Part shown: positions 1 through 46,887 of the stretch, piece by piece | Layout: every line of letters begins with the position of its first letter | Numbering within the stretch: position 1 is the stretch's first letter | IMG/VR virus record: IMGVR_UViG_3300003691_000013 | Location: 1 to 46,887 of that record | Strand: one strand, 5' to 3' | Source: a virus | Length of the DNA stretch: 46,887 nucleotides | Made by a program: the position numbers and the translations under genes | The notes under the pieces: model-generated | Told to the model about the DNA's origin: nothing | What the model saw: only the letters and a program-made list of their open reading frames with translations | Database searches by the model: none

Positions 1-192
1 CTATTTTACAGGGAGTAATAATATATTCTCCCATTCTCCTCCTAATATTTCTGCTTCTATATAATCTAATAAATCTGCTTCTAATTCTCTAAGGTAATAC
101 TTTCTATTCATTACAAAAGACAGTTTCTTTACCTTCATGGTTATCTCAAGCCTGCCTATTATATCTACTATACCTCTCTCATTATATCGCAT
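1..192 (-). CDS. Small hypothetical protein (about 63 aa)
   Basis: I do not recognise this protein. The frame is open upstream to a TTG at 225, but the ATG at 192 is the more natural start and gives MRYNERG...; a further ATG at 138 would give a 45-aa lysine-rich product. The stop codon is at the window edge (3-1). It overlaps the end of the preceding minus-strand gene by 25 bp, so it looks like the third gene of a coupled operon reading leftward. The C-terminus is acidic then hydrophobic (ILLLPVK). The start is uncertain. Confidence 0.5.
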   Translation of the reverse strand: MRYNERGIVDIIGRLEITMKVKKLSFVMNRKYYLRELEADLLDYIEAEILGGEWENILLLPVK

Positions 193-347
193 CCGTATAT
201 TTCTTCTATATGGTCTAGTATCCAACTTCTATAAACAGCTAAGTCAGTAAATCTGTACTCCTCTTCTCTTGGGAAAGCTTTATAAACTGTTAATTTCCTG
301 CTAACTTCCTCTATTATATGTCTAAATCCTTTTGGTGTTATAATCAT
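168..347 (-). CDS. Small hypothetical protein (59 aa)
   Basis: This 59-aa reading frame starts MIITPKGFRH and ends IYGCDIMREV. Its ATG overlaps the TGA of the upstream gene in a classic ATGA arrangement (347-344), which is strong evidence that it is translated by coupling. It is rich in charged residues (EEVSRK, FPREEEY) and contains no motif I know. It lies between two other minus-strand genes and fills what would otherwise be a 120-bp gap. Confidence 0.65.
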   Translation of the reverse strand: MIITPKGFRHIIEEVSRKLTVYKAFPREEEYRFTDLAVYRSWILDHIEEIYGCDIMREV

Positions 348-652
348 CTTAATCCTCTTCCTATTACATCTATAAATTGTTCACGTACATCATCAAAGTG
401 CAGTGCGCGGTTGTGGTCACTTAAACCTTCCGCACAGTCTACGAATTTCATAAACTGTTTTATAAACTTCTCGTACTCACTCATCTCCTTCATGCTCATT
501 TCTATCTCTGTTATGAATAACTCTCTTAAGTGGTGCAACCAATCTTTCCTTGTCATCTCAGTACCATCGATAGTGAAGTTCTCATAACTACTTCCATCTT
601 CATCAGTCATCCTCCTTAGTACCCTTACCACTCTTCCTAACCTACTCTTCAT
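344..652 (-). CDS. Hypothetical protein (102 aa), first gene of leftward operon
   Basis: A 102-aa, probably helical, charged protein (N-terminus MKSRLGRVVR; middle with repeated Glu/Met residues). It starts at an ATG at 652 and ends in TGA overlapping the next gene. No family recognised. It is the promoter-proximal gene of a minus-strand operon that diverges from the main rightward block, with the structured region 725-809 and the palindromic sites 977-1053 upstream; it is therefore a candidate early or regulatory gene by position only. Confidence 0.7.
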   Translation of the reverse strand: MKSRLGRVVRVLRRMTDEDGSSYENFTIDGTEMTRKDWLHHLRELFITEIEMSMKEMSEYEKFIKQFMKFVDCAEGLSDHNRALHFDDVREQFIDVIGRGLR

Positions 653-724
653 CTTCTTCTTATTAAATACAACAAACCCTTGCGATTTGTTTCAATCACT
701 CTTGGATAATTAGTTACCTATCTT

Positions 725-809
725 GAGTTAGTCTAGAGACTACTGGACATAACCTGATATCTTTTCTTAGCTTCCTAAACCTATCGCTCCGTGATATCAG
801 CACTAACTC
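725..809 (-). ncRNA. Nested inverted repeats: possible three-way-junction leader RNA
   Basis: Outer 8-bp arms GAGTTAGT (725-732) and ACTAACTC (802-809) are perfectly complementary. Inside them are 8-bp arms CTGATATC (754-761) and GATATCAG (793-800), and a small hairpin formed by TAGTCT and AGACTA around 730-743. Together they can fold as a three-way junction in either orientation. On the minus strand this would be the 5' leader of the 652-1 operon. Function unknown; the pairing is seen, the RNA is inferred. Confidence 0.45.
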
Positions 810-976
810 TTAATAAAGTAAGGGCATCCTACTTCAAACATCTTGAACCCCTGGTGGACCTGACCGTTCATGTAGTTAACATCGTTCTCAGGTGGACACT
901 TCTTTTTTCAAGACTATATTACCCATAATATACAACATTTTAAGGACGATTCCTAGTAAAATCGTATTTATTTTAG

Positions 977-1053
977 TTACAGACTGTAAGCAATTTGGCT
1001 ATATATGGTTATAAACTGTAAGTACTAATGCGTTTAAAGGTTACAGACTGTAA
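977..1053. promoter_or_regulatory. Three palindromic operator/iteron sites spaced 32 bp
   Basis: The 13-bp palindrome TTACAGACTGTAA occurs at 977-989 and 1041-1053, and a variant TTATAAACTGTAA at 1009-1021. Start-to-start spacing is exactly 32 bp twice, about three helical turns, so bound proteins would lie on one face of the DNA. The flanking 19-bp spacers are unrelated, so this is not a tandem duplication. Such arrays are typical of repressor operators or replication iterons; which one cannot be decided here. Confidence 0.7.
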
Positions 1054-1413
1054 GTAGAGGGGCTTAAGCAAGATATATTTTAAGCAGATTACCTGATTGA
1101 GACGCCTTAAAACAGGTAATGCCTTATAGCGCTTAAAAAATATTTTGTAAAAAATTTTTGGAGAAAGGGATGGATACGTAGGGTATATATATAAAGCGCC
1201 GGGTCTTTTATTCAAAAGGGGAATACCCCCCGGGGCAAACGTTGAGACAGTCGCTTCGCTCTTGTATCCCTTATCAGCACTCTCTTGCACTATGTTATCA
1301 CAGAGAATACAGAGACTTATGCCAGGTTTGACTCCAGGGAGTTGACACTCACATTGGTAACACTCATTGCTCAATAGCTTTGGGGAAACAGTCGCTACGC
1401 TCGTGTAGCCCAT
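1009..1413 (-). CDS. Doubtful ORF with a CxxC...CxxC zinc-ribbon-like segment
   Basis: A 134-aa open frame on the minus strand. Its N-terminal third reads NECYQCECQLPGVKPG followed by SLCILCDN, two CxxC pairs about 15 residues apart that resemble a zinc ribbon. Two copies of the local DNA repeat are read as GYTSVATVS and GYKSEATVS. The C-terminal half looks like random translation and covers the three palindromes, so a full-length product is unlikely. An internal TTG at 1374 could start a shorter peptide. I consider a real gene possible but unproven. Confidence 0.2.
   Translation of the reverse strand: MGYTSVATVSPKLLSNECYQCECQLPGVKPGISLCILCDNIVQESADKGYKSEATVSTFAPGGIPLLNKRPGALYIYPTYPSLSPKIFYKIFFKRYKALPVLRRLNQVICLKYILLKPLYLQSVTFKRISTYSL
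1088..1120. repeat. 8-bp inverted repeat
   Basis: ATTACCTG (1088-1095) and CAGGTAAT (1113-1120) are perfect complements separated by 17 nt. It lies 35 bp from the last of the three palindromic sites. It could be another protein-binding site or a weak hairpin; there is no T-run to make it a terminator. Confidence 0.45.
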
Positions 1414-1470
1414 CTACCATCTTGCGTATCCATTGTGCGATATTGCACTAATTAAACTCTACACACTATT

Positions 1471-1824
1471 ATGAAGAAATTCGAACGATTGAACAAACAG
1501 ACTAACGAGAAAGAACTGTTCATTGGATGCCAAGGCGTTCTAAAGACTATCGATGAAGAACCTCGTGCTAACAAGGTCTCTGGTAAGAAGTACTATCGCT
1601 TCACAGCAGATATTCAGACACCTAATGGTCAGATACTTGTCGGAGGACAGGTCTACGAGGCGTTGATACCTCACTTAGGTAAGACACCTGAAGTAGGAGA
1701 CCGCTTGGACTTTAACTGCAAGCTTGAAGACCTGCAGAAAGAGCAAACCAACACTCGTTGGGGTATTGGAGGCCAGGCCGTTGACTCTGTTGAGGACTTA
1801 TTAGGTATGATAAAAGACCTGTAG
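1471..1824 (+). CDS. Paralogous small protein A (117 aa), possible OB-fold/ssDNA-binding type
   Basis: Starts MKKFERLNKQTNEKELFIG. It is clearly homologous to the proteins at 2055 and 13645: shared blocks are NKVSGKKYYRFTAD, GGQVYEALIPHLG, PEVGDRLDF and WGIGGQAVDS. The alternating hydrophobic pattern suggests a small all-beta protein, perhaps an OB fold, but I see no diagnostic motif. It is flanked by its own terminator at 1831-1854 and preceded by the structured control region, so it is probably a single-gene unit. Base composition is more G+C-rich than most of the window. The start context ACACTATTATG also precedes the gene at 2857. Confidence 0.85.
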   Translation: MKKFERLNKQTNEKELFIGCQGVLKTIDEEPRANKVSGKKYYRFTADIQTPNGQILVGGQVYEALIPHLGKTPEVGDRLDFNCKLEDLQKEQTNTRWGIGGQAVDSVEDLLGMIKDL

Positions 1825-1830
1825 GTACAG

Positions 1831-1854
1831 AGCCCTCTTCGGAGGGTTTCTTTT
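1831..1854 (+). terminator. Rho-independent terminator with UUCG loop
   Basis: CCCTC (1833-1837), TTCG loop, GAGGG (1842-1846), then TTTCTTTT. It begins 7 nt after the stop codon of the gene at 1471. Confidence 0.85.
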
Positions 1855-2054
1855 GACGATAGTCGCTACGCTCTGTATCCCTGATATAGACTACCTCGCT
1901 ACTAGTCCCCGACGCCTGGTCGATTCAAGTTATCTACTCGCCCAACGCCTCGATAGTTCAAGTTATCAGGTTGACTAGGTTGCTCGCTTCGCTCGCGTGT
2001 CCCGTATCTTAACTTTCTTTTGGTGCGTCATAGTTTAACTAAATAAATATACTT

Positions 2055-2408
2055 ATGAGAAAATTTGAGCGTCTGAACAAACAGACTAACAAAAAAGAAG
2101 TGTTTATTGGAGTTGTTGGGGAGTTAAAAACCTTCAGCGAGAATAGCATACCAAATAAGGTAAGCGGGAAGAAATATCACAGGTTCACTGCTGATGTTGA
2201 AACGCCTAACGGCATCACTACCATTGGTGGTCAGGTGTACGAAGCCTTAATTCCTCACTTAGGTGGGACACCTCAAGTGGGTGAGAAATTAAACTTTGCA
2301 GCGCGAGTTGAAGACTTGCAAGCAAAGCAAAATGCCTATTGGGGCATATCAGGTAACGCAGTAGACGATGTGTCTGATGCATTCCTTGATGCTATTGGTG
2401 AATTATAG
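2055..2408 (+). CDS. Paralogous small protein B (117 aa)
   Basis: Starts MRKFERLNKQTNKKEVFIG and aligns over its whole length with the protein at 1471 (same length, blocks NKVSGKKYHRFTAD, GGQVYEALIPHLGG, WGISGNAVD). The DNA is more A+T-rich than its sister copy although the protein is conserved, so the duplication is old or one copy was acquired separately. The 230 bp upstream carry repeat copies 3 and 4 and two copies of TTCAAGTTATC (about 1925 and 1953). Function unknown; a nucleic-acid-binding role is a guess. Confidence 0.85.
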   Translation: MRKFERLNKQTNKKEVFIGVVGELKTFSENSIPNKVSGKKYHRFTADVETPNGITTIGGQVYEALIPHLGGTPQVGEKLNFAARVEDLQAKQNAYWGISGNAVDDVSDAFLDAIGEL

Positions 2409-2420
2409 TAACCAGTAGTA

Positions 2421-2477
2421 CCTTTACGACAGCAGGGTGTAATGCCCTGTTAGTCTTAGCTTTAATGCTAGTAAAGG
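2421..2477 (+). ncRNA. Three-way-junction structured element
   Basis: CCTTTAC (2421-2427) pairs with GTAAAGG (2471-2477). Inside are two hairpins: CAGGG (2433-2437) with CCCTG (2445-2449), and TAGC (2457-2460) with GCTA (2467-2470). All stems are perfect and mutually compatible. It starts 13 nt after the stop of the gene at 2055, so it could be a processed 3' end or a stand-alone small RNA. It lacks a terminal T-run. Confidence 0.5.
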
Positions 2478-2762
2478 ACAGAGAGTTTGGTTAATTGAGC
2501 GAGATGTGTGTTGATGTGTGTGATGCATGCTTCAATACACACCCTCGTAATACTTTACCAAGCATTTAATAAACAGCTGTTCAAGTTATATTAATAGCCA
2601 AATAGTCACATAGTAAGGTGTAGTAACCATTACTAATAATTCTTATCCAATTGCAGGTAAAACAAATCTTAGAAGGTATCAGGTATTCAAATTGAATATC
2701 GAGTTATCATTGGTTCAAGGTGCAACCTTGTAAGAGTTTATAAACAATACTAATCCTACGTG
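2478..2762. other. Structured intergenic DNA, no gene seen
   Basis: No convincing ORF. There are several inverted repeats: CGAG (2500-2503) with CTCG (2544-2547) enclosing GTGTGTTGA pairing with TCAATACACAC; a hairpin TAGTAAGGT (2611-2619) with ACC and TTACTA ending at 2635; a 7-bp hairpin GGTATTC/GAATATC near 2683-2701; and CAAGGT/ACCTTG near 2716-2730. The density of perfect stems exceeds what I see in coding parts and suggests one or more small RNAs. Confidence 0.4.
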
Positions 2763-2823
2763 CCAACAGATTATAAGAGCCGATCTAGAGTGAAGACTCT
2801 TGCAGCTTTATAAATACTGTTGG
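2763..2823 (+). ncRNA. 61-nt stem-closed element, possible small RNA
   Basis: CCAACAG (2763-2769) pairs perfectly with CTGTTGG (2817-2823). Within it, AAGAG and CTCTT pair, and TTATAA/TTATAA can extend the outer helix. The size is near that of a tRNA, but there is no recognisable T-loop or anticodon, so I do not call it a tRNA. It ends 33 nt before the gene at 2857 and could be part of that gene's leader. Confidence 0.4.
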
Positions 2824-2856
2824 TAAGTAGGTAATATTAACCACTAATACACTATT

Positions 2857-3252
2857 ATGCACTTATTAAATACTAAAGCAGAGGACTTTATTAGACTTAA
2901 ATTAACAAATGAATTACCTATTATATCAGTTAAACCTGGTAAATGTAGGTATAATTTTAGATGCCAACTGAATGCCGCGCATGAGGCTATTAAACATAAA
3001 CACGATAAATTAGCAATGGTAGTTTATTTAGCAAAGGATGATACTGTTATAATACACTTCATAAACTATCATAATGGTGAATATGTAGACAATACTCTTG
3101 GAGAATGGACAGTACAAAATAAGTATATGTTTGTTAAGTTTATTTATCCTGAAGACTATTTAAATGTGAATGATATATTCACAGATTATCGAGATTACCT
3201 TCAACAATGTATGCCACCTTATTTAAGATGGTTTAGTAACGTAACTTTTTAA
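2857..3252 (+). CDS. Hypothetical protein (131 aa)
   Basis: Starts MHLLNTKAEDF. The central part GKCRYNFRCQLNAAHEAI followed by AMVVYLAKDDTVIIHFINY and YVDNTLGEW has the look of a globular alpha/beta domain with one conserved-looking Cys/Asn segment, but I cannot name the family. It is preceded by 450 bp of structured intergenic DNA and shares the start context ACACTATTATG with the gene at 1471. Confidence 0.75.
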   Translation: MHLLNTKAEDFIRLKLTNELPIISVKPGKCRYNFRCQLNAAHEAIKHKHDKLAMVVYLAKDDTVIIHFINYHNGEYVDNTLGEWTVQNKYMFVKFIYPEDYLNVNDIFTDYRDYLQQCMPPYLRWFSNVTF

Positions 3253-3262
3253 ATAATTAATT

Positions 3263-3466
3263 GTGTATTATGAAGAAGTATATCCATTGCTTGTACACTT
3301 ACACAAGCATAACATAGAATTTGAACGTAGAATAGACCACTTCATCTATTTTGATAGAGAAGATAATTCACATCTTATAGAACATAAAGATGTTAAATGG
3401 AACTACGATAAAACATTAGCAGTTATTAACTTGCAATGTAATATTACCAACAATTCTAGGTTTTAA
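3263..3466 (+). CDS. Hypothetical protein (67 aa), GTG start
   Basis: Reads MYYEEVYPLLVHLHKHNIEF from a GTG at 3263; the nearby ATG at 3270 is in another frame and stops after 15 codons. It follows the gene at 2857 by only 10 bp. Rich in His, Asp and Glu; no family recognised. Confidence 0.5.
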   Translation: MYYEEVYPLLVHLHKHNIEFERRIDHFIYFDREDNSHLIEHKDVKWNYDKTLAVINLQCNITNNSRF

Positions 3467-3545
3467 TTAGCTTATTATTGAAAACTACCACGTAATTGGT
3501 AATCATACCTTGTGGAAGTTTTAACTAAACTTAAAAATAAATATT

Positions 3546-3695
3546 ATGTCAAAGGAAATAGTAGAAGTAGACGGTGAAGATTATTTTGTACAGAACAAAG
3601 GGTCTTGTACAACAGAAATTTCAAAGGATGAGTATCCTAGTGATAGACAAGGGGATACAAGAGTAGTATTTGATTCTCACATTACTAAGAAATAA
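3546..3695 (+). CDS. Small acidic hypothetical protein (49 aa)
   Basis: Reads MSKEIVEVDGEDYFVQNKGS and ends VFDSHITKK. The ATG is preceded by an A-rich leader typical of starts in this window. Coding character is good for its length. Function unknown. Confidence 0.6.
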   Translation: MSKEIVEVDGEDYFVQNKGSCTTEISKDEYPSDRQGDTRVVFDSHITKK

Positions 3696-3730
3696 GTAAT
3701 TATTTAAACTCTTTGATTGAAGATAAACAA

Positions 3731-3817
3731 CACTACCTATTTCACGAAATAATCACTGTTCTATAAGGCTTTCGAGGCCTTAACCAAATTATGGGGACAT
3801 GAAATAGAACAATAGTG
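3731..3817 (+). ncRNA. Structured intergenic element with alternative pairings
   Basis: CACTA (3731-3735) and CTATTTC (3737-3743) can pair with TAGTG (3813-3817) and GAAATAG (3801-3807). A competing helix pairs GTTCTAT (3758-3764) with ATAGAAC (3804-3810). Both enclose a GC hairpin AAGGC (3765-3769)/GCCTT (3777-3781) with loop TTTCGAG. Two mutually exclusive folds sharing one strand are what a switch-like RNA would show. It lies in a 284-bp gene-free stretch (3696-3979). Function inferred only. Confidence 0.4.
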
Positions 3818-3979
3818 TAGATTGTATCAGCAGTTGTGTTTATTGTAGATGTATAGGAAGAAGTTATTGTTACTTCAAGGGTAGGAAAGACAAAAAATCT
3901 AGTACTTAACCTATAGCCTACTGAAATTTGGGCAAAGAGTTTTTAACAGCATATTAATTAGCCACTAACATTTAACCAA

Positions 3980-4327
3980 ATGAAAGAACTACAAATACTT
4001 AAGATAAATGCAATAGTGTCAGATGATGAACACTTGATGACTATTCTAAGACGCAACTTAGACTTGATAATATGTGTTGACAAGAACTATTCACACATTC
4101 AACAACTTGAATCACTTCAATTATTGTTTGAAGGTGGGCTAGGTGACTACTATAAAGAACACCAACCAAAGCAACAGTTCATTGTTGAACAGTGCGCTAT
4201 CTTAGCAAAGAATACTTTTTGGAATCGCTATGCTAAAGATGACAAGAAAGAGTATGATGTGTATCAAGCATTTGAACACATAGTTAAGAAAGACTTAACT
4301 GTTAAGGACTTCAAGAGTAATGGATGA
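3980..4327 (+). CDS. Hypothetical protein (115 aa)
   Basis: Starts MKELQILKINAIVSDDEHLM; mixed alpha/beta composition with a long helical C-terminal half. Ends with TGA overlapping the ATG of the next gene by 8 bp. No family recognised. First gene of a long coupled run of small genes reaching to 8585. Confidence 0.75.
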   Translation: MKELQILKINAIVSDDEHLMTILRRNLDLIICVDKNYSHIQQLESLQLLFEGGLGDYYKEHQPKQQFIVEQCAILAKNTFWNRYAKDDKKEYDVYQAFEHIVKKDLTVKDFKSNG

Positions 4328-4601
4328 TTACTTACTATCCTTACGAGAAACTTATAGATTAGCTATTAATGCAGACGATGCATTAGTGCAACAACCAGTA
4401 ATAGGAGACATATATCACCTCTCTTGGGCAGCTAAGAGAGGTATGAAATGGAGACTAACAGGTATATCAGGTATTTATGCTTATATGGTTACACCAAGAA
4501 GTGGTAAGACATTAACTGCTAAGATACTTGACTTACGCGAGACTAATTCTAGAATAGTATTAAAGGCTAAGAGGAGAATGGAGAAGAAAGCAATGTATTA
4601 A
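4320..4601 (+). CDS. Hypothetical basic protein (93 aa)
   Basis: Starts MDDYLLSLRETYRLAINADD and ends in a strongly basic tail (KAKRRMEKKAMY). A central TPRSGKTLTAK resembles a P-loop fragment only superficially, as the protein is too short for an NTPase fold. Overlaps the previous gene by 8 bp. Confidence 0.7.
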   Translation: MDDYLLSLRETYRLAINADDALVQQPVIGDIYHLSWAAKRGMKWRLTGISGIYAYMVTPRSGKTLTAKILDLRETNSRIVLKAKRRMEKKAMY

Positions 4602-4617
4602 CTAAAATAAAAACATA

Positions 4618-4872
4618 ATGAAAAATAGTATTAAATTCTGGCTAGGAATAGCCTTCATAAGTATAATGATGTTCATATTATTAGCGTCTACTTTAACATT
4701 GCTTATAACATTATCTGCAATATTCACATTATTTATATTTTTATCATTTGCTGCAATGTTAGTAGATGGTACTTCAGATAGAGATATGTCTAAGAGTAAA
4801 TATGAGATACCTTGGCGTATAAATGCAGTCTATTGGCTTAGACAATTTAATAACTTAGTTGATAAATTATAG
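4618..4872 (+). CDS. Small membrane protein (84 aa)
   Basis: Two adjacent hydrophobic segments at about residues 9-28 and 28-50, followed by a soluble C-terminal half containing IPWRINAVYWLRQF. It probably sits in the host inner membrane. It is followed after 3 bp by another two-segment membrane protein, so the two may act together. Confidence 0.7.
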   Translation: MKNSIKFWLGIAFISIMMFILLASTLTLLITLSAIFTLFIFLSFAAMLVDGTSDRDMSKSKYEIPWRINAVYWLRQFNNLVDKL

Positions 4873-4875
4873 TAA

Positions 4876-5088
4876 ATGGATTATAAACAAATAACAAATA
4901 AACACATAGGGATTGCATTGTGGATAATTATAACAAGCATACTATACATTGTTATAGATATAGACAGTGATAATATATTTCAAGAATTTTTTGCACCATT
5001 ACTGGTTGGTGTAAGTTGGCTAACAGCTATAGTCGTTATAGGCAGGTATATAAGTGAAAACTTAGACGAGAAACCTTTTGATAACTAA
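4876..5088 (+). CDS. Small membrane protein (70 aa)
   Basis: Hydrophobic segments at about residues 11-28 and 38-58, separated by a short acidic loop IDIDSDNIF. It follows the membrane protein at 4618 directly. No lysis motif such as a holin signature is recognisable. Confidence 0.65.
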   Translation: MDYKQITNKHIGIALWIIITSILYIVIDIDSDNIFQEFFAPLLVGVSWLTAIVVIGRYISENLDEKPFDN

Positions 5089-5090
5089 TC

Positions 5091-5339
5091 ATGAAGATAG
5101 AATATCCAGTAGAAACCACACAAATAACATTTGAAGAGTGGTTAAAGGCTAAAGCGCATGGGTTCAAGTTATACCTACCTTTCACAAAGTATGAAAGCTA
5201 TTTATATCGAGGATGTATGTACCTATCAAGGCGTAACCCAAAAAACATTCAATGGGAGTATAGTAAGACATCTTATTGTAAGATGTGGGATACACAGGAA
5301 CATCATAACGTATTCTCAATAAATAAAGATAGGGTATGA
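5091..5339 (+). CDS. Hypothetical protein (82 aa)
   Basis: Starts MKIEYPVETTQITFEEWLKA, a beginning (TFEEWL.....) seen in many small phage proteins of unknown function. Rich in aromatic residues (Tyr, Trp). Stop overlaps the next start by 4 bp (ATGA). Confidence 0.7.
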   Translation: MKIEYPVETTQITFEEWLKAKAHGFKLYLPFTKYESYLYRGCMYLSRRNPKNIQWEYSKTSYCKMWDTQEHHNVFSINKDRV

Positions 5340-5593
5340 AATATAGTATTTATGTAGTACCAACAAATGGAACAAACTTCAAGTTTATTCAAGAAGAGTT
5401 GTTCAAAATGGGTTATAGATGGTCTTCAGGGGCAGCCTTTAAAGAATATCATAATAATACTAAATGTTTTGTAATACACACAGGTACAAAAGAACTACAG
5501 TATAATAGAAGGATACCTGAACAAAAGAGTACTAAGTATAAACTGATTACTTTCATTGATATTTATAAATTAAATAAAGAAGGGAAAATATGA
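5336..5593 (+). CDS. Paralogous small protein family (85 aa), LGYxW type
   Basis: Contains EELFKMGYRWSSG near residue 20 and TFIDIYKLN near the C-terminus. The proteins at 13060 and 13340 have the same layout: a helix ending in RLxxLGxxW[NS], then a beta region and TTLLDLY. These three are therefore members of one small family in this genome. Overlaps neighbours on both sides by 4 bp. Function unknown. Confidence 0.7.
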   Translation: MKYSIYVVPTNGTNFKFIQEELFKMGYRWSSGAAFKEYHNNTKCFVIHTGTKELQYNRRIPEQKSTKYKLITFIDIYKLNKEGKI

Positions 5594-5958
5594 AGCATTT
5601 AGACACCGTTAGCTCAATAATAGCTACACCACCAAGATTTGGTGAGTTAATATGTCATTTAGGATATAAAGACATTGATAAACAAGGTAAACAAGTATCA
5701 TTTACTTCTGGTGAAATATATAATATTGATGTAGATTACAAAGCTAATAAAGTTAGTGTTCATTGCTTTGACAGTACAAGTACTATAGATTATGTATTAG
5801 ATAATGATACATTCTTTGTAAATTGGTTACCAGTACCTAGTTCAGAGTTAGAGGACCCATTATATTTAATGATGAGTGTATCTAAAAGTATCAATACTAC
5901 TGTAATAAAAGAGAAGATCAAACAATTATTAATATTAAAACAATTAAAAGATGCCTGA
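5590..5958 (+). CDS. Hypothetical protein (122 aa)
   Basis: Starts MKHLDTVSSIIATPPRFGEL. Predominantly beta-like N-terminal two thirds (repeated Val/Tyr/Asp) and a helical C-terminus KEKIKQLLILKQLKDA. Overlaps the previous gene by 4 bp and the next by 8 bp. No family recognised. Confidence 0.7.
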   Translation: MKHLDTVSSIIATPPRFGELICHLGYKDIDKQGKQVSFTSGEIYNIDVDYKANKVSVHCFDSTSTIDYVLDNDTFFVNWLPVPSSELEDPLYLMMSVSKSINTTVIKEKIKQLLILKQLKDA

Positions 5959-6190
5959 ACAAATCAAGCCAAAAGTAAAAGCATTATATCGCAAAGCGTT
6001 TAATGTATCACAAGACAACATTGACAAGGCACAAGATGCTTATGACAATGCATTGAAACAGCCAGATAAACAAGATGCTAGTAAATTCTTGGAAATTGTA
6101 GTAGATTTAGCACTAGCTAAAGCTAAAGTAATTACATTACAAGCAGCATATACTGCTGAAGGTGGTGGTAAATTCCCAGCTTGGAAATAA
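5951..6190 (+). CDS. Hypothetical helical protein (79 aa)
   Basis: MPEQIKPKVKALYRKAF followed by an Ala/Asp/Lys-rich helical region and the ending GGGKFPAWK. Probably an all-alpha protein; no recognised family. Confidence 0.7.
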   Translation: MPEQIKPKVKALYRKAFNVSQDNIDKAQDAYDNALKQPDKQDASKFLEIVVDLALAKAKVITLQAAYTAEGGGKFPAWK

Positions 6191-6191
6191 G

Positions 6192-6260
6192 ATGAGAAAT
6201 ACTTATCAAACTCAAAGTGATGTAGCTATGATTGTTGGTTTAATCAAACCAAAGAAATAA
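6192..6260 (+). CDS. Very small ORF (22 aa) coupled to next gene
   Basis: Reads MRNTYQTQSDVAMIVGLIKP then KK. Its TAA shares one base with the ATG of the next gene (TAATG at 6258-6262) and it begins 1 bp after the previous stop, so it fills the space between two genes exactly. That suggests translation, perhaps only for coupling. Confidence 0.45.
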   Translation: MRNTYQTQSDVAMIVGLIKPKK

Positions 6261-6529
6261 TGTACTTATTTGAAGTACTTGGTATACATTTAGGTTATCC
6301 TAGATGTTGTATCGCTGCATTTGATGCGCTAGGCGGTGCTCTTGGTAATCCCAAGGGAGCTGAAGCCGGCGAACATACAGGGTTTATACCTTGTCCAACT
6401 TGTACTGATAAAGTATTAAGTAAAGAAATAGCGTTGAAAGACCTAATAGTTAATAGAGAACATCCTAATGTGTTTCCAATAATGAAACACGAGGATTTAC
6501 CTGAAGATATTAGAAATATTTACGAATGA
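6260..6529 (+). CDS. Cys-rich hypothetical protein (89 aa), YPxCC...CPxC
   Basis: The sequence LGYPRCCIAAFDALGG near residue 12 and GFIPCPTCTDKVL near residue 42 place four cysteines (CC and CPTC) as in a small metal-binding or redox domain. The pattern recurs in uncharacterised bacterial and phage proteins that I remember, but I cannot assign a number with confidence. Start overlaps the previous stop by one base; its TGA overlaps the next ATG. Confidence 0.75.
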   Translation: MYLFEVLGIHLGYPRCCIAAFDALGGALGNPKGAEAGEHTGFIPCPTCTDKVLSKEIALKDLIVNREHPNVFPIMKHEDLPEDIRNIYE

Positions 6530-6687
6530 AAACACGAGGACTTATAATTAGAAAAGAATCTGCTTGGGTTGGGTTACATTACTCACCATACAACAAGAGG
6601 TATTGCCTAAACATATTACCTTGTTGTACCATTTGGCGGGTTAAAGATGGTGGCAACACCCCCCAAAGAAAATATATTAACCAATAA
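6526..6687 (+). CDS. Small basic hypothetical protein (53 aa)
   Basis: Reads MKTRGLIIRKESAWVGLHYS, continues through RYCLNILPCCTIWRVKDGG and ends KYINQ. The ATG overlaps the previous TGA (ATGA at 6526-6529). The pattern WVGxHYS...NILPCxTIxxVxxGGxxP resembles small phage proteins of unknown function. Confidence 0.65.
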   Translation: MKTRGLIIRKESAWVGLHYSPYNKRYCLNILPCCTIWRVKDGGNTPQRKYINQ

Positions 6688-6693
6688 CTACTT

Positions 6694-6930
6694 ATGGAAT
6701 CTAGTAAACTTGGGATCGCAAACCTTATAGGCGATATGATTAGTGATGGAGCACCGTCACATTATATAGATGCACACACCAGTGTTACAATGACACGAGG
6801 AGAATTTGAAACAAGATTAATTGAACGTAACATAACTCATAGAGAACTAATGCAATCACAATATTCAGGTAATGCTGAAGATGCAAGTGCTGTACTAGCT
6901 GACTTAGGAGTTATTCAAATACAATATTAA
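6694..6930 (+). CDS. Hypothetical protein (78 aa)
   Basis: Starts MESSKLGIANLIGDMISDGA; mixed composition with a C-terminal Ala/Asp helix and LGVIQIQY end. 6 bp after the previous gene. No family recognised. Confidence 0.65.
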   Translation: MESSKLGIANLIGDMISDGAPSHYIDAHTSVTMTRGEFETRLIERNITHRELMQSQYSGNAEDASAVLADLGVIQIQY

Positions 6931-6931
6931 T

Positions 6932-7084
6932 ATGAAACCACACTATTTTGTACTTATACTGTGCGCAGTATTCATACTAGTAATTAGAGTGACAAACATG
7001 CCCTTAGCGGTATCAATACCCCTTGCATTAGCGTTGGGGTGGTTTGCAGACGACATACAACGAATCTTAAAACTAGACGAGTAA
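6932..7084 (+). CDS. Small membrane protein (50 aa)
   Basis: Reads MKPHYFVLILCAVFILVIRV then a second hydrophobic stretch PLALALGWFADD. Two short membrane segments are likely. Its TAA overlaps the ATG of the next gene by one base (TAATG), marking both starts. Confidence 0.6.
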   Translation: MKPHYFVLILCAVFILVIRVTNMPLAVSIPLALALGWFADDIQRILKLDE

Positions 7085-7380
7085 TGATAAAAAATATAAT
7101 CATAGGCATACTAACATTGAGTATGTTCTATTTGGGATATCAAATATCCGCAGCAAATGTAAAAGTCCGTAATCTTAAGTTATTATTAACTGATTACGAA
7201 GAATTAGTAGATGATTGGGCTGATACAGCTGAAGAAGTTAAAGACCTCGCTACTGAATTAACTATTAAATTAGCTAACTGTAAAGGTTACCCAATTGATA
7301 GTTTAGGGAGCACTGTTCAAAGCTATTTGAAGAGACAAAAAGATGTTGTTTCCAAGGTTTATAAACCACCGGGAGACTAA
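7084..7380 (+). CDS. Membrane-anchored helical protein (98 aa)
   Basis: I place the start at the ATG at 7084 (MIKNIIIGILTLSMFYLGYQ) because it overlaps the previous stop; a longer frame from 7039 would run inside the previous gene. An N-terminal membrane segment (residues 3-18) is followed by a long charged helix and the end YKPPGD. The topology recalls an inner-membrane spanin, but there is no partner gene or lipobox nearby, so that is only a possibility. Confidence 0.7.
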   Translation: MIKNIIIGILTLSMFYLGYQISAANVKVRNLKLLLTDYEELVDDWADTAEEVKDLATELTIKLANCKGYPIDSLGSTVQSYLKRQKDVVSKVYKPPGD

Positions 7381-7772
7381 TGGACGCAAAGAATCTTGAT
7401 ATAGCCCTGTTTATGGGATGTAAGATTAATAATGAGCATAAAGTAACCCCAAAAGATACAAAGTATACTTTTCCTCATAAGAAAAATGAGGCAGTTCATG
7501 TTAATAATCTAAGGTACCATATATCTTGGGAATGGTTAATGCCTGTTATACACATATTGTTTAAGCCTTATGGGCCTGCAAGAGTGTATGAGCATTTACT
7601 TAAGGAAGAAGGAAGAGCATATAGTGCTACTAGATTAATACAGGATTATATGTTACATGGTAATATATTAAAGTGTAGAAATGTAGTAGCTGAAGTGTGT
7701 AAACTACATAAACTAGGGTTATTAAAACCAGACGAACTAATTAAAAGCACTTTCGCTTATGGACCTAGATAA
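7380..7772 (+). CDS. Hypothetical protein (130 aa)
   Basis: Contains YHISWEWLMPVIHIL near residue 47, a segment (Y/F-H-x-S-W-[DE]-W-L-M-P-V) that I know from many phage proteins of unknown function, and a C-terminal helical half. Overlaps its neighbours by 1 and 14 bp. Confidence 0.75.
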   Translation: MDAKNLDIALFMGCKINNEHKVTPKDTKYTFPHKKNEAVHVNNLRYHISWEWLMPVIHILFKPYGPARVYEHLLKEEGRAYSATRLIQDYMLHGNILKCRNVVAEVCKLHKLGLLKPDELIKSTFAYGPR

Positions 7773-7995
7773 TGAAATGATATCCAAAGATACTACAAGT
7801 CAAGGAATTGTAGACGCAATTAAGATAGTAATACCAATGTTAAATGGTTTATTAGAACAAGCTGCTGAATTGGGTATTAAACTCTCATTTAGAGTACGAC
7901 AATCAAATCCTGGGGATTTATCTTATTATGAGACTAAGGAAATGTCTAATATACGATTAAAGGATGCTAAACAATCAAGGGGACTAAAAACATGA
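7759..7995 (+). CDS. Hypothetical protein (78 aa)
   Basis: MDLDNEMISKDTTSQGIVDA followed by hydrophobic helix IKIVIPMLNGLLEQAAELG. Overlaps the previous gene by 14 bp and the next by 4 bp (ATGA). No family recognised. Confidence 0.65.
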   Translation: MDLDNEMISKDTTSQGIVDAIKIVIPMLNGLLEQAAELGIKLSFRVRQSNPGDLSYYETKEMSNIRLKDAKQSRGLKT

Positions 7996-8585
7996 GAATA
8001 TTAAGTAAGTATAAAGATTACTACGATTATTTCCAAGGTATCTTTGGGATGGATAAGACCAAAGTATATGATAGACGTAAAATGGTCAAACAAAAAGACT
8101 ATGTCAATTGTGTATTTGAAAACGATGTTGAGACTATTAGAATAGCTGTATGTAATAGGTTATATACAATATACTATTATAAAGGTAAAAGATATCATAC
8201 TCCAGATGAGTTAAGAGAACTAGGCAAGCTAAGATATAGTAAGTTTAGTTATAGTAGATATCATTATTGGAGAGAAGAAGAAGATTACAATAAAACGTAT
8301 GCTATGGAGAATGGTATCAGTACTGATGTTAATATTAGGGAACGACAGCCTGTATTAATAACTAAAAATCATTATTTTTCAAGAAATAGCAACTGGGAAG
8401 TACCCTTATTAAGTACATTTCAATTTCATAAGGTTATACCTGCTAAAGATATATACATTATGATTGAAACATTCTTAGGGTATTTAATAGATAATCCACC
8501 ACTACCTGACAACCAGACTAATATTGGTAAGGTAGAAGCACATGGATTTGATAAGAAACGGTCATTCAGACCTAAAATGAAATAA
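7992..8585 (+). CDS. Conserved phage-type hypothetical protein (197 aa)
   Basis: Starts MRILSKYKDYYDYFQGIFGM and continues with DKTKVYDRR, a beginning (KYKDYYDYxxGIxGxDxxxxYxR) recurrent in phages of many hosts. Very rich in Tyr, Arg and Lys. The role of this family is unknown to me. It ends the long coupled block; 20 bp further the tRNA region begins. Confidence 0.8.
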   Translation: MRILSKYKDYYDYFQGIFGMDKTKVYDRRKMVKQKDYVNCVFENDVETIRIAVCNRLYTIYYYKGKRYHTPDELRELGKLRYSKFSYSRYHYWREEEDYNKTYAMENGISTDVNIRERQPVLITKNHYFSRNSNWEVPLLSTFQFHKVIPAKDIYIMIETFLGYLIDNPPLPDNQTNIGKVEAHGFDKKRSFRPKMK

Positions 8586-8605
8586 CAATAACAAGGACAA
8601 AATTT

Positions 8606-8701
8606 CTTGCGGTAGCTCAGACTGGCCAGAGCAACTGTACAAGGTCATTACTTCACGGTAATGATCGTATGGTGCGCGTGGGTTCAACTCCCATCCCAAG
8701 A
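8606..8701 (+). tRNA. tRNA-like gene with an overlong anticodon arm; anticodon unclear
   Basis: Acceptor strands 8606-8612 (CTTGCGG) and about 8694-8700 (TCCCAAG), canonical TA (8-9), D-arm GCTC/GAGC (8615-8632) with a normal loop, and T-arm GTGGG-TTCAACT-CCCAT (8678-8694) are clear; one C/C mismatch weakens the acceptor. In place of the 17-nt anticodon arm there is a 40-nt hairpin: ACTGTAC (8634-8640) pairs with GTATGGT (8667-8673), then GGTCATTAC with GTAATGATC around a TTCACG loop, leaving an AA bulge. No seven-base anticodon loop with U33 can be formed without removing bases. It may be an interrupted tRNA, a degenerate one, or a tRNA mimic. Confidence 0.6.
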
Positions 8702-8711
8702 AATTTTCCAT

Positions 8712-8782
8712 TGACACATAGTGTAACGGAAGCACGACAGCTTCAAAAGCTGGCAGTTGAGGTTCGAATCCTTGCGTGTCAA
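8712..8782 (+). tRNA. tRNA with CAA anticodon, short variable arm
   Basis: 71-nt cloverleaf: acceptor TGACACA/CGTGTCA (one mismatch at 7:66), D-arm GTGT/GCAC, anticodon arm ACAGC-TTCAAAA-GCTGG with anticodon CAA at 8744-8746, T-arm with loop TTCGAAT, discriminator A; CCA is not encoded. CAA reads the leucine codon UUG, but leucine tRNAs normally have a long variable arm and this one has only four bases. The body looks more like a glutamine-type tRNA. Amino-acid identity is therefore uncertain. Confidence 0.8.
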
Positions 8783-8793
8783 CAAATAAAAAA

Positions 8794-8899
8794 GCGAGGG
8801 GGTTTCAAGCCAAGAGTCATAAGCACTGGGGTGGACTAGTGAAAGCGCGTACAAAAGCAGCTCCGGAGTCGTTGGGGTAATGTCCAACTACGCCCCCGC
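8794..8899 (+). ncRNA. Structured 106-nt element with T-arm-like hairpin
   Basis: GCG plus GGGG (8794-8801, one bulged A) pairs with CCCC plus CGC (8893-8899). Inside lie a hairpin CACTGG/CTAGTG (8824-8841), the palindrome CTCCGGAG (8861-8868), and GTTGG (8871-8875) pairing with CCAAC (8884-8888) around an 8-nt loop. The arrangement ends with a hairpin next to the closing stem as in tRNAs, but the T-loop sequence is not canonical. Much richer in G+C than its surroundings, as expected for a functional RNA. Identity unknown. Confidence 0.45.
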
Positions 8900-8954
8900 A
8901 CACAACAAGGCCCAGATGTGCCCAATTTAACGAACATCTATCATCATATTATAT

Positions 8955-9020
8955 AAACTAGTGCTTAAAGCTGTACAATTGGATAAAGGGATAATAGCCT
9001 AGTCGCCCTCCAGCTAGTTT
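8955..9020 (+). ncRNA. 66-nt stem-closed element upstream of gene 9059
   Basis: AAACTAG (8955-8961) pairs perfectly with CTAGTTT (9014-9020). An inner hairpin uses TTGG (8979-8982)/CCAG (9010-9013) and AGGG (8987-8990)/CCCT (9006-9009) with a four-base bulge. It is 38 nt from the next start codon, so it may be a leader element or a tRNA-sized small RNA. No T-loop is seen. Confidence 0.4.
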
Positions 9021-9058
9021 ATTTAAATTTAAAATTTTAAACACTAAATATAAATTAA

Positions 9059-9343
9059 ATGAAGAACAAAACTTATTATTACCATTCACCTCGCATTGAA
9101 GGGGAGAAGAGACATACTATTGCAGGAGTCTTAAACAAAGGAGAAATGAGCATCGGAATTGCATCTTGTTCAAAAGCAGATGTATTTATTAAAAGTAAAG
9201 GACGTGAATTAGCTGAAGAAAGAGCTACAAAAGCAATGTCCGGAAAAATATGCGTTGGAAAAAATGCACATATGGGAATAGCATTTAGAGCTATTGCTGT
9301 AGGTATTGTGGCATCAATGATGTCCAATAAATATAAATTCTAG
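9059..9343 (+). CDS. Hypothetical protein (94 aa)
   Basis: Starts MKNKTYYYHSPRIEGEKRHT and contains ADVFIKSKGRELAEERA. The fragment FxKxKGRxIAxxRA is common in short phage proteins of unknown function that process or bind nucleic acids only by guess. It is embedded in the RNA-gene region and followed directly by a terminator-like hairpin, so it is probably transcribed together with the upstream RNAs. Confidence 0.8.
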   Translation: MKNKTYYYHSPRIEGEKRHTIAGVLNKGEMSIGIASCSKADVFIKSKGRELAEERATKAMSGKICVGKNAHMGIAFRAIAVGIVASMMSNKYKF

Positions 9344-9371
9344 AAAGGGGTTAACCACAGCCCTTTCATTT
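9343..9371 (+). terminator. Terminator-like hairpin after gene 9059
   Basis: GAAAGGG (9343-9349) pairs with CCCTTTC (9361-9367), followed by ATTTATT. The stem overlaps the last base of the stop codon. The T-tract is interrupted, so efficiency is uncertain. Confidence 0.6.
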
Positions 9372-9379
9372 ATTAATAT

Positions 9380-9704
9380 AGAATATTAAGCTTATTTAAT
9401 CACTAAGAAAGATACATTAGGCTAATGTATTATCTCTAAAAAGAGCTAAGCTCTTAACGAGGGTGTCATTAGGGATGGTAACTACGATATGTATAAACAA
9501 TAAGAGATATCTTATACTCTGCCATATATTAATAAATAATCACCTAGTGACACAGGAAAAAGGGTTAATAGTACTAACACATAAACCAGTAACCCTGCGG
9601 TTAATGAGATCACCCAAGACACAGACGTATAAATCTCATAATTGAAGATCAAGATCAATACGTGCTTGCTGTTAGATGTGTTAAAGTCACTTTAAAATAA
9701 TACA
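9380..9704 (+). other. Hairpin-rich gene-free stretch, candidate small RNAs
   Basis: No supportable gene. Perfect hairpins follow one another: ATACATTA/TAATGTAT (9412-9430), AAGAGC/GCTCTT (9440-9454), a long one closed by GTGTCA (9464-9469) and TGACAC (9547-9552) with AGG/CCT and inner ATATG/CATAT and GTATAA/TTATAC, AGGGTTA/TAACCCT (9561-9596), ATGAGAT/ATCTCAT (9604-9638) and TTAAAGT/ACTTTAA (9681-9695). The loop of the ATGAGAT hairpin contains AGACGTATAAA, loosely like the conserved part of the tRNA inserts described below. The stretch is probably transcribed as structured RNA between tRNA genes. Confidence 0.45.
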
Positions 9705-9820
9705 GTTCACAATAACAAAAGCTATTAAAAGTATGTACATACTTTAAGTAGATAGGGTTAACTACATATGCCAGATGATATCTTAAGCCATATGTACGAA
9801 GGTTCGATCCCTTTGTGAAC
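9705..9820 (+). tRNA. Interrupted tRNA-like gene, two insertions, anticodon possibly TAA
   Basis: Acceptor strands GTTCACA (9705-9711) and TGTGAAC (9814-9820) pair perfectly; D-arm GTAG/CTAC (9748-9765) has a GGG-containing loop; T-arm GAAGG-TTCGATC-CCTTT is canonical. Between acceptor and D-arm there are 34 extra nt (9712-9745) ending in the perfect palindrome AAAGTATG-TA-CATACTTT (9728-9745). The anticodon stem ATATG/CATAT (9766-9770, 9789-9793) encloses 18 nt instead of 7; removal of 11 nt would leave loop CTTAAGC with anticodon TAA. Either the gene needs removal of inserts to work or it is decayed. The variable arm is short, unlike a normal leucine tRNA. Confidence 0.6.
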
Positions 9821-9842
9821 ATCTAATCTAAACAATAAAACT

Positions 9843-10067
9843 ATGTTAAAAATCATATTAAATACAATTAGACTATTTATAGCTATGATCCTCACCATAT
9901 TTGTAATGTGTTTAGTTATTACAGCAGTATTTTCACTCATATTCTGGGAAACCAGACTATTTGTGAATCTATGGGAGTCTATTAAAACACCTGAAATGTA
10001 TAATATACGTTTCCTTGGGGTATTCTTAGTAGCTTCTCTAATAATCAGTATTATCCGTAATAGATAA
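9843..10067 (+). CDS. Small membrane protein (74 aa)
   Basis: MLKIILNTIRLFIAMILTIF begins a long hydrophobic segment (residues 3-33), a short amphipathic region around ETRLFVNLWESIK follows, and a second segment (FLGVFLVASLIISII, 56-70) ends in RNR. Likely two transmembrane helices. It sits between two interrupted tRNA genes, with 6 bp to the tRNA-Met. No lysis family recognised. Confidence 0.7.
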   Translation: MLKIILNTIRLFIAMILTIFVMCLVITAVFSLIFWETRLFVNLWESIKTPEMYNIRFLGVFLVASLIISIIRNR

Positions 10068-10073
10068 TGCTTG

Positions 10074-10202
10074 GGGAAGGTAGCTCAGTCCGGTTAGAGC
10101 CCCTGTCTCAGATAGACCTAGTTTAGTAGATTAATATGTAAATAGACATTATTAAACTTACTTATAAACAGGTTGTCCCAGGTTCGAATCCTGGTCTTCC
10201 CC
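10074..10202 (+). tRNA. tRNA-Met(CAT) interrupted by a 54-nt insert
   Basis: Acceptor GGGAAGG (10074-10080) pairs with TCTTCCC (10195-10201); TA at 8-9; D-arm GCTC/GAGC with loop AGTCCGGTTA; anticodon stem CCTGT (10102-10106)/ACAGG (10168-10172); T-arm CCAGG-TTCGAAT-CCTGG. The anticodon loop is broken after CTCA (10107-10110) and resumes with TAA (10165-10167). Removing 10111-10164 gives CTCATAA, exactly the loop of elongator methionine tRNA, so this is a methionine (or, after modification, isoleucine) tRNA. A G at 10073 faces C73, an unusual end. CCA is not encoded. Confidence 0.88.
10111..10164 (+). other. 54-nt intron-like insert in tRNA-Met
   Basis: Inserted between anticodon bases 35 and 36 (one-base shift is equally possible: 10110-10163). 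Insert positions 10-15 (AGTTTA) can pair with positions 43-48 (TAAACT). Its last 22 nt, starting TAGACATTAT, align without gaps to those of the insert in the neighbouring tRNA-Gly. It is far too short for a group I or II intron and the exon junctions do not form an obvious archaeal bulge-helix-bulge. Removal mechanism unknown. Confidence 0.75.
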
Positions 10203-10221
10203 CAAAATAATTATACCACAT

Positions 10222-10346
10222 AGTGCGTTCGTCTAGTGGTAGGACGCCGTAATATTTACTTACATTGATTACACATCACTGTAGACATAATTTAAGTTAC
10301 TAAGCATTCCAAGCCGGTAACAGAGGTTCGATTCCTCTACGCACTG
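10222..10346 (+). tRNA. tRNA-Gly(TCC) interrupted by a 54-nt insert
   Basis: Acceptor AGTGCGT (10222-10228) and ACGCACT (10339-10345) pair perfectly, discriminator G10346. D-arm GTCT/GGAC, T-arm AGAGG-TTCGATT-CCTCT. The 5' anticodon strand stops after CCG (10247-10249, positions 27-29) and resumes with GC (10304-10305, positions 30-31). Joined, CCGGC pairs perfectly with GCCGG (10313-10317) around the loop ATTCCAA with anticodon TCC. The insert therefore lies inside the anticodon stem, a place where neither bacterial group I introns nor most archaeal introns are found. CCA is not encoded. Confidence 0.85.
10250..10303 (+). other. 54-nt intron-like insert in tRNA-Gly
   Basis: Boundaries are fixed by the restored stem pairing: no one-base shift works. 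The length equals that of the tRNA-Met insert. Insert positions 9-13 (ACTTA) pair with 44-48 (TAAGT). Compared with the other insert, the bases at insert positions 44 and 47 differ (A to T, C to G) and the opposite strand differs correspondingly, so pairing is kept. Shared motifs: GATTA in the middle, TAGACATWAT, and TTACTWA at the 3' end. Confidence 0.75.
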
Positions 10347-10354
10347 CAAAATCT

Positions 10355-10436
10355 AAAGAGTATAGGCCATTATAAAGGTTACTAAATTTTTCTATACATA
10401 AATAATGCTACCTTTGTAGATTATCTTATACTCTTT
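10355..10436 (+). promoter_or_regulatory. Bacteroidota-type promoter inside a nested inverted repeat
   Basis: TACCTTTG (10409-10416) matches the -7 core TAnnTTTG; a T-rich stretch at 10387-10391 lies at the distance of the -33 box. The promoter is enclosed by the 10-bp perfect arms AAAGAGTATA (10355-10364) and TATACTCTTT (10427-10436), with AAAGGT (10374-10379)/ACCTTT (10410-10415) nested inside. It follows the tRNA-Gly by 9 nt and precedes the small ORF at 10466. The arms could end tRNA transcription or bind a regulator. Confidence 0.6.
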
Positions 10437-10465
10437 TATATTAATTAATATATAAACTTATACAA

Positions 10466-10543
10466 ATGAGACAAATATACGTTTACATAATCGTAGTAGT
10501 ATTCCTACTAATTATAGCAGCAATTTCAACTAATCCAAATTAA
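10466..10543 (+). CDS. Tiny membrane peptide (25 aa)
   Basis: Reads MRQIYVYIIVVVFLLIIAAI then STNPN. One clear membrane segment. It is the first ORF after the promoter at 10409 and is 10 bp upstream of the next gene, which supports expression; the role is unknown. Confidence 0.5.
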   Translation: MRQIYVYIIVVVFLLIIAAISTNPN

Positions 10544-10553
10544 ATATATATAT

Positions 10554-10700
10554 ATGGCAACGAGAGGAGCAAATAAAGCCAAATGCCAAGGCTATAAAAT
10601 GGCAGGCACACGTATGAAGAATAGACTACGTAAATTAAACAAACACTTGAAAATACATCCAAATGATGCGCCTGCAAAAGCAGCGTTGAAATTGAGATAA
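10554..10700 (+). CDS. Small very basic protein (48 aa)
   Basis: Starts MATRGANKAKCQGYKMAGTR and ends APAKAALKLR; about a third Lys/Arg with few acidic residues. The shape (RLRKLNKHLKIHPND) suggests binding of nucleic acid, which would fit its place among RNA genes, but this is inference from charge only. Confidence 0.6.
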   Translation: MATRGANKAKCQGYKMAGTRMKNRLRKLNKHLKIHPNDAPAKAALKLR

Positions 10701-10707
10701 TAAATCA

Positions 10708-10770
10708 GGGGGCCATTAATTGAGTTACTCAGAGTTTGTAAATCTAATACGCACTCAATCAGATTTCCCC
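10708..10770 (+). ncRNA. Candidate H-type pseudoknot upstream of ORF 10788
   Basis: Stem 1: ATTGAGT (10719-10725) with ACTCAAT (10753-10759). Stem 2: AAATCT (10740-10745) with AGATTT (10761-10766). The stems interlock, giving a pseudoknot, and GGGG (10708-10711) can close onto CCCC (10767-10770). It ends 17 nt before the start of the next ORF, so a role in controlling its translation is conceivable. Confidence 0.4.
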
Positions 10771-10787
10771 GGAGCAATAAATCAGAC

Positions 10788-10895
10788 ATGATCAAAGTTA
10801 CTAAAACAGATAATCACAATCCCGGCTTACCTTCCTTTTCAGAAAAGCGAAGGATAAGTGAAAGGGATTACCAATCTACTTTGAACGACTACTGA
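10788..10895 (+). CDS. Small hypothetical protein (35 aa)
   Basis: Reads MIKVTKTDNHNPGLPSFSEK then RRISERDYQSTLNDY. The composition looks protein-like (NPGLPSF, RRISERDYQ). Between a pseudoknot and the tRNA-like module. Function unknown. Confidence 0.45.
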   Translation: MIKVTKTDNHNPGLPSFSEKRRISERDYQSTLNDY

Positions 10896-10918
10896 TTTTT
10901 ATAACTTAAGTTAACCAT

Positions 10919-10990
10919 ATTACAGGTTACTATTGGTTATTCTAGGTTCAAGTCCTAGTTTTGCCTTCGGGCAAAAATTATACCTGTAAT
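10919..10990 (+). ncRNA. Permuted tRNA / Y-RNA-like module
   Basis: ATTACAGGT (10919-10927) pairs perfectly with ACCTGTAAT (10982-10990). Enclosed are a perfect T-arm CTAGG-TTCAAGT-CCTAG (10942-10958) and, directly adjacent, a 7-bp helix TTTTGCC/GGCAAAA (10959-10976) capped by TTCG, placed like an acceptor stem whose ends are joined. The single-stranded part ACTATTGGTTA resembles a D-loop with GG. This is the layout of a circularly permuted tRNA whose anticodon-stem position is an end-to-end helix, as described for bacterial Y RNAs. There is no D-stem, and T-tract is absent, so it is not a terminator. It ends 26 nt before the gene at 11017. Confidence 0.5.
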
Positions 10991-11016
10991 GATTATTAAT
11001 TTTTAAAACATACTAA

Positions 11017-19037: not shown

Positions 19038-19898
19038 ATGAAAAAAATTTTATTAGTATTAACAGCAATCGCAACAGTTAGTTTAACATCTTGCGTAACA
19101 GTGCCAGCGGGGCATAAAGGAGTAGAAATCTCATGGGGAGGTAAAACTAACATGAATAAAGTATACCCAGAAGGGTTAGCATCTGGACTAGGATGGTTAT
19201 GGAATGATATGGAAGTATATGATGTGCGTGAGCATACCATGGTAAAAACGTATCAATTTAATGACAAAGATGACATGTTAACTACAGTTGTATTGGCATT
19301 AGACTATAACTTAAGCCCATTAGAGGTTAATCAATTGCATACTAAAATTAATGACGTCCTTATTAAAATTGAGACATCGTTAAATTCAGCAGCAAAAGAG
19401 GTCGTACCACAATACTCAGCAGTAGATTTAAATAAGCATGAAAGGGTTAACGCTGAAAATATCTTAAATAAGATATTGAAACAAGAATTACCTGAATTCT
19501 TTGTAGAATTTAAGAGAGTTAGAGTAACTGATGTAGATTTTCCTAAAGGAATTTCTGATTTAGCAGCTCAAACTGCAGTTCAATTAGGTAAGAATGACTT
19601 AGCTAGTAAGTTTGAACAAGAAAAAATCTTTAAAGCGAATGCAATTAAAGCAGAAGCACAAGGTATTGCAGATGCAAAAGTAATTACTTCTGTAGGAGAT
19701 TTAGCAGTGGCTCGTAATGAAGCTAAGACTAGGGATTTATTATCTTCTAGTAAGATGTTAGCATTACAAAGAGTAGAAAATGAGAGAATTATGGCTGAAG
19801 GTTATAAAACTCATGGTAAATCTTTCTATGGTACTAACAATATATTTGGTAGCAATGCCGCAGCTGTTGTTAAAGGCCTTGGTTTTGGAAAAAACTAA
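19038..19898 (+). CDS. SPFH/band-7 (prohibitin-like) lipoprotein (286 aa)
   Basis: Start at 19038 gives a lipoprotein signal MKKILLVLTAIATVSLTSC with lipobox LTSC and C19 as lipid site. The mature part is a band-7/SPFH domain: GHKGVEISWGG, YPEGLASGLGW, then TTVVLALDYNLSP, and the helical RVRVTDVDFPKGISDLA and ANAIKAEAQGIADAK that mark prohibitin-type proteins. SPFH proteins assemble into ring-like membrane scaffolds that modulate proteases or microdomains. Together with four small membrane proteins just upstream it forms a membrane module. In some phages such proteins are linked to superinfection exclusion or lysis timing; that role here is inference. Confidence 0.9.
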   Translation: MKKILLVLTAIATVSLTSCVTVPAGHKGVEISWGGKTNMNKVYPEGLASGLGWLWNDMEVYDVREHTMVKTYQFNDKDDMLTTVVLALDYNLSPLEVNQLHTKINDVLIKIETSLNSAAKEVVPQYSAVDLNKHERVNAENILNKILKQELPEFFVEFKRVRVTDVDFPKGISDLAAQTAVQLGKNDLASKFEQEKIFKANAIKAEAQGIADAKVITSVGDLAVARNEAKTRDLLSSSKMLALQRVENERIMAEGYKTHGKSFYGTNNIFGSNAAAVVKGLGFGKN

Positions 19899-20145
19899 GA
19901 AAGAATTAATATATATTAATTTCCTTGGTGAAGAAATTCATCGAGGAGATTCAATATGGTATTATGAAGTAGAAAAGAATAGTGCTTTTTTAGAAAAAGA
20001 AGAGGCTACCTATCTTAATGGAGACGATAAGTCAGAGTTTATGAAGGTAGAAAAAGGAGAGTGGACAGAAGCCTGTCTTACACCTGCAGGAGCATTATTA
20101 GCACTAAATGAGTATTACAAAAAATTTGGATATCCACCAGAATAG
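19885..20145 (+). CDS. Hypothetical protein (86 aa), paralogue of 20154
   Basis: I prefer the TTG at 19885 (MEKTKKELIYINFLGEEIHR), which matches the beginning MEKGSRKVVRINF of the next gene; an ATG at 19855 would lie deeper inside the SPFH gene. The C-terminus LLALNEYYKKFGYPPE matches ILLLDKWYKKYGYPK in the next gene. Overlaps the SPFH gene by 14 bp. Function unknown. Confidence 0.6.
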   Translation: MEKTKKELIYINFLGEEIHRGDSIWYYEVEKNSAFLEKEEATYLNGDDKSEFMKVEKGEWTEACLTPAGALLALNEYYKKFGYPPE

Positions 20146-20153
20146 ATAACACT

Positions 20154-20510
20154 ATGGAAAAAGGGAGTAGAAAAGTAGTCCGTATTAATTTTGATACTTA
20201 CGAGTATATAAATAGCATAGGAGAAGTGTTCACATTAAAGTATACAGGAGTAGAAACCGAAAATAGGAGAGACTATGCAATAGAAGGAGATGTCTTTTAT
20301 TATGAAAATGATATGGAAAACCCTGAGAGATATGAAGAAGAGAGGGTTTCCTCAGGAAACCACCTAAGATTCAATGTCTATGGAGGTAAAAAATACCTAT
20401 TTATAGAACATGCAGGATTAGAAAACAATTTTACTGATATTGGTAAAAATAAAGGTTCTATAATATTATTATTGGACAAGTGGTATAAAAAATACGGATA
20501 CCCAAAATAA
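20154..20510 (+). CDS. Hypothetical protein (118 aa), paralogue of 19885
   Basis: MEKGSRKVVRINFDTYEYIN, acidic middle (YENDMENPERYEEERV) and C-terminus LLLDKWYKKYGYPK. Longer version of the upstream paralogue. No family recognised. Confidence 0.7.
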   Translation: MEKGSRKVVRINFDTYEYINSIGEVFTLKYTGVETENRRDYAIEGDVFYYENDMENPERYEEERVSSGNHLRFNVYGGKKYLFIEHAGLENNFTDIGKNKGSIILLLDKWYKKYGYPK

Positions 20511-20536
20511 GCAAAACAAAAAACAAGAAGCAAAAG

Positions 20537-20704
20537 ATGAAAGTAGATACAGAGGTTAGAAACAGAATTAACTGGTTTATCTATGCTTATGAAACTTTTG
20601 ATGAAAATGAAATAGCTAGTAACTTGCCTGATATCAGAATATCTGATATTAGAGAAGTTATTAACGAACCATACACTAGAATGAGTGAGCAAGAAGGCAG
20701 TTAG
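20537..20704 (+). CDS. Small hypothetical protein (55 aa)
   Basis: Reads MKVDTEVRNRINWFIYAYET, continues NLPDIRISDIREVINEPY and ends MSEQEGS. Positioned between the paralogue pair and the helicase-loader-like gene. Function unknown. Confidence 0.6.
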   Translation: MKVDTEVRNRINWFIYAYETFDENEIASNLPDIRISDIREVINEPYTRMSEQEGS

Positions 20705-20723
20705 TTATTAAAATTAACGCTTA

Positions 20724-21311
20724 ATGAAGATTGACGTAGAAGAAATAGTGAAAAGTGACTATACATTGGAAGATGTTATAGTATTAATGGAGATTGAGTA
20801 CGCAAGAAGAGGAAAGTTTTTTCCTTATTCAAGCACAAAGAAAGAGCAGTATACGTCCCTTTATCAAAGAGGAGTGTTAACTGCTACGCCAGATGGGTAT
20901 AGTATATCTGTCACAGGCTATCAAGAATTAAGAAAAATCATAGGAGAAAAGCCGTTGCAATTAAAGAAAGCAGCAGTAGTAAGTAATTTCGAAGAGTTTT
21001 GGAATGCTTACCCTATATCCGATGCACATGGCAAATGGCTAAGAACCAGGACTTTAAAGAGTGATAAGGTCAAGTGTATCAAATATTACAATGAAGCTTT
21101 AAAAAGAGGTGTGTCACACCTTACAATAATGGAAGCTTTGAAATGGGATGTCAAAGATAGACGATACAATTCTAATTTAAAGAATAGAATGTCGTTTATG
21201 AAAGCATCGTCTGCTTGGTTATTTCAAAGAGAATACGAAGTAATTAAAGAGACAATGGGGGATGACAGCGAGAATGAGGCAGATAACAACTGGACAGAAA
21301 ATACAATATAA
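20724..21311 (+). CDS. Helicase-loader / replisome-organiser-like protein (195 aa)
   Basis: The C-terminal half carries FEEFWNAYPISDAHGKW and later a helical region ending SSAWLFQREYE, a variant of the FxxFWxxYP...GK...A...W pattern at the end of many phage replication-organiser and helicase-loader proteins. The N-terminal 85 residues look like a small winged-helix (GVLTATPDGYSISVTGYQEL). Located two genes upstream of the DnaB-like helicase, consistent with loading it. Assignment is by motif and context only. Confidence 0.65.
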   Translation: MKIDVEEIVKSDYTLEDVIVLMEIEYARRGKFFPYSSTKKEQYTSLYQRGVLTATPDGYSISVTGYQELRKIIGEKPLQLKKAAVVSNFEEFWNAYPISDAHGKWLRTRTLKSDKVKCIKYYNEALKRGVSHLTIMEALKWDVKDRRYNSNLKNRMSFMKASSAWLFQREYEVIKETMGDDSENEADNNWTENTI

Positions 21312-21592
21312 TGATATTTTATCTAGATAATGAAGATAAGTTCCTATTATATGTATCTGCTGAGGAAGTTGTATTTATTCATTACTGCTCCGTGTTAAAC
21401 GGGCCCACAAAGGCAGATTTGAGATGGAAAGGGAAAAATATTTTTGAGAATAAACATATGAAAAGCATATTAAGACATATGCAATCAGATGATTTAGGCG
21501 ACAGAAATATTGGACTCAAAATGTTAGAACAAACTTTAAAAGTTGTGATTGATGGAGAAATCGTCGGGAACCAAGAAGAACAGTTTATATGA
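21311..21592 (+). CDS. Hypothetical protein (93 aa)
   Basis: MIFYLDNEDKFLLYVSAEEV; begins one base inside the preceding stop and overlaps the helicase start by 41 bp. The C-terminal helical section contains RHMQSDDLGDRNIGLKMLEQ. Its fixed position between loader-like protein and helicase suggests a replication-linked role, but nothing more can be said. Confidence 0.7.
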   Translation: MIFYLDNEDKFLLYVSAEEVVFIHYCSVLNGPTKADLRWKGKNIFENKHMKSILRHMQSDDLGDRNIGLKMLEQTLKVVIDGEIVGNQEEQFI

Positions 21593-22667
21593 TAGAGCAC
21601 TTACAAACATAGAGCAAAGAAAAGAAAGGGTAAGTAAGGGGTTAGTTAACTCATTACCTTGGCCTTTTGCACGCTTTGCAGACCATGTTGTAGGCCTTGA
21701 AAAAGGTAAAATCTATCAAGTAACAGCAGGGCCAAAGACTGGGAAAAGTAAGGTAACAAATTACATGTTCTTATATAGTATGTATGACCATATTATAGAG
21801 AACAACCTAAGTACGAAACTTGTTGTTAAATATTTCTGTTTAGAAGAAAGTAAAGAAAGCTTAGTGACCCAGTTCATGAGCTATGCTTTATTTAAAAAGA
21901 CAAAGGGTAAACTGATAGTTTCTCCTGTCACTCTTATGAGTACGAAAAAAGAATTACCTGCAGAGGTAATTGAAGAATTGAAAAATCATAAAGATTATAT
22001 TGAAGGGTTCCTTAAGTGTGTAGAATACATTGAAGATGTAGCGCATCCATTTGGAATCTATAAACGTTTACTAGACTATGCTGATGCTAATGGTACACAA
22101 ACCAAAAAGACAGTAGATTATGGTAAAGGACCAGTACAAATAGATGATGTATATATACCCAAGGATGCTGAAGAAATAGTGTTAACAGTAGTTGACCATT
22201 TATCTCTTCTAATTCAAAAGAGTAAGACAATACAAGAGTCTATTACTGACTTGTCAGGGTACCTAATTAAATTACGTAATAAATATGGTTACAGTAGTTT
22301 AATGGTACAACAACAAGCTTTAGCACAAACGAGTATGGAAGGAATAAAATTCAACCAAGGTGAACCTACTATTGCCAATTTAGGGGATAGTAAACTAACC
22401 TCTCGTGCCGTTGATATAACTTTTGGACTCTATAGTCCATATATTAATAAAGTCGTTGATTACGAAGGTTACAACACTAAGTTTTATATGGATAATATAA
22501 GGTTTTTAACCGTGCTACAAAGTAGACACGGAGGACAGGGAGTAAAGGCTCCTTTATACTTTAATGGAGCAGTTAACTTCTTTTCAGAACTGCCCAAGGC
22601 AGGCTCACCGGAAGAAGCAAAGTTAGCTACTCAAATAAGAGCAATTAGGAGTAATGAATTTAAATAA
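21552..22667 (+). CDS. dnaB: DnaB-like replicative helicase (371 aa)
   Basis: RecA-fold helicase core: Walker A AGPKTGKSK (residues 59-67), Walker B region LTVVDHLSLL with Asp, and sensor-like VQQQALAQTSME. The length is that of the C-terminal ATPase half of DnaB with only a short N-terminal extension, so the usual DnaB N-terminal primase-binding domain is missing. The ATG at 21552 is chosen over a TTG one codon earlier. Works with the primase at 27279 and polymerase at 15235. Confidence 0.85.
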   Translation: MEKSSGTKKNSLYDRALTNIEQRKERVSKGLVNSLPWPFARFADHVVGLEKGKIYQVTAGPKTGKSKVTNYMFLYSMYDHIIENNLSTKLVVKYFCLEESKESLVTQFMSYALFKKTKGKLIVSPVTLMSTKKELPAEVIEELKNHKDYIEGFLKCVEYIEDVAHPFGIYKRLLDYADANGTQTKKTVDYGKGPVQIDDVYIPKDAEEIVLTVVDHLSLLIQKSKTIQESITDLSGYLIKLRNKYGYSSLMVQQQALAQTSMEGIKFNQGEPTIANLGDSKLTSRAVDITFGLYSPYINKVVDYEGYNTKFYMDNIRFLTVLQSRHGGQGVKAPLYFNGAVNFFSELPKAGSPEEAKLATQIRAIRSNEFK

Positions 22668-23130
22668 TGTAATGAACTACAAAGAGAAAGATATGGGAAA
22701 TAAGCCCAGAGTAAAAGTACTTATATATAATGTAAGAGAAACAGGACGGGGAGATCCTACTTTTATTAAGGCTATACTGTATAACAATAACTTTATATAT
22801 AGCTATACTCTTACTAAGAAAGATGATTTGTATTATGCTATTTTTCAAGGGCAACATGGGGAAGCATCTATTGAAAATGTTTTAAAGAAACGTAAAGATG
22901 ATTTACATACTCTCCCAATTATTGGAGGATATTGTACACCTTCTCCTACTGTTAGGGCTATTATGGAAAAAGATAATAGACATATAAAGGTAATCGATCA
23001 AATTGCTTTAGGAACCTATATTTTAGAAAAAGTAGTATATTACGGAAAAATTGAAAAAATTATAAAAGCACATGAGCAACTTGAAGGAAGATACAAAGGA
23101 GAAGGTACCAGTTACCCCAATTTTGCATAA
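22654..23130 (+). CDS. Hypothetical protein (158 aa)
   Basis: Possible starts at 22654 or MGNKPRVKVLIYNV (22693), the latter more typical. Beta-rich first half with TKKDDLYYAIF, and helical C-terminus. Overlaps the helicase end by 14 bp and the next gene by 59 bp. No family recognised. Confidence 0.65.
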   Translation: MNLNNVMNYKEKDMGNKPRVKVLIYNVRETGRGDPTFIKAILYNNNFIYSYTLTKKDDLYYAIFQGQHGEASIENVLKKRKDDLHTLPIIGGYCTPSPTVRAIMEKDNRHIKVIDQIALGTYILEKVVYYGKIEKIIKAHEQLEGRYKGEGTSYPNFA

Positions 23131-23506
23131 AATAAAATTTAAAAAAGAGCCTATATGGCTTAAATGTAATTTTGTTGGTAAGTATAATGGTATAAAGTTT
23201 AGATTTATGTATCATGAGTACACTTCAGAAGATGTGGACGAGGTTATTAAACGCTTCAGCTTCACATGGCCAGGTAGAATACCTGACGACAAAGGGTTAG
23301 CAGAAAAAGGTATTAAAGCCTTGTTCATTCAAATTAAGAATAATGAGAATTCTTCTATTGTAATGGAAGTTAGTAAAGACGAAGTAATCTTTACTGCGGA
23401 AAACGAAGAAGAGACTATCATTGACGAGATAGTTCAGAATGAAATGGAAAATGCAGACGAGGAGATGAGGGAGGAAATAATCAAAGAAATTAATGAAGAT
23501 TTATAA
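23072..23506 (+). CDS. Hypothetical acidic protein (144 aa)
   Basis: MSNLKEDTKEKVPVTPILHK; the last 40 residues are almost entirely acidic (EEETIIDEIVQNEMENADEE). Acidic tails are common on phage proteins that compete with DNA or contact replication partners. It overlaps the ligase start by 14 bp. Function unknown. Confidence 0.7.
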   Translation: MSNLKEDTKEKVPVTPILHKIKFKKEPIWLKCNFVGKYNGIKFRFMYHEYTSEDVDEVIKRFSFTWPGRIPDDKGLAEKGIKALFIQIKNNENSSIVMEVSKDEVIFTAENEEETIIDEIVQNEMENADEEMREEIIKEINEDL

Positions 23507-24551
23507 GAAAGATTCGAAAGGTCGGATCAGGTCTCTTAACATTTATGTTGGTGGAGACACATTGTATCAAGTGTCTGGGTTACTAGCCGGAAAAAAGGTT
23601 ACTCATAGTAAAGTATGTAAACCTAAAAACATAGGAAAGAAAAATGCAACAACAGGTGCTACTCAAGCTATTTCTGAAAAGGAGGCTATAGTTATTAAGA
23701 AACTTAAAGAAGGTTACTTTATAACAGAGGAGGGAGCAGAGAGTACTAATGTTATTCTACCTATGTTAGCGAAGGAATTTGGAAAAGAGGAGAAGAAAGT
23801 AGTTTACCCTTGTTTTGTACAGCCAAAATTTGACGGTATGCGATGTTTAGCTATTATGAAGAATAATACGATAACACTTATGTCGCGACAAAACAGGGAG
23901 ATTACTACTATGGATCATATCAAACCAGACTTAATGGCGAGATATAAGGAAGGTCTTATTTTAGACGGGGAACTATATGCTCACGGTCTGACTTTCCAAG
24001 AGAATATGAAATTGTTAAAAAAGTATCGTAAAGGAAAGTCAGAAAAAGTTAACTATCATATATATGATACGATAAGTGGCAAAGCCTTTGAAGACAGAAC
24101 TGTTGATTTAGCTCTTTTAGAATTTTCTAAGAGTACCTATTTGAAATCAGTTCAAACATTACAATTAGTATGTAAAGAAGACTTAGAATACTTTCACGAT
24201 AGTTTCCTAGCAGCAGGGTTCGAAGGAACCATGGTAAGATGGGGAACAGAGGGATATAAGATTAATGGTAGAAGTAGCAACTTATTAAAGTATAAAGACT
24301 TTAAAGATGTAGCTCTTCCAGTAATCGATATCATAGAGAGTGATAGAGTACTAGGACACGGTATTGTTGTAATTGAATACAACGGACATAGAAGTAAGAC
24401 AGGTTCAAAGATATCTCACGCAGATAGAAAAGACTTGTTAACTAAAAAAGACGAATATATAGGCTTAACAGCTGAAATACGATATTTTGAAGAAACGGAT
24501 AAAGGAGCATTAAGATTTCCAGTATTTATAGGCTTTAGAGCTGACAAATAA
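23493..24551 (+). CDS. ATP-dependent DNA ligase (352 aa)
   Basis: Seals nicks by forming a ligase-AMP on lysine. Motif I PKFDGMR has the nucleotidyl lysine K112 with D114-G115; motif III LDGELY, motif IV FEGTMVR and motif V LLKYKDF follow in the right order. The N-terminal 70 residues (GRIRSLNIYVGGDTLYQ then KNIGKKNATTGATQAISE) look like the WGR-like domain of some phage ligases. The C-terminal part is an OB fold (HADRKDLL, GALRFPVF). Genome context (polymerase, primase, exonuclease) supports DNA rather than RNA ligation. Confidence 0.92.
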   Translation: MKIYKKDSKGRIRSLNIYVGGDTLYQVSGLLAGKKVTHSKVCKPKNIGKKNATTGATQAISEKEAIVIKKLKEGYFITEEGAESTNVILPMLAKEFGKEEKKVVYPCFVQPKFDGMRCLAIMKNNTITLMSRQNREITTMDHIKPDLMARYKEGLILDGELYAHGLTFQENMKLLKKYRKGKSEKVNYHIYDTISGKAFEDRTVDLALLEFSKSTYLKSVQTLQLVCKEDLEYFHDSFLAAGFEGTMVRWGTEGYKINGRSSNLLKYKDFKDVALPVIDIIESDRVLGHGIVVIEYNGHRSKTGSKISHADRKDLLTKKDEYIGLTAEIRYFEETDKGALRFPVFIGFRADK

Positions 24552-24838
24552 TGGAATACAATGTAATTTTTAATGTTATGAATTATGTAATAGAATTATA
24601 TGTGGATGATAGGGTATTTTTTACTAGAAAGGGAGGTAAGAAGTCTTTTATAGAACCCAAAATACTTGATCCAGTAGACAATTCTATTAAGAAACTCAGC
24701 TATTGTGGAAATACTATAAGGCTTCCTGAAAGATATTATAATATTATTATGGGCCATAACTCAGGAAATTGACTAGATATAAATGGATTATCTATATTAG
24801 ATAAAATGTTAATTAAGCAATTATGCTTAGATGAATAA
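24551..24838 (+). pseudogene. LPExY-family paralogue interrupted by an in-frame TGA
   Basis: The frame MEYNVIFNVMNYVIELYVDD ends at TGA (24770-24772) after GHNSGN. Reading on gives LDINGLSILDKMLIKQLCLD then E and TAA at 24838. That continuation matches the C-terminal block of the next three paralogues (PAIDKAVLYHVLIFD, QPADKFMIFHLITS, ATVDNYLIERLVIEA). So the TGA interrupts a real domain. It may be a mutation, a sequencing error or a read-through site; neighbouring genes use TGA as a genuine stop, so global recoding is unlikely. Confidence 0.65.
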
Positions 24839-24844
24839 TTTACA

Positions 24845-25171
24845 ATGAGAAAGAAAGTTTTAATATGCGGTAGTAAAGCATATATTTACATAAAAAGAGA
24901 TGTAGTATATATTATACGACAGGGAACAGATGCAAATCTATTAGATGCTGTGGTTAAAACTGACCTAATAACTGTAAGTCATACGTCTAACTATCTACCA
25001 CAAAGTCATAAATCAGTAGAAATTCCTGAGCATTACCTTAATAAAATAGCAAGGAGTAAATTTAATGAATCTGTATACCAGATTAAGGATATTTTACCTG
25101 CAATAGATAAAGCTGTATTATACCACGTATTAATATTTGATTATGATAAAATTTCACATAAGCCCCTCTGA
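24845..25171 (+). CDS. LPExY-family small protein (108 aa)
   Basis: MRKKVLICGSKAYIYIKRDV begins a beta region (VVYIIRQG), followed by VEIPEHYLNKIARSKF and PAIDKAVLYHVLIFDYD. The same plan occurs in the genes before and after it: beta N-terminus, [LI]PExY helix, then xDKxxxxxL. Overlaps the next gene by 29 bp. Function unknown. Confidence 0.75.
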   Translation: MRKKVLICGSKAYIYIKRDVVYIIRQGTDANLLDAVVKTDLITVSHTSNYLPQSHKSVEIPEHYLNKIARSKFNESVYQIKDILPAIDKAVLYHVLIFDYDKISHKPL

Positions 25172-25439
25172 GGCTTTATACACTATAGACTTAACAATCT
25201 ATTATTTACAGAGAGATAAGGAACAAATACATTTATTACAATGGCATGCTCAAGATATTAGATATTTTAAAAGAGAAATAAGAAAGTGGTGTAAAAAGCA
25301 AGATAGGTATTCTATCAAAACTTTACAACTGCCAGAAAAATATATACCTTATTTAAAGAGGCCTGACCGTAATAATTTTATGGAATTGCAACCAGCAGAT
25401 AAGTTTATGATTTTCCACTTAATAACTAGTAGGGTATGA
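25143..25439 (+). CDS. LPExY-family small protein (98 aa)
   Basis: Start set at the ATG at 25143 (MIKFHISPSEALYTIDLTIY) rather than an upstream TTG. Contains IYYLQRDKEQ, TLQLPEKYIPYLKRP and QPADKFMIFHLITSRV, aligning with its neighbours. TGA overlaps the next ATG (ATGA). Function unknown. Confidence 0.75.
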   Translation: MIKFHISPSEALYTIDLTIYYLQRDKEQIHLLQWHAQDIRYFKREIRKWCKKQDRYSIKTLQLPEKYIPYLKRPDRNNFMELQPADKFMIFHLITSRV

Positions 25440-25756
25440 TAGAAACAACAGAAACAAATGTATTAATGCTACGACATATGATACTATTCGAAGTGGGTCC
25501 AGATTTATTTTATCTAGACAGAGCTTCAGAAAAGAAAAGTGTTTCACACCTGTATGAGATGACAGATTTAAGGTCTATAAATGATGCTTTTGAATATGAT
25601 GATATCATATATAGGGGCAGAGTAAAATTACCTAACTATGTTATGGGTAGTTTATCACAAGCTGATTTCAGAAGATTAGCAACAGTAGATAATTATTTAA
25701 TTGAGAGATTGGTAATAGAAGCACATGAAGGCGGAAAAAAAGAATTCGGGCACTAG
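25436..25756 (+). CDS. LPExY-family small protein (106 aa)
   Basis: MIETTETNVLMLRHMILFEV; VGPDLFYLDRASE, VKLPNYVMGSLSQADF and ATVDNYLIERLVIEAHEGG match the three preceding paralogues. Fourth member of a tandem family. Function unknown. Confidence 0.75.
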   Translation: MIETTETNVLMLRHMILFEVGPDLFYLDRASEKKSVSHLYEMTDLRSINDAFEYDDIIYRGRVKLPNYVMGSLSQADFRRLATVDNYLIERLVIEAHEGGKKEFGH

Positions 25757-25899
25757 AGGGTGGAGGTTTAATACCATTTAATATAGCAGGAAATTGGTGT
25801 AAATTATATTTACAAGAAGGGGATAATGTTATCCAAGTGAACTGAATAGAAGACTGTTAAAACAACAGTTAATAGATAAATTGAAAGAGAAGTAGAAGA
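25757..25899 (+). other. Short gap with traces of a broken gene
   Basis: 143 bp without an intact gene. One frame reads PFNIAGNWCKLYLQEGDNVI before a stop, and another frame directly after it reads SELNRRLLKQQLIDKLKEK and a stop. The first piece recalls the beta N-terminus of the tandem LPExY family, so this could be a fifth, decayed copy. This is weak evidence. Confidence 0.35.
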
Positions 25900-26661
25900 A
25901 TGAGTTTATTACCTACAACGGAGGTCCCTGCAACGGCAGTGAACCCTAAAACAATGGTTATCTTTGGCCATACAAAACAAGGAAAGACTACAGCGGTAGC
26001 AAATTTAAAAGATAATTTAATAATCGACTTGGAAGGCGGTACAAGATACTATAATTGTATGAAGATTGATGTGAAAGCAGAATCTGAAAAACAAGATGTT
26101 AGTGATTGGATTGTATTCAAGAACATTGTTAAAGAATTAAAGGAGTATAAGCAAGAACATGGAAAGAATATGTATAAATACATTACTGTAGATACGGTTG
26201 GAGTATTAGAAGATATGATTATGCCATATGCTATTCAATTACATAAAATGGCACCACAAAATAAGAATTACCAAGGTAATGATTTAAAAAGTGTTCCTAA
26301 CGGGGCAGGGTGGTTAGCTATTCGTGAAGCATTTTTCAATGTAATTGCGATGTTAAACTTATATTGCGATAGTGTTATATTAATAGCACACACAAAATCT
26401 AAGACTATTAACCGTAGAGGCCACGAGCTGGCTGTAACGGACATAGATGTTAGTGGTAAAATGAGTCAAATGTTAGCGGCTAATGCAGATGCAATTGCAC
26501 TTATCTATCGTAAGAAAAATGAGACTATTCTTAGTTTCAAATCTGACGAATTGGTAGCAGCAGGAGCACGTATTAAGCATTTACGTGAACAAGAGATTAC
26601 ATTATACGAGTCTGATCCGGACGGGAACTTAACGTTTCATTGGGATAAAATATTTAAATAG
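25900..26661 (+). CDS. Sak4-like RecA-family ATPase (253 aa)
   Basis: RecA-core NTPase of the AAA_24/Sak4 type used by phages for single-strand annealing recombination or helicase-related tasks. Walker A FGHTKQGKTT (residues 22-31), LIIDLEGG, Walker B YITVDTVGVLEDM, and VILIAHTKSK (sensor). The next gene encodes an SSB-like protein, the usual partner of Sak4. A RusA-like resolvase lies three genes on, completing a recombination set. Confidence 0.88.
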   Translation: MSLLPTTEVPATAVNPKTMVIFGHTKQGKTTAVANLKDNLIIDLEGGTRYYNCMKIDVKAESEKQDVSDWIVFKNIVKELKEYKQEHGKNMYKYITVDTVGVLEDMIMPYAIQLHKMAPQNKNYQGNDLKSVPNGAGWLAIREAFFNVIAMLNLYCDSVILIAHTKSKTINRRGHELAVTDIDVSGKMSQMLAANADAIALIYRKKNETILSFKSDELVAAGARIKHLREQEITLYESDPDGNLTFHWDKIFK

Positions 26662-26685
26662 AAAAACGAACAAATTATTGAAAGA

Positions 26686-27264
26686 ATGAGTTTTAATTTT
26701 ACACAAGAAGATTTAAACAAGGCAGAGGAAAAACAAATTTTTAACGGGGGCAAGGCCGGAAGAGTTAAAGATGTAAAGGTATCAATGCAAGAAGCGGGTG
26801 TTGACTATCAAAAGTCGAATGAAAACGCTCCAGATTTTAAAGTGTTCTTCGAAGATACTGAAGGATACAAGACTAACAGAGCGTGTTTCTCTATTAAAGA
26901 AAGTGATTACCCAAATCAATTTGGGACCACTTATGAACAAGCTATGAAGAAAGAATGGGCTTTCTTAAATAAGATTGTCGAACACACTGGCGGGACGAAA
27001 GTGATGTCATTTAGTGACGACGTAGATTTATTTACGAAAGTAAAAGCTTCCTTAGGAACAGGATTAGTGAATGTATTCGCTAACTATGGTTCTAATAGAA
27101 GTCCAAAAAGCTTCATTGAAGTGAGAAAATGGATGCCTGCTGTAGAACCAGCAGACACCGCAGACGCTGATACTAAATTGAAGGCATCAGGTTTAGACCA
27201 GATGGCTGAATTAGTACCAGACGCCAAAGCAGAAGGAGAAGTGGATAACACTTTCTTCGGATAA
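26686..27264 (+). CDS. Single-stranded DNA-binding-like protein (192 aa)
   Basis: Follows the Sak4-like gene by 24 bp, as phage SSB genes often do. The beta-rich middle (PDFKVFFEDTEGYKTNRACF) and the acidic tail ending in VDNTFFG fit an OB-fold SSB whose C-terminal acidic/aromatic tip contacts replication partners. Primary-sequence similarity is not decisive, so the call relies on tail and context. Confidence 0.75.
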   Translation: MSFNFTQEDLNKAEEKQIFNGGKAGRVKDVKVSMQEAGVDYQKSNENAPDFKVFFEDTEGYKTNRACFSIKESDYPNQFGTTYEQAMKKEWAFLNKIVEHTGGTKVMSFSDDVDLFTKVKASLGTGLVNVFANYGSNRSPKSFIEVRKWMPAVEPADTADADTKLKASGLDQMAELVPDAKAEGEVDNTFFG

Positions 27265-27278
27265 TAAAGAGCCACAAT

Positions 27279-28310
27279 ATGTTTAACTTTGAAGACAAAG
27301 ATTCACTAGAGTATGCAGGTCCTGAGGACGTGTATAAATACTGTAATCATTATGATCTGTTTAGGCATTATGTGGGGAACTTTACAATTGGTAGACCAAT
27401 TTTGTCGCCATTAGCACCAGAGAAGAAACCTTCTTTCGCAATCTTTGTAAAAGGAGATAAGATATTATTTAACGATTTTAGATTAGGCGGAGGAGACATT
27501 ATTAAGTTTTTAATGATGAGAGACGGGTTGACTTTCAGGGAGGCGATAAACAAGATAATTCATGATTCCGACTTAGGTGATAAGTTTAGGTCGGATAATG
27601 ATTATACGGTTAAGCCGCTAATTGCGTACAATAAAAAAATTGAGTACACCAAGCCTCAGATTAACGTGAAGCGCCGTAATTGGGCAGTTAACGACGTTGA
27701 TTTTTGGAAATCCTTTGGTATAGGACAGGAGACTTTGATAAAATATCGAGTTTCTCCTATAAAATATATATTTTTTGGACAAAAGATTATAGTTGCTGAA
27801 AAGTATGCTTATTGTTTTACAGAACAAAAGGACGGCATTGATACTTTTACTATTTACCAACCATTTAGTAAAGATAACAAATGGTTCAAATCACACGATG
27901 CATCTGTATTTTACGGATGGTCACAACTCCCAGAAACCGGGGATGTGTTAGTTATAACTAAGTCTATGAAAGACGTTATGACTATAGATGCCTGTATGGG
28001 CACACCTACTGTAGCGTTGCAAAGTGAGAGAACTAAACCAAAAAAGCATATTATTCAAGAACTAAAAGATAGGTTCAAGAGTATATACCTATTATACGAC
28101 AATGATTATGATAATGAGGTGGAAGATAAACCCAACTATGGTAGAAAATTCGGAAACGAACTTTGTATAGAGTTTGGTATTATCCAAATCGAGATTCCAG
28201 ATCATTTAGCTATAAAATACCAGGCAAAAGATTTAAGTGATTTAGCAAAAGGGGGAGGAAGAGAGTATGTTTGTAACATATTGGATGAACCACATAGATT
28301 TAAAGTATGA
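27279..28310 (+). CDS. DnaG-type primase (343 aa)
   Basis: N-terminal CHC2-like region without the zinc cysteines (LFNDFRLGGGDIIKFLMMRD, residues about 66-85), then a TOPRIM domain with VLVITKSMKDVM and the acidic LLYDNDYDNE motif. TK in place of the usual glutamate of TOPRIM is a known variation in phage primases. Makes RNA primers for the polymerase. TGA overlaps the next ATG. The C-terminal helicase-binding part is short. Confidence 0.85.
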   Translation: MFNFEDKDSLEYAGPEDVYKYCNHYDLFRHYVGNFTIGRPILSPLAPEKKPSFAIFVKGDKILFNDFRLGGGDIIKFLMMRDGLTFREAINKIIHDSDLGDKFRSDNDYTVKPLIAYNKKIEYTKPQINVKRRNWAVNDVDFWKSFGIGQETLIKYRVSPIKYIFFGQKIIVAEKYAYCFTEQKDGIDTFTIYQPFSKDNKWFKSHDASVFYGWSQLPETGDVLVITKSMKDVMTIDACMGTPTVALQSERTKPKKHIIQELKDRFKSIYLLYDNDYDNEVEDKPNYGRKFGNELCIEFGIIQIEIPDHLAIKYQAKDLSDLAKGGGREYVCNILDEPHRFKV

Positions 28311-28714
28311 TACTAATAGCCACATTGGAGTTACCATTATTCGTACATACAACGAAGAGCAAAACTAAGAAAGGAAAAGCTATATTCAATTTGAATAACT
28401 ATAGAAACTGGTTTTCTATGAAAAGCAATGCAGCCAAGATAGCAATGAAAGATTATATTAAAACATTACATTTACCATTAACATTTGGTAACGGCCCCTT
28501 CTTATTAAAATATACCTATTACCACGGTAATAGGAGAAAAGTAGATGTAGCTAATCCTACATCAATAATTGATAAATTTACATGCGACGCACTGACTGAA
28601 ATAGGTTACTGGCCCGATGACAACATTGACTACGTGAAAGAAGTTCAATACGTATGGGGAGGAGTAGATCCTAACAAAATAGGGTATTGTGTGCTAGAAA
28701 TTTATGAAATATAA
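28307..28714 (+). CDS. RusA-like Holliday junction resolvase (135 aa)
   Basis: RusA-type pattern: KVDVANPTSIIDKFTCDAL followed by DDNIDYVKEV, equivalent to the D..N..K..DAL...DD catalytic set (D from KVD, K in IIDK, paired DD). Length 135 aa is right for the family. It would cut branched recombination or replication intermediates before packaging. Overlaps the primase stop by 4 bp. Confidence 0.85.
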   Translation: MILIATLELPLFVHTTKSKTKKGKAIFNLNNYRNWFSMKSNAAKIAMKDYIKTLHLPLTFGNGPFLLKYTYYHGNRRKVDVANPTSIIDKFTCDALTEIGYWPDDNIDYVKEVQYVWGGVDPNKIGYCVLEIYEI

Positions 28715-28726
28715 ACAAAAGAACAT

Positions 28727-29542
28727 ATGACGAACGAGTTAGTAGGACTAATAGATGCAGATTTCATAAAGTATTTAGTTGCTTATGATATAGAGAGAAT
28801 GTTCAAAGGTGGGTTAAACCCAGGTGCTGTTATACCATACAATACTATAGCTTCTCTTACAGAGAAGCGAATTAGTAAGATTATGGATGATACCGCATCA
28901 AGAAGTAAAGATTACATATTTTTATTCTCAGGTAAAACTAGGGATAATCATAGAAGCTTGATATCCTGTGTTAAGAAATACAAAGGTACAAGAAAATATT
29001 CAGAAAAGTTTCCATTAGAAGGTAAGTACCGTTCTATGGTGGAAGTTTATATTGAAGAACATTACAACTATCATAAAGAAGATGACTTAGAAGCTGATGA
29101 TTTATGTGTTATGGCACACAAAGATGGCACCTACATTTACTCAAATGATAAGGATTTAAAGATGAGTCCAGGTATTCACTTTGATATGACTGAAAAGAAG
29201 TTCACTAAAACATCGGAAGAAAAAGGATTTAGAGTCTTGATGACTCAAACTCTTTCAGGTGATAGTGTAGATAATATAGCTGGTATGGAAGGCGTAGGTA
29301 AAGTAGGAGCAAATAAGATAGTATCCAAAGAGAGTTCTATGGATGATATTATAGTAGCTACTATCAAAACTTATACCAAGAAACACGGTTATAAAAACGG
29401 CCTTGACAGGTTTGTTGAAATGTACAGTCTCGTTAATCTTAAGACAGATAGAGGAGATTGGACAAAGGAGAAGTATGCTACTTTCTTTAATAAGATGGAA
29501 AAGCTACTTGAGAAAAAGAAGGATAAATTTGATTTATTTTAA
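28727..29542 (+). CDS. 5'-3' exonuclease / flap endonuclease (271 aa)
   Basis: FEN-type nuclease: N-terminal LIDADFIKYL, acidic cluster EADDLCVMAH, YSNDKDLKM, SGDSVDNIAGMEGVGK and the helix-hairpin-helix GVGKVGANKI. It corresponds to the 5' nuclease domain missing from the polymerase and would remove primers and flaps. Metal-binding aspartates are all present. Confidence 0.9.
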   Translation: MTNELVGLIDADFIKYLVAYDIERMFKGGLNPGAVIPYNTIASLTEKRISKIMDDTASRSKDYIFLFSGKTRDNHRSLISCVKKYKGTRKYSEKFPLEGKYRSMVEVYIEEHYNYHKEDDLEADDLCVMAHKDGTYIYSNDKDLKMSPGIHFDMTEKKFTKTSEEKGFRVLMTQTLSGDSVDNIAGMEGVGKVGANKIVSKESSMDDIIVATIKTYTKKHGYKNGLDRFVEMYSLVNLKTDRGDWTKEKYATFFNKMEKLLEKKKDKFDLF

Positions 29543-29545
29543 ACA

Positions 29546-29731
29546 ATGAATATTATACAAATTATTTACGGAGAGGAGATGTCTTATGCTAAACTTGGTG
29601 AAAATGGAGTTATTGGTATTGTGGAGACCTCTGCTACTGCTGGTATAGCTGCACATTACGATGTAGCACGTACTGATGGTACTTTTGAGAAAATCTTCGA
29701 TGTTAAAAGAGTTTTGTATAGAGAACCATAA
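29546..29731 (+). CDS. Small hypothetical protein (61 aa)
   Basis: MNIIQIIYGEEMSYAKLGEN then GVIGIVETSATAGIAAHYDV. Starts 3 bp after the exonuclease. The reverse-strand frame of similar length is its shadow. Function unknown. Confidence 0.6.
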   Translation: MNIIQIIYGEEMSYAKLGENGVIGIVETSATAGIAAHYDVARTDGTFEKIFDVKRVLYREP

Positions 29732-29734
29732 CAT

Positions 29735-29932
29735 ATGAATAAAGCAGAGAGATTTAAGAAGAAAATGCTGAAGTACAAAAAACGAATTAAGTTACTAGAA
29801 ACTCTAAATGGAGGGAAGAAGATAATTGGAAAATTATATGCTTTCAGAAATCATGGAGCTCCTTGTAGTTGTTGGTTGTGTAAAGGCGATAGGTACAGTA
29901 GAAAGATTAAACATAAAAATGAAGAAGGATAA
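29735..29932 (+). CDS. Small CSCxxC protein (65 aa)
   Basis: Basic N-terminal half, then FRNHGAPCSCWLCKGDRYSR: the CSCxxC...Y.R ending is a recurring motif of tiny bacterial and phage proteins, presumably metal-binding. Overlaps the ribonucleotide reductase start by 14 bp. Function unknown. Confidence 0.7.
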   Translation: MNKAERFKKKMLKYKKRIKLLETLNGGKKIIGKLYAFRNHGAPCSCWLCKGDRYSRKIKHKNEEG

Positions 29933-31781
29933 AAAGATCTTGTCTGACATAATTACTTATATGAAATATGCTAAGTATTTACCCGGAGAAGAACGAAGAG
30001 AAACGTGGAAGGAATTGGTTAATCGTAATATGCAAATGCATATTAAAAAGTACCCTCAACTTACTGAGGAAATTATGGAAGTTTACACAGATTTTGTACT
30101 TCCAAAAAAAGTATTACCATCTATGCGTAGTTTGCAATTTGCAGGCAAAGCAATAGAAGTTAATAATTCAAGAATCTTTAATTGTAGTTATGTTCCAATA
30201 GATTCTATTTACTCATTTAGTGAAACAATGTTTATGTTGTTATCAGGAGTAGGAGTAGGATATAGCATACAGGAGCATGATATAAAGCAGATTCCAAATA
30301 TTCAGAAACCAAGCCAACGTAAAAGGAAATTCGTAATAGAAGACTCCATTATGGGCTGGGCTGATGCGGTAAAAGCTTTATTAAAATCATATACTGGGAA
30401 AACAACTTCTCAGTTAGAATTTGATTATGACTCAATTAGGGAGAAAGGCGCACTATTAGTGACAGCAGGTGGTAAGGCACCAGGGCCGGGTCCTTTAAGA
30501 ACAGCTCTATCTCAGATAGAAGGAATTCTTGAAGCCAAGAATGACGGGGATAAATTAACATCACTAGAAGTGCACGATATTCTTTGCTATATAGCTAACG
30601 CTGTATTAGCAGGAGGAATTCGCAGAAGTGCAATGATTGCATTCTTTGATATGAATGACACAGATATGACAGCCTCTAAGGCCGGAGCATGGTGGGAAAT
30701 AAACTCACAGCGCGGTAGGGCTAATAACAGTGTTGTACTTGAAAGAGATACCATTACAAAAGATGTATTTGATTCATTATGGCAGAAAACCAAAGACTCA
30801 AGAGCAGGAGAACCTGGTTTCTATTTTACAAATGACAAGACGTGGGGGAGCAATCCTTGTGTTGAGATTGCGTTAAAAAACAATCAATTCTGTAATTTAG
30901 TAGAAATCAATGGTTTACTACTCAAAACGCAAGAAGAGTTCAATCGAGCAGCGGGGGCTGCAGCAATGTTAGCTACTCTTCAAGCGGGTTATACGGATTT
31001 CCATTATCTACGAGAGATATGGAGAACCAATACTGAAAAAGATGCACTGATAGGTGTATCCATCACAGGTATAGCTAATGAGAGTTTATTAGCTCTAAAT
31101 TTTGAAGAAGCGGCAGGAACCGTAATGGCAATGAATGAGGCAATCGCGTATAAGATAGGAATTAATGCTGCAGCTAGGCAGACTTGCGTTAAACCCGCTG
31201 GAACAACTAGCTTAGTGTTAGGGACATCAAGTGGTATTCACGCTTATCATAGTGAATATTATATACGTAGAATACAAATTGATAAATCAGAAGCTCTGTA
31301 TAGTTATTTAATTATAAACCATCCAGAACTTGTTGAAGATTATCATGAGAATCCAACTAAGGCAGCTGTAATTTCTGTACCACAAAAAGCACCTGACGGG
31401 GCTATGTTGAGGACAGAGAGTGCAATTAATCTATTAGAGAGAGTTAAGAAAATCTCTAGAGAATGGGTTACACCAGGCCATATTAGTGGTGAAAACACAC
31501 ATAACGTATCTTGCACCATCTCTTTACGAGACGATGAATGGAATATTGTGAGAGATTGGATGTGGGTTAATAAGGAATACTATAATGGTATTTCCGTGTT
31601 ACCATATGACGGTGGCTCATATAAACAAGCACCATTTGAAGAAATCACAAAGGAACAGTATGAAAAGATGAGAGATCATTTACATAATATAGATTTAACA
31701 AAAGTGATAGAGTTGCAAGACAACACGAATTTAAATGGAGAATTAGCTTGTAGCGGCGGAGGTTCATGTGAGGTTATATAA
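29919..31781 (+). CDS. nrdJ: B12-dependent (class II) ribonucleoside-triphosphate reductase (620 aa)
   Basis: Makes deoxynucleoside triphosphates using adenosylcobalamin. Diagnostic parts: NSRIFNCSYVPID (first redox Cys), SGVGVGYSIQ, GSNPCVEIALKNNQFCNL (active-site NPCxE plus Cys), KPAGTTSLVLGTSSGIH and the terminal ACSGGGSCEV Cys pair for reductant. Start set at 29919 (MKKDKKILSDIITYMKYAKY); the longer frame from 29826 runs inside the previous gene. Length and C-terminus resemble the monomeric Lactobacillus-type enzyme. It depends on host cobalamin. Confidence 0.95.
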   Translation: MKKDKKILSDIITYMKYAKYLPGEERRETWKELVNRNMQMHIKKYPQLTEEIMEVYTDFVLPKKVLPSMRSLQFAGKAIEVNNSRIFNCSYVPIDSIYSFSETMFMLLSGVGVGYSIQEHDIKQIPNIQKPSQRKRKFVIEDSIMGWADAVKALLKSYTGKTTSQLEFDYDSIREKGALLVTAGGKAPGPGPLRTALSQIEGILEAKNDGDKLTSLEVHDILCYIANAVLAGGIRRSAMIAFFDMNDTDMTASKAGAWWEINSQRGRANNSVVLERDTITKDVFDSLWQKTKDSRAGEPGFYFTNDKTWGSNPCVEIALKNNQFCNLVEINGLLLKTQEEFNRAAGAAAMLATLQAGYTDFHYLREIWRTNTEKDALIGVSITGIANESLLALNFEEAAGTVMAMNEAIAYKIGINAAARQTCVKPAGTTSLVLGTSSGIHAYHSEYYIRRIQIDKSEALYSYLIINHPELVEDYHENPTKAAVISVPQKAPDGAMLRTESAINLLERVKKISREWVTPGHISGENTHNVSCTISLRDDEWNIVRDWMWVNKEYYNGISVLPYDGGSYKQAPFEEITKEQYEKMRDHLHNIDLTKVIELQDNTNLNGELACSGGGSCEVI

Positions 31782-31804
31782 AATATTATAACTATTTTGT
31801 TTAG

Positions 31805-31845
31805 TTCACAGTTATTTTAGTATATTATACTGGAATAATTGTGAA
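31805..31845. repeat. 41-bp near-perfect palindrome
   Basis: Centred on 31825: TTCACA / TGTGAA at the ends, TTATT / AATAA inside (one mismatch between), AGTATA-T-TATACT in the centre. It lies 23 bp after the ribonucleotide reductase. As RNA it forms a long A/U hairpin; as DNA it could be an operator or a homing-element recognition site, since a homing endonuclease relic follows. Confidence 0.6.
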
Positions 31846-31860
31846 TTAAATATTATAACA

Positions 31861-32172
31861 ATGAGGAAAATTAATCTTATAGGAAAAAAGTTTGGAAAGT
31901 TAGTAGTAATTAAAGAATATGGAAAAACAAATGCAGGGCATTCTCAATGGGAATGTAAATGTAATTGTGGTAACTTCGTAATTAGAACAGGTACGTCTAT
32001 AAAACGGTCTATTAACTCTAATTGTGGTTGTGTTAAAAAAAAGCATCTGGTAAAAATAGCCCTCAAAAGGATATATTAAAGGAAATGTACAATGGGTACA
32101 TAAAAAATTAATATAATGAAAGGAACCTTATCTAATAAAGAATTTATAGATTTGTGTAACAAAGTAAAATAA
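31861..32172 (+). pseudogene. Broken HNH/AP2-type homing endonuclease
   Basis: The intact part (31861-32079) reads IGKKFGKLVVIKEYGKTNAG, WECKCNCGN and NSNCGCVKKK, the zinc-ribbon-like start of AP2/HNH-type free-standing endonucleases. At the run of eight A (about 32034-32041) a shift by one base gives ASGKNSPQKDILKEMYNGY, and in other frames GNVQWVHKK and INIMKGTLSNKEFIDLCNKV, the usual last part of such HNH proteins. The catalytic HNH core between them is missing. So the element is a remnant with frameshifts at A-runs and an internal deletion. An 18-aa ORF at 32116-32172 (MKGTLSNKEFIDLCNKVK) is its tail. Confidence 0.8.
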
Positions 32173-32178
32173 TTAAAA

Positions 32179-32412
32179 ATGAATTTCGGAGAAGCATTAG
32201 AAGAAGTAAAAAAGGGAGCAGCTATGCGTTTACCTAGTTGGGAAAAAGATGTAAGGATACTTGCACAATACCCGGATAAAAATAGTAAAATGACAGCGCC
32301 TTATCTATATGTAGAAAGTAGATTTGGTAATGTTCCTTGGAAAGAAACAATGATAGAACTATTTTCAGAAGAATGGGTAGTACTTCATTATCAAACAACT
32401 GCTTCGAGATAA
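32179..32412 (+). CDS. DUF2829 / Tad2-like protein (77 aa), candidate anti-Thoeris
   Basis: MNFGEALEEVKKGAAMRLPS with the following WEKD, and the C-terminal PWKETMIELFSEEWVVL, reproduce the DUF2829 pattern FxEALxxxKxGxxxxRxxW...W.....DLxxxDW. Known members of this family (Tad2) bind the signalling nucleotide of Thoeris defence, and some also other cyclic nucleotides, and so block abortive infection. Length (77 aa) is typical. Directly follows the broken homing endonuclease, in a segment of accessory genes. Function is inferred from the family. Confidence 0.85.
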   Translation: MNFGEALEEVKKGAAMRLPSWEKDVRILAQYPDKNSKMTAPYLYVESRFGNVPWKETMIELFSEEWVVLHYQTTASR

Positions 32413-32453
32413 CGAAGTAGTATAAATTTTAGTAATTAACAAAAAAAGAAGAA

Positions 32454-32699
32454 ATGGGATTAAAGAATACGATATCCGAAGATAACGTATATAAGCTTGT
32501 TATACATACTGACCGTGTGTATAAAGAATTTACAGAGGCTATGGGAAATGAAGAACTTGAAATGGGCTATATGGATATTTTTATATTAACAATACTTGTT
32601 TTTTATCCTGTATTAGCTGCAGAATTGTCTGTATATCTGGAGAAGCAAGAAAAAGAATTAATTCTTTCTGATTTAATAATGTTAATAACAGAAATCTAA
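32454..32699 (+). CDS. Hypothetical protein (81 aa)
   Basis: MGLKNTISEDNVYKLVIHTD then a hydrophobic helix FILTILVFYPVLAAELSVYL (about residues 47-66). It may be membrane-associated or a small helical bundle. Function unknown. Confidence 0.65.
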   Translation: MGLKNTISEDNVYKLVIHTDRVYKEFTEAMGNEELEMGYMDIFILTILVFYPVLAAELSVYLEKQEKELILSDLIMLITEI

Positions 32700-32704
32700 A
32701 AAGC

Positions 32705-33016
32705 ATGAAGAGAGTAACTAGAAAATATATGGGGACACATGGTGAATATAACACCGTAAGAATAACTAAATATCTAACCAAAAGGCAAATAACAAAAGTC
32801 CTGGAGTTAGCTGAGCTAAGGCGAGAGGCTAACCCTGAATTAAGGTACGGCCAGGCATTATTTAATGCACTTTATGAGTTAAATCCTGAAGTTGCACAAC
32901 AAATTAGAGGTACAGACTTAGATATGTTCTATAATGATCGAGTTGCTCTCGATGCTTTATTTTATTTAAAAAGAGATGACTTACAAATTCGTTTACCCAA
33001 TAAAGAAACTAAGTAA
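32705..33016 (+). CDS. Conserved phage-type protein (103 aa)
   Basis: Contains ANPELRYGQALFNALYELNP, EVAQQIRGTDLDMFYND: the combination RYGQ..FN.L....P..A..IRGT..D.FY is widespread in phage genomes, function unknown to me. Its end overlaps the next gene by 41 bp. Confidence 0.75.
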   Translation: MKRVTRKYMGTHGEYNTVRITKYLTKRQITKVLELAELRREANPELRYGQALFNALYELNPEVAQQIRGTDLDMFYNDRVALDALFYLKRDDLQIRLPNKETK

Positions 33017-33380
33017 AGAAGAAATGGGCTACATCATAAATGAAGTAGCTAGATTAATTGACTTAGGAGGAGGCTGGGACTGCCTTAATAGTCTTAAATT
33101 GACTATTATTAGAGAATACCCAGAAATACGTCAATTTTTACATCGTAAGGATAACTGCATAGACTTATTGAATTTTCTTACATCAAAAGAAGAATCTGAT
33201 ATATTCTATGAAGAGGATATATATCACGATAGTGTAACGAAGGAAGACGAAGATTGGGGCTATTACTGGGACTGTGATCACGTAGAAGACTGTAATACCT
33301 TGAGAGGAAAGAATGAGGATGAAGTATATTATTCGAAAGATATAAAAGGAAGACATGGAAAAAGATGCCGTAAAGCCTGA
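32976..33380 (+). CDS. Hypothetical protein (134 aa)
   Basis: MTYKFVYPIKKLSKEEMGYI; acidic middle rich in Asp, Glu and Tyr (EDEDWGYYWDCDHVEDC) and a basic end GRHGKRCRKA. Overlaps genes on both sides (41 and 26 bp). Function unknown. Confidence 0.65.
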   Translation: MTYKFVYPIKKLSKEEMGYIINEVARLIDLGGGWDCLNSLKLTIIREYPEIRQFLHRKDNCIDLLNFLTSKEESDIFYEEDIYHDSVTKEDEDWGYYWDCDHVEDCNTLRGKNEDEVYYSKDIKGRHGKRCRKA

Positions 33381-33573
33381 GCATTATAAAAATGATGCAG
33401 ATAAGGCTGACGTTATTGAGATGGTTAAAGTATGGAACTTTAACTTCAATATAGGCAATGTATTGAAGTACATTGTCAGACACGAAAAGAAAGGAAATGC
33501 TATCTTAGACTTGGAAAAGGCTAGGGAGTATTTAGACAGAGAAATTGAGTTTTTAATGAGGAAAGAGAAATGA
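33355..33573 (+). CDS. DUF3310 (SaV-like) protein (72 aa)
   Basis: VKPEHYKN, EMVKVWNFNFNIGNVLKYIV, RHEKKGNAILDLEKAREYLD: the order P.HY ... F..GN..KY..R...K ... DL.KA..YL is the DUF3310 signature. The family is common in phages, often near replication genes; some members were proposed as nucleotide kinases, which I cannot confirm here. Confidence 0.88.
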   Translation: MEKDAVKPEHYKNDADKADVIEMVKVWNFNFNIGNVLKYIVRHEKKGNAILDLEKAREYLDREIEFLMRKEK

Positions 33574-34217
33574 TGAAGATTTGGTGTATATCAGATACAC
33601 ATACAAAACATAGAGAACTGACAGTCCCTAAGGGGATTGATATGGTCATTTGTGCAGGAGACGCAGGAACAACACGCTCCCCCGCATTGAATGACTCAGA
33701 AATGAAAGATTTTCTAACTTGGTTTAGTGATATAGATGCGAAACATAGATTATATGTTCCAGGAAATCACGATACCGCAGTAGAACATTACTATATCAAT
33801 CAACACGATTGGCCTAAGGTTACATTCTTAATTGATGAAGCAATAACCATAGATACAGTTAAAATATATGGGTCCCCTTATACGCCAACGTTTGGTACAG
33901 GGTGGGCTTATAATAGAGATAGAAATTTATTAGGAGCACATTGGAATGTTGTACCTGATGATACTGATATCTTAGTTACTCATGGCCCACCACACGGTAT
34001 ACTTGATGTTACATCAGGAATGCACCACGGTGATATAGACTTGACCGCATGTGTGAAACGAGTAAGGCCTCGTTATCATATTTTTGGGCACTTTCATAAT
34101 GAGCGTGGCACTATAAACTCTATGATATATACTGAAAAAGGAACGACTTATGTTAATGCATCCATTGTAGATTTATGGCATAGGGTAAACAACAACGGAA
34201 AAATTATAGGAATATGA
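33570..34217 (+). CDS. Calcineurin-like metallophosphoesterase (215 aa)
   Basis: Metal-site motifs in order: ISDTHTKH, ICAGDAG, VPGNHD, LVTHGPPHGILD and FGHFHNE, as in compact phosphoesterases of the MPE/YfcE type. Substrate unknown: nucleotides, 2',3'-cyclic phosphates or cyclic-nucleotide alarms are possible, and an anti-defence role near a Tad2-like gene would be attractive but is speculation. ATG at 33570 overlaps the previous TGA. Confidence 0.9.
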   Translation: MMKIWCISDTHTKHRELTVPKGIDMVICAGDAGTTRSPALNDSEMKDFLTWFSDIDAKHRLYVPGNHDTAVEHYYINQHDWPKVTFLIDEAITIDTVKIYGSPYTPTFGTGWAYNRDRNLLGAHWNVVPDDTDILVTHGPPHGILDVTSGMHHGDIDLTACVKRVRPRYHIFGHFHNERGTINSMIYTEKGTTYVNASIVDLWHRVNNNGKIIGI

Positions 34218-34471
34218 TAGAATTAGTAATGTTAGGTATTATATTAGTATTATTAGTTATACTAGTAGTAGCCAGATTCACAAGGCCAACTCATATCAGA
34301 GCCCTTGAGAAATCAGTAACTTTAAAAAAATTACAACTAAGTGAGAAAATACTTGACTCGCAGATTAATGGACAACCAAATTTAATGGACTTTGTAGAGC
34401 AAAGTGCAGGACGACCGCCAGCGCAGGAAAAAGATATCAAACCAATTGGATATGCGAGACCCAGAGACTAA
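34214..34471 (+). CDS. Membrane-anchored small protein (85 aa)
   Basis: N-terminal membrane helix MIELVMLGIILVLLVILVVA, then a charged helical part and a Pro-rich C-terminus. ATG overlaps the previous TGA; the C-terminus overlaps the next gene by 20 bp. Function unknown. Confidence 0.65.
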   Translation: MIELVMLGIILVLLVILVVARFTRPTHIRALEKSVTLKKLQLSEKILDSQINGQPNLMDFVEQSAGRPPAQEKDIKPIGYARPRD

Positions 34472-34754
34472 CCTTTTGTTAAAGAAGTTTATAGGACTAG
34501 GAGAAGTAAAAGGAAAACTATTTGAAAGAGTAAAGACATCTAAGTATGTCTACATGTACAGAGTTGGTCCTAAGGGGCCTGACGCTTACTATGAGACTTT
34601 TATACGTATTATACATTCGATGTATGGCACGGATACTTACCCGTCTAGTAAACAATTTGGCAAAACCGCTTTTACTTCATTAGATGAGGAAGGAGCATTA
34701 AAAATATTTAAACAGCTACACAAGAAAGAAAAGAAACGAGTGGAAAGTGGCTAA
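34452..34754 (+). CDS. Hypothetical protein (100 aa)
   Basis: Start at ATG 34452 (MRDPETNLLLKKFIGLGEVK) is preferred over a GTG at 34404 buried in the previous gene. Contains YVYMYRVGPKGPDAYYETFI and YPSSKQFGKTAFTSLDEEGA, suggesting a compact alpha/beta protein. Function unknown. Confidence 0.7.
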   Translation: MRDPETNLLLKKFIGLGEVKGKLFERVKTSKYVYMYRVGPKGPDAYYETFIRIIHSMYGTDTYPSSKQFGKTAFTSLDEEGALKIFKQLHKKEKKRVESG

Positions 34755-34769
34755 AAAACCAAAGAAACA

Positions 34770-35951
34770 ATGACTTATAGAGATTTATCATCAACAGTTA
34801 AGAAATTCATGTTTGATAATCCATTTTTTGGACACATCTTAATGAAAATCAAGAAAACAATTACGGATAAAGTACCTACAGCAGCTGTAGCAATCGATCC
34901 GCAGACATTTAATGTCGATTTATTAATTAATCCAGAGTACTGGAAGAAACTCAAGCCTGATCAACGAATGGGACTAGTGCACCACGAAGTACTGCACGTT
35001 GCTTTTGGTCATTTGCAAGTAGCGAGCACTTATGCAGACCAAAAAATAGCTAATTTAGCTATGGATATGGAGATTAACCAGTATATACCTAAACAACACA
35101 CAAGTGATGAATGGATATTTACAGATTCTCCTATGTTTAAACATTTAAACCTACCACCAAAAAAAGGTAGTAAATTCTACTATCAGGCAATTGAGGAAGA
35201 GGCTAAAACTAACCCTCAATTTAAACAACAATTAGCCAATATGCCAGGTGGTTCAGACCACGGGAATTGGACAGAATATGAGGATTTAACATCTCAACAA
35301 AAGAAGATGTTTGATAACCAGCAAAAACACAATAACAAAGAAGCTTACAAAGATACTGATCAAAAGTCTAGAGGTAATTTACCAGGTGGTTTATCAAGAG
35401 AAATCGAGAAACTATTTGAAAAGAAACCCCAAGTATTCAATTGGAAAGCATGGTTTAGAAAATTCTTAGGTACTATGTTAGATATAGCACGTAAGAAAAC
35501 TCACAAGAGAGAGTCTAAACGTTTTGCAGGCCTCCCAGGTTTAAGGACTAAGAAGAAAATTGCATTGTTTGTATCAGTAGATACATCCGGTTCTATGGGG
35601 GATAAGGAAATTGCGGATGTATTTGAGCAAATTAACTATATTTATAAAGCAGGAGCAGTTATTAGGGTTGTTACTTGGGATACACAGATACATGATGACT
35701 TTATGTATACTGGGAAAGCCCCAAAGAATATCCACGGTGGCGGAGGTTCTTGTATAGATGATGTTATTAAATTGTATAATGACAAGAGACGTGATTATAC
35801 AGCAGCTATTCATTTAACAGATGGTTACATTAGTTGTAATGAAAAACTATTAGGAAGACATTTATTTGTTATTACTGCAAATGGAACTAAGTTCGATCCA
35901 GGCAGTAAATGTAGAATGTTTCAAATCCCTAAGGATGCAGAAGAGCAATAA
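34770..35951 (+). CDS. VWA / zincin-like protein, DUF2201 type (393 aa)
   Basis: N-terminal metallopeptidase-like domain with LVHHEVLHVAFGHL (HEVLH at residues 72-76) and a C-terminal von Willebrand A-like domain with MIDAS start VSVDTSGSMGD. This two-domain protein is normally paired with a MoxR-type AAA+ ATPase, and one is present at 37177. The pair is thought to act as a metal-dependent chaperone or assembly machine; the target is unknown. Ends by overlapping the next gene by 17 bp. Confidence 0.88.
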   Translation: MTYRDLSSTVKKFMFDNPFFGHILMKIKKTITDKVPTAAVAIDPQTFNVDLLINPEYWKKLKPDQRMGLVHHEVLHVAFGHLQVASTYADQKIANLAMDMEINQYIPKQHTSDEWIFTDSPMFKHLNLPPKKGSKFYYQAIEEEAKTNPQFKQQLANMPGGSDHGNWTEYEDLTSQQKKMFDNQQKHNNKEAYKDTDQKSRGNLPGGLSREIEKLFEKKPQVFNWKAWFRKFLGTMLDIARKKTHKRESKRFAGLPGLRTKKKIALFVSVDTSGSMGDKEIADVFEQINYIYKAGAVIRVVTWDTQIHDDFMYTGKAPKNIHGGGGSCIDDVIKLYNDKRRDYTAAIHLTDGYISCNEKLLGRHLFVITANGTKFDPGSKCRMFQIPKDAEEQ

Positions 35952-36159
35952 TCTTAAGGCAGGCGACTTTATAATGTTAACCGTTATTCCAAAACCTATT
36001 TCTAAAAGGAGTGTTAAACCCACTCCTTATACTATTTGGGAAGTAGAGTTTATACCTGCTCCAATATCTTATGGTTACATTTTATTAAAAACAACTGGAT
36101 TCAGGGTTAACGTAAAATGGAATAGGATAGAGAAACATATAATTATGAAGGATGCGTAG
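35935..36159 (+). CDS. Small beta-barrel-like protein (74 aa), tandem family
   Basis: Start at 35935 (MQKSNNLKAGDFIMLTVIPK), inside the end of the previous gene. Pattern LKAGDFI ... YTIWEVEFIP ... ISYGYILLKTTGF ... WNRIEKHII resembles the next protein and the first 80 residues of the protein at 36409: GD...V..I......G........W..(I/L/V).KIII. Possibly an SH3/KOW-like barrel. Function unknown. Confidence 0.65.
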   Translation: MQKSNNLKAGDFIMLTVIPKPISKRSVKPTPYTIWEVEFIPAPISYGYILLKTTGFRVNVKWNRIEKHIIMKDA

Positions 36160-36409
36160 AAGTAAAAATGTTTTAATAAAACACATTAAGTTAGGAGATA
36201 ATATAGTATTTAAGAAGGAAGGTAAAGATAGTTTTAATACCTCTAGATATAAGGTGGGGCAAGTACAAGAAATAGTTGCTATATTTAAAGTAGCAACCCC
36301 TTTAAGGCCCTCTTATAATGGGCATATCTTACATACTAGAATAGGAATAGAACAAAATTACTTTTTATGGGAAGATGTTAAAAAGATAATACTAATAAAA
36401 GGCAGATAA
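36152..36409 (+). CDS. Small beta-barrel-like protein (85 aa), tandem family
   Basis: IKLGDNIVFKKEGKDSFNTS, YKVGQVQEIVAIF and YFLWEDVKKIILIKGR parallel the preceding and following proteins. Starts 8 bp before the previous stop. Function unknown. Confidence 0.65.
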   Translation: MRRSKNVLIKHIKLGDNIVFKKEGKDSFNTSRYKVGQVQEIVAIFKVATPLRPSYNGHILHTRIGIEQNYFLWEDVKKIILIKGR

Positions 36410-37170
36410 TGAAGTACAATATAGATATCAAAGAAGGAGACTTGTTTACAGTGGCAGACGTTCTTGATATAGAGGATGTACTTGATGCAAATAGTTTTTA
36501 CAGAAAAGTAAGAATTATAAAAATTAGACCAGGAATGGTATATAGGGTTACTAAAGTTAACCAACATTCTTTGTTTAGACAAGGGGTAGATGTAATTAGC
36601 CCTCATAATGATTCTAAAATATTTATTCCTTGGCTCAAATTAAACAAGATAATCATAACAAAAACAGAAATGGGATTAATCCAGAATAAAGCAATGCTTG
36701 AGAAGTTACAAGACTATCTCGGACACACGAACTTTGGTAACCAAAGCATTGGTCATAATTTGACACTAAGCTTCTTACCAAAGAAATTACAAAAGCCTTT
36801 AGAAGACAAGAGATATTCTTTTAATCTAAAGCATAGGTTGTTTACAAACGCTAAGCAATTTCAAAAAGTTACATATAGTGAAATTGTAGTAGGTGTTATA
36901 TTAAGTCTAACTGATGATATAGTAAACTTACCAAAGGAAACTATCGATATTTACTCTCAAGTAGGGTTAATAGAGGATAACAAGTGTACTAAAGAATTAA
37001 TAAGTACAGTTATGGCTAACGCTATAGCATTAAATCCAGTACATCACTCTGGTAATACAACCACTAACTTAAAATTTAGTGATAATTTACAAAACATATT
37101 TCCGGAATTTGGTCCTAAAAACATCGAATTCTTTTTAAACAATTTAGACAAATATAAACCAACAATTTAA
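36409..37170 (+). CDS. Hypothetical protein (253 aa) with N-terminal repeat of the barrel domain
   Basis: Residues 1-85 (IKEGDLFTVADVLDIED, MVYRVTKVNQHSLFRQ, IFIPWLKLNKIIITK) repeat the domain of the two previous small proteins. Residues 90-253 are a separate helical region (TNFGNQSIGHNLTLSFLPKK, NALALNP-like segments) not recognised. Located between the VWA protein and the MoxR ATPase, so it may be a partner or adaptor of that complex. Confidence 0.7.
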   Translation: MKYNIDIKEGDLFTVADVLDIEDVLDANSFYRKVRIIKIRPGMVYRVTKVNQHSLFRQGVDVISPHNDSKIFIPWLKLNKIIITKTEMGLIQNKAMLEKLQDYLGHTNFGNQSIGHNLTLSFLPKKLQKPLEDKRYSFNLKHRLFTNAKQFQKVTYSEIVVGVILSLTDDIVNLPKETIDIYSQVGLIEDNKCTKELISTVMANAIALNPVHHSGNTTTNLKFSDNLQNIFPEFGPKNIEFFLNNLDKYKPTI

Positions 37171-37176
37171 GCAGTT

Positions 37177-38385
37177 ATGAATTTAAAAGAAATTAAAGAG
37201 AACATCAACTACATCATAGACAACAACGTACAACTAGAAACAAAAGGATTGAAACCGTACACTGTATGTCTTGAAGGAGGGCATGGTATTGGTAAAACAG
37301 CTATTGTAGAAGAAATCGCAATAGAACGCGGTATAAAATTCACTAAGATTAATCTTGGTGCCTTCGAAGAAGTAGGGGATTTAACAGGATTTCCTATAAA
37401 AAAATATGATATGAAAAATGAGAAAGGTGAATTAGTTACCGTAGCGGAAGCCTCATTAGAAGCACATATCAAAGCAGGGTATGAATTAATACCTGGCTCT
37501 GACCCTGTAATGGATTTTGCAATCCCTAGCTGGGTTCCAAAACCAACAGATGGAGATAACATCTTATTATTAGATGATTATAGTAGAGCAAACCCATTAA
37601 TCTTACAATCAACAATGGAATTGTTAGATAAAGGGCAATTAGGTACCTGGAAGTTGCCTAAGAACACACAAATTATATTAACTTCTAACCCTGATAATGG
37701 TGAGTATTCTGTATCTGCAATGGATAATGCACAGAAAACTAGATTTATCACATTTGAAGTTGATTTTGATGTTAAATTGTTAGCAACACATATGGAAGAA
37801 GTAGAAGTAAGAAGTGAATTTATTAACTTTGCACTATTATATCCAGAAATGTTCGAGACAAATCAAAACAATAACCAAGCAACTGGTCGTACTTATATGG
37901 CCTTTGCGAGAACTTTGGAGTCAGTACCTAATTTAGGTTCTCCAGATGGGTTAGCACGAGCTTTAGATATTTCAGCGGGAATCTTTGATTCCGAAGATAA
38001 TGTCATTGGTAGTAACTTTACAATGTTTATTAACAATAAACTTGATAAGTTAATTACTCCTGATGATTTAGTACACAAGCCTTGGGCAGATGTGGCTAAA
38101 GAGTTAGAAAAGACTATAGGTCATATTGATAGTAAAAACTATAGAGCGGATATAGCTGCTACTATCACATTTAGACTTGTAAATCACATTTTAATAAAGT
38201 TTGAGAAGAAAGGTGTAGCTAGTCAACCATATGTTGATAGAATTCTTAAGATTGTAAATCACAAGAAGACTATCTTAGCGATGGATTTAGTTTATGCAAT
38301 GGCTAACAAGCTGTTCCAAAAACATGCTTCAAGAGTAAGTAAATTATTAGTAGACCCAAAATTTAAAGATATGCTATTAGGCTAA
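37177..38385 (+). CDS. MoxR-type AAA+ ATPase (402 aa)
   Basis: Walker A EGGHGIGKTA (residues 33-42), Walker B ILLLDDYSRANPLILQS, sensor 1 IILTSNPDNGEY and arginine-finger region NAQKTRFITFEVDF. MoxR ATPases remodel or insert cofactors into partner proteins with VWA domains; the VWA/zincin protein is encoded at 34770. Phage homologues exist but their role is unclear. Confidence 0.9.
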   Translation: MNLKEIKENINYIIDNNVQLETKGLKPYTVCLEGGHGIGKTAIVEEIAIERGIKFTKINLGAFEEVGDLTGFPIKKYDMKNEKGELVTVAEASLEAHIKAGYELIPGSDPVMDFAIPSWVPKPTDGDNILLLDDYSRANPLILQSTMELLDKGQLGTWKLPKNTQIILTSNPDNGEYSVSAMDNAQKTRFITFEVDFDVKLLATHMEEVEVRSEFINFALLYPEMFETNQNNNQATGRTYMAFARTLESVPNLGSPDGLARALDISAGIFDSEDNVIGSNFTMFINNKLDKLITPDDLVHKPWADVAKELEKTIGHIDSKNYRADIAATITFRLVNHILIKFEKKGVASQPYVDRILKIVNHKKTILAMDLVYAMANKLFQKHASRVSKLLVDPKFKDMLLG

Positions 38386-38391
38386 GAAAAC

Positions 38392-39558
38392 ATGAGTACA
38401 AACAAAACAAAAGTGAGCCTGTCAAACGACGGGCTTGCCTCGTTTTTTACTAAGAGAGAGGTAATGAACGCCGTTCCAGAATGGGACGCTAAAGAAGGAA
38501 AAGTAATATTTAATTTAAAAGGAACAGGAACATTTGAAAACTTTCATAGTGGTAAGACATTAGATGAATTCAACTCGTATAGGGAAAGACTATTTGAAGT
38601 GATAAGCAGAAATAGTATTAATGACAAGGATAAGGTATTTTTTACCAAGAATTCTATATTCCCAAGGACAACTTTTAATAGATATTCTAAGAAAGCAAAA
38701 AGAGTGGAGCTAACTAAGACAGCTACTAAACAGGTTATTAACACTAACTTACATGCATATAGTAATAATAGTGGTTATATAGAAACGGCTAATCATGCAA
38801 TTGCTTTAAAAGTACATGAGAAGTGGTTTAGGGATTTCTTCCAAAATTTGACTAATAACCAAACAAAACAAGGACAACCAGAACTTAAGTATATAGCCAA
38901 GTTATTTAATTCATACTATTATGATAGAGATAAATTAGAAGAGCATTGTGTTAAAATGCTTGGAGCACAGTTAGGGGAGTCTTTATCAAGGACGGCTACT
39001 TACAGAAAACTACAGTTTAATTCGGAGCCAGATAGAGAGTCTTTCAATGCTTTACTAGAAGGACATGCTATATCTTTGTTTACTAACGATGCCCAGGCAA
39101 ATGCGTATATAGATGCGCTTAAACCTAAATTAGATGTAGAAAGTTATAATTTGTTACTAGGGTCTATGTCTAGTGGTGGAACAAATATAACTATGGGATT
39201 GAAATTATTAGAAAATATGAATGTTAAGGAGGGTTTACCATACTTATACTCATTATTTCTAGTATCATTCGCTAAGAATGGCCAAAATATCAGAAATAAT
39301 AATACTTTTAATTCAGTAGGGATTAAGAATATTAGAAATATATATAATTTAAATATGATTACTATAGGGGATTATAGTAACAGAGATAAAATAGCATTGA
39401 TGGAGAAGGTGTACAAGAATAACTTGAGGACACCACAAGAAAAGCAATTGTTTCGAGATATAATCAACAATTCTTTACATGAGCAACTGGAATTACTATT
39501 AGGCGCAGGTCCATATAGTTTCCTATATTTAAAGAAGAAGGAAGATGAAAATAATTGA
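38392..39558 (+). CDS. Large hypothetical protein (388 aa)
   Basis: MSTNKTKVSLSNDGLASFFT; Asn/Lys/Leu-rich, mostly helical. It contains no motif I recognise. It directly follows the MoxR ATPase (6 bp) and overlaps the next gene by 14 bp, so it may belong to the same complex. Confidence 0.75.
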   Translation: MSTNKTKVSLSNDGLASFFTKREVMNAVPEWDAKEGKVIFNLKGTGTFENFHSGKTLDEFNSYRERLFEVISRNSINDKDKVFFTKNSIFPRTTFNRYSKKAKRVELTKTATKQVINTNLHAYSNNSGYIETANHAIALKVHEKWFRDFFQNLTNNQTKQGQPELKYIAKLFNSYYYDRDKLEEHCVKMLGAQLGESLSRTATYRKLQFNSEPDRESFNALLEGHAISLFTNDAQANAYIDALKPKLDVESYNLLLGSMSSGGTNITMGLKLLENMNVKEGLPYLYSLFLVSFAKNGQNIRNNNTFNSVGIKNIRNIYNLNMITIGDYSNRDKIALMEKVYKNNLRTPQEKQLFRDIINNSLHEQLELLLGAGPYSFLYLKKKEDENN

Positions 39559-40567
39559 TACTAGAATAGATGAGAATGGTTTTGTAAGACTATTCGCATA
39601 TGAAGAGGATATTGTATCCATAGGACATAGTACAGAAAGAGACACAGAGAGATTAATGATGGCCAACGAGAAAAGTATTACTGTTGTAGATGCAGTAATT
39701 AACTATGTAGTTAGTAAAGTAAACAAGTTAGATGTTTATTTTAATCAGCCAATATATGATTACGCAATATCTGTCAAAAAATTAGAAATAAATAATGTTG
39801 ATTATTTCTTAGCCAATAACAGTACGTTTGGTGGTTCAGAAGTAATTGATAATTTTAAATATGTTAGAGATGATCTAACAGAGATAACAAAAACAGTATA
39901 TGAAAACTTAGAGAGTGACGGTAATATTCTAAGAGATTTTATATACCAATTATTAAACAGTGCTATTGTTACACAATCCTTTTCGAAGAAAGATGTGCAG
40001 CTATTATACTTTATTAATAATACACATAAAGAAGCATACAAATTGTATCTTACAACTCCGGGAAAATATGTAACTCCGGAGTTTGCTAAAAAACATAGTA
40101 ATGCTAATTGCCCTGAATTAACAGAAGAAGTGTTAAAGAATTTCCAAAGTAATACTACATTGTATACACATCTTCTGGAAAGTCAAACAGAAATGTTTGA
40201 GTATATTAAGAGGAAATTCAAATTAACAAAGAATAATATAAATCTATTTAGAATATTTGTAGATGTAGCCCTATACGACAACGGAATAGATGCATATTTA
40301 TGTAGAAACTTCTTTAGACAAGAGGGGTTTATGCACCAATATGTTAAAGATGCTAATAATTTCAAGGAAGCATTGTTCCCAAGATATAACAACTACTCGA
40401 AAGGGGTAAGAGATAAAGTAGAAAAGACATTAGAAGACAGATATGGTATGCCTATACAGGAAATATACCAAAACAGAACATCATACCAAGGAGTTTATAA
40501 TACTTTGCGTGCTCTCAGGAGTAATACAATTTTAAAGGACTTTAAACTGAAGTGTGAAGTGTATTGA
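39545..40567 (+). CDS. Large hypothetical protein (340 aa)
   Basis: MKIIDTRIDENGFVRLFAYE; helical, aromatic- and Asn-rich like its neighbour, C-terminus RALRSNTILKDFKLKCEVY. Last gene of the rightward block; the bidirectional terminator follows after 16 bp. No family recognised. Confidence 0.75.
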   Translation: MKIIDTRIDENGFVRLFAYEEDIVSIGHSTERDTERLMMANEKSITVVDAVINYVVSKVNKLDVYFNQPIYDYAISVKKLEINNVDYFLANNSTFGGSEVIDNFKYVRDDLTEITKTVYENLESDGNILRDFIYQLLNSAIVTQSFSKKDVQLLYFINNTHKEAYKLYLTTPGKYVTPEFAKKHSNANCPELTEEVLKNFQSNTTLYTHLLESQTEMFEYIKRKFKLTKNNINLFRIFVDVALYDNGIDAYLCRNFFRQEGFMHQYVKDANNFKEALFPRYNNYSKGVRDKVEKTLEDRYGMPIQEIYQNRTSYQGVYNTLRALRSNTILKDFKLKCEVY

Positions 40568-40583
40568 TAGTTTTAATTAATGA

Positions 40584-40627
40584 CAAAAAATTCCCGTAAC
40601 GGCTAAAAGCTGAAACGGGATTTTTTT
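40584..40627. terminator. Bidirectional terminator between convergent blocks
   Basis: TCCCGT (40592-40597) pairs with ACGGGA (40615-40620); inside, CGGCT pairs with AGCTG around AAA, separated by a symmetrical AA/AA internal loop. It has TTTTTTT downstream on the plus strand and, on the other strand, AATTTTTT, so it can stop both the rightward and leftward transcripts. Confidence 0.9.
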
Positions 40628-40648
40628 GACCTTACAAAAAATTTGACC

Positions 40649-43600
40649 TTAGTATTTATCGATACCTGTGTAAAGACGTTTGTTATAGCCGTCTTGAAAT
40701 TGGTTTAATCTGTCTAATAATACTAAACGTTGCATTTTTGTTAGTGATTTATTTCTACCAGCATTAATTCCACTTACATACTCTGCAGTTGGGTCTAATA
40801 GTTGGCTCACTGAGTTAATCAAGTGATCAATATTTTTCATTGCTGCCATTGGCGAGTCTGTCAAACGCCATAGCTCTTCAGGATTACTATACTGAAGCCC
40901 GGCGTCACCTACTTGTCTCTTGAATAAGTAGGCTGCTGTCCATAAATGCGGGTTATCATCATCTTCTTCAGCCGCTGCTGCTACGAATCCAGCCATTGCC
41001 GCTACAAATACTAAGTAAGATATCTCAGCTATAGTCTTAGTAACATTAGAACGTTCGTGCTTTGTCATCTTCTTCCAATTATCAGAAGAAGCTTTCTTCC
41101 AAGCAAGTACATTCCATTTCTCTGCTCTCAATACTCCAATAGTATGTCTTAAGAAACTAGTGTAATAACCGTACTCTTCAGTTTTAGCCTTGTAATTATA
41201 GTATTTTTCAGCGTCAGTTAACTTGTCCGTTTCTTTAAAGATACCTCCAAGTCCTCTAAATCTATTTAATGATTGTGGAATAATATGTTTCTTAAATTGA
41301 ACAAATAATTTACCATACCATTGTCTGTTTAGTTCTGCTTGAGTTGCTTTATCAAAAGCCCCTTGAGTCCTAGTAATTCTGTCTTTGATTAGTACTCTGA
41401 TAGAGGCTTCTCCTCCTCCACCCAGTGGGTTGACTGTATCGTGTTCTGTATACCAAATACCTTTCTCTACTTTCTGGTCAAGTGCACCATCTTTAATAGA
41501 ATAAGTATCTAATAACGACATTGCTTCTTTCTTGTTAGTAGTCGTTTTACCGTCTCTTGTAAGCCATCTACCCTTTCTATCCAGAATCTTTACAGAGTCC
41601 ATAATACTTAACATAACAGTAGCGTGAATCTCATGTTCACCCATCTGATAACCCCCTAATGTCATTCCAGGGTCTAAAAGTTGCTTTAACTTGTTATCTT
41701 TTTCAAATTCATTGTTAAGTATAGAACCTTCTGACTGCGCATCGTATGCTGCTATTAATTGGTTTACTATATTACTCTTAACAGGCTTCCCTATATCTCC
41801 TAGAATTCCCATGATATTTCTAGCATAGAATGCTTTAGCACTAGTTAAGTTACCTTTATCATAGAACTCTCCGCCTGCAGCCTCTAACGCGGCACTCACA
41901 TTACCAGTTACCCAGTTATTCCCGGCACTTAATAGTTTAAATGACATCGATGCAAATGCTGTATATGATGATACTAATTGAGCTGCTTTATGTATGTCTA
42001 TTTCAGTACCAGGAATCTTCCCTGCGTACTCTTGCGTCATAGAGTATACGTTATTCTTAAGCATCTTAAGTAGCATTTTAGAAGTAACGCTCTTGTCCCC
42101 TTCTATTGTTACAGCTTCTGTTGAGCCCTTAGCACGGAATAATGATGTTACTTTCTCTCTAGTTACTCCTGCAGTTTTGTAAAATTTGCTTTCATTAACC
42201 ATATCTAATAGCACTGTACCCCTAGAGGCCAAGTCACTATCGATCTTATAACGTATCACATTCTGTGACTCCAGTGCAAACACTGTCCATAAGTCTCTGT
42301 TCTGCATCTCTTTTGGATTACCTCTAAAGAATACAGGAACCTTATAAGACTGCTTGCCATCAAGAGTAGTGTATGTTTGATAAGTCTTCTCCTCTATATC
42401 AGAAGCTTCAAATCCCATCTCTTGGTCATCTATTTCTTGTGTGAATGTTTCATCCCACGCTTTTCTGTAGAATTTACCAAGGTCACCTCTAGCGGCTGCA
42501 CCAAACTTAGTTACTTTGATACCGGGTAGTTGTAAGAATGCAACATCTTTTATACCTACAGTTCTAACAAGTGATTTACCATTACCTGTTATTCTATGGC
42601 TTTCAATAGTCTTTTCACTGAAGTACTTCAGAGCTTTCATTTGGTTTTCAGAAAGTTTATCTAGCCCTTTATTCAACCACTTGTCTAAAGGTATATTTCT
42701 TAAATTCTCCATATCCCAAGTTGTATTCTCTTTCTTGAACTTAGCTAATTTAACTCTAGCTTGGTCTGCTTTAATCTTAGAGAGTTTAGGGTCTTTTTCA
42801 TATAGGAATTCTGCATCTCTAATATCTTGTTGTAATGCACGTATCTTATCCATGAATTCAATCTTATACTTCCCTTGTAAATAAGAACCACCGTCTGTAC
42901 CTACTACTATTAATTCTTCTACCTCTTTCTTAGATAAAGCTAATTCTTGTTCTAGTGAAGCTAGCTCCTGTAAGGACTCATTGGCCTCTGTAGTAAACTG
43001 CTGTTTAGACTGTGCTATCATATTATGCATAAGCTGTACATGTGTGTTATTTACAGATGTATCTGACAAGAACATATATGAACTATTACTCATATCATAG
43101 TGTACCTCTTTAGTGAGAGCTTGTAACTCATCACTATATTTTTCTTCTAGTTTCTTAAGAACTGCAGGATCTCTTCTCTTCATATTTATGAACTCTCTAA
43201 TAGCATCCTCTTTAGCTGTTCCTTTTAAATCTTTAAACTTCTCTTCGCCTTCTCTTTGGAAATCATTCTTCATATCTATTTCAAACTTACTCCCTAAATA
43301 AGAGTTGCTTAATTCAGATATAGCGATATCCTTAATCTTAATCTTAAGGCGGGTTTTAAGGTCCGTGTTTAATTGAGAGAACTCATTGAAAGTTCTTTTA
43401 ACTCTATCAAATTCTTTCTGCGTGATATGACCTTGTTGTCTAAGTTCTTCCAGAGAAACATTCAATTCCTCTGCTGTCTTATATACTCCCATATAGTTTT
43501 GTATTTGGAAGTAAGCATTTCTTTGTGCCTCTCTATCGTCAGCTGAGTCTCTTTCTAAATCACTGGCTAAAATCTTAAGTTGTTTCTCACCAAATATAAA

Positions 43601-46255
43601 GAAGTCCTCTATAATTAATAGTTGCTCGATAATAGCTGTATCCTCTATGTTCTTCTTAAGTTGCTCTACAATCTTAGCTTCTACATTAGAAAGACCTTCC
43701 GGCATAGCTCCCCTGTTGTTCCCCTTCTTAAGTAAGTTTCTATACTCTTGAAGTTTAAACTTAATGTTCTCAAGTTCTGTTTGTAGCTTAGTCACTTGCG
43801 CTTCGCGTTCTTCTGTATTAGAAGTCTGTTCTAATTGATCCGCAATAAACGTTTGATTTCTAAACCAATCTTCATACTCTAATCTCTTGCTTTCAATTAA
43901 ATTACGAATATCTGTATTGTATCTGCCATCTAGATTATAGTCGAATAAGTCTTCTTCTAATTTTAAAGGAATTAATATCAATTTCTCCCCTTCGATAATA
44001 TCGATGAATGTTTGATTATCTATGTCCTCTGTACCATATACAGGTTGCCCCATTATGATCATAGGGTCATTCACCTTAAATCCTAGTTGTCTCAACATAA
44101 TAGAATATAAACTAGTCTGTCTTGTATGCTTAGTCTTAGTATTATACTCGTCCTCTTGTATACCATCATACTCATCCACCCCTTTACGACGTGTCTTCAT
44201 ATCTATAACAGTATAAGAACCATCTTTATGCTTAGCTAAAATATCAATTTCACCTGCTACTCTAGTCTTATTATCCCATACTACTAAATCAGGTATAAAC
44301 TCTACCACTCCGTGGTTCTTCATTAAGTTCTCCTTCATAGCTTCCAGGCTTTCCATTAATGCATAGTAAGACTCCTCTGATACTGCGTTTCTAAAATTAG
44401 CGTCAAAGTCTGATTCCTTCATATTAGGATCATCTAATTTAACATGTCCCCAATGTTCTTTCTTAACAAACTCATTAACTTTCTCATATGTATACTGTGC
44501 TCTTTCAAACCCTTCAGTAAATACACGTTTAGCTAATTCATCAGCCACGTTACCAATTCTATTGGCGTTCTGTAATAATGGTGATGAAGAGTCTGCTGAG
44601 AATCCTAAGTAAGAAGTAGCTCTAAAGTGAGGTACAGTAGCAATATGGTATTTATTATGTGTCTCTTCACTAGGTGTCTCTACTCTTCTACGATTCATTT
44701 CTTTCAAAGCATCTATATTACCATCTATATCGTGTTTATCATTATAGAATGAAATAAGGGGATGTTGTACAGTATCACTTATATCCCAATAGTCAAAGAT
44801 TTGTTCTAAGTTAGCCCCTTTAAATTTATACTGGTAGTAGAAATCTCCTACTCTAAAATCCGCTGCAGCACTTATTCCTGCTTTATCTAATCTAGTCTGT
44901 AAAATATTATCTAGATAAAAAACACCTTTATCTTGATCAAATGTAACGTTAAATCTTTTAGCCCACTTCTTAACATCTGCCAAGGGAGCTTTTCCTTCGT
45001 ACTTACCATTAAAGTTGATATCATTTAATATATCATAATCATTGTCGTCTATGTTGTAAAGCTTTGCTTTACTTGCTATAGCCTCTGACATCTTAACTGT
45101 TGTAAGAGTTATTAATTCTTCAAGTACAGTGTCATTAATTTTAACACCTATTGCATTTTCAATCTGACGTGCTATGACATCTATTATTCTTTGTAATAAT
45201 GTCTTCGTACTTTTATAAGGTATAGAAGCCAAGAACTGCTGAAATTCAGGGTCTGTCATACCCTCTGATAAGAATTCATATATATCAGTCATACCATAAC
45301 GACCCTTAACACCATCATTAGCATGGTCAACAGCTATGTTATATAGCTCAGCTATCTTAATAAAAAAGTCTTGGTCCTTTAAAAAGCCATTGGTCATAAC
45401 GTGTACTTTCTCGTGTACATAAATCTTAGCCATATTCTCATTAATACTCTCTTGAGTTAGAAAAATGGTCCCCATATTCACAAAGTCCATAGCTATATGT
45501 GCTACTGAAGCACTTCCGGCCACTCCTATCGCCGCATTTCTTTCTGCAGTTACAGCATACTGTGTGCCAGTGCTCTTCAACACTCCTTCTACCTGCTGAT
45601 TTATGGTATTTAAAGCTTCACTTCCAAATTGTCCTACTTGCTCCTCCATAACATTCTTCATAGAAGACTTTTGAGACCTTGTTACCATGCGTTTTTCGAG
45701 GTTTCTCCCAATTTCTAAACCCTCATTCATTGGGACCATAAAGCCTGGTAAATACGCGTTTAACAGATCTCTATTTGTTAAGTTAATAATGTCCTTTACA
45801 AAGTGTACAAACCCAGGATTTACATCCTTCATCTTTAATATCTCATCTACAGAATATTGTCTACTGTAATGTCCATCTGCTCCTTCTACATTAAGATATG
45901 TCTTCTTTTTACCTTTCTTAAATAGAGAAGATATGTCATCAGGACGCATTGCTACCTTTACAGACCCTGTGGCCATGAAAGGTTTGTGTGTAACTCCTGC
46001 ATACATCTGTGCTCCTTTTTTCTTTAGGCGGCGTTCACGTCCTAATGCTGCATCACTCCTATGTAATACACCATCGACTACTTTACCAATAGGATCAGCG
46101 AAACTAGAGCTATATAGCTTTCTAATTTCATCTCTTACCCTGCTCTGCTCCGCATTAAAGGCATCCATGTTTTTTACTGCAAGTCCCTTGTCTAGAACTC
46201 CCGCATTTTGCATCTTTGAAATCGATGCATCTATTATTAATCTACAACTTGCCAT
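40649..46255 (-). CDS. Giant multidomain virion-type protein (1868 aa): zincin and PD-(D/E)xK nuclease
   Basis: N-terminal part contains the zinc-peptidase motif HEKVH at residues 281-285. A RecB/Cas4-like nuclease domain has GEIDIL with D671 and VIDMKT with D685 and K687. Long coiled-coil stretches follow (about 790-1180), and a hydrophobic segment near the C-terminus (LVFVAAMAGFVAAAA). This mix of effector domains in one chain is what has been called a polyvalent protein, packaged in the virion and injected with DNA. It is oriented against the replication block, as structural genes would be. Peptidase and nuclease targets are unknown. Confidence 0.85.
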   Translation of the reverse strand: MASCRLIIDASISKMQNAGVLDKGLAVKNMDAFNAEQSRVRDEIRKLYSSSFADPIGKVVDGVLHRSDAALGRERRLKKKGAQMYAGVTHKPFMATGSVKVAMRPDDISSLFKKGKKKTYLNVEGADGHYSRQYSVDEILKMKDVNPGFVHFVKDIINLTNRDLLNAYLPGFMVPMNEGLEIGRNLEKRMVTRSQKSSMKNVMEEQVGQFGSEALNTINQQVEGVLKSTGTQYAVTAERNAAIGVAGSASVAHIAMDFVNMGTIFLTQESINENMAKIYVHEKVHVMTNGFLKDQDFFIKIAELYNIAVDHANDGVKGRYGMTDIYEFLSEGMTDPEFQQFLASIPYKSTKTLLQRIIDVIARQIENAIGVKINDTVLEELITLTTVKMSEAIASKAKLYNIDDNDYDILNDINFNGKYEGKAPLADVKKWAKRFNVTFDQDKGVFYLDNILQTRLDKAGISAAADFRVGDFYYQYKFKGANLEQIFDYWDISDTVQHPLISFYNDKHDIDGNIDALKEMNRRRVETPSEETHNKYHIATVPHFRATSYLGFSADSSSPLLQNANRIGNVADELAKRVFTEGFERAQYTYEKVNEFVKKEHWGHVKLDDPNMKESDFDANFRNAVSEESYYALMESLEAMKENLMKNHGVVEFIPDLVVWDNKTRVAGEIDILAKHKDGSYTVIDMKTRRKGVDEYDGIQEDEYNTKTKHTRQTSLYSIMLRQLGFKVNDPMIIMGQPVYGTEDIDNQTFIDIIEGEKLILIPLKLEEDLFDYNLDGRYNTDIRNLIESKRLEYEDWFRNQTFIADQLEQTSNTEEREAQVTKLQTELENIKFKLQEYRNLLKKGNNRGAMPEGLSNVEAKIVEQLKKNIEDTAIIEQLLIIEDFFIFGEKQLKILASDLERDSADDREAQRNAYFQIQNYMGVYKTAEELNVSLEELRQQGHITQKEFDRVKRTFNEFSQLNTDLKTRLKIKIKDIAISELSNSYLGSKFEIDMKNDFQREGEEKFKDLKGTAKEDAIREFINMKRRDPAVLKKLEEKYSDELQALTKEVHYDMSNSSYMFLSDTSVNNTHVQLMHNMIAQSKQQFTTEANESLQELASLEQELALSKKEVEELIVVGTDGGSYLQGKYKIEFMDKIRALQQDIRDAEFLYEKDPKLSKIKADQARVKLAKFKKENTTWDMENLRNIPLDKWLNKGLDKLSENQMKALKYFSEKTIESHRITGNGKSLVRTVGIKDVAFLQLPGIKVTKFGAAARGDLGKFYRKAWDETFTQEIDDQEMGFEASDIEEKTYQTYTTLDGKQSYKVPVFFRGNPKEMQNRDLWTVFALESQNVIRYKIDSDLASRGTVLLDMVNESKFYKTAGVTREKVTSLFRAKGSTEAVTIEGDKSVTSKMLLKMLKNNVYSMTQEYAGKIPGTEIDIHKAAQLVSSYTAFASMSFKLLSAGNNWVTGNVSAALEAAGGEFYDKGNLTSAKAFYARNIMGILGDIGKPVKSNIVNQLIAAYDAQSEGSILNNEFEKDNKLKQLLDPGMTLGGYQMGEHEIHATVMLSIMDSVKILDRKGRWLTRDGKTTTNKKEAMSLLDTYSIKDGALDQKVEKGIWYTEHDTVNPLGGGGEASIRVLIKDRITRTQGAFDKATQAELNRQWYGKLFVQFKKHIIPQSLNRFRGLGGIFKETDKLTDAEKYYNYKAKTEEYGYYTSFLRHTIGVLRAEKWNVLAWKKASSDNWKKMTKHERSNVTKTIAEISYLVFVAAMAGFVAAAAEEDDDNPHLWTAAYLFKRQVGDAGLQYSNPEELWRLTDSPMAAMKNIDHLINSVSQLLDPTAEYVSGINAGRNKSLTKMQRLVLLDRLNQFQDGYNKRLYTGIDKY

Positions 46256-46257
46256 TA

Positions 46258-46887: not shown

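Follow-up and report, generated by a model that had tools for sequence, protein, structure and literature searches.

The window analysed here, a linear viral sequence 46,887 bases long, carries a cluster of ordinary and odd tRNA genes in which six matches to the T-arm pattern occur on the plus strand (at 8678, 8758, 9798, 10178, 10322 and 10942, all within 8678-10942) and none on the minus strand, set against a mean of 0.06 over both strands in 300 dinucleotide shuffles of the window. ARAGORN calls a single uninterrupted tRNA, an ordinary tRNA-Leu(caa) at 8712-8783 (plus strand, as are all genes and arms placed in the window below), and, with introns allowed, additionally 8604-8703, 10074-10203 and 10222-10347; Rfam accepts the tRNAs at 8712 and 10074. 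Neither program reports a tRNA at 9705-9820, ARAGORN even with introns allowed and Rfam up to E 10, and the stretch 9704-9821 does not reach the RF00005 gathering score. Comparison of the DNA of 8400-11100 with named phages returned no match.

The element at 9704-9821, which lies between same-strand genes, is nonetheless genuine in sequence and fold, and appears to be a tRNA-like gene with a remodelled lower half. Its T-arm (GAAGG-TTCGATC-CCTTT, 9798-9814) is canonical, with five pairs and a TTCRANY loop, and is followed by the acceptor 3' strand GTGAAC (9815-9820), which pairs with the 5' strand GTTCAC (9705-9710); a T-arm joined to a 6/6 acceptor match of this kind arose in 0 of 300 shuffled windows. 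The strands are thus complementary, as the sequence-only reading had proposed, but its perfect 7-bp acceptor is not compatible with a standard 5-bp T stem, beside which there are six pairs and an A-A opposition at 1-72 (A9704, A9821); seven pairs form only if the T stem is shortened to 4 bp. Of the proper D-arm and T-arm likewise proposed, the T-arm stands, while the D-arm-like hairpin (GTAG-ATAGGGTTAA-CTAC, 9748-9765) is present in the sequence and absent from the best fold, which has a competing long hairpin in its place. With a 4-bp D stem, base 26 is missing. Compared with a canonical tRNA, the element has an additional stretch of approximately 34 nt ahead of the D-arm, and its anticodon loop measures 18 nt. 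This loop (9771-9788, closed in the cloverleaf by the 5-bp stem ATATG/CATAT within 9763-9796) and the 18-nt perfect palindrome between acceptor and D-arm (AAAGTATGTACATACTTT, 9728-9745) are both as first described.

The cloverleaf with its palindrome hairpin (-15.8 kcal/mol) is surpassed by a best fold of -28.2 kcal/mol for 9704-9821, in which TAAC (9713-9716) pairs with GTTA (9757-9760), around CTATT/AGTAG and the palindrome hairpin, to make one long arm of the D region (9713-9760), and in which the anticodon region forms a second arm of 8 bp (TACATATG/CATATGTA, 9763-9796). The fold has a z-score of -3.22 and was equalled in 1 of 200 shuffles; the reverse strand gives -2.60 and a nearby coding stretch -1.34. 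It had been proposed that another fold scoring far better would tell against a tRNA, and to that extent the proposal is weakened, as the cloverleaf is not the minimum-energy structure; the acceptor and T-arm, however, are retained in that structure. Since the best fold keeps this top half and lengthens the other arms, what sets the element apart may be enlarged arms and not two interruptions. An interrupted tRNA is one reading of it, and the lower-energy fold is that of a tRNA-like RNA with enlarged arms. What the shuffles and folds show is an acceptor/T-arm half that is tRNA-like beyond chance, together with extra complementary stretches in the lower half. No homologue was found that could provide covariation for either fold: when the element was joined without its first insert, the best of 102 ordinary tRNAs scored 46, with no clear homologue among them.

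The palindrome had also invited the idea that a palindromic mobile element has entered a tRNA gene here. An 18-nt perfect palindrome does lie within the extra stretch, but there is only one copy in the window, with up to three mismatches allowed, which argues against mobility; its 12-nt core occurs in 2 of 107 loci, both of which are stretches of the window itself, and in the best fold the palindrome belongs to the longer hairpin. We consider this origin very improbable.

Among the neighbours, a Met-type tRNA (10074-10203) and a Gly-like one (10222-10347) carry 54-nt inserts at 10111-10164 (limits within 1-2 nt) and 10250-10303, respectively; for the second gene ARAGORN gives Trp and a 56-nt intron, whereas our own score prefers UCC and 54 nt. 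The 3' ends of both inserts share TAGACATWATTWAASTTACTWA, and a third copy of this motif, with three mismatches, lies outside any recognised tRNA at 10783-10804; three matches were seen in 0 of 100 shuffles, the motif having been written from the first two copies. In an excision test (one stretch removed, the canonical anticodon arm scored by our own scheme against shuffles, p uncorrected), removal of 54 nt restores the anticodon arm in the Met-type (p = 0.0005) and Gly-like (p = 0.0015) genes, and these two look like true intron-bearing tRNAs. No bulge-helix-bulge was seen by hand at their junctions. A group I intron is not indicated, as Rfam finds no match for the catalytic core and the inserts span just 11-54 nt. 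In the 9704-9821 element, removal of 11 nt yields ATATG-CTTAAGC-CATAT, a 5-bp stem and 7-nt loop with U33 and the anticodon UAA (p = 0.003 with a D stem of 3 bp, assigned so that C9765 becomes base 26; p = 0.0058 with base 26 optional); with a 4-bp D stem the best score is 6.0. Over the 15 odd genes tried, p fell below 0.05 in seven and not in eight. The test is a weak one, in that of two uninterrupted controls one passed and the other, the His gene of relative L007, failed (p = 0.109).

Two further tRNA-like elements complete the cluster. That at 8604-8703 is distinguished by a bulge in the acceptor and by a hairpin inserted into the anticodon region, and its Rfam tRNA score (22.9 bits) is below the gathering threshold of 29. 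The other is marked by the T-arm at 10942-10958, its 5' part not being placed; a permuted reading of this T-arm was rejected, as no D-arm is seen downstream by eye and the search for permuted genes returns none. Additional non-coding intergenic stretches with long complementary segments lie at 8795-9025, 9360-9700, 10350-10445 and 10700-10830, none of which matches Rfam at gathering score.

Relatives of the window and the link to Lak megaphages

The window's PolA is 30-37% identical to those of named phages, crAss-like phages included, among the best 20 of 2643 matches, and no Lak record is found among those 20. Single-protein searches with PolA and a 669-aa ORF gave no close relatives, and the ORF at 38392-39558 has no match among named phages. 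By PolA alignment the window's relatives are L007 (61%), L088 (56%) and L087 (68%), the last with just 2.6 kb upstream and no tRNA. A helicase scan with the window and L007 returned the same contigs plus short pieces, and a last PolA scan added nothing new. Both L007 and L088 carry a set of ordinary tRNAs and also odd tRNA genes, the latter lying upstream of PolA as they do in the window. Just upstream of the permuted genes described below is a 260-aa gene (DUF7873), which led to two further contigs of identical arrangement, L096 and L097. In named phages this gene is found in 15 records, all of them Prevotella Lak megaphages (approximately 40% identity), such that DUF7873 of the window's relatives matches Lak alone among named phages. 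The window itself has no DUF7873 match, and a search of genome contigs with this gene found no relative and hence no host genome. On the strength of the DUF7873 link, the window is probably Lak-related.

In L007 (7896-8025), L088 (7670-7799) and L096 (3912-4054) there are Leu-like tRNA genes that carry an additional hairpin after the variable arm and ahead of the T-arm; their hairpin stems differ, and the loop by eye retains ATCCTAGA. The L096 gene has the anticodon loop TTTTAGA and anticodon UUA, and would read the UAA stop. UAA suppressor tRNAs of unknown use are described in PMC8346664 as present in all 51 Lak genomes. Two matches to the freshwater-1 RNA, at 3747-3807 in L088 (54 bits) and 8231-8289 in L007 (50 bits), fall below the gathering score of 72 and sit among the odd tRNA genes.

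Permuted and nested tRNA genes

L007 and L088 each carry, near 7229 and 7147 respectively, a tRNA gene whose 3' half precedes its 5' half, and its RNA is present in all six sequences read: L007 (7095-7452), L088 (6995-7370), L096 (3609-3912), L097 (9010-9300), Lak-A1 (L113, minus strand) and Lak-B1 (L114). In the two Lak phages it does not adjoin DUF7873; all 15 of the Lak records match the stretch from Lak-A1, and of these A1 and B1 were read. The RNA has a long, conserved and structured leader and a terminal hairpin. With the acceptor and T parts placed by script and the D and anticodon parts by hand, 119 of 120 pair cells are formed across the six sequences (acceptor, T and anticodon stems plus the first three D pairs), the sole exception being the first anticodon-stem pair of L097. 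By hand count from the pair list, 15 of the 20 pairs vary, each with change on both sides. The permuted search gave a single candidate per locus in the six loci and none in 600 shuffles. It found no candidate in the window, and the 9704-9821 element is itself in normal order. A wider search of other loci produced a candidate at the same place in L094 and L105, which was judged spurious. The anticodon positions vary, and the 5' half continues into a conserved AGCNTTAG-type stretch. We rejected this stretch as a short peptide tag, as by eye a stop codon stands just ahead of it in three of six sequences, and the RNA as a tmRNA, given a weak beta_tmRNA match (17.5 bits) and a G-U at acceptor pair 3 in 0 of 6. 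A DNA pattern made from the leader matched just its two source contigs. Among the titles and abstracts listed in searches of an open-access library, outside which most subscription papers lie, none describes a permuted tRNA gene from a phage, and the string 'permut' is absent from the main texts of the Lak papers PMC6784885 and PMC8346664. Together with the calls reported above, this gene shows that standard tRNA finders miss genes such as that at 9704-9821 and permuted tRNA genes.

In the stretches read of Lak-A1 (L111, MK250016.1 470000-519000, minus strand), three genes consist of a tRNA within a tRNA, with the inner tRNA-like element situated in the anticodon loop and approximately 28-31 nt ahead of it. 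With the exons delimited by eye on the basis of the anticodon stem, exon 2 in two of the three follows immediately on the discriminator base of the inner element, the third being ambiguous; such a position would be compatible with RNase Z creating the 3' splice site. The proposal that inserts enter tRNA genes at several positions is borne out in this phage group, where they are found in the anticodon loop or stem (the window's Met and Gly-like genes), in the variable region (relatives), as a tRNA inside a tRNA (Lak-A1), and as full permutation (relatives). Disrupted tRNA genes are thus a trait of the lineage, as inserts, nested tRNAs and a permuted gene occur in the relatives and in Lak megaphages.

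Enzymes that could process such transcripts were sought in seven records of the window's group and three Lak genomes. EndA was found in none of the ten (four archaeal controls matched), nor was RtcB; on this search of phage sequences, splicing by EndA was rejected. The RNA_ligase family is above cut-off in all three Lak genomes and in none of the seven group records, which may be fragments; the window has none of the three. Matches to this family at E up to 0.001 number six in Lak-A1, four in B1 and six in C1, and the best loci have open reading frames 282-296 aa in length. One of these proteins, used as query against PDB sequences, returned nothing, such that the name rests on the Pfam match. 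In the T4 Rnl1 family search no control matched, and it is hence uninformative.

Discussion

We favour, at a probability of about 0.4, the reading of the 9704-9821 element as a gene for a tRNA-like RNA with enlarged arms, set in a cluster of odd tRNA genes typical of Lak-related phages. RNase P, RNase Z and the CCA-adding enzyme recognise the top half of a tRNA. The transcript would retain a tRNA-like top half for such end-processing enzymes, while its D and anticodon regions would fold into long hairpins; its ends may be trimmed as in a tRNA, and it would not decode codons. The RNA may indicate where cleavage should occur between the flanking same-strand genes, or serve as a stable tRNA mimic. 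The joint T-arm and acceptor match, the deep minimum-energy fold with its low z-score and the same-strand flanking genes are in keeping with this, as are the eight of 15 odd genes from which one excision does not recover a canonical anticodon arm at p < 0.05 and the inconstant anticodon of the otherwise conserved permuted RNA. Less easily accommodated are the 11-nt removal that rebuilds an anticodon arm with U33, the two neighbours that resemble true intron-bearing tRNAs, the lack of a homologue, and a reverse strand that folds nearly as well.

The first two of these points lend some plausibility to a discontinuous pre-tRNA, from which two inserts, one of approximately 34 nt separating acceptor from D-arm and one of 11 nt within the anticodon loop, would be excised at the RNA level to leave a UAA tRNA, sealed by an Rnl-type RNA ligase after cleavage by a nuclease. 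We regard this as tentative and somewhat less probable than a tRNA-like RNA with enlarged arms. That one 11-nt excision suffices for the anticodon arm, as 54-nt excisions do in the Met and Gly-like genes, speaks for splicing, as do the tRNA introns published for Lak phages (PMC6784885), the position of exon 2 in two of the three nested genes of Lak-A1, and the ligase family of the Lak genomes. Against it, two different inserts are required, one at a site unseen in the other genes examined; EndA, RtcB and the RNA_ligase family have no match in the window and its close relatives, all of which may be fragments; and the product would be abnormal, with mismatched bases at 1-72, a missing base 26 where the D stem is given 4 bp, and a UAA anticodon coupled to a 4-nt variable region, which departs from the tRNA class rule. 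It is this abnormal spliced product, together with the strong fold of the unspliced RNA, that leads us to prefer enlarged arms. Alternatively, the element could be a decaying tRNA gene in which insertions have accumulated, as its want of a homologue, its irregular acceptor and base 26 and the silence of ARAGORN and Rfam might suggest. Yet the long stems are intact and the fold is stable (z = -3.22), and odd tRNA genes recur in the relatives, one kind covarying across six phages; we therefore hold decay to be unlikely. On a broader scale, Lak and Lak-related phages could possess a cut-and-seal tRNA system within bacteria, embracing many-position inserts, nested and permuted tRNAs, in which RNase P and RNase Z would define ends, phage RNA ligases rather than EndA or RtcB would join them, and the 9704-9821 element would be a two-insert member; we consider this scheme doubtful, if less so than decay.

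Archaea and some algae have fragmented and permuted tRNA genes, circularly permuted ones being found in archaea and in red or green algae. The gene of the relatives and Lak phages resembles the latter in placing the 3' half first, with four stems that covary among the phages, and departs from those genes in its long conserved leader, the lack of a constant anticodon and the failure to find EndA, whereas the 9704-9821 element is in normal order. Two-piece, that is permuted, tmRNA is also organised by acceptor-half order, and the phage RNA shares this order and the weak beta_tmRNA match, but unlike tmRNA it has a D stem and lacks a G-U at the third acceptor pair in all six sequences. Mitochondrial transcripts are punctuated by tRNAs and t-elements; the 9704-9821 element is similar in being tRNA-like and situated between same-strand genes, although its arms are enlarged, not only reduced. 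Closest to hand are the intron-bearing tRNA genes of Lak phages, which like those of the window combine a genome of the Bacteroidota-phage type with short inserts in tRNA genes (PMC6784885). The same paper terms these introns 'enigmatic' and describes one that may itself contain a tRNA. The 9704-9821 element differs from them in its insert between acceptor and D-arm, and in a best fold which is not an interrupted cloverleaf.

With a permuted tRNA gene whose stems covary among Lak phages and the window's relatives, and odd genes such as that at 9704-9821, two possibilities become testable: that bacterial viruses splice tRNAs through a route of their own, or that they use tRNA-shaped RNAs for something besides decoding.

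Follow-up and report, generated by a model that had tools for sequence, protein, structure and literature searches.

The window, by which we mean the entire 46,887-nt stretch of DNA analysed (virus record IMGVR_UViG_3300003691_000013, here G000), encodes a family-A DNA polymerase, a ribonucleotide reductase, a DnaB-like helicase and an ATP DNA ligase, with a weak match to a primase zinc ribbon; the record is probably incomplete. The best GenBank relative of the polymerase is that of Leptolyngbya phage Lbo-JY46, followed by those of crAss-like phages. Two adjacent tRNA genes on the plus strand, tRNA-Met(CAT) and tRNA-Gly(TCC), are each interrupted by an insert of 54 nt, and the protein encoded beside them had no close relative in IMG/VR and only distant relatives in GenBank. 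The Met gene comprises a 5′ exon at 10074–10110, an insert at 10111–10164 and a 3′ exon at 10165–10203; the Gly gene comprises a 5′ exon at 10222–10249, an insert at 10250–10303 and a 3′ exon at 10304–10346. A preliminary description of this sequence had proposed that removal of exactly these 54 nt renders both tRNAs canonical, and the joined exons do indeed fold as cloverleafs. The Rfam tRNA model (RF00005) recovers the Met gene, matching both exons (10074–10202, 49 bits), and ARAGORN in intron mode recovers both genes, with the isotypes wrongly assigned. The Gly boundary is unique (CCG|GC, in the anticodon stem at tRNA positions 29/30), while that of Met can slide by one base: an insert at 10110–10163 gives CTC|ATAA, interrupting the anticodon at positions 34/35, the same reading as at another phage locus (L013).

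Upstream of the two genes, an odd tRNA-like gene at 8604–8703, read by ARAGORN as Ser(ACT) with a 9-nt intron, has a hairpin of 7 bp surrounding the anticodon region and contains no clear insert of either structural class defined below. A GC-rich structured stretch (8797–8910; GAGGGGG ... CCCCCGC) follows closely on the tRNA at 8712–8783 and has no match in Rfam.

The two inserts share one fold

Both inserts have a leader, a stem of 8–10 bp (P1), an internal loop (GATTA / GACAT), a small hairpin (P3) and a 3′ TTACT. In the Met insert, P1 pairs AGTTTAGT (10120–10127) with ATTAAACT (10151–10158) at 8/8 positions; in the Gly insert it pairs ACTTACAT (10258–10265) with ATTTAAGT (10290–10297) at 7/8, and in each the 3′ strand is followed by TACT. 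The internal loop measures 7 × 6 nt in Met (AGATTAA / GACATT, with a GTAA tetraloop on the hairpin) and 7 × 7 nt in Gly. A common stem had been suggested in the preliminary description; the stem is there and slightly longer than described, spanning insert positions 10–19/39–48 in Met and, with one mismatch, 9–18/39–48 in Gly. The resemblance of the last 22 nt, likewise reported before, exceeds chance: 18/22 identity was reached in 0/20,000 dinucleotide shuffles compared in the same register, and in 1/1,000 when any register was allowed.

A third exact copy of the motif core, AGACATNATNNAANTTACTNA, overlooked in the preliminary description, occupies 10784–10804, and a weak copy is seen at 10365. 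Eight matches to the core elsewhere in IMG/VR were all due to chance, with no tRNA nearby.

Circularly permuted copies lie downstream of the tRNA genes

The copy at 10784–10804 belongs to one of four free-standing, circularly permuted versions of the motif, all on the plus strand between 10356 and 11002, in which the 3′ strand of P1 and TACT come first, the 5′ strand of P1 follows 27–79 nt later and the P3 strands lie outside. Copy a (10356–10435) reads P3b AAGAGTATAGG, CCATT, P1b ATAAAGGT, TACT and a loop, P1a ACCTTTGT, AGATTAT, P3a CTTATACTCTT. The same order is seen in copy b (10708–10770; GGGG, CCATT, AATTGAGT, TACT and loop, ACTCAAT(C), AGATTT, CCCC), in copy c (10779–10898; AAATCAG, ACATG, ATCAAAGT, TACT and loop, ACTTTGAA, CGACTA, CTGATTT), which contains the exact core and whose loop is a long rod-like hairpin, and in copy d (10908–11002; AAGTTAA, CCATA, TTACAGGT, TACT and loop, ACCTGTAA, TGATTA, TTAATTT), whose loop is a T-arm plus an acceptor-like minihelix. 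A small basic ORF of ~48 aa (10554–10700) lies between the interrupted tRNAs and permuted copies b–d.

A search of 10345–11016 on pairing and spacing, in which loop letters played no part, returned all four copies; among 3,000 shuffles, three were reached once and four never. Across the window elements, CAT is present in the right loop of 6/6 and GATT in the left loop of 5/6. Counting the two tRNA inserts, the motif is thus used six times in this phage, and the permuted copies would represent the same processing module as the inserts, opened in P3 instead of P1. No permuted element with both loop signatures was found at the other fetched loci (~3 Mb), and other carriers of the same insert class gave scattered matches lacking the window's loop letters, at a per-base frequency equalled by control loci.

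Similar inserts recur in the tRNA genes of unrelated phages

A gapped tRNA-Gly(TCC) pattern allowing 38–68 extra bases, scanned over IMG/VR, identified three unrelated phages (L010, L011 and L012), all with an insert at the window position. Generic D-arm to T-arm patterns followed by stem-based parsing yielded ~90 candidate insert-bearing phage tRNAs in 333 loci, with inserts of 27–68 nt; many of the raw matches were tandem tRNAs or fake D-arms, and were removed by acceptor-stem and anticodon-stem filters. The site of insertion was 28/29–29/30 in 58/88 cases, the remainder falling mostly in the anticodon or its loop, and in 36 of those 58 the exon before the insert ended in CG. A scan with a Met pattern gave mostly false positives, adding class A (see below) L419, in tRNA-Ile, and L290, an insert with a T-arm-like stretch. 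In L192, L078, L290 and L105 the inserts are at anticodon positions 34/35, and several contain the T-arm-like stretch GTTCGATTC; T-arm-containing inserts are possibly a third class, resembling an intron of Lak megaphages said to encode a tRNA.

Outside viral records, the Gly pattern matched 11 times in bacterial and archaeal genomes totalling 257 Gb. Ten matches were spurious or weak and one, on a possibly viral contig from a Scytonema MAG, was plausible, making the feature overwhelmingly viral. The contig (L095, CALMVQ010000214.1) bears two class A-like tRNA inserts, in the region of 2555 and 2824, and the assembly also contains RtcB; these inserts represent either a cyanobacterial phage or a real cellular case.

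Recurrence bears directly on whether the genes are simply pseudogenes, broken tRNAs holding random sequence. Such a view accords with the pseudo-tRNA label that GenBank gives to such genes (for example in Ahp1_CNU-2021), and the preliminary description had held that intact uninterrupted copies in close relatives, together with a lack of conservation elsewhere, would speak for decay. Instead, fold, site and motifs are conserved across unrelated phages, the exons are canonical and the window inserts are alike at 18/22 positions, so that decay is largely refuted and scarcely credible. The contrary suggestion made there, of a functional structured RNA, is borne out by the recurrence of the architecture, with compensatory changes, in unrelated phages. 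No close relative offered a clean empty site, an exact joined version of the L222-type tRNA-Asn was not found, and four class A genes had no BLAST match among GenBank phages.

An insert might instead be retained. Its fold would then provide a regulatory domain or binding site, and the tRNA so interrupted, or pieces of it, would act as a decoy, regulator or attenuator. The free-standing copies in the window are in keeping with this idea, in that the motif is evidently usable without a tRNA. Set against it are the exons, which keep canonical tRNA structure and identity; the insertions within the anticodon, which would abolish decoding; and the finding that, in dozens of genes, insert ends coincide exactly with exon ends and excision gives a canonical tRNA. 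We consider retention distinctly improbable.

Inserts form at least two structural classes

Two classes of insert, occupying the same tRNA site, could be distinguished. Class A (~50–58 nt) begins with an AT-rich leader and P1; between the P1 strands lie an internal loop of ~7 × 6 nt, its right side containing CG, and a P3 hairpin that frequently bears a GNRA tetraloop, and the 3′ end is TTACT or TTATC, with a splice offset that varies by 0–2 nt after TTACT. Class B (~41–56 nt) runs from a leader through a hairpin, the loop of which is GNNA-like, to ACAGCAA or ACTGCAA followed by an AT-rich tail. Both show strong covariation. Among 14 class A members, the window being left out, there were 33 two-sided changes, compared with 11.3 in shuffles (0/500 reaching the observed count), and 87.7% of cells were paired, compared with 69.0% when shuffled and ~50% in slid registers; class B gave 32 two-sided changes, compared with 9.8 in shuffles (0/500). 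In the class A alignment P1 was positioned by its pairing, with a constant 5′ anchor to keep the register (MAFFT alignments A1–A3 misregister P1, and A4 needed an artificial TAAAA anchor), a treatment that favours the stem somewhat; the two-sided changes and the slid controls indicate that this bias is not the explanation.

The descriptor for class A, TTAYY abutted by a P1 of 7–8 pairs, with TTACT/TTATC ~3 nt or less from the 3′ splice site, describes both window inserts (Gly, 7/8 pairs, 71/20,000 shuffles; Met, 8/8 pairs, 11–23/20,000 shuffles), and both have the internal loop and P3 between the P1 strands. Left-loop GATTA is common to the window inserts, L080, L326 and L098, and the last 22 bases of the window inserts agree with those of L080 and L125 at up to 14 positions, while the internal-loop letters are GACAT in the window versus a class A consensus of CGTAG. 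A class A covariance model built without the window (R1) returned no window insert at E ≤ 10 in a scan of the whole window, the model being weakened by its artificial TAAAA 5′ anchor and the window being AT-rich; nor were the inserts recovered in a whole-window scan with the class B model (R2). We assign the window inserts to class A as divergent members, on structural rather than profile grounds.

Class B inserts are present in cultured phages

Cultured T4-like phages of Aeromonas and Vibrio carry class B inserts (L373, AY266303.2 94979–98179; L374, MT161459.1 10246–13310; L375, PV785814.1 182526–185700), in genes annotated as pseudo-tRNA, tRNA-Val or tRNA-Leu, or unannotated. Aeromonas phage Aeh1 has one in tRNA-Asn (96523–96639 of its record), adjoining a second long tRNA annotated as tRNA-Val; others are found in PX29, Ah1, phiAS5 and AsFcp phages. 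Ahp1_CNU-2021 (gene annotated tRNA-Pseudo) and, on inspection by eye, Vibrio natriegens phage QD01 also carry class B inserts, these within different tRNA bodies. A compensatory change distinguishes the Aeh1 and Ahp1 hairpins (CATTCTGTCAAGAATG versus CATCCTGTCAAGGATG). The accessible text of the Aeh1 genome paper gives 24 tRNAs and three pseudo-tRNAs, and tRNA introns are not mentioned there (PMC1524935).

That related inserts sit in different tRNA-Asn bodies in Aeh1 and Ahp1 is what might be expected if a mobile DNA element, or a target of recombination, made use of the conserved anticodon arm and was tolerated through redundancy, as are the strong site preference and the CG preceding the insert. 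Yet no target duplication was seen, the inserts have no coding capacity and are too diverged for a recent arrival, and the covariation shows selection on RNA, making such an origin very unlikely.

RNA ligases are commoner in large insert carriers

RNA ligases were compared among records of ≥150 kb, a non-carrier being a record without an A or B insert by the loci read and model R2 only. RtcB was present in 6/8 class A carriers (T4-type Rnl1 being found in the remaining two), 3/16 class B carriers and 0/22 non-carriers, a difference between class A carriers and non-carriers (p = 5e-5) that is confounded by phylogeny and contig completeness. The same confounding applies to RNA ligases of any kind, found in 22/24 carriers versus 11/20 non-carriers when two records with T-arm-type inserts were left out (p = 0.012). 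Match scores for RtcB vary widely, which suggests that the RtcB of carriers derives from more than one lineage. The archaeal-type splicing endonuclease EndA (PF01974) was found in 0/24 carrier records, controls being positive only in archaea, and the neighbours of RtcB (an AAA_28 protein, one weakly matching GIY-YIG, and unknowns) included no clear nuclease. In L340 and L338, both class A carriers, RtcB adjoins a gene with an AAA_28 domain. In the window record, probably incomplete as noted, EndA, RtcB, Rnl1 and Rnl2 were not found, in agreement with the preliminary description, which had seen no tRNA-splicing endonuclease or RNA ligase.

Alternatively, the inserts could be very small self-cleaving or self-splicing ribozymes, with the internal loop and TTACT strand as the active core and the exons joined by RtcB-type ligation or reverse cleavage. 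Self-cleavage would leave 2′,3′-cyclic phosphate and 5′-OH ends, on which RtcB acts, an enzyme enriched in class A carriers, and the conserved unpaired bases of class A (TTACT, CG or GACAT, GATTA) and class B (ACAGCAA) keep fixed positions. Moreover, one phage holds the motif in two circular permutations, and natural ribozymes such as the hammerhead occur in circular permutations. On the other hand, 41–56 nt is small for two-site splicing, the inserts matched no described ribozyme family in Rfam 15, and two unrelated folds at the same tRNA site fit a shared protein better; we regard a ribozyme as unlikely. A more specific version, which we hold to be quite unlikely, is that a tiny self-excising RNA exists in two natural permutations: the P3-closed form would self-splice from tRNAs, and the P1-closed form (10356–11002) would behave as a permuted intron-exon unit, setting free or circularising the RNA in between (in copy d, the T-arm plus acceptor minihelix), phage RNA ligases sealing the ends.

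Discussion

Class A and class B inserts have the appearance of small introns of an undescribed type, excision of which would be needed for tRNA function. Introns are the best reading because the genes interrupted at 34/35, within the anticodon, cannot work unspliced. The prevailing view is that tRNA introns in bacteria are of group I, large and self-splicing. The window inserts had been described as unlike known bacterial tRNA introns, which holds; they are not peculiar to two genes, and belong to one of two or more families that are widespread in phages. With group I introns the phage inserts share the interruption of tRNA anticodon loops, and differ in that most phage insert sites are in the anticodon stem; a group I identity was rejected on length (54 nt versus ~200+), on a 3′ end of A or T rather than G, and on Rfam matches to RF00005 only. 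A group II identity was likewise rejected, as the inserts start GATAG / TAATA rather than GUGYG, and there was no Rfam match to such introns, of which domain V with its AGC triad is a hallmark.

The tRNA introns of archaea and eukaryotes form a bulge-helix-bulge cut by EndA/TSEN, after which the exons are joined by RtcB or Trl1. Phage inserts resemble them in being short, and non-canonical sites are also seen in archaea, but the phage carriers lack EndA (24 records) and their inserts have conserved folds. A bulge-helix-bulge was also rejected directly: the window junctions form 0–3 of 4 pairs, and full helices occurred in 3/88 and 1/88 inserts, versus 0.9 and 1.6 expected by chance. RtcB has been described as the exon ligase in archaea (PMC4090602). 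The nearest precedent is in Lak megaphages, whose tRNA genes also bear short inserts; Devoto et al. (2019) described these interruptions, class unassigned and some missing in relatives, one being said to hold a tRNA-like sequence, and the main text does not define them by structure, site or ligase association (PMC6784885). Five unusually long (96–127 nt) tRNA loci of Lak-A1 and Lak-B1, the only ones compared, showed no class A or B hallmarks by eye. We found no description of either class in the literature searched, outside which most subscription papers lie.

On balance we think it more likely than not, judging from sequence comparison, that the window inserts are class A small structured introns, removed by fold-guided cut-and-ligate processing and belonging to a family that has spread through phage tRNA genes. 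The pre-tRNA would be transcribed with its insert, the fold of which would position two cleavages, one at the junction of exon and leader and the other 0–2 nt past TTACT. An RNA ligase would then seal the exons. This would be RtcB in the majority of large class A carriers, Rnl1/Rnl2 of the T4 type together with end-healing in other carriers and, in the window phage, a host enzyme or an unsequenced phage enzyme. The RtcB, Rnl1 and Rnl2 of jumbo phages have been read as repairing tRNAs cut by host defence (PMC7824862); the same enzymes are found in insert carriers, and their association here with interrupted tRNAs suggests a role in splicing.

If the inserts are spliced, they constitute a new class of intron. 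Many phage tRNAs would then have been missed or misread, including those of cultured T4-like phages annotated with pseudo-tRNAs or wrong isotypes, and phage RNA ligases may serve splicing besides repair. The motif would represent a new small RNA-processing module.
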